DNA from: Candidatus Cloacimonadota bacterium
GTDB lineage: Bacteria > Cloacimonadota > Cloacimonadia > Cloacimonadales > Cloacimonadaceae
Assembly (NCBI GenBank): GCA_017995405.1
Contig: JAGOIY010000005.1
Span: forward strand, 1 to 33,325
Direction of reading: 5' to 3'
Length of the DNA stretch: 33,325 bases
A program made the translations under genes and the position numbers. Shown here piece by piece: positions 1 to 33,325 of the stretch. The notes under the pieces were generated by a model, which was given only the letters and a program-made list of their open reading frames with translations, did no database searches and was not told the origin of the DNA. Every line of letters starts with the position of its first letter. Position 1 is the first letter of the stretch.

Positions 1-1061
1 AGTGGAATGATCTCGCTAAAGTTCACAGTAATCGTGGGCAACAGATTGGAGACGCTGGTACCGTTGCGGGGTGTGGAACTCAGCACAATAGGTGCTTCCG
101 TATCCTTGATAATGGACCCCTTGAAGCCAATACCCGATTTGGGATTGCGATTGCCCCTGACATCTTTTAGATCGCTGATCTCCACTCTGTAATCCAGGCT
201 GTCCTGCGTTTGGGTGATCAGCGTCAGTCGATTGCCTTCCAGCTCCGAAATCAGCACTGGCAGTCTGATCCCGTTTCCTGCCCTCACGGATACCGATCCA
301 AGGGAGACAGGGACCTTGGACAGGGTGAGTTCCACTTTTCTGTCTGAGATCGCTCTGGCATCTTTGATCACAGTCAGAGTGGTGTCATTATAGCTCATCA
401 TCAGGTCCAGATTGGCAGAGCGCTTGAGGTCCACTCTCCCTTCAAACCACGCTTCGCGGCCCAGGTCATAACGTCCGTTGGCATCTTTGTCCTGATAAGC
501 CTTCAAGAGATAAACAGCGGGATTGAGCGTTTCGATGCCATAACTGGCCCCGTTGGCGGTGTGGCTGAGCACCAGTAGAGAATCTGCTGAAAAGATATCT
601 ATGGTCACCGGTTTGCCCTGATCGGCAGACTCTTCATAATCAATTTTGCCGCCAAGACGCAGATCGCTGAGCCGTCCGCTGGAAAACACGAAGCTGCGGC
701 TTTGAGCGATGGGATTGCCGCGCGTGTCTTTGATCCGGGTGCTCAAAGTGAGGTAGTAATTGGTATCGTCTTTCAGCTTTTCTTCGATCCGGATGCTGAG
801 GGTGCGACCGCTGTAGCTGATTTTCCTGGCACTGATGGGAGGATAAAAGTAGAGGCCTTCCGTGAAGCTGCTTTTGTCCATGGCTTTGGAGAAGGTGATC
901 TCTATCCTGTCCGTCAGCTGGCCAAATTCTTGCGGCAGAGTAGCCAGCACCTCTGGTTTGACGGTATCAACTGGTCCACCGGTGGGGTTTTTCTTGCTAC
1001 CGCAACTCATCATCATAAAAGCCAGATACAATATGCAAGCAAGTCTAGTAGCCTTGTTCAC
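1..1061 (-). CDS. Surface lipoprotein with Big_5-type Ig-like domain (3' end outside window)
   Basis: Reading the minus strand from a GTG at 1061 gives an open frame that runs off the window at base 1, so the C-terminus is missing (about 353 residues visible). The start is chosen because GAGGAG lies about 7 bases upstream and because it gives a proper lipoprotein signal: a short Asn-Lys/Arg n-region, a hydrophobic core, then Met-Met-Ser-Cys-Gly as lipobox, with the Cys at about residue 20. After a Gly/Pro-rich linker comes a segment with the 'P-x-D/E-x-L-x-I-x-F-S-K-A-M-D' pattern of bacterial Ig-like (Big_5) domains. A similar segment returns at the visible end ('P-T-I-T-V-N-F-S-E'). The middle contains a 'DKDANGRYDLG' calcium-loop-like stretch. 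The start overlaps the end of ribE by 17 bp. The role is unknown; an envelope-anchored structural or adhesive protein is an inference. Confidence 0.8.
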   Translation of the reverse strand, partial: MNKATRLACILYLAFMMMSCGSKKNPTGGPVDTVKPEVLATLPQEFGQLTDRIEITFSKAMDKSSFTEGLYFYPPISARKISYSGRTLSIRIEEKLKDDTNYYLTLSTRIKDTRGNPIAQSRSFVFSSGRLSDLRLGGKIDYEESADQGKPVTIDIFSADSLLVLSHTANGASYGIETLNPAVYLLKAYQDKDANGRYDLGREAWFEGRVDLKRSANLDLMMSYNDTTLTVIKDARAISDRKVELTLSKVPVSLGSVSVRAGNGIRLPVLISELEGNRLTLITQTQDSLDYRVEISDLKDVRGNRNPKSGIGFKGSIIKDTEAPIVLSSTPRNGTSVSNLLPTITVNFSEIIP

Positions 1062-1671
1062 GCAACCACTCCTCAGACAGTTTTGATGGGTTTGAGCTTC
1101 TCAGAATGTATTTCCCCAGCACGTCATACTCCACGTTTACACGTGAACCTGGTTTCAAGGCAGGCAGGTTGCTGTTTTGCCGCGTGTGAGAAATCAGCGC
1201 CACGGCAAAGCTGTCTGTCTTCAACTCCGCGATCGTGAGGCTCACTCCGTTCAGGCACACAGAGCCTTGTGCCACCAGGAGAGCAGCGTCTTCCCGGGGA
1301 TAATGAAAATACAGATAGAGCGTATCGGACTGATTTCTGGTGCTGCTGAGAGTGAGAACTCTGTCGATATGGCCCTGCACCAAGTGGCCGTCTAACCTGT
1401 CTCCCAGCCTGAGCGCCCGTTCAAGATTGATCAGAGTGCCGTTTCTCCAGCCAGCGGCAATGGTCTTTTTCAGCGTTTCGGCCATGACCTCCACCTCAAA
1501 GCTGGATTGATCAAAGCCCAGGACCGTGAGACAGATGCCGTCGCATGCTATGCTGGCCCCCGCTCGCAGATCATCAAAGGCTTGGGGACGTGAGAGCTTG
1601 ATATGGCGTCTGCCACTGCCCTCCCGCACTGCCAGGATGGGAACTACTGCTTCGATGATGCCGGTAAACAT
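1045..1671 (-). CDS. ribE: Riboflavin synthase, alpha chain
   Basis: The product (208 residues) condenses two molecules of 6,7-dimethyl-8-ribityllumazine to riboflavin, the last step of riboflavin synthesis, in the cytoplasm. It shows the family layout of two tandem lumazine-binding repeats: it opens MFTGIIE, repeat 1 contains 'GICLTV' and ends near 'LGDRLDGHLVQGHID', and repeat 2 contains 'VCLNGVSLTI', then 'SHTRQNSNL' and 'VNVEYDVLGKY'. The length fits the family (about 200-220). The frame is open further upstream, but the ATG at 1671 is chosen because all known members start at MFTG and because it lies 4 bases after the recR stop. No clear Shine-Dalgarno is seen there, so coupling to recR is likely. 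ribD is in this window too, but in a distant operon. Confidence 0.95.
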   Translation of the reverse strand: MFTGIIEAVVPILAVREGSGRRHIKLSRPQAFDDLRAGASIACDGICLTVLGFDQSSFEVEVMAETLKKTIAAGWRNGTLINLERALRLGDRLDGHLVQGHIDRVLTLSSTRNQSDTLYLYFHYPREDAALLVAQGSVCLNGVSLTIAELKTDSFAVALISHTRQNSNLPALKPGSRVNVEYDVLGKYILRSSNPSKLSEEWLREQGY

Positions 1672-1675
1672 AAGT

Positions 1676-2272
1676 CTATACGGGATAACGCCTTTTCCAT
1701 GCATTGGAAAGGGTGAGAATGCTGCTGTATTCCAGATCGCCACCAAAGGGCAGGCCGGTGGATAAACGCGTGATCCTGATGGGTTTAGCCTTGAGAGTCT
1801 CGGTGAGGTAATGAATGGTGGCTTCCCCTTCGGCGGAAGGTTTGAGCGCCAGGATCAGCTCATCGGGAGCGCGGTCGTCGATCAGTTTCATCAATTTATG
1901 AATTCCCAGCTGTTCCGGCCCGAAACCGTCCAGAGGTGAAAGCAGATGCCCCAGGATATAATAGCGGCCCCGATATTCATGCATGTTCTCGATAATGGCC
2001 ACATCGGCATTGTTTTCCACCAGGCAAAGCTGAGAGTCATCTCTGTCGACCGATGAACAGAATTGACATGGGTCCGTCTCTGCCAGCAGGTTACACACTT
2101 TGCAGGGAGCAAAGCTTTCCGCGGCTGAGATAATGGAGTTGGCCAGCTCCAGAGCTCTGCTTTTTTCTCCTCCGATCAGATGCCAGGCCAGCCGCTGGGC
2201 TGTCTTGCGTCCGATGCCGGGCAGTCTGTTGAGGGCCGTGATGAGGTCGTCGAGACGGGGAGATGGGAGCAT
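1676..2272 (-). CDS. recR: Recombination protein RecR
   Basis: RecR acts with RecO (and RecF) to load RecA on gapped single-stranded DNA. The 198-residue product has the standard length. It begins with a helix-hairpin-helix ('NRLPGIGRKTAQRLAWHL', about residues 15-32). This is followed by a Cys4 zinc finger with cysteines at 57, 60, 69 and 72, and a Toprim domain beginning at 'LCLVEN'. The C-terminal part carries the Walker-like 'STGLPFGGDLEY' segment typical of RecR. It follows ybaB with a 4-base gap, the ybaB-recR pairing conserved in many bacteria. The dnaX gene that usually precedes the pair is not here; hydE occupies that place. Confidence 0.97.
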   Translation of the reverse strand: MLPSPRLDDLITALNRLPGIGRKTAQRLAWHLIGGEKSRALELANSIISAAESFAPCKVCNLLAETDPCQFCSSVDRDDSQLCLVENNADVAIIENMHEYRGRYYILGHLLSPLDGFGPEQLGIHKLMKLIDDRAPDELILALKPSAEGEATIHYLTETLKAKPIRITRLSTGLPFGGDLEYSSILTLSNAWKRRYPV

Positions 2273-2276
2273 CTGA

Positions 2277-2600
2277 TCAGAATAGACCGGGGATTTTAAT
2301 TCCTCCGGTGAGACCTTGCATCATGGAAGCGGAGGCCTCATTGACCTTGGTCTGAGCCTCGGTAATCGCTGCCACAATAAGATCTTCCAGCATCTCCACA
2401 TCATCAGGGTCCACCGCCTGAGGATCGATCTTGAGGCTTTTGAGATCGCCTTTGCCGGTCATCTCCACTTTCACCATCCCGCCCCCGGAACTGGCTTCAA
2501 AGATGGTGTTTTCCATCTCTTTCTGGTTGCGTTCCATTTCCTGTTGCATCTTCTGGGCCTTTTTCATCAGGTCCTGCATGCCTTTTCCACCTGGGAACAT
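2277..2600 (-). CDS. ybaB: YbaB/EbfC family nucleoid-associated protein
   Basis: This is a small (107-residue) DNA-binding protein of the YbaB/EbfC family, which binds DNA as a tweezer-shaped dimer and helps organise the nucleoid. It has the usual pattern: a Gly/Met-rich N-terminus, a long charged helix rich in Lys, Gln, Glu and Met, the core 'FEASSGGGMVKVEMTGKGD', a 'DPDDVEMLEDLIVAA' segment, and a Gly/Met-rich C-terminus. A strong AAAAGGAG Shine-Dalgarno lies about 7 bases before the ATG. A gap of 98 bp to hydE upstream leaves room for a promoter, but I could not identify a convincing one. recR follows directly. Confidence 0.95.
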   Translation of the reverse strand: MFPGGKGMQDLMKKAQKMQQEMERNQKEMENTIFEASSGGGMVKVEMTGKGDLKSLKIDPQAVDPDDVEMLEDLIVAAITEAQTKVNEASASMMQGLTGGIKIPGLF

Positions 2601-2698
2601 ATTAAACTCCTTTTAGTTTAGATAAAACGTCTGTGGGGTCCAACGCAAGGTCGGACACCAATCCAGCCCGCAAGCTGCTTGAAATCCAAGCCATTCCA

Positions 2699-3784
2699 TC
2701 AATCTGCCTGATTGATTGTCTGGGTCCTGGTTCTAAAATGGACAGAATCGCCCCATTCGTTGTAGGCGATGGTCTCCCCTATCGCCTGGATTCTGCGTTC
2801 CAGGCATCCGCGGCACAGAGAAGCGTTCTCATCCATGCAGGGTTTGCCTTCATATAGCTGGTACTTGTCCCGGAAACTGGTGTCGGTGATATTGGGCATC
2901 AAGATGTTTGCCCCTGCCAGCAGACCAAGCTCGCGGCCATCGTCTTTGAGGGCTTGCAGGGCTGTGGTGGAGGCGATGTTGACGTCTTTGAGGAATATCC
3001 TGCAGGCGGCTATCATCTTGAGGCCCATGTCTATAGCCTCATCTGGATCAAAGCTGGGGACGAGGTGGCCGAGGGGAGTGTCTTTGTGGGGAATAAAGGG
3101 TCCCATACCGATCATATCGACATCGATGTCATAGAAGAACAGCAGATCATCCGCCAGATCATCCACGCTCTGCCCCGGCAAGCCAATCATGACCCCGGTG
3201 CCCACCTGATAACCCACTTTCTTTAAATATCTTAAGCACTCCACTCTGGCATCATAAGAATGATCCGCAGGGTGCAACTGCTTGTAGAGCGTGGGATTGG
3301 ATGCCTCTATTCTCAGCAGATAGCGATGGGCTCCGGCTTCAAACCATTGGCGGTAAACACCTTCACTCTGCTCGCCCAAAGACAGGGTGATCCCCAGTTT
3401 CCCATCCGAAAGCGCTTTAATCTTGAGGATCAGGTCTGTGATGATCTCCGTCCAGGCCGCGTCACTCCGTTCACCAGCTTGCAACACGATCGAGCCGTAA
3501 CCCTGCTCGAAACACCATCGGGCTTCTTTGACCACCTCATCGGGAGAGATAGTGTACCTGGTCACGGATGCGTTTCCGGAACGGATGCCGCAGTAGAAGC
3601 AGTCTTTGGAACAGATGTTACTGAGCTCGATCAGACCACGAAACCAGACTCTGGTGCCGACATAGCGTTTTTTGACTTCATAGGCACGGGCAAACAGCGC
3701 TTTGAGCTCATCGGGTGACTTGAGCGATAAAAGGGCTGCAATCTCTGCTTTGTCGGGACGGGTCTTCACTGCTTGTTCAGCCAT
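2699..3784 (-). CDS. hydE: [FeFe]-hydrogenase H-cluster maturase HydE (radical SAM)
   Basis: HydE is a radical-SAM enzyme that works with HydG and HydF to build the diiron part of the [FeFe]-hydrogenase H-cluster. The 361-residue protein carries the CxxxCxxC motif at Cys58, Cys62 and Cys65 in the context 'ELSNICSKDCFYCGIR', typical of HydE. It also has the 'GVMIGLPGQS' segment. Cysteines at 316, 324 and 327 match the spacing of the second Fe-S site known in Thermotoga HydE. The biotin synthase-like BATS region is included. The start overlaps the end of the Sel1 gene by 19 bp and has only a weak Shine-Dalgarno. hydF, hydG and the hydrogenase itself are not in the window. The gene implies hydrogen metabolism in a strict anaerobe. 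Confidence 0.93.
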   Translation of the reverse strand: MAEQAVKTRPDKAEIAALLSLKSPDELKALFARAYEVKKRYVGTRVWFRGLIELSNICSKDCFYCGIRSGNASVTRYTISPDEVVKEARWCFEQGYGSIVLQAGERSDAAWTEIITDLILKIKALSDGKLGITLSLGEQSEGVYRQWFEAGAHRYLLRIEASNPTLYKQLHPADHSYDARVECLRYLKKVGYQVGTGVMIGLPGQSVDDLADDLLFFYDIDVDMIGMGPFIPHKDTPLGHLVPSFDPDEAIDMGLKMIAACRIFLKDVNIASTTALQALKDDGRELGLLAGANILMPNITDTSFRDKYQLYEGKPCMDENASLCRGCLERRIQAIGETIAYNEWGDSVHFRTRTQTINQAD

Positions 3785-4626
3785 TCGTCTCTGATCTTAT
3801 CGGCCTTTTCCTGATCGACTTTGGAAAGCCGGGCAGAGGTCTTTTGAGCGTAACTCTCAAAGGTGCTCTTGTTTCCAGACGTGCAATAGTGAGCTGCCAA
3901 CTGATACATGGCATTGGCGCGGATAATGTTCATCCTGGCGCCTTTGCCGCTTTCGTAGCAAAAGCCCAGGCTGTAGAGGGCGTGGGGGTTGTTCTTTTTG
4001 GCTTGGGATTCATAAAGTTTGAAAGCCTGGGCATAGTCCGGCTGCGTTCCTTCTCCGTTGAAGTAACAGTCTCCCAATGATATGGCGGCATCGGCATGGC
4101 CAGCATCCGAAGCTTGTTTATAATGATTGAAGGCCTCTTTATGGCTCTTGGCGACCCCTTCTCCATAATAATAGGCGTTGCCTACCTCATAGAGAGCTTC
4201 GGGGTGACCCTGACGGGCGGCCAGAGAATACCATTTGAAGGCTTCCGCTGGGTTTTTCTTGTGTCCATTGGTAGTGTTGTAATAGTTGCCCAATTTGATC
4301 TGAGCTTCCAGATGCCCCTGTAAAGCAGCCTTTTCATACCACTGCACAGCTTCTTCGGTGCTGCTGGAGAAAAACGCCCCAACCTTGTATTGCGCTTCGA
4401 CATGACCACTCGTGGCGGCCTGACGGTACCACCGGATAGCTTCCTGCTGATCTGGTTCTACTCCCAGGCCCTGCTCGTAATAACCGGCCATCTGCCACTG
4501 CGCTTCCGCGTCTCCGCTCTGCGCCAACTTGAGAGTAGCTATCAAAGCACTCATATCCGGTGCCTGGGCAAATAGTATACCCAAACCTAAAACCATGATC
4601 ATCAAAGCGAGGGATATTCCACGCAT
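3766..4626 (-). CDS. Secreted Sel1-like repeat protein
   Basis: The 286-residue product begins with a cleavable signal peptide (MRGIS, then a hydrophobic stretch ending near 'LFAQA'). After it come about six or seven Sel1-like repeats. These are TPR-like pairs of helices with the recurring pattern 'G-x-x-E-A-Q-x-x-L/V-G-x-x-Y', often with 'YY-x-G-x-G-V'. Such repeats mediate protein-protein contacts. A longer in-frame start exists at 4662, but the ATG at 4626 is chosen because AGGAGA lies 6 bases upstream and the signal peptide then starts properly. It sits between a patatin-barrel gene and hydE, overlapping hydE. A periplasmic scaffold role is inferred; no partner can be named. Confidence 0.88.
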   Translation of the reverse strand: MRGISLALMIMVLGLGILFAQAPDMSALIATLKLAQSGDAEAQWQMAGYYEQGLGVEPDQQEAIRWYRQAATSGHVEAQYKVGAFFSSSTEEAVQWYEKAALQGHLEAQIKLGNYYNTTNGHKKNPAEAFKWYSLAARQGHPEALYEVGNAYYYGEGVAKSHKEAFNHYKQASDAGHADAAISLGDCYFNGEGTQPDYAQAFKLYESQAKKNNPHALYSLGFCYESGKGARMNIIRANAMYQLAAHYCTSGNKSTFESYAQKTSARLSKVDQEKADKIRDEWLNKQ

Positions 4627-4723
4627 CCTGTTTCTCCTATTGAGTAGTTTTTCCGCGACCAATCTGTAGCGGCGGCCAAAATGTCAATCCCAAAGTTATC
4701 GACGTGTAGCCATGGCCCAGAGT

Positions 4724-6901
4724 CTAACGCCGGGAAAAGTGAAACACGTCCAGATCGTAACCCAGATTCAGATAGTAGTTGGGATGGCTATTTTCCCTAA
4801 AGGCCACAGAGAAGCGCAGCGGTCCCAGGGCAGTTCTGTAACCTACAGCCAGATAGAGGCTTCCTTCCAGTTTCTGGTCGGTGCTCCAATCATCCACATC
4901 CCCGATGCTGAGGCCCTGAACTCCCAAACTGGTAATGATGTTGCGTTGCGGCTCGGTGGTCAGCCCAACATCGAAGGTTTTATACACCGGCGCGCTGATC
5001 TCATATTTCTGATAGCCCAAATAGCCGTTCGATCCTCCCAGATAGAAAGGATCGATGTTGATCTGTTGCTTACCAAACCATGAACCTAGGTCCAAAGCGG
5101 TTTTCAGGCTCAGCCAGGGATTGAAGGGAGTGTAGAGCGCCGCATTGCAGTGTACTTTTGAATAAATGTAATCGCTTAATTGGGATGATCTTGCAAAGTT
5201 AAACTTAAGAGATAGCCTGAATCCACTGGATGGAAAGTAATAATCATCAAGGCTTTCATGATACAGCTTCACTCCCGCGCCGGAGATCAGATAGAGCGAA
5301 TCGATCCCCGCCACGGTGGAGATATCTCTATAAAGGCGGGTTCGGAATCCATAGATAAATGCCTCCGCCACAGCCAGTTTATTGGCAAAGATGCCCAACC
5401 CGCCGCTGAGGCCCAGTTCGGCAGCCTTGACGCTGGCAACTTTGTTAAAGCTCTCGTCATAATAATAACGGCGGTTTTCTGAGAAGTAACTATATACCCT
5501 GAAATAAGATCCCCACAGTTCACCGAAGTTTTTCACATAATCCAGGTTGACTTCGGTTTTACCGCCCATAGTCAAAGCCGCCTGGAGGATGGAGTTTTTT
5601 AGCAGGATATTGTTGAGCTTAAGTATTCCACCGGCCAGAGGACCTTCTTCGGAGCTGTAGCTGAGTTGGATACCCAGTTGGCGGCGGGTCCTTTCTTTCA
5701 CAAACAGTCTGAGTTTATAGGTCTCTCCTTCCGTAGCGATCACAGGATAAATGGTGTGAAACATCTGTGAATGCCAGGCATCCCGGCAGGCGTCGACCAA
5801 TTGGTCTGCGCTGTAGTCCCCGCCGATCGTGATTCCCATGTAATCTCTTATCTTTGCAAGGCTTAGATGGTCATTCCCGGTGCAACTGATGCTGGTCAGA
5901 GTCTTGGTGCCCGGACTGGGAAGCGGACCTGCCAGCCTCCAGATTTTGGGCCCTTGCGCCTCCACTTGCTGTCTGAAAGCTACGATCCTATCGAGGTTAT
6001 CTCTGGCATAAGCCTCTCCGGCGGCGATGATTTGAGCCGCCAGATTGTAATCAGTAGAGTGATATCCCTCCAGTTCAGGTTCCAGCAGCAAGTCGCAATC
6101 CTCCAGGCCGGCGTTGAGGTTGCGGGTCATGCCGATATTGATGGTCTGGTCCAGCACCTGGATCAGATTTCCGAGCTCATTTCTGCTTCTCAGGCCTGAA
6201 TTGGTCTTTACTCCCACCACATAATCGGCACCCAGGCCGATCACTTCTTTGATCGGCAAGTTTTGAGACACTCCGCCGTCTATGTAGATATGGCCGTCCA
6301 GTTCAAAGGGCTGAATCAGGCTGGGAATCGAAAGTGAGGCTCTGACAGCCTGCATGAGGTTTCCCCGCGAAAAAATCACCGGCTCCCCGCTCAGGAGGTC
6401 TGTAGCCACACAGGCATAGGGAATCGGCAGGGCTGTGAAATCCATGTTATCACCCGCTGGGGCAAAAATCCTGGCCAGTTCAAGATTGAGGCCGTTCCCC
6501 ACCCAGACGCTGGAAGGCAGTCGCGGCTGCCAGTTGTTTCCGATCTCCAGGTTGACCGCGCCGTATGGAGCCCAGCGTTTTTGACCGATATAGAGCTGCT
6601 TGCGGGGATATACGTCATCCAACAGCGAATCCCAATTCAGCCTCAGCATCAATTCTTCGATCTGAGCGGCGTTGTAACCGATCGCGTAGAGCGCTCCCAC
6701 AATCGCCCCCATGCTTGTGCCGGTTATGTAATCAGGACGGATCCCATTCTCCTCCAGCACTTTGAGGATTCCAATGTGGGCATAACCACGCGCTCCTCCA
6801 CCGCTAAAGGCATAGCCCACCGCTTGATTGGCCCCCAGCCACGTAATACCCAGTAGCAGGATGATGAATGTCATCCCGCTTCTGAGGAAGGTGTGACGCA
6901 T
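4724..6901 (-). CDS. Patatin-like phospholipase fused to POTRA and BamA-type beta-barrel
   Basis: This 725-residue protein has a signal peptide at about residues 1-28. A patatin domain follows with the oxyanion loop GGGARG (34-39), the nucleophile motif GTSMG (Ser63) and the catalytic Asp in DGG (Asp208). A POTRA-like segment lies at about residues 330-410. A C-terminal region of about 300 residues is rich in alternating aromatic and polar strands and resembles the Omp85/bacterial surface antigen barrel. This is the architecture of PlpD-type (type Vd) patatin proteins: a lipid esterase on an outer-membrane barrel. All three catalytic elements are present, so activity is expected. The ATG is 2 bases after the stop of the LiaF-like gene, which suggests coupling; a later in-frame ATG at residue 10 is also possible. 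Confidence 0.93.
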   Translation of the reverse strand: MRHTFLRSGMTFIILLLGITWLGANQAVGYAFSGGGARGYAHIGILKVLEENGIRPDYITGTSMGAIVGALYAIGYNAAQIEELMLRLNWDSLLDDVYPRKQLYIGQKRWAPYGAVNLEIGNNWQPRLPSSVWVGNGLNLELARIFAPAGDNMDFTALPIPYACVATDLLSGEPVIFSRGNLMQAVRASLSIPSLIQPFELDGHIYIDGGVSQNLPIKEVIGLGADYVVGVKTNSGLRSRNELGNLIQVLDQTINIGMTRNLNAGLEDCDLLLEPELEGYHSTDYNLAAQIIAAGEAYARDNLDRIVAFRQQVEAQGPKIWRLAGPLPSPGTKTLTSISCTGNDHLSLAKIRDYMGITIGGDYSADQLVDACRDAWHSQMFHTIYPVIATEGETYKLRLFVKERTRRQLGIQLSYSSEEGPLAGGILKLNNILLKNSILQAALTMGGKTEVNLDYVKNFGELWGSYFRVYSYFSENRRYYYDESFNKVASVKAAELGLSGGLGIFANKLAVAEAFIYGFRTRLYRDISTVAGIDSLYLISGAGVKLYHESLDDYYFPSSGFRLSLKFNFARSSQLSDYIYSKVHCNAALYTPFNPWLSLKTALDLGSWFGKQQINIDPFYLGGSNGYLGYQKYEISAPVYKTFDVGLTTEPQRNIITSLGVQGLSIGDVDDWSTDQKLEGSLYLAVGYRTALGPLRFSVAFRENSHPNYYLNLGYDLDVFHFSRR

Positions 6902-6903
6902 GA

Positions 6904-7470
6904 TCAGATGCCGATACCGCTGCCTGTGCTGTCTGGCTGAGCTGCTGGCTGGGGACGGTCGACAGGTTTCACCACAAACTCCAGCCGGCCAAAAATGGCG
7001 TTGGCCTCGATGAAGACTTTCTCTCCTCCAGAAGCCGCGTTGAAGATTTCTCTGTCGTCACTGAATCCGAAATGCGATTGGCGGGGAGTGATCAAAGAAC
7101 CAAACACCGTGGTCGGCTCCACCTCAAACGCCACATCGGCAGGCAATTCCACATACGCGGAACCGAAAACGACGGTGACTTCGATGGGTTTGTGACCCGG
7201 TCTGATTTGTTTTAGATCAATGTTTTGGGAGGCAAACAGAGTGGTGTACTCGATTTTATCGCCTTTGACGCTGCGAGTGTTGATCCCGCCGGACCTTGCC
7301 TTCCAGGATCCCCCCATCAGCAGTCTGACCCCAAAGAGGATGATAATCGCTGCGAAAAAGATCCTGGCAAGCGGCAAAGATACGCCAAAGCTTTTCAATA
7401 CCAGCGAGATACCCCAAAGCACCAATAAGATCCCCCAGAAAAGGTTCCCAAAGAATAATCCCATTTTCAT
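6904..7470 (-). CDS. LiaF-like two-helix membrane protein
   Basis: The 188-residue product has two transmembrane helices at about residues 6-26 and 34-53, with a short glycine/lysine-rich linker. A soluble C-terminal domain follows with repeated 'VVFGSAYVELP', 'TTVFGSLITP' and 'ANAIFGRLEFVV' strands, the hallmark of the LiaF C-terminal (cell-wall-active antibiotic response) domain. In Firmicutes, LiaF restrains an envelope-stress two-component system; in other bacteria the family has no firm role, and no histidine kinase or regulator lies nearby. The start at 7470 is backed by AAGGAGCAGGAG just upstream. The patatin-barrel gene follows 2 bases after the stop, so the pair is probably an envelope operon. 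The tail is Pro/Gln/Ser-rich. Confidence 0.85.
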   Translation of the reverse strand: MKMGLFFGNLFWGILLVLWGISLVLKSFGVSLPLARIFFAAIIILFGVRLLMGGSWKARSGGINTRSVKGDKIEYTTLFASQNIDLKQIRPGHKPIEVTVVFGSAYVELPADVAFEVEPTTVFGSLITPRQSHFGFSDDREIFNAASGGEKVFIEANAIFGRLEFVVKPVDRPQPAAQPDSTGSGIGI

Positions 7471-7520
7471 CTCCTGCTCCTTAGTTTATTGAGTGTAGTT
7501 TGTGACGCGCTATAAGTTGC

Positions 7521-7550
7521 ACTGTAACAAGTTAAATAAGGTTTAATCAA
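7521..7550 (-). promoter_or_regulatory. Possible sigma-70-like promoter of the LiaF-like/patatin operon
   Basis: On the minus strand, TTGATT (7550-7545) and TACAGT (7526-7521) are separated by 18 bp and lie in the AT-rich gap between purL and the LiaF-like gene, at the very end of purL. The -10 matches the consensus at 4 of 6 positions. This is the only gap in the 7-12 kb minus-strand run that could hold a promoter of this form. It is a weak call because promoter consensus in this lineage is not known. Confidence 0.3.
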
Positions 7551-9757
7551 TTTAGTTTCAGGCCATCTTCCCAGGCCTGGCGCAGCCCGGAAATGGGCAG
7601 ATCGATGTAGCTGCCGATCTTCAGGGTGGCGTCTTCAGTCACTTCTCCCAGACGCAGCAGCGGGATAGAGTATTGTCCCGCAATCTTTTCCACTGCAGCG
7701 GCAAGCTCTTGCCTGACGCTTACGACTACGGCGCTTTGTACTTCGCCGAACCCAAGCCCAAGGAAGTTGGGGGTGCCTTCGATCTGGATAGCCGCGCCAA
7801 GCGACCCATGGGTAAGCAAGCACTCTGTGAGGGCTACCGCCAATCCACCATCCGATACATCATGCGCACTGCGGATCAAAGCCTGCTGGCTGAGCTCTGC
7901 CAGTAAGTCTATCAGACGTTTGTGAAAAGCCAGGTCCACTTGCGGCACCTTTCCAGCCACCAGGTGATAACGATGCTCAAGATACTGCGAGGCATCCAGG
8001 CCAGTTGGCAGCGCACCCAGCAGGCAGATCAGGTCTCCTGCTTCCTTAAAGTGTTGGGTGAGAGCTTTGGAAGCGTCGTCCAGGATCCCGAGCATACCGA
8101 TCACCGGGGTGGGATAGACGGCGCCAGTGGGGTTCTCGTTGTAAAATGATACGTTACCGCCAGTTACAGGAGTTTCCAAGGCCCGGCAGGCATCTCCCAT
8201 TCCTCTGATGACCTCACTGAAGCCCCAGTAAACCGTGGGTTTGAGAGGATTGCCAAAATTGAGGCAGTTGGTGATGGCCACAGGTCTGGCACCCGCGCAG
8301 GCTACATTTAAGGCAGCTTCCGCGACGGCCGCTCGGGCACCGTGGTAGGGATCGAGATAGCAATAACGGCTGTTACAGTCGGTGCTGAGAGCGATGGCTT
8401 TGCCGGTACCTTTGATGGCGACCACGGCCGCGTCGGAACCGGGCTCGACAGTGCTGCCAATCTGCACCATATGGTCATATTGTCTGAAAACTTTCCGCCT
8501 GGAAGCCAGATTGGGATGGGCCATCATGGCCAGCAGCTCGGCGTTGAAATCCCCGGGAATCTCCAATGAGCTCAGATCAGTATTTCTGAGGCGCTGATAG
8601 TATTCCGGCTCTTCCGTCTCTCTTGTATAGACAGGGGCCTTGCCCCCCAGGACCAGATATTCCGGCGGGATTTCCGCCACTGTCTGCCCATTGTGCTTGA
8701 TCCTCAGTAGTTTGTCATCGGTTACGCGGCCGATGGTAACGGCATCGAGATCCCACTTGTGAAATACGTCTCTCAGGGCGTTAAAATCATCTGGACGGAC
8801 GATGATCAGCATGCGTTCCTGAGATTCGGAAAGCATAATCTCGTAGGGCGTCATACCCGTCTCGCGCTGGGGTACAAGAGCGGTATCGAGTTCAATGCCT
8901 ACTTCACCCTTGCCGGCCATTTCAGAGCTGGAACAAGTGAGCCCGGCCGCCCCCATATCCTGAATTCCTACCACCAGACCGGCATTAATGACTTCCAGGG
9001 TGGCTTCCAGCAGCAGTTTCTCATAAAAAGGATCGCCCACCTGTACTGCGGTGCGCATTTCAGCGGATTGATCAGAAAGGTCCACCGACGCGAAAGTAGC
9101 GCCATGAATCCCGTCCCGGCCCGTTTTAGCGCCTACGTACACCACCAGGTTTCCGATTCCTTTGGCGGCTGATCTGGCAATTTGATCGTGGGCCACCACT
9201 CCCACGGCCATGGCATTTACCAAAGGATTTCCTTCATAGCAATCCTCAAAATAGATCTCACCACCCACGGTCGGTACTCCAAAGCAGTTGCCGTAATCAG
9301 CTATTCCATGCACCACTTCTCTGATCAGATGACGCGTATGAGGATCATCCGGAGCTCCAAACCGGAGGGAATTGAGGGCCGCGATCGGACGGGCACCCAT
9401 TGTGAAAATGTCTCTGAGAATGCCTCCCACACCGGTCGCGGCACCGTGGTAAGGTTCCAGAGCGGAAGGATGGTTGTGACTTTCAATCTTGAAACAGATG
9501 GCCAAACCGTCACCGATATCCACCACACCGGCATTTTCTTCACCTGCTTTGGCCAGCATGTGGGGTCCCTCTTTCGGCAAGGTCTTCAGCAATTTGACCG
9601 AGTTTTTGTAGCTGGCGTGTTCCGACCACATGACGCTAAAAATCCCCAATTCCACCAGGCTGGGTTCCCGGCCCAGGATGTTCAGGATATAGCTGTATTC
9701 GTCAGGCGAGATGCCGTGTTTGCTTATCAGTTCCGGACTGATGATCTGGTCGTTCAT
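7547..9757 (-). CDS. purL: Phosphoribosylformylglycinamidine synthase II (PurL, small form)
   Basis: PurL converts FGAR to FGAM with ATP and glutamine-derived ammonia, the fourth step of purine synthesis. The 736-residue length is that of the small PurL, which needs separate PurS and PurQ subunits; neither is in this window. Family motifs are clear: '[11 protein letters not shown]' near residue 45, '[25 protein letters not shown]' (first half only quoted here as landmarks) near 90-115, '[11 protein letters not shown]', and '[16 protein letters not shown]' in the second AIRS-type half. The ATG overlaps the stop of the upstream YrdC-phosphatase gene in an ATGA arrangement, with a GGAG-type site about 8 bases upstream, so the two are co-translated. 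Confidence 0.97.
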
Positions 9758-10887
9758 TTCCCGCTCCCGGGTTTTAGAGTGATAGCTTTGTTTTGGATCA
9801 TATCCAGCAGGCGGTTTACGCGTTCTTCAATTAGAATAAAGGTCTTGCGGTAATTGTCCAGCTCTGAGCCGTAGGGATCCTTGATATCGCCGCTCTCGCC
9901 GACTATTTCGTTTAGTGTCATAACTTTGTGGCTGGAATTGGGTTCCTTTTCACGAATAAAATCCCGCTGCCGTTCTTCCATGGTGAGCAACAGCCATGAT
10001 TCGCTCACTATCTCCGGCGTAATCTGTTTGGACATATGCGATTGGGCTTCTTCGATGCCCTGCTCCATCAACAGTTGCATCGAGTTTGCCGAAATCATGT
10101 GGCCGCCTTCGATCAGACCACAGGAATCGGCGACCACGTTGATCCGCCGCTCCCGCGCCAGCTTGTTGAAGAGCTTTTCGGCAATGGGACTGCGGCAGAT
10201 ATTGGCGGTGCAGACAAAGGTAACGGTGGGCATCTCAAAAGACTTTTTGATCCCGTAAAAAGGTATGGACCCCTCGCGAAGGCATTTAACGCGTGCCACT
10301 CCTTCGGGATTGGCGGGATCGTTGGAAGAAAGATATTCGATGATGGTGGAAGCCTTGGGCTCGTCTGAAATCGTTCTGGGAGAAGGATATATGGCAAAAT
10401 CAAACCATGTGGCGTAAAAGCTGTTCAACCTGCCCAGATCGTTCTCAGCCGGCAGGGTGGAGATATTGACGCTGGTGCTCACGATGGGCTCATCCAGCAT
10501 CTCGATAAATACCCTCAGAAGGTCATCGTTGGGAACCCTGAAAGCCACTTTACCGTTTACCCGGAGCTTGTCAAACATGGGGTGATCGCAACGGAAGACA
10601 GCTGTCAGATTCCCTGGCCAGTATTGTTCCAGAAGGGGTTTGAGCCTCTCCGGAATGTGAACTTCAGCGTCGTCAAACCATCGGATATCTGGGACCAAAG
10701 CGATAAAACCGCTGTTATCGTCCCGCTGTTTGAGCTTCACAATCCGCCGGATGGTCTCTGCGTCCGAAACTTTACAACCAATCCCAAACATCGATCCCGT
10801 GTAGTGCAGGATCGTCTTGCCGGTCATATCGTCTTTGGATAGGTGCTTTTGCAGTTTTCTAAGCGATGGGGCTATCAGACTCTTCAC
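9754..10887 (-). CDS. Fusion of Sua5/YciO/YrdC domain and low-molecular-weight protein tyrosine phosphatase
   Basis: The 377-residue protein has two domains. Residues about 20-205 are a YrdC-type domain, the family that makes threonylcarbamoyl-AMP for the t6A modification of tRNA, with '[14 protein letters not shown]', 'PGNLTAVF', 'VAFRVPNDD' and 'VSTSVNIS'. Residues about 218-365 are a low-molecular-weight tyrosine phosphatase with the CX5R loop '[10 protein letters not shown]' (Cys226, Arg232) and the general-acid Asp337 in 'DPYG'. The usual 'DTVYGL' substrate motif is altered to 'GSMFGIG', so full TC-AMP synthase activity is not certain. In Bacillus the two activities are encoded by the neighbouring genes ywlC and ywlE; here they are one chain. 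The start is GTG, with AGGAG 5 bases upstream. It overlaps purL by 4 bp. Confidence 0.9.
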
Positions 10888-10905
10888 ACACGCTCCTAAT
10901 TCTTT

Positions 10906-12006
10906 TTAATCCAGATACGGGATGGGGTTGATGGATTTGCCATCCTTGCGCAGTTCAAAATGCAGGGAAGGTTCGCTGGCGGAACCGGTTGAACCGCTGC
11001 GGGCAATGGTCTGACCTTTCTTGACCTTGGCACCCATGGAGACGCTGATGCTGCTGTTGTAGGCATAGACGGTAAAGAAACCGTTTTTGTGGTCGATGAT
11101 CACCAGGTTGCCCTGTCCGCCATAACGATCTGCAAAAACCACAACACCGTCATCAGCCGCCACCACTGCAGTGCCTTCCGCGACGGCGATGTCAATCCCG
11201 TTGTTGGATACACTGGTACCGTATGCTCGGGATTCTTCTCCAAAGCTTCTGATGATTTTCCCCCGCACCGGCCAGGAGATTTTTTTTCCCGTAAACTTGT
11301 ATGTACTGGGGGTAGAAGTCTTGACCGAACCAGTAAGCCGGCTGATGAGGGATTCCAGTTGAGAGGCGTCTTTTTTCAGCTTGGTAATCTGGGCTTGAAG
11401 ATTTTTCTGCTGTTGGCTGAGTTTGGTGCTTTCGCTGCGCAGAGCGGAAATGGTTTTGTCCATTTTATTGGCTTCGGTGGCCTGCACCCGCACTTGCGTA
11501 ACCACTTCCCCCAGATCAGATTCCCGCAGCTGTCGTTCCTGGGCCAGGACGCTGCGAAAACCCCTGAGACTCAGCAGGCTTAGATCGTTGTATTCCGCAA
11601 TCCTGGCCAGCAGGCGTTGATCGCGATGCTTGATATGGGTGGGCGTGTAGGAACGGTCTGCTCTCAGCAGCATTTCCACAGTGATGTTCTGCAACATGTC
11701 CATCGCCCGCAGATTGGTTTCGGCGTTTTCCAACCTGGACGCGATACTATCCAGAGAGTCCTTTTTGACCTCTTCCACCTTTTTGAGCTTGTTCAGGTTG
11801 TCATCCACCCGCCGTTTTAAAGAGGCCGTGCGGGTGATCTCGGAATCCGCCTTTTTCTTTCTGGATTCCGCCTCTTTGACCTTTTTCTGGGCGTTCTGCA
11901 GCTGGTTTTGGACCTTTTGCAGCTGTTTTTGTTTATCTGACAGTTCATCCCCGGGCGCCGAGAACGCCAGTACCAGCAGAATGAGCAGAGTGAGCGATCT
12001 ATGCAT
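10906..12006 (-). CDS. EnvC-like murein hydrolase activator (coiled coil plus degenerate LytM/M23 domain)
   Basis: The 366-residue product starts with a signal peptide (about residues 1-19). Long Lys/Gln/Glu-rich coiled coils follow (about 20-110 and 165-225), then a C-terminal LytM/M23 domain from about 245. The zinc site is degenerate. The His of Hx3D is Asn268 (Asp272 kept), the His of the 'Y-x-H' motif is Tyr316, and the first His of HxH is Ser347 (His349 kept). Loss of these residues is the mark of E. coli EnvC, which does not cut peptidoglycan but activates amidases at the division site. I therefore call it an activator, not an endopeptidase. It is the first gene of the minus-strand run, divergent from iorA. 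The downstream gene follows after 18 bp. Confidence 0.9.
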   Translation of the reverse strand: MHRSLTLLILLVLAFSAPGDELSDKQKQLQKVQNQLQNAQKKVKEAESRKKKADSEITRTASLKRRVDDNLNKLKKVEEVKKDSLDSIASRLENAETNLRAMDMLQNITVEMLLRADRSYTPTHIKHRDQRLLARIAEYNDLSLLSLRGFRSVLAQERQLRESDLGEVVTQVRVQATEANKMDKTISALRSESTKLSQQQKNLQAQITKLKKDASQLESLISRLTGSVKTSTPSTYKFTGKKISWPVRGKIIRSFGEESRAYGTSVSNNGIDIAVAEGTAVVAADDGVVVFADRYGGQGNLVIIDHKNGFFTVYAYNSSISVSMGAKVKKGQTIARSGSTGSASEPSLHFELRKDGKSINPIPYLD

Positions 12007-12290
12007 AAGTATAAACCTGTTTTACCTTGTGAATCCAGTTTGGCTGGCGGGGCTATGGTGTCAATACAATTTTCTGGGCTTGTGCGCTAAACAACCGAAT
12101 CCACGCAAGAGCCAATTTGCAGGCCTGCATTCAACCCCACGTGAAAAGTGCTTGACTGATTTGCGCGGTTTGGGATCGTGTGAGTTGAGCCAAGTAGCTG
12201 GTCCCAAACTCCGGCACGGAACTTGCATTTGATGTACCAAGTGCCGATTTAACATATAATTCCAGAATAAAATACATATAGGAGTAACTG
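12007..12290. other. Divergent intergenic region between the EnvC-like gene and iorA
   Basis: This 284-bp stretch holds the start regions of two divergent operons. Visible structure includes a 12-bp perfect palindrome at 12118-12129 (TGCAGGCCTGCA) and an inverted pair GTTTGGGA (12168-12175) / TCCCAAAC (12202-12209) about 26 bases apart. A TATAAT box serves iorA. I see no gene in it: the open frames that cross it have no family features and run into the flanking genes. Confidence 0.5.
12255..12260 (+). promoter_or_regulatory. Probable -10 box of iorAB (TATAAT)
   Basis: A perfect TATAAT lies 30 bases before the iorA ATG, in AT-rich sequence. A TTGATG at 12229-12234 is the nearest -35-like hexamer, but its 20-bp spacing is too long, so the -35 is uncertain. 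AGGAG at 12280-12284 is the iorA ribosome binding site, 6 bases from the ATG. Confidence 0.45.
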
Positions 12291-13898
12291 ATGGAAAAAC
12301 TGATGTTACTGGGTGACGAGGCATTGGCGCAAGGCGCGCTCGATGCTGGTATCTCAGGGTTCTACGCGTATCCCGGCACTCCCTCCACGGAGATTGTCGA
12401 ATACGTTCAACGCAGCAGACAAGCTGAAGCGGCTGGCGTTCACCGCAAATGGAGTTCCAACGAGAAAACCGCGGTGGAATCGGCGATAGGCATGAGTTAT
12501 GCCGGAAAACGCACCATGGCCTGCATGAAACACGTCGGCCTCAATGTAGCCGCCGATCCTTTCATGAATTCCGCCTTCACGGGTGCCAATGGCGGCTTGC
12601 TGATTACCGTGGCGGACGATCCATCCATGCATTCATCGCAGAATGAACAGGATTCCCGCTTTTATGGCAAGTTTGCCATGATCCCCGTGTTGGAGCCCTC
12701 AAATCAGCAGGAATGCTATGATATGGCTTTTTGGGGCTTTGAGCTTTCAGAGAAGTATCACGTTCCCGTACTGATCAGACTTACTACCAGACTTTCTCAC
12801 TCCCGCAGTGGGGTATCCAGACGTAATCCCCTGCCCCAGAATCAAATGAAGAAGCCTGACGACCTGTTTCAGTTCATGCTCCTACCCGCCATCGCGCGCA
12901 AGAAATACAAGCACCTGATCTCGCTGCAGGGCGCGTTCCAGGAAGAAGCGATGAAATCGGACTTCAACAGCTTCAATATGCAAGCCCCCGATACCAGCCT
13001 GGGAATCATCGCCACCGGCCTGGCTTTTAACTATCTGATGGATGTTTACCAGGGACAACCTGTCCCCCATCCGGTGCTCAAGATCTGTCAGTATCCCCTT
13101 CCCGAAAGGGCAGTCCGCGAGCTTTATGACAAGTGTGACGCCCTCCTTGTCCTGGAAGAGGGCATGCCACTGGTGGAAGACATGATCAAGGGTCTGGCTT
13201 TCAGCGGCAGCAAGCCAATCAAAGGCCGTTTGGACGGTACCATCGACCGAGACGGAGAGCTGAACCCCAACAAGGTGGCCAGAGCGCTCTGTCTTACAGA
13301 CACTTACGGTGAAGATGTGCCAGCGGTTGTGGCAGCCCGTCCACCCGCACTTTGCGTGGGATGTCCTCACGCGGACAGCTATCTGGCCCTCAACGAAGCG
13401 GTGGCTGAATATGGCAGAGGCCATGTTTTCAGCGACATTGGCTGCTATACTCTGGGCTTTATGCCTCCCTATAATGCCATCAATTCCTGCGTGGACATGG
13501 GTGCCAGCATCACTATGGCCAAAGGGGCTTCAGACGCTGGTCTTTTCCCAGCTATCGCAGTGATTGGCGATTCCACTTTCGCCCATTCCGGCATGACGGG
13601 ATTAATGGACTGCGTGTATGAGAACAGCAATGTGGTGATCGTGATCTTGGATAATGCCACCACTGGCATGACCGGCGGCCAGGAATACACCGCGGCTGGA
13701 AAGCTTGAGGATATTTGCCAGGGGATCGGAGTTCATCCTGATCATATCAGAGTATTTGTGCCGTTTAAGAAAAACTTCGATGACATGGTAAGGATTTATA
13801 AAGAAGAAATCGCCTACCAGGGCGTCTCAGTGATCATTCCTCGCCGCGAATGCGTCCAGACCCTTAAGAAGAAAAACAAAATGGAGACACCCGCATGA
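12291..13898 (+). CDS. iorA: Indolepyruvate ferredoxin oxidoreductase, alpha (TPP) subunit, without ferredoxin domain
   Basis: IorA, with IorB, oxidatively decarboxylates aryl pyruvates from aromatic amino acids to aryl-acetyl-CoA and passes electrons to ferredoxin, a route typical of amino-acid-fermenting anaerobes. The 535-residue protein shows the pyrimidine-binding half ('GFYAYPGTPSTEI', 'NEKTAVESAIGMSYAGKR'), a mid-chain 'CVGCPHADSY', and the TPP-binding half with GDS at 426-428 and 'DNATTGMTGGQ' at about 454-464. Family members are usually more than 600 residues because of a C-terminal 2[4Fe-4S] ferredoxin domain. Here the chain stops soon after 'SVIIPRRECV', and iorB begins in a clean ATGA overlap, so the domain is absent, not frameshifted. 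Expression starts from an AGGAG site and a nearby TATAAT. Confidence 0.93.
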   Translation: MEKLMLLGDEALAQGALDAGISGFYAYPGTPSTEIVEYVQRSRQAEAAGVHRKWSSNEKTAVESAIGMSYAGKRTMACMKHVGLNVAADPFMNSAFTGANGGLLITVADDPSMHSSQNEQDSRFYGKFAMIPVLEPSNQQECYDMAFWGFELSEKYHVPVLIRLTTRLSHSRSGVSRRNPLPQNQMKKPDDLFQFMLLPAIARKKYKHLISLQGAFQEEAMKSDFNSFNMQAPDTSLGIIATGLAFNYLMDVYQGQPVPHPVLKICQYPLPERAVRELYDKCDALLVLEEGMPLVEDMIKGLAFSGSKPIKGRLDGTIDRDGELNPNKVARALCLTDTYGEDVPAVVAARPPALCVGCPHADSYLALNEAVAEYGRGHVFSDIGCYTLGFMPPYNAINSCVDMGASITMAKGASDAGLFPAIAVIGDSTFAHSGMTGLMDCVYENSNVVIVILDNATTGMTGGQEYTAAGKLEDICQGIGVHPDHIRVFVPFKKNFDDMVRIYKEEIAYQGVSVIIPRRECVQTLKKKNKMETPA

Positions 13899-14467
13899 AA
13901 AAGGACATCATCCTCGCAGGAGTAGGCGGTCAGGGAATCCTCACGATCGCCGCCATCCTTGGAACCGCTGCCATCAAGCGTGGCTGGCATCTCAAGCAGG
14001 CCGAAGTGCATGGCATGAGTCAACGGGGCGGAGACGTCCAATCCCATCTGCGGCTATCCGATCAGCCCATCTGGAGCGATTTGATCCCCTTTGGTGGAGC
14101 GGACATGATCCTCAGCGTGGAGCCGATGGAGTCTCTGCGCTATCTACCCTATCTTTCCAAAGAAGGCTGGATTATCGCAAACCGCACCCCCTTCACCAAT
14201 ATCAGCAACTATCCCAATATTGAAGATATATATGCCGCGATCACCAAACACCCCAAGCACGTGTTGATTGACGCAGACGCGATCTCCAAGGAGATAAAAG
14301 CAAGCAGAGCGATGAATATTGTGATGCTGGGCGCGGCAATTGGACATATCGGTTTCTCCGAGCAAGAGATATCAGACGCCATCCGCGAGACATTCTCCCG
14401 CAAAGGGGAAACCATCGTGGAAACCAATCTCAGGGCCCTGCAAGCAGGTATTCAAGCCCAAACATAA
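13895..14467 (+). CDS. iorB: Indolepyruvate ferredoxin oxidoreductase, beta (gamma-domain) subunit
   Basis: IorB is the small partner of IorA and corresponds to the gamma (CoA-contacting) domain of 2-oxoacid:ferredoxin oxidoreductases. The 190-residue length is normal. The N-terminal 'ILAGVGGQGILTIAAILG' glycine-rich segment and 'QAEVHGMSQRGGDVQSHLR' are characteristic. The ATG overlaps the iorA stop by 4 bp, so the two subunits are made together. A GC-rich hairpin follows about 12 bases after the stop. No gene for an aryl-CoA ligase or a separate ferredoxin is nearby, so the electron acceptor must be encoded elsewhere. Confidence 0.94.
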   Translation: MKKDIILAGVGGQGILTIAAILGTAAIKRGWHLKQAEVHGMSQRGGDVQSHLRLSDQPIWSDLIPFGGADMILSVEPMESLRYLPYLSKEGWIIANRTPFTNISNYPNIEDIYAAITKHPKHVLIDADAISKEIKASRAMNIVMLGAAIGHIGFSEQEISDAIRETFSRKGETIVETNLRALQAGIQAQT

Positions 14468-14479
14468 CAACCATTACAG

Positions 14480-14507
14480 GGGGGATGGTGGCTGAGCCCC
14501 GTCCCCC
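14480..14507 (+). terminator. GC-rich hairpin after iorB (terminator-like, no U-tract)
   Basis: GGGGGATGG (14480-14488) pairs with CCGTCCCCC (14499-14507) with one G-U pair, and an inner GGC/GCC pair with a TGA loop extends the stem. The sequence after it is TCGATAATC, which lacks a run of T. It could be an mRNA 3'-end stabiliser or a factor-dependent terminator separating iorAB from the next gene. Confidence 0.45.
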
Positions 14508-14540
14508 TCGATAATCACAGCCTGGCTGTGGGGAGATACC

Positions 14541-17537
14541 ATGAAAAGAAAGTCTTTGTCTGGATCGTTCAAATGGCAGGCTGTGTGTTTGATCCTGATC
14601 ATATTCTTCGGGACCGGGCTGGCTGCCCAAAGTGGAGACTATCGCTTTACCGTGATCCAGGATTTTGAAAGCGGCCAGATTGAGCTGACTTCCTGGGCAG
14701 ACGAGGATGTTTCACCCAATTCCTGGCAACTGACCAGCAGCGTTACCCACCAGGGAAGCGCCTGGGCTCTGCAATTGAGCGGTAACACCTGGAAACAGCA
14801 AACGATCAGTCCCGTGGTGGTGGATTCAGGAGCCGTGTTTGAAATGGCTGCCCGCACCAGTTCCGGAGCGAACGTACAGGGAATCGGCTTTTGCGACGGC
14901 ACTCACGCGCTCTTCTATTCCATATCTGGTAACAGGGTGCTCGACCTCGAGGAATGGATACCAGTTTACCAAGGGGCATTTTCCAACGGCGTGTGGAATA
15001 GCTACCAGTTTCCTATTGCCGACGATTGGTGGTCTTTCTTTGATTATCTGCCCACCATCACCTCCCTCATCTACGTAAATGATTTGGATGGAGTGAACAA
15101 CCGCAGTGTCTATTTTGACAACATCATCAACATCAGTACAGACATTCCCGCCGCCCCCAATGTGAGTATATCCCAACAGATAACTTTGAACAGCTTCGTT
15201 GCTTCCGGCACAAGAGATGTGGGAGTCCAATTTCAGGCAATTGTCAGCGATCCGGACAGCGATACATTCACCTACCTTTGGGAATTCGGCGACGGACAAA
15301 GCAGCAATCTGGCTGCTCCCTATCACCTCTACACGGTGGCTGACGACCATCCCTACCGGGTGCATCTGAAGGTTACCGACGCGACTGGCAGATGGGGACT
15401 GGCGAGCAGCCTGGTGAATGTGGACCCCGGTAACGGCAGCTTGCCTTTGAAGCTCAATTTTGTGGGAGACATCATGTTGGCCCGTCGTTATGAGCAGGGA
15501 GGCGGGATCATCCCCACTCAGGGAGTGAACGCTATCTTTGCGCCCACGCTCGATTTGTTGGGCAATGCCGCTGACATCACCAGCGCCAATCTGGAAGTGG
15601 TGCTCTCCAACGTGGGATCCCCTCATCCCACCAAAAGCGTGGTTTACAGAGGCAGTCCAAATAATATAAGCGGTCTGGTTTATGCCGGTATCGACAAGGT
15701 GACCACTGCCAACAATCACACTCTGGACTACGGTCTGGAAGCGATGCAACAGATGCAGGGCCTGTTGGATCAGAACGGTATCATCCACAACGGAGCCGGC
15801 GCGAACTCCTATCAGGCCTACACTCCAGCATTCACAAACCGCTCCGGGCTCAACATCGCCTGGCTGGCCAGCTGCGACCGCACCGGTCAATACAACAACG
15901 CCCAGCCCTTCCTGCAAGCCGGTTATAACAAACCCGGTTTCGCTTACATGACTCCCTATTACATGATCCAGCAACTGGCTGCCGTTGAAGGCATCGCAGA
16001 TCTGAAGATCATGGAGTTGCACGGTGGAAGCGAATATTCTCTGGCCCCTGGAGCTGGTTATGACAAAAACAATCCCTTTCTGGGAGACGATCAGGATGAG
16101 GACTACAGCCACCGTACCGATGTTCCTCATATGTGGGATCTGGAGATCAGGCGTCACGCCATCGACAGCGGTGCTGACCTCGTGATCGTCCATCATCCCC
16201 ATATCGTCCAGGCAATGGAGGTCTACAACGGCAAACTGATCGCCCACTCGCTGGGAAACTTTGTTTTTGATCTGGATTATCCGGAAACGATGCCATCCTT
16301 GATCCTCTATGCCGACGCCGACCACAACGGCTTTTCAAACTTTCTGGTCCGGCCTGTTTATATTGATGCCTACGTTCCCAAACCGGCTAACGGCAGGTTG
16401 GGAGGCTATATCCTGGAATACCTTGCTCACCAGAGCGCTTTACTGAACACCAAGCTGCTAATCGATTACGCGGATATGTCCGCCCAAGTGGTGATGGACG
16501 ATTCAGAAGCTCAGGCCAGCTATCACAGCTATCAATACAATCATGAGATAGCTCCCCAGGGAGCGTGGAATCGCAGCCTGCCCTTCAAACTGCCACGCTA
16601 TGGATCGATCACATCGGTGGACCAGGTGTCTCCTGTTTCAGACGCTCAGGCCAGATTTGGCACTGAAACCATCTGGTACGGCAATTTTGAAGATGAAGGC
16701 AGTTCCTTGTGGGATGTAAGCAGCTTTTCCACCACGGATGTTTTGGACGGAGCTCGCAGCGCTATGATCGCTCCCAACTACAATCAGACCTCGACAGCAA
16801 CGATAAAAAGCCGCTGCAAATGGTATGACAACACCAAAAGCTTCATCCTGCACGGATGGATCAAGACTCGTAACGCGACCAACGCCAATATCTTAATCCG
16901 CTACTACAACACCCGCACCGGCGGTCAGATCGGCAACGAGTCCATCACTGCCAACATTAACGGCTCCACCGATTGGACCTGGTATTACAAGGAACTCACC
17001 GTTCCAGCCAATGCCTGGTACTATGATATTCGTCTCACCTGCACCAGTAACACCAGCGGGACCGTCCAGGCGCTGTTTGACAACGTGGGCCTGATCGAAT
17101 GGACACCATGGCAAAACGCGTCTGAACTGCTGCAGATCATGACCCCCAATTATTATCACTGGTGTCAGCTACAGACGCAGGAAAATCCTAAATCCCTAAA
17201 CTTTGCCTTTACGGAATTGCTCTTCAGTCCTGCCGGCAGCCGTAAAGAAACCTCCGTGCCGGCTTTATTAAAGCTAAAAAGCTGGCCTAATCCCTTCTCA
17301 CGTGAACTTAATATCGCTTTTGATCTTGATGCCAAAGGACCTGTTATTGTTGATGTCTATAATCTCAGGGGTCAGAAGCTGAGGTCGCTGATCAGTGGAG
17401 AACTGCCAGCTGGCAAACATCAGGCGGTTTGGGACGGTCGTGACAGTCATGGCCGCCAAGTGGCTTCAGGGATGTATTTTATCAGGCTTAAACAAGATAA
17501 AGCCAGCGCGGTGAGCAAGGTCATCTTGCTGAGATAA
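14541..17537 (+). CDS. Secreted multidomain protein: PKD, CapA-type metallophosphatase-like and FlgD/T9SS-type tail
   Basis: This 998-residue protein starts with a signal peptide (about 1-30). In order it then has a beta-sandwich-like region (about 35-200), a PKD domain (about 212-295; 'YLWEFGDGQSS') and a CapA/PGA_cap domain (about 303-590) with 'FVGDIMLARR', 'SANLEVVLS', 'TTANNHTLDYG', 'VIVHHPHIVQ' and 'HSLGNFVFD'. A second beta-sandwich, carbohydrate-binding-like, lies at about 709-855. The final 85 residues carry the 'SWPNPF', 'VYNLRGQKLRSL' and 'GMYFIRLK' pattern of FlgD Ig-like/T9SS type A sorting domains. CapA proteins are tied to poly-gamma-glutamate capsules. Fusion to surface modules suggests an extracellular, cell-associated enzyme; the substrate is unknown. 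GGGGAG lies 5 bases before the ATG. Confidence 0.88.
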   Translation: MKRKSLSGSFKWQAVCLILIIFFGTGLAAQSGDYRFTVIQDFESGQIELTSWADEDVSPNSWQLTSSVTHQGSAWALQLSGNTWKQQTISPVVVDSGAVFEMAARTSSGANVQGIGFCDGTHALFYSISGNRVLDLEEWIPVYQGAFSNGVWNSYQFPIADDWWSFFDYLPTITSLIYVNDLDGVNNRSVYFDNIINISTDIPAAPNVSISQQITLNSFVASGTRDVGVQFQAIVSDPDSDTFTYLWEFGDGQSSNLAAPYHLYTVADDHPYRVHLKVTDATGRWGLASSLVNVDPGNGSLPLKLNFVGDIMLARRYEQGGGIIPTQGVNAIFAPTLDLLGNAADITSANLEVVLSNVGSPHPTKSVVYRGSPNNISGLVYAGIDKVTTANNHTLDYGLEAMQQMQGLLDQNGIIHNGAGANSYQAYTPAFTNRSGLNIAWLASCDRTGQYNNAQPFLQAGYNKPGFAYMTPYYMIQQLAAVEGIADLKIMELHGGSEYSLAPGAGYDKNNPFLGDDQDEDYSHRTDVPHMWDLEIRRHAIDSGADLVIVHHPHIVQAMEVYNGKLIAHSLGNFVFDLDYPETMPSLILYADADHNGFSNFLVRPVYIDAYVPKPANGRLGGYILEYLAHQSALLNTKLLIDYADMSAQVVMDDSEAQASYHSYQYNHEIAPQGAWNRSLPFKLPRYGSITSVDQVSPVSDAQARFGTETIWYGNFEDEGSSLWDVSSFSTTDVLDGARSAMIAPNYNQTSTATIKSRCKWYDNTKSFILHGWIKTRNATNANILIRYYNTRTGGQIGNESITANINGSTDWTWYYKELTVPANAWYYDIRLTCTSNTSGTVQALFDNVGLIEWTPWQNASELLQIMTPNYYHWCQLQTQENPKSLNFAFTELLFSPAGSRKETSVPALLKLKSWPNPFSRELNIAFDLDAKGPVIVDVYNLRGQKLRSLISGELPAGKHQAVWDGRDSHGRQVASGMYFIRLKQDKASAVSKVILLR

Positions 17538-17642
17538 TCATCCCGGAATATGCCAGCTTGCCGCTCCAAACAGCTGCCAACGATCATAAGCAGTCAGAGG
17601 GGTGATTGACAGAATCTCTGGCCTGAGATTTGTGGATCGGAT

Positions 17643-18989
17643 ATGGAAGAATTGATGATTTTCACCGTTTATGAGGTCTCCGCTCATCTCAGACAAGTGA
17701 TCGAGACCCAGATAGACGAGCTCTATGTGAGAGGAGAAGTGAGCAATTACACTCACCACTCCAGCGGGCATATATATTTCAATCTCAAAGATGACAATGC
17801 CACCCTGCGCTGCACCTTCTTCCGCAACGCCAACTACAGGCTAAATTTCCAGCTAAAGGACGGCCTGGAGGTGATTTGCCATGGCAAGCTGACCACCTAT
17901 GAAAAAGGGGGTACCTACAATCTCAACGTGCAAAGCGTATCGCTTTCCGGAAAGGGGGATCTGGGCCTGCGCTTTGAACAATTGAAGCAGAAACTCAATG
18001 AGGAAGGCCTCTTTGATGCCCGTCACAAACAAGCTCTGCCACGCTATCCACAAAGAATAGGCATTGTCACTTCCCCCACTGGCGCTGCCTTGCAAGATAT
18101 CGGAAACATCCTCAAACGCCGTTTCCCCGTGGCGGTGGAAGTGTTTCCCGCTCTGGTGCAGGGTCCTGATGCTCCCGCCCAGATAATCGCCGGGCTGCGC
18201 TATTTTGACTCCCGCGACGATATAGATCTGATCATCGTCACCCGGGGAGGGGGTTCTCAGGAAGACCTTTGGTGTTTTAACGATGAAGCTCTGGCCAGAA
18301 CGATTTTCTCCTGCCGCCTTCCCGTGATCTCTGCTGTGGGCCACGAGATCGATTTCACCATAGCCGATTTCGTAGCTGATCTCAGGGCCCCCACTCCTTC
18401 CGCGGCCGCGGAGCAAGCTGTCCCAGATAAAAAAGAGCTGTTGTCCTACCTGAGGTCAGTGACAGGAAGGATGCGTTTGCTGGCAGAATCAAGGCTCGAT
18501 AAAGCCACTGCTCTCTATTCAAACACCCGGCACGCATTTCTACGCTTTCACCCTGAAGCCAGATTCCAGAGCATGCAACAGCGCTTTGACCTGCTGGTAT
18601 CTGAGTTTGAACGCAAGACCGATTTTCTGACCGCGAGACGTCATCAGGTGGCTCTGGTTTCGAGAGATATGGCCATGACTGGCAGAAATCTCAGCCTCAG
18701 AATCTCCGAAAAACTGAATAGTCTGCAAAGAAACGAACAGATTCGCCTGCGTGAGCTTGCTGGTCAGTTGCTTGACAAATCCAGGAATATCCTGGACCAA
18801 AAAGCCGAGGTTCTCAAGCTGAACTCACCTGTGGAGCTGATGGCCAGGGGTTATGCCTTTGTCTCCCGGGAGGGAAATCACGTCAATTCTGTAAATCAGG
18901 TTTCGCCCCGGGACGAACTGCTCATATATCTGAAGGATGGCAGGTTACGCTCAACCGTGATCGAGTGCTTGAAGGACAGCACAGATTGA
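17643..18989 (+). CDS. xseA: Exodeoxyribonuclease VII large subunit
   Basis: XseA, with several XseB subunits, degrades single-stranded DNA to oligonucleotides. The 448-residue chain has the N-terminal OB-fold ('ELYVRGEVSNYTHHSSGHIYFNLKD', landmarks only), then the catalytic core with 'GIVTSPTGAALQDI', 'RGGGSQEDLWCFNDE' and 'AVGHEIDFTIADFVADLRAPTPSAAAE', followed by the coiled-coil region. A start at the ATG of 17643 or the one at 17655 (MIFTVYEV) is possible; the second has GGAAG upstream. xseB, which often follows xseA, is absent; instead a GHL10-family gene overlaps the end of xseA, an unusual partner. Confidence 0.96.
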   Translation: MEELMIFTVYEVSAHLRQVIETQIDELYVRGEVSNYTHHSSGHIYFNLKDDNATLRCTFFRNANYRLNFQLKDGLEVICHGKLTTYEKGGTYNLNVQSVSLSGKGDLGLRFEQLKQKLNEEGLFDARHKQALPRYPQRIGIVTSPTGAALQDIGNILKRRFPVAVEVFPALVQGPDAPAQIIAGLRYFDSRDDIDLIIVTRGGGSQEDLWCFNDEALARTIFSCRLPVISAVGHEIDFTIADFVADLRAPTPSAAAEQAVPDKKELLSYLRSVTGRMRLLAESRLDKATALYSNTRHAFLRFHPEARFQSMQQRFDLLVSEFERKTDFLTARRHQVALVSRDMAMTGRNLSLRISEKLNSLQRNEQIRLRELAGQLLDKSRNILDQKAEVLKLNSPVELMARGYAFVSREGNHVNSVNQVSPRDELLIYLKDGRLRSTVIECLKDSTD

Positions 18990-20467
18990 GACTCCTGAAG
19001 CATTTCTTACTGCTCTTGCTGTTTCTGCTCCCTTTAGTGTGTTTTGCTGGAGAAATCAGGGCTATCTGGGTATTGCCGTGGAGCATTACAAGTCCTCAGC
19101 AAATTGATAAAGTAATCGCCGACGCCCTGGCAGCCGGACAAACCGACCTCTTTGTAGAGGTTCGCTACAGATCGGACGCCCTCTACACACCCAATCGCGC
19201 GCCGGACGACTACCCCAATCCCGAGCTCCGAAGCTATATCCTTGCCGATAATGGCTTTGACCCCTTGGAATACACGCTGCGCAAGGCCCAAACCCAAAAG
19301 CTCAGAGTGCACGCCTGGGTGGTGGTCTTCAATGCCACACCCACTCACCAAAGCTATCTGCAGAATAACTTTATCTATCGCAATCACTACGAGTGGATCA
19401 CTCATGATTCCAGCGGCCGCAAGATGAACAGCGGTGAGCAGTACGGCTACTTCATCGATCCTGGTGTCCCTGCCGTGCAAGATCATGTGCTAAATGTATT
19501 ATGCGACCTCGTAAGCGGTTATCCGCAATTGGACGGCCTCCATCTGGACTATATCCGATACCCCAGTTCCGGGTGGGGCCATCATCCCATCTCAGTGCAG
19601 AGATACAAGAATCACGTCATCCAATACGGCCCCAAATCCTGGAATCAATGGCGCACTCTGCAGATCACTGAATTTGTGGAAAAAACCTACCGTCAGGTGA
19701 AGAAGATCAATCCCGCCCTCGTAGTCAGCGCCGCGGTGTTTGCAAACTATGATGATGCCACTTCCTCCTACGCGCAGGATTGGAAGGACTGGCTCGACAA
19801 GGGAATCGTGGACTGTCTCTATCCAATGGCTTACCACGTGGACCTCAACGAGTTTGGCAGACAGCTGGATTTCATGAAGTCGCTGGAACAGGACGATCGT
19901 TTTGTGATTGGGATCCGGGCCTGGGATGCCAACGGAGGGTCCTTGTCTCCAAGCAATTACAGAGCTTACGCGGGCTACACTATCAACAACATCTTTCCGA
20001 GAATCGATATCGTGAGGAGTTTTGGCTTCGCGGGAGTCGCGCTGTTCAGTTACGATGGCCTGATCAAAGACAACGCACTGGCCCAGCTCGCGGCTGTCAG
20101 CTTCCGGCGAGACCTCATCGATACAATTGACGCGGCCAGAAACGATTTTCCCATCGATGTATCACCCTCTGATATGAGTAAGCCTTTCGCGGCAGATTTC
20201 AAAGTAACACTCAGCGGGAAGCTTTATGAATTGCAACTGCTCATACCAGAAGAAGGTAACTGGGTTTGGGAGATATGGGACAAAGGCGATCGATTGCTCT
20301 ATAAACGTAACCGCTACTACCGCAAAGGACATATCAGCGATATGTGGAACGGCGCGTTGAGCGCGGATAGCAAAATTGACCCCGGTGCTTATATCGTGAG
20401 GGTCTATCCTGAAGACGGCAAATACCAATACTTTATTCCCATCACGATCGAGACACTCAAACAATGA
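18986..20467 (+). CDS. GHL10-family glycoside hydrolase-like secreted protein with FlgD-like tail
   Basis: This is a family-10-like glycosyl hydrolase (GHL10/DUF187) with a signal peptide (about 1-22). The TIM-barrel landmarks are 'EIRAIWVLPW' at the start, 'DLFVEVRYRSDALY', 'RVHAWVVVFN', 'DGLHLDYIRYPSSG' and 'DCLYPMAY'. The last 100 residues resemble a FlgD-type Ig domain ('SDMWNGAL', 'DPGAYIVRVY'). The substrate is probably a glycan at the cell surface. An in-frame GTG at 18965 also exists but has no Shine-Dalgarno. The TTG at 18986 overlaps the xseA stop as TTGA and has GAAGGA upstream, so I prefer it. The next gene, a flippase, overlaps the stop by 4 bp, which places this protein in a polysaccharide operon. 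Confidence 0.88.
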   Translation: MRLLKHFLLLLLFLLPLVCFAGEIRAIWVLPWSITSPQQIDKVIADALAAGQTDLFVEVRYRSDALYTPNRAPDDYPNPELRSYILADNGFDPLEYTLRKAQTQKLRVHAWVVVFNATPTHQSYLQNNFIYRNHYEWITHDSSGRKMNSGEQYGYFIDPGVPAVQDHVLNVLCDLVSGYPQLDGLHLDYIRYPSSGWGHHPISVQRYKNHVIQYGPKSWNQWRTLQITEFVEKTYRQVKKINPALVVSAAVFANYDDATSSYAQDWKDWLDKGIVDCLYPMAYHVDLNEFGRQLDFMKSLEQDDRFVIGIRAWDANGGSLSPSNYRAYAGYTINNIFPRIDIVRSFGFAGVALFSYDGLIKDNALAQLAAVSFRRDLIDTIDAARNDFPIDVSPSDMSKPFAADFKVTLSGKLYELQLLIPEEGNWVWEIWDKGDRLLYKRNRYYRKGHISDMWNGALSADSKIDPGAYIVRVYPEDGKYQYFIPITIETLKQ

Positions 20468-21939
20468 TGAAAGACCGCACTCAACAGGCTGGGATAATCA
20501 CAATCGCAGAGTTTACCCGCTTTGGGATCAAATCTGTCATCGGTATTGTCCTGGCCAGGCTGATCACTCCTGCCGAACTGGGTTCTTACCGGCAGCTCTT
20601 TTTGATCTACACTACTTTTTCCACTCTGATGATGCTGGGCATCCCGCAAAGTTTGCTGTATTTCCTGCCAAAACTGGCCTCGGATGAGGAGAGGCGTCAA
20701 CATGTGGGCAAGATCATGAATCTCAGTCTGGTCCTCTCGATTGTTTTCGCTTTGGGGCTACTGGGATTTCGTGGTTTGATCGCCTCAAAGTTCAGCAACC
20801 CCCAACTGGGCTTTTTGTTGCTGGTCTATGCCATCTATCCGGTGTTTATGTTCTCTTCATCTCTCTACAGCTATGTGATGCTGGGGCAAGGAGATGCAGT
20901 TGCTTCGGCCAGATTTACGCTCTTCAGTGTAGCCACAGACGCCATCCTGATTCTGGGAACGGCGTTGTGGACCCGCGATCTTAAGCTGATCGTAACCGGG
21001 GTGATTGCGGCAGCGTTTTTCCAGTGGCTGTACACCCGTGTCAAGCTGCAGCGCTACAGAGCATCCTTTCGCCTGGACCCTTCTTTCTATAAGAAACAAT
21101 TCGCCTACGCTTTACCGCTGGGCCTTTCTTCCATTGTTGGTATGCTGAGCATTCAACTGGATAAATTCGTCATTTCCGGGTTCTTTGATCCCGCCAGCTT
21201 TGCCATTTTTTCGGTAGGAGCGATGGAATTGCCATTTATCTCGATCCTGACCAATTCTGTGAATTCCGTGCTCCTCCCAGGGATCAGCGCCCAGAGCGAT
21301 AAAACCAAAATGAGCGAGGTTTTTAGAGCGGCGGTGAGGAAAAACGCTCTGTTCATTTTCCCGGTCGCCCTCATCTGCTACCTCTTTGCCCCTCAGATTA
21401 TCACTCTTCTTTACACAGATGTTTACCGGGGAGCTATACCATTTTTCAGGATTTATCTGGGCATCCTGCCTTTGAGGGTAGCCACCTTCGGCATCATCTT
21501 TATGGCCATCGGGAAAACGAGAGTGATTCTCTTCAATTCCATCTTCACGCTTATCTGCAACCTGGTGCTCAATCTGGTCCTCGTGAGGCAGTATGGCATG
21601 ATGGGAGCGGCCGTGGCCACTGTGATCATGACGGCAATCTCGGTCTTGCTCTATATTGGTCTTGTCCGCTGGAAATATGGGTTTATTATTGGCCGTCTGA
21701 TTCCCTCCCTGGCCCTGGTAAAAACAGCCCTGGCGGTGTTATTGGCAGGCCTGGCATGCTGGTCAATGCTTAGCGTCACAAATTCTGCCGGAATGCAGCT
21801 ACTGGCAGTGTTTATATTTGGAAGTATCTATCTGGCAGCCGCTTATCTGATCGGCGCGCTGCTTCCCTATGATCTGCGGACGGCCCTTGATTTCGTCAAA
21901 GGTCTCATGGCCAAAGTATTGGGTTCCAGGGCCAAATGA
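20464..21939 (+). CDS. Wzx-type oligosaccharide flippase (polysaccharide biosynthesis protein)
   Basis: The 491-residue protein is almost wholly hydrophobic, with about 12-14 transmembrane helices. It has the N-terminal pattern of the polysaccharide transporter family: an early amphipathic segment 'FTRFGIKSVIGIVLARLITPAELGSYRQLF' (landmark), then 'LGIPQSLLYFLPK', and a mid-protein 'QLDKFVISGFFDPASFAIFSVGA'. This family moves lipid-linked oligosaccharides across the inner membrane. Two consecutive ATG codons (20464 and 20467) are possible starts; the first overlaps the upstream stop as ATGA. The downstream glycosyltransferase overlaps the end by 4 bp, so flippase and transferases form one unit. 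Confidence 0.93.
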   Translation: MMKDRTQQAGIITIAEFTRFGIKSVIGIVLARLITPAELGSYRQLFLIYTTFSTLMMLGIPQSLLYFLPKLASDEERRQHVGKIMNLSLVLSIVFALGLLGFRGLIASKFSNPQLGFLLLVYAIYPVFMFSSSLYSYVMLGQGDAVASARFTLFSVATDAILILGTALWTRDLKLIVTGVIAAAFFQWLYTRVKLQRYRASFRLDPSFYKKQFAYALPLGLSSIVGMLSIQLDKFVISGFFDPASFAIFSVGAMELPFISILTNSVNSVLLPGISAQSDKTKMSEVFRAAVRKNALFIFPVALICYLFAPQIITLLYTDVYRGAIPFFRIYLGILPLRVATFGIIFMAIGKTRVILFNSIFTLICNLVLNLVLVRQYGMMGAAVATVIMTAISVLLYIGLVRWKYGFIIGRLIPSLALVKTALAVLLAGLACWSMLSVTNSAGMQLLAVFIFGSIYLAAAYLIGALLPYDLRTALDFVKGLMAKVLGSRAK

Positions 21940-23297
21940 AACGGATTCTGTATATATCCTTCTACTTTCCACCTATTGGAGCTATTGCCAGCCTGCGAGC
22001 GGCCAAGATGGTGAAGTATCTCGGCCGGCAGGGCTATGAAATCAGCGTCCTCTGTGCCTCAGCCACACTGATGAAAACTCCCAGGGACGCCTCGGCACTG
22101 CGAGATATCCCTCCCCACGTGAAGGTGTTCAGGTCGCTTTATCCTGATCCAGCCTGGTTGTACAAGCTTCTCTACGGTATTCGCCTGGCAGGCGTGGTCC
22201 GCTGGTTTGACCGGCAGTTCTTCTTCCCAGGTTCAGAATCGCTGTGGCTTCCTTTCGCTATGACCAGACTGGATACCATGCTAAAAAATGGCTTCCAGCC
22301 AGATCTGGCTATCGTCAGTTTTGGTCCGCCTGCCGTTCTGAAGCTCGCTTTGGATATCAAACGACGTTATCGGATACCCTACATCCTCGATTGGCGGGAT
22401 GAATGGACCAATAATCCCGAGCTGACCAATTCCGCCTCATACGCCAGGGCCTCCGCTCGGGAGCAGAATCTGGAACAAAAGGTGCTGCAAAACGCCTCCG
22501 GATCTGTGTATCTGACTACCCGGATGCGAGATAACTTTGTCAATCGTTATGCCTGGCTCAAAGATCTGCCCCACGCGCTCATCCCCAACGGCTTTGATGA
22601 GGAAGACTTTTCAACCCTAAAGATCAAAAATCAGCTCAACCCGAGTGAGGGAAAATCTCTCCGAATCTACTACAGTGGAAGCTTTTACGATCGGAGGCAG
22701 CCCGATCCGCTGTGGCAAGCTTTGTTGGAACTGATTGGCGAGCAGCAAATCCCCTCAGATGGGATCAGCATCCAGATCAGAGGCAAAAACCAGCCCGCGT
22801 TTGTGCTGGGACGCTTCTTCGCGGATCCGATCTTGTCCAAAGTCGTGAAATTCCTGCCCTTCCAGCCCTACCGATACAATCTAAGAGAAATGATGGCAGC
22901 CGACGCGCTGTTGCTCTACATCCCTTCCGGCCGAAACACCGATTCGGTGCTGACCGGAAAAATCTTCGAATATCTCCGCTGTTCCAAACCAGTGTTGGCA
23001 ATAATCCCCGAAAAGGGAGCGGCTGCCGAGCTTCTGAGGGAAGCTGGTATTGGCTTTATTGCATCCGATACAGATCACGCCGGTATCAAAAACCAGATCA
23101 TGAGGCTTTATCGATCATGGTCAAAAGGGGATATAAACTCACTGGCAGTCGATCCAGAATTTTTGGCGACTTATTCCAGGAGCGCTCAGGCGGAAAGACT
23201 CGCCCAACTGATTGAAAGCCTTGAACTTGACAATCATCAGGCAGACCTCAGACCAGACAGCGTCAATTCCCATCACCACGAGGTCCAGGTTGAATAA
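21936..23297 (+). CDS. Glycosyltransferase, GT4-like
   Basis: The 453-residue protein has a GT-B fold layout. The N-terminal domain opens 'RILYISFYFPPIGAIASLRAAKMVKYL', a form common in WecB/WbuB-like GT4 enzymes, with 'ISVLCAS' next. The C-terminal domain has 'IPNGFDEEDF', 'LRIYYSGSFYDRRQPDPLWQAL' and 'TGKIFEYLRCSKPVLAIIPEKG'. It probably adds a sugar to a lipid-linked surface glycan. The start overlaps the flippase stop (ATGA). Donor and acceptor cannot be told from sequence. Confidence 0.88.
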   Translation: MKRILYISFYFPPIGAIASLRAAKMVKYLGRQGYEISVLCASATLMKTPRDASALRDIPPHVKVFRSLYPDPAWLYKLLYGIRLAGVVRWFDRQFFFPGSESLWLPFAMTRLDTMLKNGFQPDLAIVSFGPPAVLKLALDIKRRYRIPYILDWRDEWTNNPELTNSASYARASAREQNLEQKVLQNASGSVYLTTRMRDNFVNRYAWLKDLPHALIPNGFDEEDFSTLKIKNQLNPSEGKSLRIYYSGSFYDRRQPDPLWQALLELIGEQQIPSDGISIQIRGKNQPAFVLGRFFADPILSKVVKFLPFQPYRYNLREMMAADALLLYIPSGRNTDSVLTGKIFEYLRCSKPVLAIIPEKGAAAELLREAGIGFIASDTDHAGIKNQIMRLYRSWSKGDINSLAVDPEFLATYSRSAQAERLAQLIESLELDNHQADLRPDSVNSHHHEVQVE

Positions 23298-24354
23298 AAC
23301 CAAGGCCTTGTTAGTCCTCCCCTCCCAATCAACTTTTTCCGAGTTGGACAGAGAGCTCCTGTCCAGGTTGTGCGATTTGGATTGCGTGTATCTGGAGCAA
23401 AACAGCAGCCGCAAGACCTATCTGGTCAGGATGATAGCTATGCTGGGCAGGATTTTGTGTGGCGGACACAGCCTCATCATCGTATGGTTCGCGGATTATC
23501 ATGCCGCAATGGCAATCGGGGCGGCTAAGCTGCTGGGGAAAAAATCTCTGGTATTTATCGGTGGCTACGACGCCGTCTGCTATCCAGAATTGGGAATGGG
23601 CGTTTACTGTAATGCTATCAGGTCCTTATGCGCTTCATTTGCTCTGCGCAATTGCTCTCTGATCGTGGCCAATCACGAATCTCTGCTCAGATCAAACAAT
23701 CTCTACTATCGCCAGCAAGGACATCCAGACGGAGTTTACAATCTCATCCCCGCTTTAAAAACACCGGCCCGGGTTATCTACAACGCCCTCAGCATACCGG
23801 CTCCCGATCCAGAAGAGCTCTCCAAGCCCCGGGTGGACAGATTTCTCTGCGTGGGCACTACTCCCCGCTATGAAGACACTATCAACAAAGGTTACGACCT
23901 GATCGCCCAGGCAGCCAGGCTTAATCCTGACAGGCAGTTTGTGATCGTGGGCATTGCGGATCGCTGGCAGGCAAGATTTTCCCGGCAGCATGGATTGGAA
24001 ACGTGTCCAAATCTCAAAATCCACTCCTATCTTCCTCACGGGGAGGTGCTTGAACTGATGAGGACCAGCCGCTGTTTTATCCAGGCCTCCATATCGGAAG
24101 GGATGCCAAACGCCCTGATGGAAGCCATGGCAATGGGCTGCATCCCAATCGGGTCCAGAGTAGCGGCGATACCCACCCTCATAGGCGAAGTGGGGATTAT
24201 TGTGGAACACCGGGATCTCGCATGTCTCAACGCAGCCATCTCAGAATCAAGTAATCTAACCATTTCTCCCACATTGATATCTAAACGCATTGTTGATGTA
24301 TATTCTCAGGATAAACGCTATAAAGAACTCAAAGCTGCCATAATGGAGATTTAA
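23290..24354 (+). CDS. Glycosyltransferase family 4/1 protein
   Basis: This 354-residue glycosyltransferase has a C-terminal nucleotide-sugar domain with the E-x7-E region 'SISEGMPNALMEAMAMGCIPIGSRVAAIPTLIG' (landmark residues: Glu of SEG and Glu of MEAM). Before it is 'RQFVIVGIADRW', and the N-terminal domain has 'SLIIVWFADYHAAMAIGAAKLLGKKSLVFIGGYDA'. The frame is open further upstream to a TTG at 23212, which would overlap the previous gene by 86 bp. I prefer the TTG at 23290, which has GAGG about 6 bases upstream, gives a normal GT N-terminus (LNKTKALLVLPS) and overlaps by only 8 bp. It is the last gene of the xseA-to-GT unit; the convergent FAD gene ends 25 bases away. Confidence 0.85.
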   Translation: MNKTKALLVLPSQSTFSELDRELLSRLCDLDCVYLEQNSSRKTYLVRMIAMLGRILCGGHSLIIVWFADYHAAMAIGAAKLLGKKSLVFIGGYDAVCYPELGMGVYCNAIRSLCASFALRNCSLIVANHESLLRSNNLYYRQQGHPDGVYNLIPALKTPARVIYNALSIPAPDPEELSKPRVDRFLCVGTTPRYEDTINKGYDLIAQAARLNPDRQFVIVGIADRWQARFSRQHGLETCPNLKIHSYLPHGEVLELMRTSRCFIQASISEGMPNALMEAMAMGCIPIGSRVAAIPTLIGEVGIIVEHRDLACLNAAISESSNLTISPTLISKRIVDVYSQDKRYKELKAAIMEI

Positions 24355-24378
24355 TTTACTTTCGGTTTGTTGGGATCG

Positions 24379-25914
24379 TTATTCAGACCCTAACCTGCTT
24401 CCAAGCCTGTATCCATCTATCGCGGAACTGATTATCCCGCCGGCATAGCCGCTTCCCTCCCCGATCACAAAGAGGTTGGGAATATCCCGGCAACTCATGG
24501 TAAGCGGGTCCCGCGGAAACCGTAAAGGGGAGGATGTTCTGGTTTCCGGAGCAATCAGCACCGCGTCTCTATTGAAGTCTCTCAGGATAGCGGCAAAGCT
24601 GCTGAGTCCCCCTCGCAATCTTGTCAGCAAGGTGGATGGAAGAAATGCGGAAAAATCTGCCGGACGGATGCCCGGGAGATAGCTTCCAGTCATAACGCCG
24701 TTACTGATCCTGCCCTTCAAAAAGTCTTCGGCTCTGATTGCCGGGGCCAGATTTCCTGGTTTCCAGGCACTTTTTTCCACCCGTTCCTGCCACTCCATAC
24801 CGGCGAAACGTCCAGTGCCGAAAATTTGTTCATCCACCCCACAGACAATCGCGGAGTTGCAGAGTTCTGCACCCCTGTCCGCGTAACTCATACCATTGCA
24901 TACGATTGTGTTTGGTTCCGAAGCGGCTGCCACGACCATACCACCGGGACACATACAAAAGCTGTAAGTGCCTGTTCGCCTATCCGTAAGCCTGTATGAG
25001 GCAGGGCCCAGCAACTCCCTCCATTTATGGCTGCCATACACCGCAAGATCGATCCGGGCCTGAGATTGTTCGATCCTGAAGCCAGCCGCGAAAGGCTTGG
25101 CCTCCATCGTTACACCCCTCGCGGACAGCATTCTGAAGCTGTCTCTGGAAGCGTTGCCGGGGGCCAGAATGAGCAGGGAACTGGGGTGCCATTCTCCGTT
25201 TACTTTGACGGCTTTGAGCTTCCCTGCCTGCAATCTGATATCCTCGAGTTTGGAACGATAGTGAAATTCGCAGCCTGCCTCGATCAAGGTCTTCCTGATC
25301 GCTTTCACCAGAGCCCTGATCCCATCGGTGCCAAGGTGAGGAAGTGCTTCCCAGGCAATTTCTGCTGGGGCCCCCAGCCTTGTCATGATCTCGAAAACCC
25401 TCTCTGAAAGGGGATCTTTGGACCTGCTGGTAAGTTTGCCGTCCGACCAAGCCCCTGCCCCACCTTCGCCAAATTGCAGGTTGCTCTCTGGGTCCAAATC
25501 ATCTCCGCTCCAGTATTGACGCACCTTTTTAGCCCTCTGATCCAGAACATCACCCCGATCGATCAGGATGGGTTTCAAGCCGTTTTCTACCAGTCCCAGA
25601 GCGCAAAACAATCCAGCTGGCCCCATGCCCGCTATCAAGGGATGAGCATCATGGACCACGAGTTTTTGTGCCTGAGAGGTCTGGACAGCCTTGATTGCCT
25701 GCAAATCTTTGTGTTCGGGTACACAAGCGTCAATACTTAATTCCACACTGAAATCGTAAAAGGGCAGGTTGTGTTTACGCGTGTCAACCGCTCTGCGGAT
25801 GATCTTCAGGATTCGAAAGCTGGATGGGGCTAAACCCAAATGAGCGCTCACCCGCTCCGCGAGATCATAATCCCGGCAGACTGGAAAGCGGAGGCCATGC
25901 AGGAGATATTTCAT
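24379..25914 (-). CDS. FAD-dependent oxidoreductase, COG2509 type
   Basis: The 511-residue protein belongs to the NAD/FAD-utilising dehydrogenase family COG2509, whose physiological role is poorly defined. An N-terminal alpha/beta domain of about 85 residues ('SSFRILKIIRRAVDTRKHN') precedes the FAD-binding Rossmann motif 'IAGMGPAGLFCALGL' (Gly96-x-Gly98-x-x-Gly101). Then come 'LQFGEGGAGAWSDGKLTSR' and a C-terminal 'FVIGEGSGYAGGIISSAIDGYRLG' second flavin-contact segment. The ATG lies only about 10 bases after the T-run of the tRNA-Phe terminator and has no Shine-Dalgarno, so the mRNA may be leaderless or the start may be further in; the first residues do fit the family. Confidence 0.88.
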   Translation of the reverse strand: MKYLLHGLRFPVCRDYDLAERVSAHLGLAPSSFRILKIIRRAVDTRKHNLPFYDFSVELSIDACVPEHKDLQAIKAVQTSQAQKLVVHDAHPLIAGMGPAGLFCALGLVENGLKPILIDRGDVLDQRAKKVRQYWSGDDLDPESNLQFGEGGAGAWSDGKLTSRSKDPLSERVFEIMTRLGAPAEIAWEALPHLGTDGIRALVKAIRKTLIEAGCEFHYRSKLEDIRLQAGKLKAVKVNGEWHPSSLLILAPGNASRDSFRMLSARGVTMEAKPFAAGFRIEQSQARIDLAVYGSHKWRELLGPASYRLTDRRTGTYSFCMCPGGMVVAAASEPNTIVCNGMSYADRGAELCNSAIVCGVDEQIFGTGRFAGMEWQERVEKSAWKPGNLAPAIRAEDFLKGRISNGVMTGSYLPGIRPADFSAFLPSTLLTRLRGGLSSFAAILRDFNRDAVLIAPETRTSSPLRFPRDPLTMSCRDIPNLFVIGEGSGYAGGIISSAIDGYRLGSRLGSE

Positions 25915-25924
25915 AGTTTATAGC

Positions 25925-25949
25925 AAAAAGGCGCTTCGCAAGAAGCGCC
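25925..25949 (-). terminator. Rho-independent terminator of tRNA-Phe
   Basis: Read on the minus strand, GGCGCTTC and GAAGCGCC form a perfect 8-bp stem with a TTGC loop, followed by TTTTT. It starts 7 bases after the encoded CCA of the tRNA. Confidence 0.92.
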
Positions 25950-25956
25950 AAATCTA

Positions 25957-26032
25957 TGGTGGCGAAACCCAGAATCGAACTGGGGACACAAGGCTTTTCA
26001 GGCCTCTGCTCTACCGGCTGAGCTATCTCGCC
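25957..26032 (-). tRNA. tRNA-Phe (GAA)
   Basis: The minus strand folds as a 76-nt tRNA: acceptor GGCGAGA/TTTCGCC with one G-U pair, D-stem GCTC/GAGC, anticodon stem GAGGC/GCCTT with loop CTGAAAA (anticodon GAA, phenylalanine), a 5-nt variable region, T-stem CCCAG/CTGGG with loop TTCGATT, discriminator A, and an encoded CCA end. Upstream, a TTGACA (plus 26068-26073) resembles a -35 element, but I find no good -10. Confidence 0.98.
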
Positions 26033-26150
26033 ACCGAGTGAGACCAGTTTTTTTTTCTGCTGTTCCGTGTCAAGTCAAATCTGCAGCCATCCCTTTTCAC
26101 ACCTCTCGTTTTGGTGCATCAATAGTTGTCTCCACATTCTCTCTTAATAG

Positions 26151-26206
26151 CATTACGGTGTTATTACGGACTCATTACGGACTAAGTCCGTAATGAGTCC
26201 GTAATA
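26151..26206. repeat. 45-bp near-perfect palindrome with 11-bp phased ATTACGG half-sites
   Basis: Half-sites (C/T)ATTACGG start at 26151, 26162 and 26173, each 11 bp apart, and two inverted copies (CCGTAAT) follow at 26188 and 26199, again 11 bp apart. The segment 26162-26206 is a perfect inverted repeat of two 22-nt arms around a single central A at 26184. The third direct copy at 26151 lies outside the palindrome. It is intergenic, with no T-run, so it is not an ordinary terminator. Confidence 0.9.
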
Positions 26207-26334
26207 GGATTAAGGGCGGACTAAGCTTGAAATCAAGCTGGAAACTGGATACGATTCCTGGAAATGATCTCCTTGAGATGAATCACGCCAATCCTGCCCT
26301 TATCCCTTTATGCTGTCCCTGCCTGAGTCTCAGC

Positions 26335-26556
26335 TTACCCATCCCCAATCTCGTTCGGCTTGAGTAGGATGAGCTCTACCCGGGAATGAGGCCCATAAGT
26401 AAGGAAGCAAGCATCGGATTCCAAATCGGCACGGAGATCAAAGCGCAAGGATGCAGAGCATGCGGACAAAATCATGGCGACCGTTGCACAGGCTGGTACG
26501 CTGGCTTTGAAGCTTGTAAAAATACCACCTTGATCGTTGTGGAGTTCTAAGTCCAT
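26335..26556 (-). CDS. Possible small hypothetical protein (doubtful)
   Basis: An open frame of 73 codons with an ATG start preceded by a perfect TATAAT six bases upstream (plus 26563-26568), but with no Shine-Dalgarno and no recognisable -35. The translation begins MDLELHNDQGGIF, has three Cys, and matches no family I know. A 54-codon frame with cysteines at 23, 26, 33 and 43 lies on the opposite strand over the same bases. Both may be spurious or relics. Confidence 0.2.
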   Translation of the reverse strand: MDLELHNDQGGIFTSFKASVPACATVAMILSACSASLRFDLRADLESDACFLTYGPHSRVELILLKPNEIGDG

Positions 26557-26877
26557 GAATAGATTATACGTTTATCTCTATACCTGACGGGCCTTTGGAC
26601 TTGCGTGCAGCACATCGAAGACAATGATCGCGCGGGTGATCTGGTTGAAGTCCAGCTGCCCGCAAACTCGCTGCCATATATACTCTTAGCGTGGCCGCCT
26701 GAACCCCAACGGGGCTCTGTTAGTCTCTGGTTTCGTCAGTTTATTGCCAAGCTCTTCGGTCGGTGCAAAACGATTTGTAAACTGGTCTATTCTGATATGC
26801 CGAAACTGCAGAGTGGTTTGCACATTGGTGAGTTGCATCTTTGGGACAAAGGTGAATCGAAAGTGTTCCGCTTAGCC

Positions 26878-26917
26878 CAGAGCGTACTTCGGAGGATATT
26901 TGTGCCTCCGCGCTCTG
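26878..26917. repeat. Bulged hairpin downstream of dgt
   Basis: CAGAGCG (26878-26884) pairs with CGCTCTG (26911-26917), and CGGAGG (26890-26895) pairs with CCTCCG (26905-26910), with a TACTT bulge on one side and a 9-nt loop. It begins about 40 bases after the dgt stop. No T-run follows on the minus strand. It may end or stabilise the dgt mRNA or be a dispersed repeat. Confidence 0.5.
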
Positions 26918-26958
26918 TGAGCTTTCCCGCTCTGTATCCTTTTATTGCAATGAGTTAT

Positions 26959-28110
26959 CTACCACTTCCAGGGCAGAAAATGGTCCTTGATCTCCTCGTT
27001 GTAATAGCGGTCTGTCATCGTGGCGATGAAGTCTCTCACTTGCTCGGCCGGGCTGAAACCTTCGCGATAGGCGTCCACTTTATGATCCAGGAAGTGCTTG
27101 AATACTTTGGAGGTCCTATTGCCCTTTTTGATATCTTCCAGATACATGTTAAACAGCATCCCCATCGTGCGATAGATGATCAGGTTGGATTTCTTGACGT
27201 TGTCATCGGTGTAAATATGTTTGTAGTTGAACTTCTTGAGCTCCAGCAGGTAGTAAGAGCTTTCCTCATCAAAGGCTATCCAATCCTGGTCATAACTATT
27301 TACAATCACGCTCTTTATCAGTGTATCGATGATTTGGCTGTTGGTGTTTCCCAGTCTTTGAGTCACCTCTCTGGGCAGATCTTCACGCTTCAGAATGTTA
27401 TAGCGGATGGCGTCTTCGATGTCCTGTCCGATATAGGCGATCGTGTCCGTGATCCTCACCACGCAGCCTTCCAGAGTGGCTGGCATCCAGCTAAAGTCAC
27501 GTCCCGCTTTCTTTTCCAGGATGTAGCTCTGGATCCGGGCCTCATCTTTGCCCTGTTCAGGTTTCAGTTGGGTGTTGTGCACCTCGCCATCGTGGGAAAT
27601 GATGCCGTCGCGCACCGGAAAACTGAGGTTCAAACCTCTGCCCTTGCGGGAGATATGGTCCACAATGTGCAGCGATTCGATGTTGTGATGAAAGTGGCCG
27701 ATGCCGTGTTCGACGCAGCTGTTGGACAGCGCTTTCTCACCGTCGTGACCAAAGGGCGCGTGGCCCAGATCGTGTCCCAAAGCGATGGCCTCGATCAGTT
27801 CCGTGTTGAGGCCCAGATACTTACCGATCGTGCGTGAGATCTGGGATACATAGGCGATGTGGAGATTGCGGTTGGTCATCTCCTCATCGATAAGGTTGGT
27901 AAAAGAAAACACTTGGGTTTTACCATGATAACGCCGGTAAGCTCCGCTGTAGAGAATCCTGTCTCTGTCCACGGCAAAGCGGGTGCGCATTTCGTCTTCG
28001 TTCTCGCTCTTGATTCTTTGGGCGTCGGTGTCCCGGTAAGCTCTCGGCCCCAGGCTGCATTCGTTGGCTTTTTTTATCTGTTCATAAATCTTGCTGAGTT
28101 TATCTTGCAT
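26959..28110 (-). CDS. dgt: dGTPase-like HD-domain deoxynucleotide triphosphohydrolase
   Basis: The family splits dNTPs to deoxynucleoside and triphosphate and so tunes dNTP pools. The 383-residue product has the N-terminal 'RDRILYSGAYRRYHGKTQVF' signature, the HD metal site (His84 in 'NRNLHIAYVS', His113-Asp114 in 'ALGHDLGHAPFGHDGE'), and later 'VRITDTIAYIGQDIEDAI' with the last metal-binding Asp. The frame is open upstream to 28203, but the ATG at 28110 is chosen because GGAG lies 6-7 bases upstream and the extra residues do not fit the family. It is divergent from nadE over 231 bp. Whether dGTP is the preferred substrate cannot be read from sequence. Confidence 0.93.
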   Translation of the reverse strand: MQDKLSKIYEQIKKANECSLGPRAYRDTDAQRIKSENEDEMRTRFAVDRDRILYSGAYRRYHGKTQVFSFTNLIDEEMTNRNLHIAYVSQISRTIGKYLGLNTELIEAIALGHDLGHAPFGHDGEKALSNSCVEHGIGHFHHNIESLHIVDHISRKGRGLNLSFPVRDGIISHDGEVHNTQLKPEQGKDEARIQSYILEKKAGRDFSWMPATLEGCVVRITDTIAYIGQDIEDAIRYNILKREDLPREVTQRLGNTNSQIIDTLIKSVIVNSYDQDWIAFDEESSYYLLELKKFNYKHIYTDDNVKKSNLIIYRTMGMLFNMYLEDIKKGNRTSKVFKHFLDHKVDAYREGFSPAEQVRDFIATMTDRYYNEEIKDHFLPWKW

Positions 28111-28341
28111 GATATCTCCATTGTTAGCGAGTGTTTGTGTACTTATCACATACTTACAAGATATCCAGGCTGAAGCCCCAAGGCAAGATACATTCTCAGA
28201 CATAGCCTGTAAAACCGATTAGGATGCGCACATTCCGCTTGACGATAAAGCAGTCCGCGCGCAGGCTGTCCTCTGTGTAGCGGTTCGCCGCTCACCACAT
28301 GGTTTTCCCGTTCGAGGGGAATCCCCAAAGAGGTTTACAAA

Positions 28342-29112
28342 ATGAGGAATATCGACATTGATAGAGAGATAGAGCGGATCAGCGCGTTTATCAAAGGCTA
28401 CTTTAGCGAGGCCGGCTTTTCGAAAGCGGTGATCGGACTCTCGGGAGGCATCGACTCGGCAGTTTCGGCTGCTCTGACCGCCCTGGCCCTGGGACCCGAA
28501 AACGTGATGGGATTCATGCTGCCCTATAAAGCTAGCGATCCCAATTCGTTGGCTCACGCTCTGGAACTGGTCACCGCGATTGGAATTCCGCATCGGGTGA
28601 TCCCAATCAGCACCTGGACAGATACTTACTTTGATGACTATGAGCCTGGAGCAGATCAGCTGCGCCGGGGTAATTGGATGGCCAGGGCCAGGATGTGCGT
28701 GCTATTCGATCAATCTGCCTCGCTGCGGGCTTTGGTGATTGGCACCAGCAACCGCAGTGAGCTTCTAGTGGGTTACTTCACCCAATATGGCGATTCCGCC
28801 TGCGCGCTCGAGCCGATCGGTCACCTCTACAAAACTGAGGTGAAGGCCATGGCTGCCAGGCTCAGGATCCCGACTTCAATCATAGCAAAAGCTCCCAGTG
28901 CCGATCTCTGGAGCGGCCAGACCGATGAAGCGGAAATGGGCATCAGCTATAAAAACCTCGATGAGGCGCTCTTTGACCTCACGGAGCGGAACATCCAGAC
29001 CTGGTCTCCTGCTCTTCCCTACAGCCAGGCAGATTTCGACCGGGCCAGCCAACTGATGCGGCGCTCCGCTTTTAAACGGATCAATCCCCCCATTCCGGAG
29101 CCGCCATGCTGA
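28342..29112 (+). CDS. nadE: NH3-dependent NAD+ synthetase
   Basis: NadE amidates nicotinic acid adenine dinucleotide to NAD+ using ATP. The 256-residue protein has the PP-loop SGGIDS at 34-39, then 'GTSNRSELLVGYFTQYGDSACALEPIGHLYKTEV' and 'KAPSADLWSGQTDEAEMGISY' as landmarks. It has no N-terminal glutaminase domain, so ammonia must come from free NH3 or another protein, as expected in a protein-fermenting anaerobe. A GAGG site lies upstream of the ATG, and just before it is an 11-bp palindrome (28316-28326). The TPR gene overlaps its end by 7 bp. Confidence 0.96.
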   Translation: MRNIDIDREIERISAFIKGYFSEAGFSKAVIGLSGGIDSAVSAALTALALGPENVMGFMLPYKASDPNSLAHALELVTAIGIPHRVIPISTWTDTYFDDYEPGADQLRRGNWMARARMCVLFDQSASLRALVIGTSNRSELLVGYFTQYGDSACALEPIGHLYKTEVKAMAARLRIPTSIIAKAPSADLWSGQTDEAEMGISYKNLDEALFDLTERNIQTWSPALPYSQADFDRASQLMRRSAFKRINPPIPEPPC

Positions 29113-30287
29113 GCCTGCCAAAAAACGACCGTTGCAAGATCTGCCGGGACGAAAAGGCCCTCAGGCCCTGCCCCCGCAAGCGTAAAGACATCGGCTGGCG
29201 CTGTTGCAACGAGATGAGGGCCGATCTGCACTGTCCCGATTCCTGTGCCTACGCTCCGCGCAAAGATGACCAGGAGCATAGCCCCTTCCCAGCTTTCAAA
29301 GCTGATTCCGCCACGGAATTTACCCAAGCGCTCAAGTACTATATAGACCTTTGGACCAATATCCCTCAAACCCTGCTGGAAGGTCAAACTCCCGCCACGC
29401 TGGCACTTAAAGACCCTGGACGCTTGCTGGACTGGCTGAGTGGATTTCGTTATCCCAGCGTGTTTCCCATGAATTACCTTTTGGAAAAACTCCACCTGCC
29501 CAGGCAGGAAGAAACCGCCAAAGAGGACCCGGAAACGATCGCGGCCCGCTATCTGGATGCCGCTTCCGTTCTGGACTGGCATGCTTTGAGGCCGATGACG
29601 GTCAATCAGGCGGACGATCCTGATCTGAGCATGAGATACCAGGAAATCATCTCCGCCGTTCCCATCCTCAATAAGATCAAGCATCACAGCCTCATTCATG
29701 CCGGTCTGGCCGATGACGGCATCACGGCATTGGTGTATGTGGAGATCAACCGCAAGCACGATTGGACCCTGATCTTCTCCAATATCAACGGCTCCTGGCA
29801 ACTGAGGCAACAGCTGAACGGCAACCCCAGCCTCTTTTACACTCAGAACGCTCTCCACACCGCGCTGGCGGAGAAATTGGGTGCCGGCAAAGATGCCGGG
29901 GCCTGGGAACTGCTGGAAAGAAACATGTTCCTCTATCCCGATAGTGCGGATCTGCGGTATTATCTGGCCCTTTACTGGCAGCTGGTAAAGCAGTATGATA
30001 AAGCTAAAGTGGAGTATTACAATTCTATAGCGCTGGACAACGATTTCTATGCTCCCGCTTTTTCGCTGGGAAGCCTGAACCTGAGTGAAAACCGGGCACT
30101 GGAAGCACAATACTGGTTCGAATACCTGTATGCCCGGCATCCGGATGATCTCAACGTGAAAAACAATCTGGCAGCCTGCTTTGCCGGCAAGGGAGAGCTC
30201 GAAACCGCGAAAGCACTCTGGCGTGAGATTTTGACTCTGGACCCCAGCTATGAACTGGCCGCCAAGAACCTGGAGCGTTATTCGTGA
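29106..30287 (+). CDS. TPR protein with N-terminal cysteine cluster
   Basis: The 393-residue protein is cytoplasmic (no signal peptide). Its first 50 residues hold cysteines at 10, 13, 22, 33, 34, 43 and 47 in 'CKIC', 'PCPRK', 'WRCCNE' and 'CPDSC' settings, which suggest a zinc or Fe-S site. A middle region with no recognised fold follows (about 55-265). TPR repeats fill about 270-393 ('YYLALYWQLVKQYDKAKVEYYNSIALD', 'APAFSLGSLNLSENRALEAQYWF', 'LAACFAGKGELETAKALWREILTLDPSYELAAKNL'). It overlaps nadE by 7 bp and ribD by 4 bp, so the three proteins are made together. The function is unknown; a link to flavin/NAD cofactor supply is only an inference from position. Confidence 0.85.
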   Translation: MLSLPKNDRCKICRDEKALRPCPRKRKDIGWRCCNEMRADLHCPDSCAYAPRKDDQEHSPFPAFKADSATEFTQALKYYIDLWTNIPQTLLEGQTPATLALKDPGRLLDWLSGFRYPSVFPMNYLLEKLHLPRQEETAKEDPETIAARYLDAASVLDWHALRPMTVNQADDPDLSMRYQEIISAVPILNKIKHHSLIHAGLADDGITALVYVEINRKHDWTLIFSNINGSWQLRQQLNGNPSLFYTQNALHTALAEKLGAGKDAGAWELLERNMFLYPDSADLRYYLALYWQLVKQYDKAKVEYYNSIALDNDFYAPAFSLGSLNLSENRALEAQYWFEYLYARHPDDLNVKNNLAACFAGKGELETAKALWREILTLDPSYELAAKNLERYS

Positions 30288-31414
30288 GCACGGAGCGGCA
30301 GCGCATCCATCAGATGATGAAAAAGGCCATCCGGGAAGCCGAAAAAGCTCGTGGACTCTGCTCTCCCAATCCTTTCGTGGGAGCCGTGATCGCCAAAGAT
30401 GACAGGATCATCGCCAGTGGCCATACTCAGGCCTACGGATCAGATCACGCGGAAGTGCAGGCCCTCAAAAAAGCCGGGAAACGTGCTAAAGGCGCTGATC
30501 TCTTTGTGACCCTGGAACCCTGCTCCCATCATGGCAAGACCCCCCCCTGCACCGATGCCATCATCCAGGCAGGGATCAAACGCGTCTTTTTCGGCATCAG
30601 AGATCCCAATCCATTGGTCAACCGCGATATAGACACTCCCGGTCCCGGCATCATATCCATGCGGGAAGCAGGTATCCAGGTCGAATGGGGATTTCTGAAG
30701 GAACAAATCAGCCGCCAACTGGAATATTTTCTGTGCCGCATCCAGAAAGACAGGCCCTTTGTGATCCTCAAAAGCGCGCTCAGCATGGACGGAAAGTATG
30801 CCGCCGCGGATGGCTCCTCCCGCTGGATAAGCAATCAGAGCTCAAGAATTTACACCCACAAACTCAGGCAGGAAGTGGATGTGATGCTGGTGGGCATTTC
30901 TACCGTGTTGAAAGACGATCCTCTGCTCACGGTCCGGCTGCCCAGGATCAAACGCCAGCCTCTGAGAGCGGTGCTGGATGCCTATCTGGATATTCCACTG
31001 GACAGCGCTTTGATCAAATCCATCGATACCGCTCCCCTTCTGGTGGTCCACAGCCATGCCAGCGATGCCACTATCCAGAGTAAAGCAGCGGTGCTCAAAG
31101 GTTTGGGAGTGCAACTGGCCTGTGTTGATGCTCAAAACGAGCTTCTTGACCTCAGACAAGCGCTGGGGGTCTTGCACGAGCTGGGATATTACAGCGTGAT
31201 GCTGGAATCAGCGGGTCCTTTGGCCGCGGCCTTCATCAATCAACAGCTGGTTGACAAGCTGATCATCTTCTACGGCGCCAAGCTCTTAGGCGGTCTTCAC
31301 AGCGCTCTTGCCGATCTGGATATAGCCAATATCGACAGCGCGCTTGAACTGCAATCCACTGAAGTCCGTGACCTGGACGGCGATTTGATGCTGAGCGCCT
31401 ATCCCAGATACTGA
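30284..31414 (+). CDS. ribD: Bifunctional riboflavin deaminase/reductase RibD
   Basis: RibD deaminates the pyrimidine from GTP cyclohydrolase II and then reduces its ribose, steps two and three of riboflavin synthesis. The 376-residue chain has the deaminase zinc site HAE (His55-Glu57) and PCSHHGKTPPC (Cys80, Cys89), followed from about residue 155 by the reductase domain ('PFVILKSALSMDGKYAA', 'SSRWISNQSSR', 'VMLVGISTVLKDDPLLTVR'). The GTG start overlaps the TPR stop as GTGA and has GGAG 9 bases upstream; ATG codons at residues 11-12 are alternatives. The other rib genes are not adjacent; ribE is at the opposite end of the window. Confidence 0.96.
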   Translation: MSTERQRIHQMMKKAIREAEKARGLCSPNPFVGAVIAKDDRIIASGHTQAYGSDHAEVQALKKAGKRAKGADLFVTLEPCSHHGKTPPCTDAIIQAGIKRVFFGIRDPNPLVNRDIDTPGPGIISMREAGIQVEWGFLKEQISRQLEYFLCRIQKDRPFVILKSALSMDGKYAAADGSSRWISNQSSRIYTHKLRQEVDVMLVGISTVLKDDPLLTVRLPRIKRQPLRAVLDAYLDIPLDSALIKSIDTAPLLVVHSHASDATIQSKAAVLKGLGVQLACVDAQNELLDLRQALGVLHELGYYSVMLESAGPLAAAFINQQLVDKLIIFYGAKLLGGLHSALADLDIANIDSALELQSTEVRDLDGDLMLSAYPRY

Positions 31415-31481
31415 TGGCCTGAACGGGCAGGCGCGTTTATACTATCTGCACATCTATCATAATGAAACCATGGAGGAATAA

Positions 31482-31877
31482 ATGAAAGTTGTCGATTATC
31501 ACGACGTTGCCCTCGAGCCCGTCAATGCCGAAGGCGCTGAGGGTGCCAAGATCCGCTGGCTGATAGCTCAGGGCGATGGCGCTCCCAACTTTGCTCTGCG
31601 CATGTTTGAAGTGGAGCCCGGAGGTCACACTCCCCATCACACTCACGCTTGGGAACACGAGCTCTATGTGCTTGCCGGAACGGGCAAATTGGTCACCGAA
31701 CGCGGCGAGTTTGCTTTCAAAGCGGATGACGTTATGTACGTCGATCCCAATATGAAACACTCTTTTCACAACACCGGTGAGGACACTCTGAAGTTCCTGT
31801 GCATCATCCCGCATGAGAAACCGGTGGTAAAAAAGACCCTCAACCCCTTTGCCGCCGGCACTGCCAACAACTGCTGA
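31482..31877 (+). CDS. Small cupin-domain protein
   Basis: The 131-residue single-domain cupin has both metal-binding motifs intact: motif 1 with His53, His55 and Glu60 ('GGHTPHHTHAWEHELYVLAGTG'; key residues given) and motif 2 with His93 in 'DPNMKHSFHNTG'. Such small cupins bind Fe, Mn or Ni and have varied or unknown activities. A GGAGG site lies 5 bases before the ATG. TATACT (31438-31443) and CATAAT (31458-31463) upstream are possible -10 boxes. The M42 peptidase gene follows after 9 bases. Confidence 0.9.
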   Translation: MKVVDYHDVALEPVNAEGAEGAKIRWLIAQGDGAPNFALRMFEVEPGGHTPHHTHAWEHELYVLAGTGKLVTERGEFAFKADDVMYVDPNMKHSFHNTGEDTLKFLCIIPHEKPVVKKTLNPFAAGTANNC

Positions 31878-31886
31878 GAGGACAGG

Positions 31887-32945
31887 ATGGAAGAAAAACA
31901 CCTCAGATTCTTCAAAGATCTCGTTTCCGCTCCCAGTCCATCCGGATTCGAAGCTCCCGCCCAGAAGGTAGCCCGCTCCTTCATGGCTCCCTATGCCGAT
32001 GAGATTCGCTCGGACGTCAACGGCAATCTGATCGCCGTCAAGAACGGCAGCGGCAAGCTGAAAGTAATGGTGGTGGGCCATGCGGACGAAATCGGCTTTA
32101 TCATCAATCATATCGACGAACAGGGCTATGTGTATGTCAAGACCCTGGGCGGCTTCGACGTCAACCTCCTGCCCGGCCTCAGAGTGGACATCTATCATGA
32201 TGGCAATCTCGTGCGCGGCATCATAGGCCGCAAGCCCATCCACATGATGCGCGGTGAGGAAGGCAGCCCCAAGCTCAAGCTTGAAGACCTCTGGATAGAC
32301 ATCGGCGCTTCCAGCAGGGAAGATGCCCTCAAGCGTGTCGCCATTGGAGACATCGCCACCTACAACAGCCATTTCGAGATGCTTTCCGAAGACCTCGTGG
32401 TCACCAAAGCCACGGACAATAAAGTGGGCGTCTATGTGGCCGCCAGAGTGATGCAGGAACTGGCCAAAAAGAAGCTCAAGGCCAACTACTACGCTGTCTG
32501 CTCCGTGGGTGAGGAAACCACCATGAAAGGAGCTGGGACCAGTGCCTTCCAGATTGAACCGGACATCGCCATCGCCGTGGATGTGACCTTCACTTCCGAT
32601 ATTCCCGGGGCCGACAAACGGGTGTTTGGAGACGTCGCTCTGGGCAAAGGCCCCACCCTCAGTATCGGGGCGGCCTTGCATCCAGTGATCAAAGACCGGC
32701 TCATTCAGGCTGCCGAAAAGCTTAAACTGCCCTATCAGATAGAGATAGCACCCGGAAGAACGGGCACGGACGCCGACGCCATTCACGCTCTGAGAGCGGG
32801 CGCGGCCACTGCCGTGATTGGTATTCCAAACCGCTATATGCATTCCCCCAATGAGGTTATCTCTCTCAGCGATCTCGATAACGCCGTCAAAATGACCGCC
32901 GCCTTCATTGCCGCCCTGGATGACAAGATCGTTCTGACGCGCTAG
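31887..32945 (+). CDS. M42-family aminopeptidase (glutamyl aminopeptidase/TET-like)
   Basis: M42 peptidases are dinuclear-metal aminopeptidases that form large tetrahedral (TET) assemblies and degrade peptides in the cytoplasm. The 352-residue protein has the metal and catalytic residues in place: His65 and Asp67 ('VGHADEIGF'), bridging Asp177 ('ATDNKVG'), Glu209-Glu210 ('SVGEET'), Asp232 ('AVDVT') and His319 ('YMHSPNEVI'). A GAGAGGA site lies upstream of the ATG. It closes the nadE-to-peptidase block and fits a life on peptides and amino acids alongside IorAB. Exact residue specificity is unknown. Confidence 0.95.
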   Translation: MEEKHLRFFKDLVSAPSPSGFEAPAQKVARSFMAPYADEIRSDVNGNLIAVKNGSGKLKVMVVGHADEIGFIINHIDEQGYVYVKTLGGFDVNLLPGLRVDIYHDGNLVRGIIGRKPIHMMRGEEGSPKLKLEDLWIDIGASSREDALKRVAIGDIATYNSHFEMLSEDLVVTKATDNKVGVYVAARVMQELAKKKLKANYYAVCSVGEETTMKGAGTSAFQIEPDIAIAVDVTFTSDIPGADKRVFGDVALGKGPTLSIGAALHPVIKDRLIQAAEKLKLPYQIEIAPGRTGTDADAIHALRAGAATAVIGIPNRYMHSPNEVISLSDLDNAVKMTAAFIAALDDKIVLTR

Positions 32946-32971
32946 ATTCACAGCTCAACTCTCACCCTCAG

Positions 32972-33020
32972 GAGTGCCCTCCCGCCAAATAATCGTTGAC
33001 GGCTGGGCACTCTTGAATTT
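32972..33020 (+). terminator. Terminator after the M42 peptidase gene
   Basis: GAGTGCCC (32972-32979) pairs with GGGCACTC (33005-33012), with a GCC/GGC inner pair, enclosing an AT-rich loop. It is followed by TTGAATTTT, a weak T-rich tail. Confidence 0.7.
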
Positions 33021-33082
33021 TCTGGCTCAAAATCACCGTTATGCTGTTAACAACCTAATAAGCATGCCATAAAGGAGCTATC

Positions 33083-33259
33083 ATGGCCAAGAATCATCGC
33101 GGAAAAGGCATCAAAACCCTTGCCAACCACGGTCGCGGAGAATGCCCGTCCTGCCATCGCGACGGCGTTAAACTGCTATATGATATCAAGGCGGGAGACA
33201 AGACCTTCAAGGTCTGCAAAGTCTGCAAAGCCATCCCTGCCGACAAACTGGGCGCCTGA
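33083..33259 (+). CDS. Small double-CxxC zinc-ribbon-like basic protein (58 residues)
   Basis: A 58-codon gene with an AAAGGAG site (33071-33077) 5 bases before its ATG. The product begins MAKNHRGKGIKTL, is rich in Lys, Arg and His in its first 20 residues, then carries CPSC (Cys21, Cys24) and CKVC (Cys45, Cys48), a spacing that fits a four-Cys zinc ribbon. It stands between two terminators and so is probably its own short transcript. Short basic zinc ribbons of this kind often bind RNA or ribosomes; I recall similar proteins in spirochaetes but cannot verify it here. Its function is unknown. Confidence 0.85.
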   Translation: MAKNHRGKGIKTLANHGRGECPSCHRDGVKLLYDIKAGDKTFKVCKVCKAIPADKLGA

Positions 33260-33279
33260 TCCCAGGTCCTGCTTGAAAA

Positions 33280-33325
33280 GCCCGCTAAGATCTGTTTCCA
33301 GATAGTATAGCGGGCTTCGTTTTTT
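33280..33325 (+). terminator. Strong rho-independent terminator at the window end
   Basis: GCCCGCTA (33280-33287) pairs with TAGCGGGC (33308-33315), with an inner ATCTG/CAGAT stem and a short TTTC loop, followed by TTCGTTTTTT. It closes the small zinc-ribbon gene. AAAA before the stem makes it partly bidirectional. Confidence 0.92.

What the first reader, a model, noticed from the sequence alone, without database searches (positions are those of the whole stretch)
26151..26206. 45-bp palindrome built from 11-bp phased ATTACGG half-sites in a gene-poor region
Five half-sites occur at a strict 11-bp step, three direct and two inverted, with a perfect 22-nt arm inverted repeat around one central base. 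Spacing near one helical turn is what a cooperatively binding protein or a replication/partition iteron would use. It could also be a dispersed repeat or transposable palindrome. It is intergenic and has no terminator tail.
Basis: partly seen in the sequence, partly recalled or inferred. Interest (0 to 1): 0.6.

Follow-up and report, generated by a model that had tools for sequence, protein, structure and literature searches.

The report
Dispersed palindrome built of 11-bp units
The palindrome is real and is one of dozens of near-identical copies scattered between genes in a little-studied bacterial family (Cloacimonadaceae), where each species carries its own version of the 11-letter building block, so it looks like a previously undescribed kind of mobile DNA repeat rather than a single control switch or replication origin.

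Summary
Observation confirmed: five 11-bp ATTACGG units (three direct, two inverted) form a perfect 22+1+22 palindrome inside an ~80-bp element (26139-26218), intergenic, without a T-tail. It is not unique. The same MAG has at least 13 copies. A covariance model finds the family in 21 of 107 genomes of the order, all of them Cloacimonadaceae, with more than 40 copies in many; other families of the order have none.
Architecture is constant (palindrome, 2-4 units of exactly 11 bp per arm, pyrimidine/purine feet), but the unit sequence is species-specific. Unrelated units (TTAATCAAGCG, TATCACTTGTC, TTCCCATATCA, TATAACCTTAG, ATCATACCACT) form the same 11-bp-phased palindromes.
Copies are extragenic, indifferent to gene orientation, randomly spread on a complete chromosome, and lack target duplications. 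Duplicated copies whose flanks have diverged 15-28% keep cores 98-100% identical. IS3-family elements insert directly at their ends (G029 7/7, G013 6/8, G011 3/4).
Best reading: a new variant of REP/MITE-like dispersed palindrome, spread or homogenised by an unidentified trans-acting factor. A Y1 transposase is a correlated but unproven candidate. A set of cooperative protein-binding sites is the main rival. The origin/partition-iteron reading is not supported.

The parts
26139..26218 (.). complete dispersed element (5-unit form: 3 direct + 2 inverted 11-bp units plus feet)
   Evidence: covariance-model match 1-91/91, E 1e-10; boundaries from copies in relatives
26139..26151 (+). left foot, pyrimidine-rich, ending AGC (CTCTCTTAATAGC)
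   Evidence: same position and composition in own-genome copies
26152..26162 (+). outer direct unit ATTACGGTGTT (unpaired with the right arm in this copy)
   Evidence: sequence
26163..26173 (+). direct unit ATTACGGACTC
   Evidence: sequence
26174..26184 (+). direct unit ATTACGGACT plus central base A
   Evidence: sequence
26185..26195 (-). inverted unit AGTCCGTAATG
   Evidence: sequence
26196..26206 (-). inverted unit AGTCCGTAATA
   Evidence: sequence
26162..26206 (.). perfect inverted repeat, 22-nt arms, 1-nt centre
   Evidence: folds with MFE -39.8 kcal/mol, z -8.3
26207..26218 (+). right foot, purine-rich GGATTAAGGGCG (other own-genome copies: GGATGCGGG...)
25957..26032 (-). neighbour: tRNA-Phe (gaa)
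   Evidence: ARAGORN, Rfam RF00005

Best explanation
The site is one copy of a family of dispersed, extragenic, non-coding palindromes of Cloacimonadaceae. Each copy is a hairpin-capable inverted repeat whose arms are tandem units of exactly 11 bp (about one helical turn), with pyrimidine- and purine-rich feet. SHOWN: copy number, architecture, extragenic random placement, species-specific units, conserved cores next to diverged flanks, absence of target-site duplication, and targeting of its ends by IS3-family elements. INFERRED: it is a non-autonomous, REP/MITE-like repeat, spread and kept homogeneous by a trans-acting DNA-binding enzyme that recognises the 11-bp units or the hairpin, probably in single-stranded form during replication. 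A Y1 (IS200/RAYT-type) transposase is the best current candidate. Patchy presence among sister species and a decayed relic in a species that lacks the family fit gain, bursts and loss.
For: 13 or more copies in the MAG; ~45-100 per genome in relatives. Limited to Cloacimonadaceae, 21/107 genomes of the order, patchy within genera. 0 of 49 copies inside genes in 730 kb that is 86% coding; contexts match those of all spacers. Random placement on a complete chromosome. Each species has its own unit; 31 of 44 pairs change on both sides across species. An orthologous spacer has the palindrome in G017 but none in G022 or G029. A decayed relic sits at a site shared with intact copies in G029 and G063. 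No TSD. G013 copies with related left flanks (106/524 mismatches) have cores with only 4/420 mismatches. Full-length Y1_Tnp in 16/20 genomes with the repeat versus 6/28 without, p=9e-5; fam-A copies lie 3' of Y1 genes at six loci.
Against: No transposition event or closely related empty site was seen; only one species-level genome each is held. The window's own genome has no Y1_Tnp match (83% complete), and G013, G021 and G016 have only weak ones. The Y1 genes inspected are flanked by other, conventional REPs. A minority of sites are shared between genera more often than expected (15/63 versus 28/340), which a purely random mobile repeat would not predict, although spacer length and sampling confound this. 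The near-absence of mutations in cores could equally reflect selection for binding sites.
Confidence: 0.55

Rival explanations
1. Chromosomal binding sites: an architectural or regulatory DNA-binding protein binds cooperatively to the 11-bp phased units (3 per arm, dyad), and selection keeps the sites; the unit co-evolves with the protein in each species.
For: 11-bp step; most core positions invariant in 29 G017 copies while specific positions vary freely and without arm covariation (observed pairing 0.59/0.62/0.52, against about 0.60/0.58/0.41 expected from the column frequencies); cores conserved beside diverged flanks; some orthologous sites retained with species-specific units.
Against: Random placement and spacing; no preferred gene context; whole genera and sister species lack it; most sites not shared between species.
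Confidence: 0.25
2. RNA-level hairpin: transcription terminator, mRNA stabiliser or small RNA.
For: Very stable fold (window copy -39.8 kcal/mol, z -8.3; G017 copy -83 kcal/mol); 11 bp is also the A-form RNA repeat; compensatory changes across species.
Against: No T-tail; as frequent between divergent genes as all other long spacers; few G:U intermediates; no Rfam match; variable positions within G017 do not covary.
Confidence: 0.08
3. Replication origin, terminus or partition iteron.
For: Phased iteron-like units.
Against: Tens of copies all round a complete chromosome, Rayleigh p=0.08, random spacing; not in plasmids, phages or viral contigs.
Confidence: 0.02
4. Accessory target or end of the IS3-family element (spread by that IS).
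For: IS left end abuts the palindrome in G029 7/7, G013 6/8, G011 3/4, G017 1/1, G014 3/3.
Against: The palindrome is far more numerous than the IS; the IS end is absent from G000; the one complete IS has its own 3-bp duplication TAC and no palindrome at its other end; in G014 it sits beside two unrelated palindrome families.
Confidence: 0.07

Closest known systems
REP sequences / REPINs mobilised by RAYT (Y1) transposases (PMC3116915, PMC2817692)
   Same: Short, extragenic, hairpin-forming, tens to hundreds of copies, species-specific sequence, randomly placed, non-autonomous, preferred IS targets; Y1 genes co-occur.
   Different: No GT(A/G)G head; one long near-perfect stem of up to 44 bp instead of a short bulged hairpin pair; arms made of 11-bp tandem units; not found flanking Y1 genes on both sides, and those genes carry other REPs.
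Bacterial MITEs (general knowledge: Correia/NEMIS, RUP)
   Same: Non-coding inverted repeats of about 80-100 bp, dispersed between genes.
   Different: No target-site duplication; no autonomous element with the same ends found; arms internally repeated at 11 bp.
REP-targeting insertion sequences such as IS1397, ISPsy8, ISPpu9 (PMC1525189)
   Same: An IS that inserts next to a dispersed palindrome with high selectivity.
   Different: Here it is an IS3-type element in a different phylum; it inserts at the outer end of the palindrome, always with the end upstream of orfA facing it.
Phased operator/iteron arrays (general knowledge)
   Same: Repeated sites about one helical turn apart, in direct and inverted orientation.
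   Different: Tens of copies per genome without link to specific genes or origins.

Membership tests
REP/REPIN with RAYT | GT(A/G)G head at the base of the hairpin | tested here: not met
   Feet are CTCTCTTAATAGC/GGATGCGGG (G000), TGGCTCCCC/GGGCGA (G017), CTCCTTAGC/GCTAAGGGGGAAG (G013)
REP/REPIN with RAYT | a Y1 transposase gene flanked on both sides by the repeat | tested here: not met
   Fam-A copies only on the 3' side at six Y1 loci; other Y1 loci have none; G000 has no Y1 match
REP/REPIN with RAYT | high-copy, extragenic, hairpin-forming repeats | tested here: met
MITE | terminal inverted repeats with target-site duplication | tested here: not met
   Direct-repeat test at every possible end position of 29 G017 copies stays near 0.25 beyond the element
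MITE | autonomous relative with the same ends | tested here: inconclusive
   All complete copies seen in G000 and G011 have both arms adjacent; a systematic search in all genomes was not made
Intrinsic terminator | stem followed by T-tract, downstream of genes | tested here: not met
Origin/partition iteron | one or a few clusters near origin, or on plasmids | tested here: not met
Protein-binding operator array | bound by a specific protein | not testable with these tools
   needs DNA-affinity or ChIP experiments

The most novel reading that the evidence does not exclude
Cloacimonadaceae carry a class of palindromes defined by geometry rather than sequence: every internally repeated long palindrome found has an 11-bp unit, while the unit sequence is freely exchangeable between families and species (several unrelated units share only an ATCA-like anchor). 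This would imply a trans-acting recogniser with one conserved contact and a reprogrammable 7-bp specificity, using helical phasing of about three units per arm.
Probability: 0.3. Interest if true: 0.8.

Novelty: new variant of a known kind. Interest (0 to 1): 0.57.

Why it matters
Dispersed palindromes shape bacterial genomes, yet their origin and upkeep are known only for RAYT-linked REPs. A family with a fixed 11-bp geometry, species-specific and mutually unrelated units, cores conserved next to diverged flanks, and a role as selective landing site for an IS gives a clear comparative system. It could show whether such repeats are mobile parasites or protein-bound chromosomal sites, and it points to an unknown DNA-recognition protein in a phylum with almost no genetics.

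Tried and rejected
(1) Origin/terminus/partition: rejected by random placement. (2) Terminator: no T-tail and no 3'-end bias. (3) Known RNA: only tRNA-Phe reaches its Rfam gathering score. (4) Virus/plasmid/phage origin: no matches. (5) Y1/RAYT as obvious owner: tested twice. Correlated with presence, but missing from the window's genome, and Y1 loci have their own REPs; kept as a candidate only. (6) Target-site duplication: none. (7) Conserved site at dGTPase/tRNA-Phe in the genus: not syntenic in G001-G005. (8) Stretches of G002 mostly read N and gave nothing. (10) The first exact-pattern scan of genome contigs found nothing; a degenerate one named G011 as HGW-Cloacimonetes-1. (11) Literature: no paper found that describes the repeat in Cloacimonadota; open-access library only.

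Full report
WHAT IS THERE. The element is longer than described. Comparison with other copies adds a pyrimidine-rich left foot and a purine-rich right foot, 26139-26218. It sits in the spacer between tRNA-Phe and a dGTPase-like gene.

COPIES. The exact 10-mer occurs 51 times in the 1.97-Mb, 83%-complete genome, in at least 13 palindromes; the reversed control pattern occurs 0 times. Relatives of the same family carry many more: G013 and G017 about 75-100, G011 about ten. G011 is HGW-Cloacimonetes-1, so the window is from the phylum Cloacimonadota. With a covariance model (A1/R1) the family is found in 21 of 50 Cloacimonadaceae genomes and in no genome of other families of the order. Counts from this tool are lower bounds because only a capped number of candidates is scored. 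Presence is patchy: only G000 in its own genus of six; six of 13 in genus g5, plus one genome (G022) with a degenerate copy only.

ARCHITECTURE. The 29 G017 copies have six units, three per arm: TGGCTCCCCTTATC-[AATACGGTGTC][AATACGGACTC][ATTACGGAC]xxx and the mirror image. G000 and G013 mostly have five units, G011 eight, G008/G021 eight. The two ends differ consistently (TGGC versus TCGC; positions 24, 26, 40, 42, 45 pair less often than chance), so the element has an orientation. No direct repeats flank it.

SPECIES-SPECIFIC UNITS. G017 uses AATACGGACTC, G029 AATACGGAATC, G064/G066 AATACGGGATC, G063 AATACGGAATA/C, G065 ATTGCGCGCTC, G008 ATTACGCTATC, G021 ATTACGGTAGC, G014 ATTGCTTACCC. Across species both arms change together: 31 of 44 pairs show changes on both sides, 89% of cells paired against 77% in shuffles and 30-42% in slid controls. 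Within G017, however, the freely varying second base of each unit shows pairing close to the value expected from independent arms (0.59, 0.62, 0.52 against about 0.60, 0.58, 0.41). So pairing as such is not what keeps the sequence (from; the expectations are my arithmetic from the column frequencies).

OTHER UNIT FAMILIES. A de novo search for long palindromes in the held DNA found several unrelated units: TTAATCAAGCG (G013, G066), TATCACTTGTC/TATCCACTGTC (G017), TTCCCATATCA (G014), TATAACCTTAG (G006), ATCATACCACT (G033), CCTGTCATCCN (G013). Every palindrome with any arm period of 5-16 at 60% identity or more had period 11 and no other. Four of the six units outside family A contain ATCA (about 8% expected each, P about 5e-4). 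This motif was noticed after looking, so it is a lead only.

PLACEMENT. In 730 kb of G017 and G013 (86% coding), 0 of 49 copies lie inside a gene; tandem, divergent and convergent contexts follow those of all spacers of 90 bp or more. On the complete G014 chromosome 43 copies are placed at random (Rayleigh p=0.08; spacing CV 0.84 against 0.97 random, p=0.16). Its length, 2,246,820 bp, matches my memory of Candidatus Cloacimonas acidaminovorans.

TURNOVER AND CONSTRAINT. One orthologous spacer has a copy in G017 and none in G022 or G029. Another is shared by G029, G063 and G022: intact with species-specific feet in the first two, decayed in G022, which has lost the family. Overall, a palindrome beside an orthologous gene side is found in 15 of 63 cases when the partner has one and 28 of 340 when it has not. 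Sampling and spacer length inflate this, so it shows only partial site conservation. In G013, copies that share a duplicated left flank differ at 106 of 524 flank positions but at 4 of 420 core positions (pairs are not independent). The core is therefore kept by selection or by homogenisation.

MOBILE-ELEMENT LINKS. An IS3-type element (OrfA plus rve OrfB, L174) has its left end directly outside the palindrome in G029 7/7, G013 6/8 (a seventh at 33 nt), G011 3/4, G017 1/1, G014 3/3; the G014 cases include two beside a different 11-bp palindrome. By chance each would have about 0.4% probability. The one complete copy has a TAC duplication. IS elements that target REPs are known (PMC1525189). 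In G013 a GTAG-footed REP lies within 150 bp of 12 of 24 palindromes (0.45 expected). Full-length Y1_Tnp genes occur in 16 of 20 genomes with the family and 6 of 28 without (p=9e-5; in genus g5 6/6 against 1/7, p=0.005), not corrected for phylogeny. At six Y1 loci a family-A palindrome lies 3' of the gene, 24 bp from the stop codon in L088. But these genes have their own REPs, and the window's genome shows no Y1 match.

INTERPRETATION. I file it as a dispersed extragenic palindrome that works like REP/MITE repeats but fails their defining tests (GT(A/G)G head, flanked RAYT, target duplication). It is therefore a new variant of a known kind, not a member of either. The step shown is dispersal, extragenic placement, turnover and core constraint. 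The step inferred is the enzyme or protein that recognises the 11-bp units. The main rival is a set of cooperative protein-binding sites that co-evolve with their protein.

Noticed in passing
L183, L174, L179 (G014); L178, L182, L280 (G029); L173 18758, L155 528, L048 119 (G013): IS3-family element with end TGTxxxGTCCTAAAWAAGTTGACAC inserts directly at the outer end of 11-bp palindromes, always with the orfA-proximal end facing the palindrome.
   Followed up: yes
L168 10338, L169 10032, L170 10111 (G013): About 10 bp of the IS end (TGTCCCGTCC) sits next to the palindrome without an IS, like a footprint or a natural flank that the IS end resembles.
   Followed up: no
G013 loci L155-L173, e.g. 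L160 7859: A second short palindrome with GTAG foot (GTAGCGCAGCATGCCGATGCTGCG) abuts one fixed side of the 11-bp palindrome in half the copies.
   Followed up: partly
L135 8368, L138 259, L139 7819, L151 2454 (G017); L156 13236 (G013); L299 3534 (G066); L329, L330 (G006); L307 2347 (G033); L289 14346 (G014): Further palindrome families with unrelated 11-bp units in the same bacterial family.
   Followed up: partly
L154 2324, L159 5148, L161 6589, L162 10330 (G013): Four copies share about 100 bp of left flank but no right flank, as if one side is co-duplicated.
   Followed up: partly
L088 1390-1950, L299, L300: Orthologous Y1/RAYT-like genes in three species each have an 11-bp palindrome on the 3' side, family A in two and family B in one.
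   Followed up: partly
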